From Paramuribaculum sp. (lineage in GTDB: Bacteria > Bacteroidota > Bacteroidia > Bacteroidales > Muribaculaceae), in contig JAIDJZ010000287.1 of NCBI GenBank assembly GCA_029051965.1, positions 1-11,411 on the forward strand: a stretch of DNA of 11,411 nucleotides, written 5' to 3'. The notes beneath the pieces were generated by a model. That model was not told the DNA's origin and did not search any database. It saw nothing but the letters and a program-made list of their open reading frames with translations. The position numbers and the translations under genes are program-made. Each line of letters begins with the position of its first letter. Within the stretch, counting starts at the first letter, position 1. Below, in pieces: positions 1 through 11,411 of this stretch.

Positions 1-130
1 AGCAATTGCCACATTGCGACTGCCGAAACTTGGCTGAAAGCGCCAAAAAGACTCTTTCTGATGACCTGAAGAATTTCTAAAAGTGAATTTATTTCTTAAT
101 TCGTGGTAAAAGTAAACATACTCTTAGATA
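1..130 (+). repeat. Diverged dispersed repeat, left copy, two hairpins
   Basis: This stretch aligns with the minus strand of the right window edge (about 11411 down to 11272). Shared blocks appear in the same order: TGCGACTG (15-22), ACTTGGC (28-34), CGCCAAAAA (41-49), GAAGA (69-73), CGTGGT (102-107), AAACA and CTCTTA. From TGCGACTG to CGTGGT is 87 bases here and 86 in the other copy. Hairpin 1 is GCAAT (2-6) with ATTGC (13-17), hairpin 2 is TTGGC (30-34) with GCCAA (42-46). Frame 1 is open from base 1 to a TGA at 67-69, so the 3' end of a gene entering from the left cannot be excluded. The paired-arm changes between copies favour a non-coding structured element. The element runs off the window. 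Confidence 0.6.
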
Positions 131-169
131 GTTGCGAAGTCTGCGGCTGCCGGTCGCTACGTCGCCACG

Positions 170-1378
170 TCATTCGAGGTTATAGTCCTTTATCTTGCGA
201 TAGAGGGTGCGCTCGGAGATGTTGAGCTCGCGAGCTGTGTCTTTGCGGCGGCCTCCGTTGTTTTCAAGCGCTCGGCGGATTGTCTCGCGCTCTGTTTCTT
301 CAAGAGTGCGTGTCGCGGCCGGAACTTCGGTCTCGAAGGCATTGAAGGGGGGAGGCGTGTCGGCAAGTCTGACGAGGGAAGTTGTGGGGAGCTCGATTGC
401 CTCGACATGGTGGGGCGGCACGGGAGTCTGGGCCGCGGTCTCGGCAGAGTCGAGGCGTCGGTGGAGCCGGTCGATTTCCGACTGCATGCGGAAGATCATG
501 TTGAAGAGGAGTTCGCGTTCCTGTTCGTAGTCGTGGATGTTGCGCGAGGCGACGGCTGTGGTGAATCCGGCTGATGCGGGGAGATATGGTGCGAGATCCT
601 CGCTGTCGATTTTGCTTCCGGCGAGGAACAGCGAGAGCTGTTCGATGACGTTTTTGAGCTGTCGCACGTTGCCGGGCCAGCGGTAGTGGAGAAGGGCTGA
701 GCGGGCCGAGTCTTCGAGCGTCACGGGTGGCATCGAGTAGCGTTCGGAGAAGTCTGCGGCGAATTTGCGCGCGAGCATTGTTATGTCTGCTCCGCGGTCG
801 CGCAGTGGCGGGACGCTGATCTGTACGGTCGAGAGTCGGTAGTAGAGGTCTTCGCGGAAACGTCCGTCGCGGACGGCCTCGAGCATGTCGACGTTCGTTG
901 CGGCGACAACGCGGATGTTGGTCCGCTGTACGGTCGATGAGCCGACTTTGAGGAATTCGCCGGTCTCAAGCACACGGAGCAGTCGCGCCTGGGTTGTCAG
1001 CGGAAGTTCGGCGACTTCGTCGAGGAATATCGTTCCGCCGTCGGCTTCTTCGAAATAGCCTTTGCGGGCCGAAACGGCTCCGGTGAATGATCCTTTTTCG
1101 TGGCCGAACAGTTCGGAGTCGATTGTGCCTTCGGGGATGGCTCCGCAGTTGACGGCTATGTAGCGGGCGTGTTTGCGCGGAGAGTAGGCGTGGATGATCT
1201 TCGGGAAGAATTCCTTACCCGATCCGCTCTCGCCGGTGACGAGCACTGAGAGGTCTATCGGGGCTACCTGTATGGCGCGTGTCACGGCGGCAATCAGCGC
1301 CGGAGCGTTGCCGACGATGCCGAAGCGCATCTTGGCCTGCTGGACTTCTGCGGGTATTTCCGGTATGTTTACGGGCAT
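170..1378 (-). CDS. Sigma-54-dependent AAA+ transcriptional activator, Fis-type HTH, no receiver domain
   Basis: This 402-residue protein should activate sigma-54 RNA polymerase by ATP hydrolysis and bind DNA through its C-terminus. The central AAA+ domain covers about residues 18-265: Walker A GESGSGKE (49-56), the sigma-54 contact loop GSFTGA (96-101, a variant of GAFTGA), Walker B TIFLDE (116-121), FREDLYYRL (174-182) and WPGNVRQL (234-241). Residues 280-313 look coiled-coil, 314-355 form a Pro-rich linker, and 358-402 are a Fis-type helix-turn-helix. There is no N-terminal receiver or PAS domain; the AAA+ domain starts almost at once, as in the family often found near lptE and secG in Bacteroides. 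Here neither lptE nor secG follows; the downstream DNA is a repeat. It starts 21 bases after the ansA stop, so it is probably co-transcribed with ansA. The target genes cannot be told from this window. Confidence 0.93.
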   Translation of the reverse strand: MPVNIPEIPAEVQQAKMRFGIVGNAPALIAAVTRAIQVAPIDLSVLVTGESGSGKEFFPKIIHAYSPRKHARYIAVNCGAIPEGTIDSELFGHEKGSFTGAVSARKGYFEEADGGTIFLDEVAELPLTTQARLLRVLETGEFLKVGSSTVQRTNIRVVAATNVDMLEAVRDGRFREDLYYRLSTVQISVPPLRDRGADITMLARKFAADFSERYSMPPVTLEDSARSALLHYRWPGNVRQLKNVIEQLSLFLAGSKIDSEDLAPYLPASAGFTTAVASRNIHDYEQERELLFNMIFRMQSEIDRLHRRLDSAETAAQTPVPPHHVEAIELPTTSLVRLADTPPPFNAFETEVPAATRTLEETERETIRRALENNGGRRKDTARELNISERTLYRKIKDYNLE

Positions 1379-1399
1379 TTAGTCTGTGTTGGTTGAGGT

Positions 1400-2461
1400 T
1401 TAAGCATTGCGGGCCGGAGCCGACATCTCGCCGCATATCGGAACGGCAAGGCGCTGGCGCACTTCCTCGTCGGAGAGGCCCTGGCCGAAGAGAAACATCA
1501 TTTTCGTGATGGCTGCTTCGGTCGTTATGTCGAATCCGGGAACCACTCCTGCCGCGAGCATGGCGTCGCTGGCGGCATAGAGTCCCGGGACGACGCTTCC
1601 TCCGACACACTGGGTCACATTCATGACTGTCAGTCCGCGGTCGCATGCCTGTCGCAGTTCGTTGCAGAACCACGGATTTGTCGGTGCGTTTCCGGCGCCG
1701 AACGATCGGATGACGACGCCTTTTGTGTCGGGTGTTGCCAGTGCGTGGGCGAAGACTTCGCGGCGCAGCCCGGGATAGAGGTCGATGACACAGATCCGGT
1801 TGTCGAGTCCGTAGTGGACTTTGAAGGGCTCGTCGTTGTGGAGTCTGTAGAGGGAGTCCTCGTGGAAGTTGATGCCGAGCCCGATTTTTGCCAGTTCGGG
1901 GTAATTATGGCTTTTGAATGCGTTGAAGTTGTCGGCCGACCGTTTCGTCGCGCGGTTTCCGCGCCAGAGATAGTTCTCGAACAGGATGGCGACTTCCTGG
2001 ACCATTGGGCTGCCGTGGCGGTCGGTTGCGGCGGCGATCTGTACGGCGGTGATGAGGTTCTCTTCGCCGTCAGTGCGCACTTCGCCGATCGGCAGCTGCG
2101 AACCGGTGATGATCACCGGTTTGCGCAGGTTTTCAAGCATGAATGAGAGTGCCGATGCGGTGTAGGCCATTGTGTCCGTTCCGTGGAGCACTACGAAACC
2201 GTCATAGAGATGATAGTTCGTTTCGACAATTCTGGCGATTTCCTCCCAGTGCTGCGGGCACATGTCGCTGGAGTCAATCGGAGGATTGAACGAAAAGTTG
2301 TCGATGACATAGTTGAGCATCTTGATTTTGGGCACGTTGTCGATCAGATGGTCGAAGTCAAACGGCTGTAGGGCTTCCGTTTCCGGGTTTTCTATCATGC
2401 CGATTGTTCCGCCGGTGTAGATCAGCAGTATCCGTGGCCTTCTTGGGCTCGATGATTTCAT
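1400..2461 (-). CDS. ansA: Type I (cytoplasmic) L-asparaginase
   Basis: Hydrolyses L-asparagine to aspartate and ammonia. The N-terminal signature YTGGTIGM (residues 15-22) carries the presumed nucleophilic Thr16 with Thr19 beside it. The second signature HGTDTMAYT (93-101) carries Thr95-Asp96, and RATKRSADNFNAF supplies the conserved Lys of the type I family. There is no signal peptide, which fits the cytosolic type I enzyme rather than the periplasmic type II. Length, 353 residues, is slightly above the roughly 340 usual for the family. I chose the ATG at 2461. A TTG four codons upstream (2470) would add only MQP and has no better support. It lies between metG (30-base gap) and the sigma-54 regulator (21-base gap), all on one strand, so an operon is likely. 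Confidence 0.95.
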   Translation of the reverse strand: MKSSSPRRPRILLIYTGGTIGMIENPETEALQPFDFDHLIDNVPKIKMLNYVIDNFSFNPPIDSSDMCPQHWEEIARIVETNYHLYDGFVVLHGTDTMAYTASALSFMLENLRKPVIITGSQLPIGEVRTDGEENLITAVQIAAATDRHGSPMVQEVAILFENYLWRGNRATKRSADNFNAFKSHNYPELAKIGLGINFHEDSLYRLHNDEPFKVHYGLDNRICVIDLYPGLRREVFAHALATPDTKGVVIRSFGAGNAPTNPWFCNELRQACDRGLTVMNVTQCVGGSVVPGLYAASDAMLAAGVVPGFDITTEAAITKMMFLFGQGLSDEEVRQRLAVPICGEMSAPARNA

Positions 2462-2491
2462 AGGCTGCAACGGGGGAGGGAATGGGGGATG

Positions 2492-4534
2492 TTATTTGAT
2501 TTGTGCGCCGGGAACGACCGGTGTGGCGGGGGTGATGAGCGCGAGCGATCCGTCGGCGTTTTCTGCCGAGAGGATCATTCCCTGCGATACGATTCCACGC
2601 AGTTTGCGCGGCGGGAGATTGGCGATGAAGCAGACCTGCTTGCCGACGAGCTGTTCGGGCGCATAGTGTTTGGCGATGCCTGAGACGATTGTGCGCTGTT
2701 CGATTCCGTCGTCGATGAGGAAGCGCAGGAGTTTGTCGGCTTTCGGCACTTTTGCGCATTCAATGACGGTTCCGACGCGCAGGTCGGCTTTCATGAATGT
2801 GTCGAAGTCGATGTCAGGCTGCTGCGGGGCTGCCTTGAAGTTTTTGATCTGGTTTTCTTTCTTGATGCGTTCGAGACGGTCGAACTGAGCCTGAATTGTC
2901 TGGTCTTCGATTTTTTCGAAAAGGAGTTCGGGCGTTTTAAGAGTGATGCCCGCATCAAGCAGTGAGTCGCTTCCGAGCTGGTTCCATGTCTGTTCTCCGA
3001 GCCCGATCATTGAAGCGAGGCGGTCGGCGGTGAAGGGGAGGAACGGCTTGAAGGCAACAGCGATGTTTGCACAGATCTGCAGGGCTGTGTTGAGGATTGT
3101 CGCAGTGCGGTCCATGTCGGTTTTCGACACTTTCCACGGTTCGGTTTCCTGAAGGTAGCGGTTTCCGATGCGGGCGATCTCCATTGCTTCCTTGAGGCCT
3201 TCGCGGAAGTGGAAGTTCTCGATGGCGTCGGTCAGACGGTCGGCTGCGGCGTTTATGTCGCGGAAGGCTGCCAGATCGACTTCGGCAAGTTCTCCGCGGG
3301 CGGGAACGGCACCGTTGAAGTATTTATGGGTCAGCACCATTGCGCGGTTGACGAAGTTGCCGAGAATGGCGACGAGTTCGTTGTTGTTGCGTGCCTGGAA
3401 GTCGGCCCACGTGAAGTCGTTGTCTTTTGTCTCGGGGGCGTTGGCGGTCAGAACGTAGCGGAGCACGTCCTGTTTTCCGGGGAAGTCTGCGAGGTATTCG
3501 TGGAGCCATACAGCCCAGTTTCTCGAGGTCGAGATCTTGTCGCCTTCGAGGTTGAGGAATTCGTTGGCGGGGACATTGTCGGGCAGCTGGTAGCCGTCGC
3601 CATAGGCCATCAGCATTGCGGGGAATACGATGCAGTGGAAGACGATGTTGTCCTTTCCGATGAAGTTGATGACGCGTGTCTCGGGATCTTTCCAGTAGTT
3701 TTCCCAGGTGTCTGGCAGGAGCTCTTTGGTGTTGGAGATGTAGCCGATCGGAGCGTCAAACCAGACGTAGAGCACTTTGCCTTCGGCTCCTTCGACCGGA
3801 ACAGGCACGCCCCAGTCGAGGTCGCGGCTGACGGCGCGCGGCTGCAGGCCGAGGTCGAGCCACGATTTGCACTGGCCGTAGACGTTGGATTTCCACTCTT
3901 TGTGGTCGTCGAGAATCCATTTGCGCAGGTTCGGCTCCCAGCGGTTGAGGGGGAGATACCAGTGGGTTGTCTCACGCATTGTCACGGGGGCGGAGGTGAG
4001 GCTCGAGCGAGGATTGATAAGGTCGGTCGCGTTGAGCGAGGTTCCGCAGGCCTCACACTGGTCACCGTAGGCGTTTTCGTTTCCGCAGTGGGGGCATGTT
4101 CCGGTGACGTATCGGTCGGCAAGGAACTGTCCGGCCTGTTCGTCGTAGGGCTGGAGTGAGGTATGGATCTCGAACTGGCTGTTGTCATAGAGCCGGCGGA
4201 AGAATTCCGATGCGGTCTTTTTGTGGATGTCGCTTGTTGTCCGCGAGTATATGTCGAAAGAAATTCCGAGTCCCTCCATCGAGTCTTTGATGATTGTGTG
4301 GTAGCGGTCGACGATGTCCTGTGGAGTCACACCCTCGTTGCGGGCTTTGATTGTGATAGGCACACCATGTTCGTCGCTTCCACCGATCATGATGACATCC
4401 TCGCCTTTCATTCTGAGGAACCGGGCATAGATGTCGGCGGGAACATATACGCCGGCAAGGTGGCCGATGTGGACAGGTCCGTTTGCATAGGGCAGGGCGG
4501 TTGTGATAAGGGTGCGTTTGAACTTCTTTTCCAT
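2492..4534 (-). CDS. metG: Methionyl-tRNA synthetase with C-terminal tRNA-binding domain
   Basis: Charges tRNA-Met with methionine using ATP, in the cytosol. The class I signature HIGH is at residues 22-25 and the KMSKS equivalent is KISTS (333-337). The connective peptide has one zinc knuckle: CPHC (147-150) and CEAC (160-163). An anticodon-binding helical region follows (about 385-560). A C-terminal Trbp111/EMAPII-like tRNA-binding domain from about residue 575 includes [15 protein letters not shown] and GMILSAE; this domain usually mediates dimerisation in bacterial MetG. The length of 680 residues is normal for the long form. Start is the ATG at 4534, about 80 bases downstream of a Bacteroidetes-type promoter. 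It is the first gene of the likely metG-ansA-regulator operon. Confidence 0.98.
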
Positions 4535-4620
4535 ATTATAATGCTTTCGTTTACTACGTTTCTCGAACTCCGGACGGAATGAGTCTGAACTCTGTTCGGC
4601 GGGAGCTGCGTTTTAAAGCG

Positions 4621-4654
4621 CAAAATTACGAAAAATCATCCGATTCCCCGCAAC
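4621..4654 (-). promoter_or_regulatory. Probable metG operon promoter (Bacteroidetes type)
   Basis: Read on the minus strand, TAATTTTG (4628-4621) matches the Bacteroidetes -7 consensus TAnnTTTG exactly. GTTG at 4654-4651, 22 bases upstream, is a one-mismatch match to the -33 box TTTG. Transcription would begin near 4614 and leave a leader of about 80 bases before the metG ATG. The leader has two copies of GAACTC (plus-strand 4565-4570, 4587-4592) and a small GAAC/GTTC inverted repeat (4587-4597). I recognise no T-box or other known riboswitch in it. Confidence 0.6.
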
Positions 4655-4747
4655 TTTTTGTCCTAACTTTGGACGCCGGTGACCCGAAAGATTTCAATGA
4701 AACTTGGTTTATTATCTCCAGTCGCCGAGTTCTTCAGATTTATTGCC

Positions 4748-4804
4748 TAATTTTGCGCTCGCAGGTAAAAACAATGCTGTTTTGAATAGCCTCAAATAAC
4801 TTTG
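4748..4804 (+). promoter_or_regulatory. Candidate -7 boxes upstream of the helicase-nuclease gene
   Basis: Two perfect TAnnTTTG matches face the helicase gene: TAATTTTG (4748-4755) and TAACTTTG (4797-4804). Neither has a good TTTG at the usual -33 distance; the TTTG at 4781-4784 is only 12 bases from the second box. The first would give a leader of about 60 bases, the second about 10. Which is used cannot be told. The rest of 4535-4820 holds only these divergent promoters and leaders, with no gene. Confidence 0.45.
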
Positions 4805-4820
4805 TTGACATAAGTAACAG

Positions 4821-7574
4821 ATGAATCTTGAAAATCATATCATAATAATCAATGGTGTTGATAGAACGTATCAAGTCGAGTCGATCCGGCTTGATGGTTA
4901 CCGGTATGCAATTAAATTTCAAAACTCCAACAAGATTTATTCATATTCAAGAAATAATGTGCTTTGGCAGAGCGATCCTTTGACACTTGATATCGCAAAC
5001 TGTCACATTTATGTGGATGGACGGCGAGAGGATAATGTCAAGTCAATAAATCTGTTTGTTGCAGATGCGGAAAAAATTTATGCGATTAAGTTCGGCAATG
5101 ATTTCGTAAAGCATTTTCCGGAAAGATCGGTTGATATCCGTAGATCTTGTCTATCGAATAGTACGACAGGAATACTCAGATATCTGCATCAATGTGCCAG
5201 ACTAAACACGCTTGGCACAGATGAAGAAAATGGGTCTTCAGAAGGCATCTTGTCGACAATTTATTCCAATATTGACTTTATTGACGAAAAAACTGCCGCC
5301 GCTGTTTATTTAGATCCGCGTCGAAATATAGAGAAGCGTAAACTCAGGGCGTTATTATTTCCGTTTGGTTGCAATGCAAGTCAGGAGAGAGCGGTCAAGG
5401 CAGCCCTGATGAATCAAATAAGTGTAATTCAAGGGCCTCCGGGAACCGGCAAGACTCAGACCATTCTAAATATTATAGCCAACCTTATCGTGGAAGGAAA
5501 GTCGATGCTGGTTGTCTCCAATAACAACTCTGCGACCGAGAATGTCTTGGAAAAACTTGACAAAAGCGGACTTGGATTTCTTGTAGCCCCACTCGGCAAT
5601 AGGGATAATAAGGAGGCTTTTATTGAAAATCAACCTTCATTGAATCCTGAATTGCCATCATGGCGCAAGACGGAAGCAGAGTTGAAAAGTTTGTCGGCAG
5701 AAGTGAAGGTGAATATTGAAAAGGTTGAAGCTGTTTTCAAACTGCAGGCGAGGTTGGCTGTTTGTCGTCAGGAACTGGCAGAGGTTGAGGTGGAAAAGGG
5801 GCATTTCCAACAAGAATATGCCGAAACTTTCAGCTGCAGGGAAGTCAAAATATCTTCTGATAAAATTCTTAGGATTTTACAACGTCTGAAGAATTATGCA
5901 AATAAATATCAAGCCGGTGCTTCCGGTTTTATTAAGCGTCTCAAACGCCTTTTTGATAAGCTTTGTCTTGAGCTGAGTCTGCGTCTGTCTGTAGCTATGA
6001 ACGACAAGGTTACTATTGAATCGATTCCTCGGGTAATAGCTCTGCTCTACTGGCAATTTTATATTCGCAGGATCTGGGAGCTGAAAAATGAGATTGAAGA
6101 TATTGAAAATCACCTGTCCCAACTCGATGCTACAACGTTGATGAAGTCGCTGGCTGATAGTTCAATGATGATTCTTAAGGCCTATGTGGCGCAACGATAT
6201 ACAAGCGAAAGGGAAAAAATAGCCTCGGTCAAGGGATTATTCAATAAAGGCGAGGCGGTACTCGCTGACTATCCTATAGTTCTCAGTACGACTTTCTCAG
6301 CCAAAACATGTTTTAGCAGCGATACTGTTTTTGACTACGTAATAATGGACGAAGCTTCGCAAGTTTCAGTTGAAACAGGTCTGCTGGCTCTCACATGCGC
6401 AAGGAATGCTGTTATTGTTGGAGATACGATGCAGTTGCCGAATGTTATAACAGATGATGGCAGGCTGAAATTGGATGAAATACGTCAGTCTTTTGATCTC
6501 CCTGATTCATACGATACTGCGAAGCATAGTTTTTTAAGTTCAGTATTGGCTACAATACCAACTGCTCCGGAGACTCTTCTCCGCGAGCATTATCGTTGTC
6601 ATCCAGATATAATTAATTTCTGCAATCAAAAGTTTTATGGTGGGAACTTACTTATAATGACAGAACGAACTGATGATGACGTTCATTTGCTTGCTTTGAC
6701 TACCGTGCCGGGGAAACACTGTCGTGGTCATTATAATCAACGCGAAATTGATGCCGTGAAAATTGAATTAGTGCCATTGCTCGGAAGTCGTGAGAATACT
6801 GGTATAATTGCGCCGTACAATAGTCAAGTGAACCAATTTCATGCTCAAATCCCAGATATAGAAGCCGCTACTGTCCATAAATATCAAGGACGTGAGAAGG
6901 ACACTATCATAATGAGTGTTACGGACGATGCTATTACAGAGTTTGCCGACAATGCCAATCTGCTGAATGTCGCAGTCTCCCGTGCCAAAGATAAATTCTG
7001 TCTGGTCGTATCCGGTAATACACAGGAACTCCGAGGCAATATCCACGATCTTATAAGATATATCAGATATCAGCAAGGGACTGTTATGCAGAGCAGGCTA
7101 CGCTCCATATTTGACTATCTGTTCTCTCACGTGGAGGAATTTCGTCGTGGAAAAGACTCTGAGTCTGAATACGCTTCAGAGAATTTGACCTTTGATTTAA
7201 TCGAAAAGATTCGTACGACATACCCTCATTTGTCGCACATAAAAGCACTGCGGAATTATCCTATGCGATATTTGATTTATGACACATCTGTCCTGTCGGA
7301 ACGGGAAACGAAGTATGCCTTACATCCATTTACACATATTGATTTCCTGGTAATCAACCGAGTTACAAAAGAGCCATTGCTTGCTATTGAAACAGATGGG
7401 TACAGCTATCATAATGAAAAGACCAGACAATTCCAGCGAGATCGTATGAAGGACAGGATTCTTGAAGTCTACGGTCTTACTTTGCTGCGCCTTTCAACGG
7501 TTGGTCATAGCGAAGAAGAAAGAATAGTTAATGCGCTTGCCGGTAGAATCGGGGGGCGGGATATAAAAAACTAA
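4821..7574 (+). CDS. Superfamily 1 (Upf1/DNA2-like) helicase fused to a PD-(D/E)XK-type nuclease
   Basis: A 917-residue protein. Residues 1-110 are beta-rich and contain two similar segments (about 7-48 and 62-106). The helicase has NASQERAV (185-192), Walker A GPPGTGKT (205-212), motif Ia VVSNNNSATENV (231-242), motif II DEAS (510-513), motif III GDTMQLP (534-540), REHYRCHP (588-595), motif V TVHKYQGRE (684-692) and NVAVSRAK (716-723). A helical, coiled-coil-prone insert (about 281-480) lies between motifs Ia and II. The C-terminus (about 800-905) has HID (839-841), ETDG (857-860) and a downstream RDRMKDR...LLRLS block, as in DUF2726/DUF559/MTES_1575-like nucleases. All catalytic motifs look intact. 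Family knowledge: COG1112-type helicase-nuclease fusions occur in anti-phage systems such as Mokosh, which uses a different (PLD) nuclease. The defence role is inference. One sampled 60-base line is about 42% G+C against 53% in metG and 68% in umuC, which suggests transfer. It has no same-strand partner gene. Confidence 0.9.
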   Translation: MNLENHIIIINGVDRTYQVESIRLDGYRYAIKFQNSNKIYSYSRNNVLWQSDPLTLDIANCHIYVDGRREDNVKSINLFVADAEKIYAIKFGNDFVKHFPERSVDIRRSCLSNSTTGILRYLHQCARLNTLGTDEENGSSEGILSTIYSNIDFIDEKTAAAVYLDPRRNIEKRKLRALLFPFGCNASQERAVKAALMNQISVIQGPPGTGKTQTILNIIANLIVEGKSMLVVSNNNSATENVLEKLDKSGLGFLVAPLGNRDNKEAFIENQPSLNPELPSWRKTEAELKSLSAEVKVNIEKVEAVFKLQARLAVCRQELAEVEVEKGHFQQEYAETFSCREVKISSDKILRILQRLKNYANKYQAGASGFIKRLKRLFDKLCLELSLRLSVAMNDKVTIESIPRVIALLYWQFYIRRIWELKNEIEDIENHLSQLDATTLMKSLADSSMMILKAYVAQRYTSEREKIASVKGLFNKGEAVLADYPIVLSTTFSAKTCFSSDTVFDYVIMDEASQVSVETGLLALTCARNAVIVGDTMQLPNVITDDGRLKLDEIRQSFDLPDSYDTAKHSFLSSVLATIPTAPETLLREHYRCHPDIINFCNQKFYGGNLLIMTERTDDDVHLLALTTVPGKHCRGHYNQREIDAVKIELVPLLGSRENTGIIAPYNSQVNQFHAQIPDIEAATVHKYQGREKDTIIMSVTDDAITEFADNANLLNVAVSRAKDKFCLVVSGNTQELRGNIHDLIRYIRYQQGTVMQSRLRSIFDYLFSHVEEFRRGKDSESEYASENLTFDLIEKIRTTYPHLSHIKALRNYPMRYLIYDTSVLSERETKYALHPFTHIDFLVINRVTKEPLLAIETDGYSYHNEKTRQFQRDRMKDRILEVYGLTLLRLSTVGHSEEERIVNALAGRIGGRDIKN

Positions 7575-7599
7575 GGAAAGTCTCACGACTTTCCTTTAG
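7565..7599 (-). terminator. Rho-independent terminator of the small RNA, overlapping the helicase stop
   Basis: The plus-strand arms CTAAGGAAAGTC (7571-7582) and GACTTTCCTTTAG (7587-7599) pair around a TCAC loop with one bulged base. On the minus strand the hairpin is followed at once by T6 (7570-7565), a textbook intrinsic terminator for leftward transcription. On the plus strand no T-run follows, so helicase termination would be weaker. The helicase TAA (7572-7574) lies inside the left arm. Confidence 0.8.
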
Positions 7600-7779
7600 C
7601 TTCAAATACACAATTATCTATAAAACAACTATTGTACGTCTGTCTACATTCAGAGTGGTTTCTTATGGGCACACTAAAGCCGCCGATAATTGAAACCTGC
7701 GTTAGTCGGGATGTGGCGATAAATTTTTAGAGCATCTCTTTTAGATTAGTGCACTTCGCAACAGTTATCCCTTTAAACA
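7566..7779 (-). ncRNA. Candidate structured small RNA of about 210 nt, family unassigned (possibly 6S-like)
   Basis: A complete leftward transcription unit without an ORF: a consensus -7 box at 7792-7785 and an intrinsic terminator at 7599-7565. The sequence offers nested long-range pairing. AACTGTTG (7766-7759) pairs with CAATAGTT (7634-7627), GTGCACTAA (7754-7746) with TTAGTGTGC (7677-7669, two G-U pairs), and CGCC (7718-7715) with GGCG (7684-7681); there is also a small AGAG-ATG-CTCT hairpin. The ends-paired architecture and length suit a 6S RNA or the Bacteroidales-1 type of motif, but the internal bulge is asymmetric and I do not recognise diagnostic sequence. It lacks tmRNA features (CCA end, tag reading frame), the RNase P core, and the SRP tetraloop region. 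The exact 5' end is estimated from the -7 box. Confidence 0.6.
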
Positions 7780-7784
7780 CACTG

Positions 7785-7816
7785 CAAAATTACAAAGATA
7801 TTCATATGAATCCAAT
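7785..7816 (-). promoter_or_regulatory. Promoter of the candidate small RNA
   Basis: On the minus strand TAATTTTG (7792-7785) is an exact Bacteroidetes -7 box, and ATTG (7816-7813), 20 bases upstream, is one mismatch from the -33 TTTG. A second exact -7 match, TATCTTTG (7800-7793), abuts it but has no -33 partner. No protein start lies downstream before the helicase gene in convergent orientation. Confidence 0.6.
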
Positions 7817-8010
7817 CATTTAATCCTTTTTAACTTAAAATAATATGGGCTATTTCCGACCGGTGATACGAATTGCCATGTTATTGTTTGGCTTTTAGGG
7901 GAAATTGTCCCGGAGATGAGGGTCGGGCAATTGTAAAATGTTGGAAACAGTCTTTTTAAAAAGTTAAATTAAACCAATTTCGAGTCTTTGCGTTTGCCGC
8001 GGCTGATGGG
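7817..8010. other. A+T-rich intergenic stretch with a weak hairpin; no gene seen
   Basis: This lies between the small-RNA promoter and the stop of the CobW-type gene. It has an imperfect inverted repeat, AATTGTCCCG (7903-7912) and CGGGCAATT (7924-7932), with one bulged T. It also has a 12-base palindrome CTTTTTAAAAAG (7952-7963). Either could help end transcription of the GTPase gene, but neither is followed by a clear T-run on the minus strand. Reading frames on both strands are short and unconvincing. Confidence 0.35.
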
Positions 8011-9267
8011 TCAGGCGAGGCAGTCGTCGAGGGCTGCGATTATGGCTTCGCGGTCCATGTTGCGGCCGATGAAAACGATTTTCTGCATCCGGTCGCCGTA
8101 GACGTCGTCCCAGTCGCGCATCAGTCCGGGTTCGCGAGCCATCAGTTCCTCCAGTTCTTCGGCGGGGGCTGTGGCATACCAGTTGCCGCATGCGGTCAGC
8201 TTTTTCTGGATGCCGGCCTGCTCGAAGAGGTAGGTCATGTCGGGCTCTTCGTCGAAATAGCAGATGCCTTTGGCGCGGATGACTCCTTTTGGCCAGTTGC
8301 GTCCGACGAAATAGTCGAATTTGTTGAGCGACATTGCGGGGCGTCTGTAGTAGACGAATGTCGAGATTCCGAATTCGCCGGCTTCGCCTTCCTGATCGTG
8401 GTGGTGGTGGTGATGGCAGTGGCAGATTCCGTGATCGTGGTCGCAGTGGCTGTGGTCGTGATGATGGTGATCGTGGCTGTGGCCGTGGTCGTGATGATGG
8501 CTGTGGTGGTGTTCTTTCTCGATTTCGTCAAGGGGTTTCTCGATTTCCTTTACCCATGTAGCGGATGTTGCGACGCGTCCGAAGTTGAAGAGTCCGGTGT
8601 TGAGGATCGAGTCGAAGTCTATGTCGGCATAGTCTGCCTCGATTATTTCGGCTTCGGGCTGGATGGCGCGGATTGTGGCGCGTATTTTCTTTGCGTCGTC
8701 GGCGGATACTTCCGAAATCTTGTTGAGGACGATCAGATTGCAGAATTCGATCTGTTGGATGATGAGGTTTTCGATTTCTTCGGGCTGGATGGTGTCGGCG
8801 GTGAGCGATTCGCCGGCGGCGAATTCGCTCTGGAGGCGCAGGGCGTCGACGACGGTCACGATGCAGTCGAGTCTCGGGGTTCCGAAGCGGTTCACTTGCG
8901 GTCCCATTGCTTTTATGGAGCATATTGTCTGTGCGATCGGTTCGGGTTCGCATATGCCGCTTGCTTCGATCACTATGTAGTCGAAGCGGTCTCCTTCCAT
9001 CAGGTCGGTCAGCTGCTCGACGAGGTCCATTTTCAGTGTGCAGCAGATGCATCCGTTCTGCAGTGCTACAAGGCTGTCGTCGTTGCTGCCGACGATTCCG
9101 TCGCGTGCTATCAGCTCGGCGTCGATGTTGACTTCGCCGATGTCGTTGACGATAACGGCAAAGCGGATTCCGCGGCGGTTAGAGAGTAGGCGGTTGACGA
9201 GGGTTGTTTTGCCGCTGCCGAGATAGCCGGTCAGCAGCAGTACTGGCATTTCGCGTTTGGTTTCCAT
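8011..9267 (-). CDS. COG0523/CobW-family zinc-metallochaperone-type G3E GTPase with His-rich loop
   Basis: A 418-residue cytosolic P-loop GTPase of the COG0523 group, whose members hand zinc or other metals to client enzymes. Walker A is GYLGSGKT (14-21), and the metal-binding CxCC motif is NGCICC (71-76, Cys73, 75, 76). The switch/Walker B region is [10 protein letters not shown] (99-108), and the guanine-recognition motif reads NKIS (182-185) instead of NKxD. Residues 253-290 carry 24 His and three Cys, a very dense metal-binding linker. The C-terminal CobW domain covers about 300-410. I chose ATG 9267 because METKREMP leads directly into the first beta strand. An upstream in-frame start (9414) adds 49 residues that read through the promoter box and an 11-base tandem repeat. 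It has its own promoter, so it is probably not part of umuDC. A zinc role is inferred from the motifs; cobalamin genes are absent. Confidence 0.93.
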
Positions 9268-9292
9268 GACGGTTCGATGCGATGACACAATA

Positions 9293-9343
9293 ATATATAA
9301 GGAATATATAAGGAATATATAAGGAAGTGTGATTATATGAGGA
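9293..9343. repeat. 11-base tandem repeat in the leader of the CobW-type gene
   Basis: The plus strand holds three exact head-to-tail copies of ATATATAAGGA (9293-9303, 9304-9314, 9315-9325). After AGTGTG comes a degenerate fourth copy, ATTATATGAGGA (9332-9343). It lies between the predicted -7 box (9395-9388) and the start codon at 9267, hence within the transcribed leader. On the sense strand the unit reads TCCTTATATAT. A period of 11 bases is close to one helical turn and is not a multiple of three. Confidence 0.9.
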
Positions 9344-9387
9344 AGTATGACAATATGCCAAGGAGCGTCAGTCGGGCTTCTGTGATG

Positions 9388-9395
9388 CAAAATTA
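9388..9395 (-). promoter_or_regulatory. -7 box for the CobW-type GTPase gene
   Basis: TAATTTTG on the minus strand (9395-9388), followed by C, is an exact TAnnTTTG match. No clear TTTG is seen about 20 bases upstream, so it may need an activator or be weak. The predicted start near 9381 leaves a leader of about 115 bases containing the 11-base repeats. The box sits 27 bases past the umuC stop, in the only gap between the two genes. Confidence 0.5.
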
Positions 9396-9422
9396 CTGAA
9401 AAAATGTGATTCACCCTATCGG

Positions 9423-10727
9423 TCAGTTTCCTTTTTTGGCGGCGGTTTCGGCTGAGGGTGCTGAATGGATTTCGATGATGTCGGAGAGTCGCATGGTGTA
9501 GAGCCGTGAGTCGTGCTCGCGGCGCACGAGGTTGTCGATGCCGTTGCCGGCCGATGCGAGGTGGATGCGGTTGCGGGTGGAGAGGTTGCGGTTGATCGTG
9601 TCTATTGTTTCCATCAGCCGGCGCTGTTTTTCGTCGTCGGCCACGCTGGCGAATAGGTTGCGCTGGATGCGGTCACGCGGCCGGAGGCGTCCGATTGTCA
9701 CGCCTGCTTTTTTGTAGCCGTAGCCTTTGCGGAAGATCGATCGCAGGGCTTCGGTCGCGGCGCTTGCGAGCTCGGGGGTGAAGTCGGTCGGGTCGGCTAA
9801 GCGTAGGGTTGCGGTGTTGAAGTACTGCGGGTCGTGCTGGTGAAAGCGGTTGGTGCAGAGGTAGACGGTGATTTCCTCGGCGGCCGAATTCTGGCGCCGG
9901 AGTTTGCGGGCTATGATGGAGGTGAAGGTGCAGACGGCCTTTCGCAGGTCTTCGAAGTCATACAGTTCGGTCGCGAAAGAGCGCGACGAGGTGATTGTCT
10001 GTTTGTCGGGTGTCGCTTTTTCAACCGGGATCGACGGGATGCCGTTCAGTTCGCGCCAGGTTCGTTTTCCGGTGGAGTTGAAGAGCCGGCCGATTGTGGC
10101 CTCGTCGAGGTCGGCGAGCTGACGGGCTGTGGTGATGCCGCGGTCTGTGAGGCGTTTCGAGTGGCGGCGTCCGATTCCCCATGTGTCGCGGATGTCGGTG
10201 AGTTCGAGCGCTTTCAGACGCTTCTCCTCGCTGTCGATGAGGCATGCGCCGCGGTAGCCCGCATGTTTTTTTGCGAAGCCGGCGGCGATTTTGGCAAGTG
10301 TTTTGGTCGGGGCTATGCCGACCGATACGGGGATGCCGGTGTGCCGGCGGACGTGTCTGACGATGTAGCGTCCGAAGTCTTCTATGTCGCTTGTGCCGGC
10401 GTCGATTGTCATGAAGGCTTCGTCGATCGAGTAGATTTCGATCGGGTTGGAGCACATGGATTCGAGGGTTGCCATGACGCGGGAGGAGATGTCGCCATAG
10501 AGCCGATGGTTGCCGGAGATGACGGCTACGTTGTTGGCTTCGCAGAATTCTCTGATCCTGAAGAATGGCATGCCGCGCTTGAGTCCGATGCTTTTCGCTT
10601 CGTTGGAGAGGGCTACGGCGCATCCGTCGTTGTTGCTGAGCACGATGACCGGCCGCCCGATCAGGTCGGGGCGGAAGAGTCGTTCGCACGAGACGAAAAA
10701 GTTGTTGCAGTCGATCAGGGCAATCAT
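9423..10727 (-). CDS. umuC: UmuC, catalytic subunit of DNA polymerase V (Y family)
   Basis: Error-prone translesion polymerase that copies past DNA damage together with processed UmuD. At 434 residues it is close to the E. coli protein (422). The palm carries Asp6 in IDCNNFF and Asp102-Glu103 in YSIDEAF, matching the E. coli catalytic residues. Phe11 occupies the steric-gate position (Tyr in E. coli). The helix-hairpin-helix region is about 176-215 ([13 protein letters not shown]), the little finger about 240-350. QRNLF (355-359) fits a beta-clamp-binding motif. The C-terminal tail, about 380-421, is the UmuC-specific extension, ending in MRLSDIIEI. The start is 16 bases after the umuD stop, so the two form a umuDC operon. 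No truncation or missing catalytic residue is seen. Confidence 0.97.
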
Positions 10728-10743
10728 TGGCGGAGGGTGGCGG

Positions 10744-11196
10744 TCAGTGGCGGCGTCGGGTGGCTTTTATTGTATAGGTGACGATGCCCCATATGATCAG
10801 CTCGTTTCCGTCTCTGACGGGTATGGGGGCATAGTTGTGGTTGGAGGGCATGAGGAAGATGTCGCCGTTTCCGGCGATGCGTATTCTTTTAAGGGTGAAT
10901 TCTCCGTCGAGGCAGCAGACTGCGAGATCGCCGTTGGTGGCTTCGATCGCGCGGTCGATTATGATGATGTCGCCTTCTTCGATTCCTTCTTCGATCATTG
11001 AGTCGCCGACGACGCGGCCGTAGAATGTGGCGACCGGGTGCTGGATCAGATCCCGGTTGAGGTCGATGGTCTCCGTAATGTAGTCCTGTGCCGGGCTTGG
11101 AAAGCCGGCGCGAATGCCGGAGTCGGCATATGGAAGCTCGAGCCGGGACGATGTGTCGGATCTGTAGAGCAGGATTGTTTCTTCTGTTGCTTTCAT
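10744..11196 (-). CDS. umuD: UmuD, self-cleaving SOS protein (S24 peptidase family)
   Basis: Partner of UmuC. RecA-stimulated self-cleavage removes the N-terminal arm and activates polymerase V. From ATG 11196 it is 150 residues (E. coli 139). The expected cleavage site is Ala30-Gly31 in IRAGFPSP. The catalytic pair is Ser66 (VVGDSM) and Lys103 (EFTLKRI), 37 apart as in E. coli (60 and 97). It lacks the LexA/CI-type helix-turn-helix, so it is not a repressor. An in-frame TTG at 11208 would add MHLP but lies inside the -7 box, so the ATG is preferred. The predicted transcript then begins only a few bases before the ATG. I recognise no LexA operator. Confidence 0.95.
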   Translation of the reverse strand: MKATEETILLYRSDTSSRLELPYADSGIRAGFPSPAQDYITETIDLNRDLIQHPVATFYGRVVGDSMIEEGIEEGDIIIIDRAIEATNGDLAVCCLDGEFTLKRIRIAGNGDIFLMPSNHNYAPIPVRDGNELIIWGIVTYTIKATRRRH

Positions 11197-11205
11197 AGGT
11201 AGATG

Positions 11206-11237
11206 CAAAATTAAGTATAATTTTTCTGTAGGTGAAA
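11206..11237 (-). promoter_or_regulatory. umuDC promoter, near-leaderless
   Basis: On the minus strand TAATTTTG (11213-11206) is an exact -7 box, and TTTC (11237-11234), 20 bases upstream, is one mismatch from the -33 TTTG. The box ends 9 bases before the chosen umuD ATG (11196), which implies a leader of only a few bases. Confidence 0.55.
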
Positions 11238-11271
11238 AGTGTGCCTCAAAAAATGAGAGGCCGGTCTTGCG

Positions 11272-11411
11272 GGACTGATAAGAGAGTGTTTGAATTTAAA
11301 CCACGTTAACAGTAATACGCATGAACGGCAGAATCTTCAAAATAATCCTGAGGTCTTTTTTGGCGAATTCCGCCAAGTCTCATCAGTCGCATAGCCCGCT
11401 ATGCTCCTTCT
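11272..11411 (-). repeat. Diverged dispersed repeat, right copy, inverted relative to the left copy
   Basis: Read on the minus strand this repeats the organisation of bases 1-130. TGCGACTG lies at 11391-11384, hairpin 2 has arms TTGGCG (11360-11365) and CGCCAA (11371-11376), CGTGGT is at 11305-11300, and AAACA plus CTCTTA follow. Hairpin 1 is GCATAGC (11389-11395) with GCTATGC (11398-11404). A minus-strand frame is open from the window edge to a TGA near 11337, equivalent to the open frame in the left copy. The inner boundary is approximate, and the element continues past the window end. Confidence 0.6.

Follow-up and report, generated by a model that had tools for sequence, protein, structure and literature searches.

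A helicase-nuclease gene at positions 4821-7574 (+ strand) of the Paramuribaculum sp. DNA stretch analysed here (the window, 11,411 nucleotides) appears to be a horizontally acquired, self-sufficient anti-phage gene. We put the probability of this reading, which we infer from genomic context and domain architecture, at roughly 0.75. The gene is probably a one-gene anti-phage system as yet unnamed in the family libraries searched. The defence reading is supported by the architecture of the protein, its invariant motifs, the patchy distribution of the gene, a gene-free spacer in relatives, the location of homologues in defence islands and the phage integrases that adjoin some of them. Counting against it are the lack of defence neighbours in the window, the weak excess of defence genes around more distant homologues, the housekeeping setting of the Bacteroides finegoldii copy, the broken state of some copies, an N-terminal region without a named relative and the presence of RNA helicases among the closest folds.

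The 917-aa ORF runs intact from ATG to TAA and encodes, as the original prediction held, an SF1 helicase with a C-terminal nuclease of the PD-(D/E)XK type. Pfam profiles match AAA_11 (residues 184-543, 2e-25), AAA_12 (582-730, 5.5e-21) and DUF2726 (PF10881; 838-906, 2.7e-9, 37.3 bits vs a cut-off of 24.7); REase_MTES_1575, which is related to DUF2726, matches under its own cut-off. The AAA_11/AAA_12 core, together with SF1 motifs I, II, III and VI, assigns the motor to the Upf1-like SF1 helicases, and the score above the cut-off, with a conserved acidic/basic site, assigns the nuclease to DUF2726. On the + strand, the chain starts with two poorly conserved beta modules of ~50 aa in tandem (residues 1-112; 4821..5156), followed by the first part of RecA1 with the Walker A motif GPPGTGKT at 205-212, including Lys211 (residues 181-282; 5361..5666), a long helical insert with the lowest conservation (residues about 283-480; 5667..6260), the rest of RecA1, containing the DExx box (Asp510 Glu511), together with RecA2, containing motif VI (Ser720-Arg721) (residues 481-752; 6261..7076), and the nuclease (residues 781-910; 7161..7550), with the conserved residues Glu787, Asp841, Glu857, His864, Arg873, Asp874 and Lys877. 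The long helical insert had been predicted as well, and the AlphaFold2 model, built on 60 alignment rows (mean pLDDT 86.5, pTM 0.81), places a helical insert of ~200 aa at residues about 283-480. In the same model, the order of helices and strands in the nuclease part reads like a PD-(D/E)XK core. Profile comparison of the two beta modules with each other (hhalign) gives a probability of 77% in local mode (E 2e-5) and 20% in global mode (2e-4). Searches against PDB sequences yield no convincing relative of residues 1-112 (best E 0.99) and none of the nuclease part alone.

Conservation is concentrated in the motor and the nuclease. In an alignment of 60 rows, window copy included, K211, E511, Q538, R721, E787, D841, E857, H864, R873, D874 and K877 are identical in all 60, in keeping with the earlier choice of Lys211, Asp841 and Glu857 as key residues, and D510 and D859 are identical in 59 of the 60. 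Mean pairwise column identity is 0.63-0.67 in the RecA parts and 0.53 in the nuclease vs 0.34 in the N-terminal modules and 0.30 in the insert; thus, the motor and the blade are preserved and the outer parts vary. Computation over 21 pairs of seven close homologues shows that these are under purifying selection (dN/dS 0.07-0.18, a range that excludes the seven pairs involving the window copy, where dS is inestimable).

The structural neighbours bear on the substrate, which is probably phage nucleic acid, specifically DNA. Foldseek finds 134 PDB matches at E<=0.001, led by IGHMBP2, UPF1, Senataxin and DNA2, with low TM-scores (about 0.36 by query, 0.52 by IGHMBP2), and the closest solved folds include both RNA helicases and the DNA enzyme DNA2, which is the top PDB match by sequence. 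DNA2, IGHMBP2 and UPF1 belong to the same SF1 helicase family as the window protein, but the nuclease of DNA2 is N-terminal and RecB/Cas4-like, and UPF1 and IGHMBP2 are not known to have a nuclease of the present kind. It is conceivable, although distinctly less probable, that the defence role is the same and the target is RNA, such that a Upf1/IGHMBP2-like translocase degrades phage transcripts or stops translation. The Foldseek leaders IGHMBP2 and UPF1, some of them in RNA complexes, fit such a target, as do the UPF1-like CnuH helicases of CoCoNuTs, which passages of PMC11090510 present as predicted to be RNA-targeting. Against it, DNA2, of the same helicase family, works on DNA, and DUF2726 is described in a passage of PMC3710099 as a REase-fold DNase; it is because of this nuclease family that we favour DNA.

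None of the known systems compared accounts for the protein. Mokosh shares the SF1 helicase core, and PADLOC ranks MkoC (Mokosh type II) first (2e-52), but MkoC and MkoA (type I) are matched in helicase stretches only (the best one aligns 503-734 with 670-944 of 1136). The 13 Pfam families matched include DUF2726 in place of the PLD domain that the review PMC10952713 lists for both type I and type II Mokosh, so the distinction from Mokosh that had been drawn on this domain holds. Hhe (NF042953) and ProA (NF058533) have the SF1 helicase core partly in common with the protein (5.1e-33 and 1.3e-41, respectively), but at 113.7 bits vs an NCBIfam cut-off of 2000 and 142.2 vs 1500, with models 1797 and 1903 positions long. 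YprA is a protein of a different helicase family, SF2, and ARMADA, to which it belongs, is a multi-gene system. The likeness lies in the fusion of a helicase to a C-terminal PD-(D/E)xK nuclease, of the Vsr type in YprA, as described in PMC12458937. The mechanistic analogue is Hachiman, where, according to PMC12278908, a sensor helicase controls a nuclease and can restrain and then activate it. Unlike the window protein, Hachiman consists of two proteins, HamB and HamA (DUF1837); both are outside the 23 PADLOC families matched, the protein shows no match to the pair, and the window neighbours are housekeeping genes. Membership in Mokosh, Hhe, ProA and Hachiman is, then, ruled out by the profiles. 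PADLOC (2023) contains no model matching at full length and NCBIfam (2026) none above the cut-off, and none of the open-access titles and abstracts listed by our searches describes a defence system that joins DUF2726 to a helicase.

The gene stands alone in its setting, as had been noted: the six other window genes carry ordinary Pfam functions (sigma-54 activator, asparaginase, metG, CobW-family GTPase, UmuC-like polymerase and S24 peptidase). The genes for the UmuC-like polymerase and the S24 peptidase (UmuD-like) lie near the insertion, at 9423-11208 on the - strand. The helicase gene has a GC content of 41.7% and a GC3 of 39.1% vs 55.6-60.4% and 68.8-77.2%, respectively, for the six others. 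The contrast that had suggested an A+T-rich islet is thus real, but not the values sampled for metG (53%) and umuC (68%), which over the whole genes are 56.9% and 59.8%. The GC content of the helicase gene is also lower than that of the flanks at 63 of 72 homologue loci.

Comparison with relatives shows that the gene is a clean insertion between metG and cobW. The inserted stretch, about 2.9 kb (4671..7564), is delimited by homology breakpoints: homology to the nearest relative by metG (G221, 94%) stops at 4670 and restarts at 7565, and this genome has 68 bp in the metG-cobW spacer in place of the insert, with its metG and cobW matches 580 bases apart. In G178, where metG is 89% identical, these matches are 472 bases apart; both relatives, of the same genus, have the short spacer with the helicase gene absent from it. 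The right-hand homology begins at 7555 for G178 and at 7561 for G105, and the final helicase codons and the stop overlap the 3'-terminal T-run of a conserved small-RNA-like element.

This element (7558-7650, - strand) is a likely small RNA gene, laid out as a near-constant core of ~40 nt, a terminator-like stem and a T-run, and the helicase insertion is placed at its 3' end. Within the genus, 25 of 34 genomes have a match, weak in a few cases, as does 1 of 27 other genomes, and the element is not always close to metG. In 24 sequences, the stem consists of standard pairs in 98.8% of cases, with 17 two-sided changes, a level reached by 0 of 500 shuffles. The Rfam family BTnc231 scores 24.4 bits against it, vs a gathering threshold of 80.4.

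The distribution of the gene is patchy. Of 392 genomes sampled across the order, 14 carry it, its own genome counted (E<=1e-60). Even sampling of the family gave 247 genomes, of which 43 have a match at E<=1e-10, weak in many cases, and 20, counted by hand, have one at E<=1e-180, some with genes that are split or end at contig edges. Degraded copies occur, as fragments in G032, G070 and G153 and with one internal stop in G136. A GTDB contig collection yields 156 stretches with relatives, the best 80 of which are mostly from Bacteroidales or Clostridia; the closest homologues are 71-72% identical to the window protein. G178 has its own copy at another genomic place, only 53% identical, and in a tree of 32 helicase rows this copy falls outside the clade formed by the window copy and 11 others (SH-aLRT 100); those of the 11 with a recognisable genus are from other genera. 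Plasmid records give seven matches, four of them covering >=80% of the protein, and phage records two, both partial. The original prediction had been set against vertical inheritance at the same locus without a link to defence, and no such pattern is seen; a vertical core gene is ruled out by the gene-free spacer, the patchiness and the tree.

No conserved partner gene was detected when neighbours were clustered at 82 loci, where the biggest cluster other than the helicase spans seven loci. A small gene adjoins the helicase at five loci; the two members scanned are FMN-reductase-like, and this neighbour looks incidental.

The defence role is likely because several close relatives are located among known anti-virus genes. 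We scanned up to six genes of >=100 aa per side at nine close loci (91 proteins; four of 13 close loci, L032, L037, L038 and L048, were left out because the contig was short or the gene incomplete) and, as controls, 88 proteins encoded in nine arbitrarily placed regions of nine gene-carrying genomes of the same family, six of which are apparently the same as test genomes and one of which contributed a region of just 2,369 bases. At E<=1e-30, PADLOC matches 88 families among the neighbours vs 0 among the controls, the totals being families rather than proteins, given that one protein may match several. The 25 neighbour families that were listed include type I R-M, Druantia III, Azaca, AbiEii and candidate systems. 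Protein-by-protein scans of nine neighbours, chosen for large size or a defence-like look, identify type I methylase and restriction subunits (HsdM/HsdR) in L047 and L074, ZacB and ZacC in L034, DruE (Druantia III) in L033, and HsdR three bases upstream of a more distant homologue (L051); the ninth protein (L110:7985-10933) has no match. Pfam searches on ten more neighbours reveal Fic (L033) and a DEAD helicase (L049), leave two unmatched (L034) and otherwise return ordinary proteins, FMN reductases and a TonB-type receptor among them.

A second, larger helicase-like ORF is located in L110 (10970-14995), ~6 kb downstream of the homologue; it is at least 1342 aa long, open at the contig end and 40% identical across residues 180-251. 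PDC-S37 is matched at 4e-212 by one of the 91 close-locus neighbours, and this is possibly the same ORF.

In a wider test, with two genes per side in 30 genome pairs across the wider family (10 of 40 pairs were dropped in random order to respect a residue cap; 115 vs 117 proteins, E<=1e-15), PADLOC matches 67 vs 32 families (again, not proteins), a weak excess around distant homologues. Of the families, 25 were listed for each set, and the listed control matches include four mad3, two mad2, type I and II R-M, ThsA, LmuA and AriA, and in the Pfam tallies ordinary families predominate in both sets. The proposed association with defence islands stands for the close homologues, whose non-random location in islands and mobile elements is as expected of defence genes, and is weak farther out. 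Around the window copy, the 11.4 kb contain no defence gene.

The P. distasonis homologue (39% identical) is preceded by SNF2, N6-methylase and TIR genes, and an integrase lies about 9 kb farther on. An E. coli plasmid carries a relative (33% over 80%) in the vicinity of AlpA, PAPS-reductase, ParB and transposase genes. The surroundings of the B. finegoldii homologue (45%) are housekeeping genes, with no evident defence gene among 13 features. The B. finegoldii locus (L066) also carries a second, broken copy at 15916-17014, ~3 kb downstream of the intact gene. In the viral contig L112, the gene directly upstream of the helicase encodes an integrase (phrog_1, 1.7e-73), and Erf-like and Mu Gam-like genes lie 6-7 kb upstream; the contig L111 carries an identical helicase gene and, at the integrase position, a 96% identical protein. 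The surroundings in L112, along with the top rank of DNA2 among PDB sequences, could be taken to mean that the protein is a Dna2-like repair or recombination helicase-nuclease that serves the replication or recombination of mobile elements themselves rather than defence. We consider this improbable: several close homologues are chromosomal and lie beside R-M, Druantia and Azaca genes, the side of an integrase is a common site of prophage cargo genes too, and the DNA2 nuclease differs from the one here in type and position.

The gene likely has its own promoter/leader (4797..4820, + strand), TAACTTTG, which ends 16 nt 5' of the ATG and which we take to be a Bacteroidetes -7 type promoter, TAnnTTTG. 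Similar 22-bp sequences with a Bacteroidetes-type promoter box are found directly 5' of the gene in several close copies. In L036 and L047, near-identical 22-bp sequences flank the gene on both sides (9978-9999 and 12737-12758; 0 expected in shuffles); these could be promoters or recombination sites. In the window, the repeat is not found at <=3 mismatches, only a diverged left copy being present, which makes it improbable as a general mobility signal.

In DNA comparisons of 13 close loci and the window (alignments >300 bases), copies 80-93% identical often align across the gene and little more (L031/L047, L036/L033). Some pairs do have flanking DNA in common, downstream in L032, L033, L034 and L048 and in L036/L047, and as an upstream block in L033/L047. 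A doubtful extension of the defence reading is that promoter and gene together form a mobile defence cassette of about 2.8 kb, exchanged into and between defence islands at the promoter-like repeat TAACTTTGTnGGCATAGTAACA; if true, this would explain why copies 80-93% identical have the gene and a few 5' bases in common and mostly differ in their flanks. That the gene is instead a selfish single-gene element, whose nuclease spreads its own gene and protects the cell only incidentally, is very unlikely: the DNA homology of near-identical copies does often end near the gene ends, and the near-repeat on both gene sides in L036 and L047 is suggestive, but the right-hand repeat occurs in only two of the 11 copies whose ends were checked by eye, is missing in the window and is promoter-like, no recurrent target site was seen, and homing needs no motor domain.

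For the putative anti-phage gene, the fusion of motor and blade suggests a helicase that senses an exposed strand or loads on it, moves and delivers the nuclease there. The variable N-terminal beta modules and the helical insert may contact or recognise the substrate. The motor would load on a strand exposed in the course of phage infection, most likely single-stranded DNA, and move along it, powered by ATP; this movement would position or release the C-terminal nuclease, which would then cut phage nucleic acid. Host DNA could be cut too, an abortive outcome like the one reported for Hachiman.

Given that PADLOC and NCBIfam offer no full match, defence-gene counts derived from their models would miss or misname this gene, which is found in Bacteroidales and Lachnospiraceae genomes. 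If the mechanism proposed here is right, these bacteria would possess a compact one-protein anti-phage system, with a sensor motor and an effector nuclease in a single chain, that would lend itself to dissection more readily than Hachiman and other analogues made of two genes, and the variable N-terminal modules and the insert would be ready targets for trigger-swap experiments.
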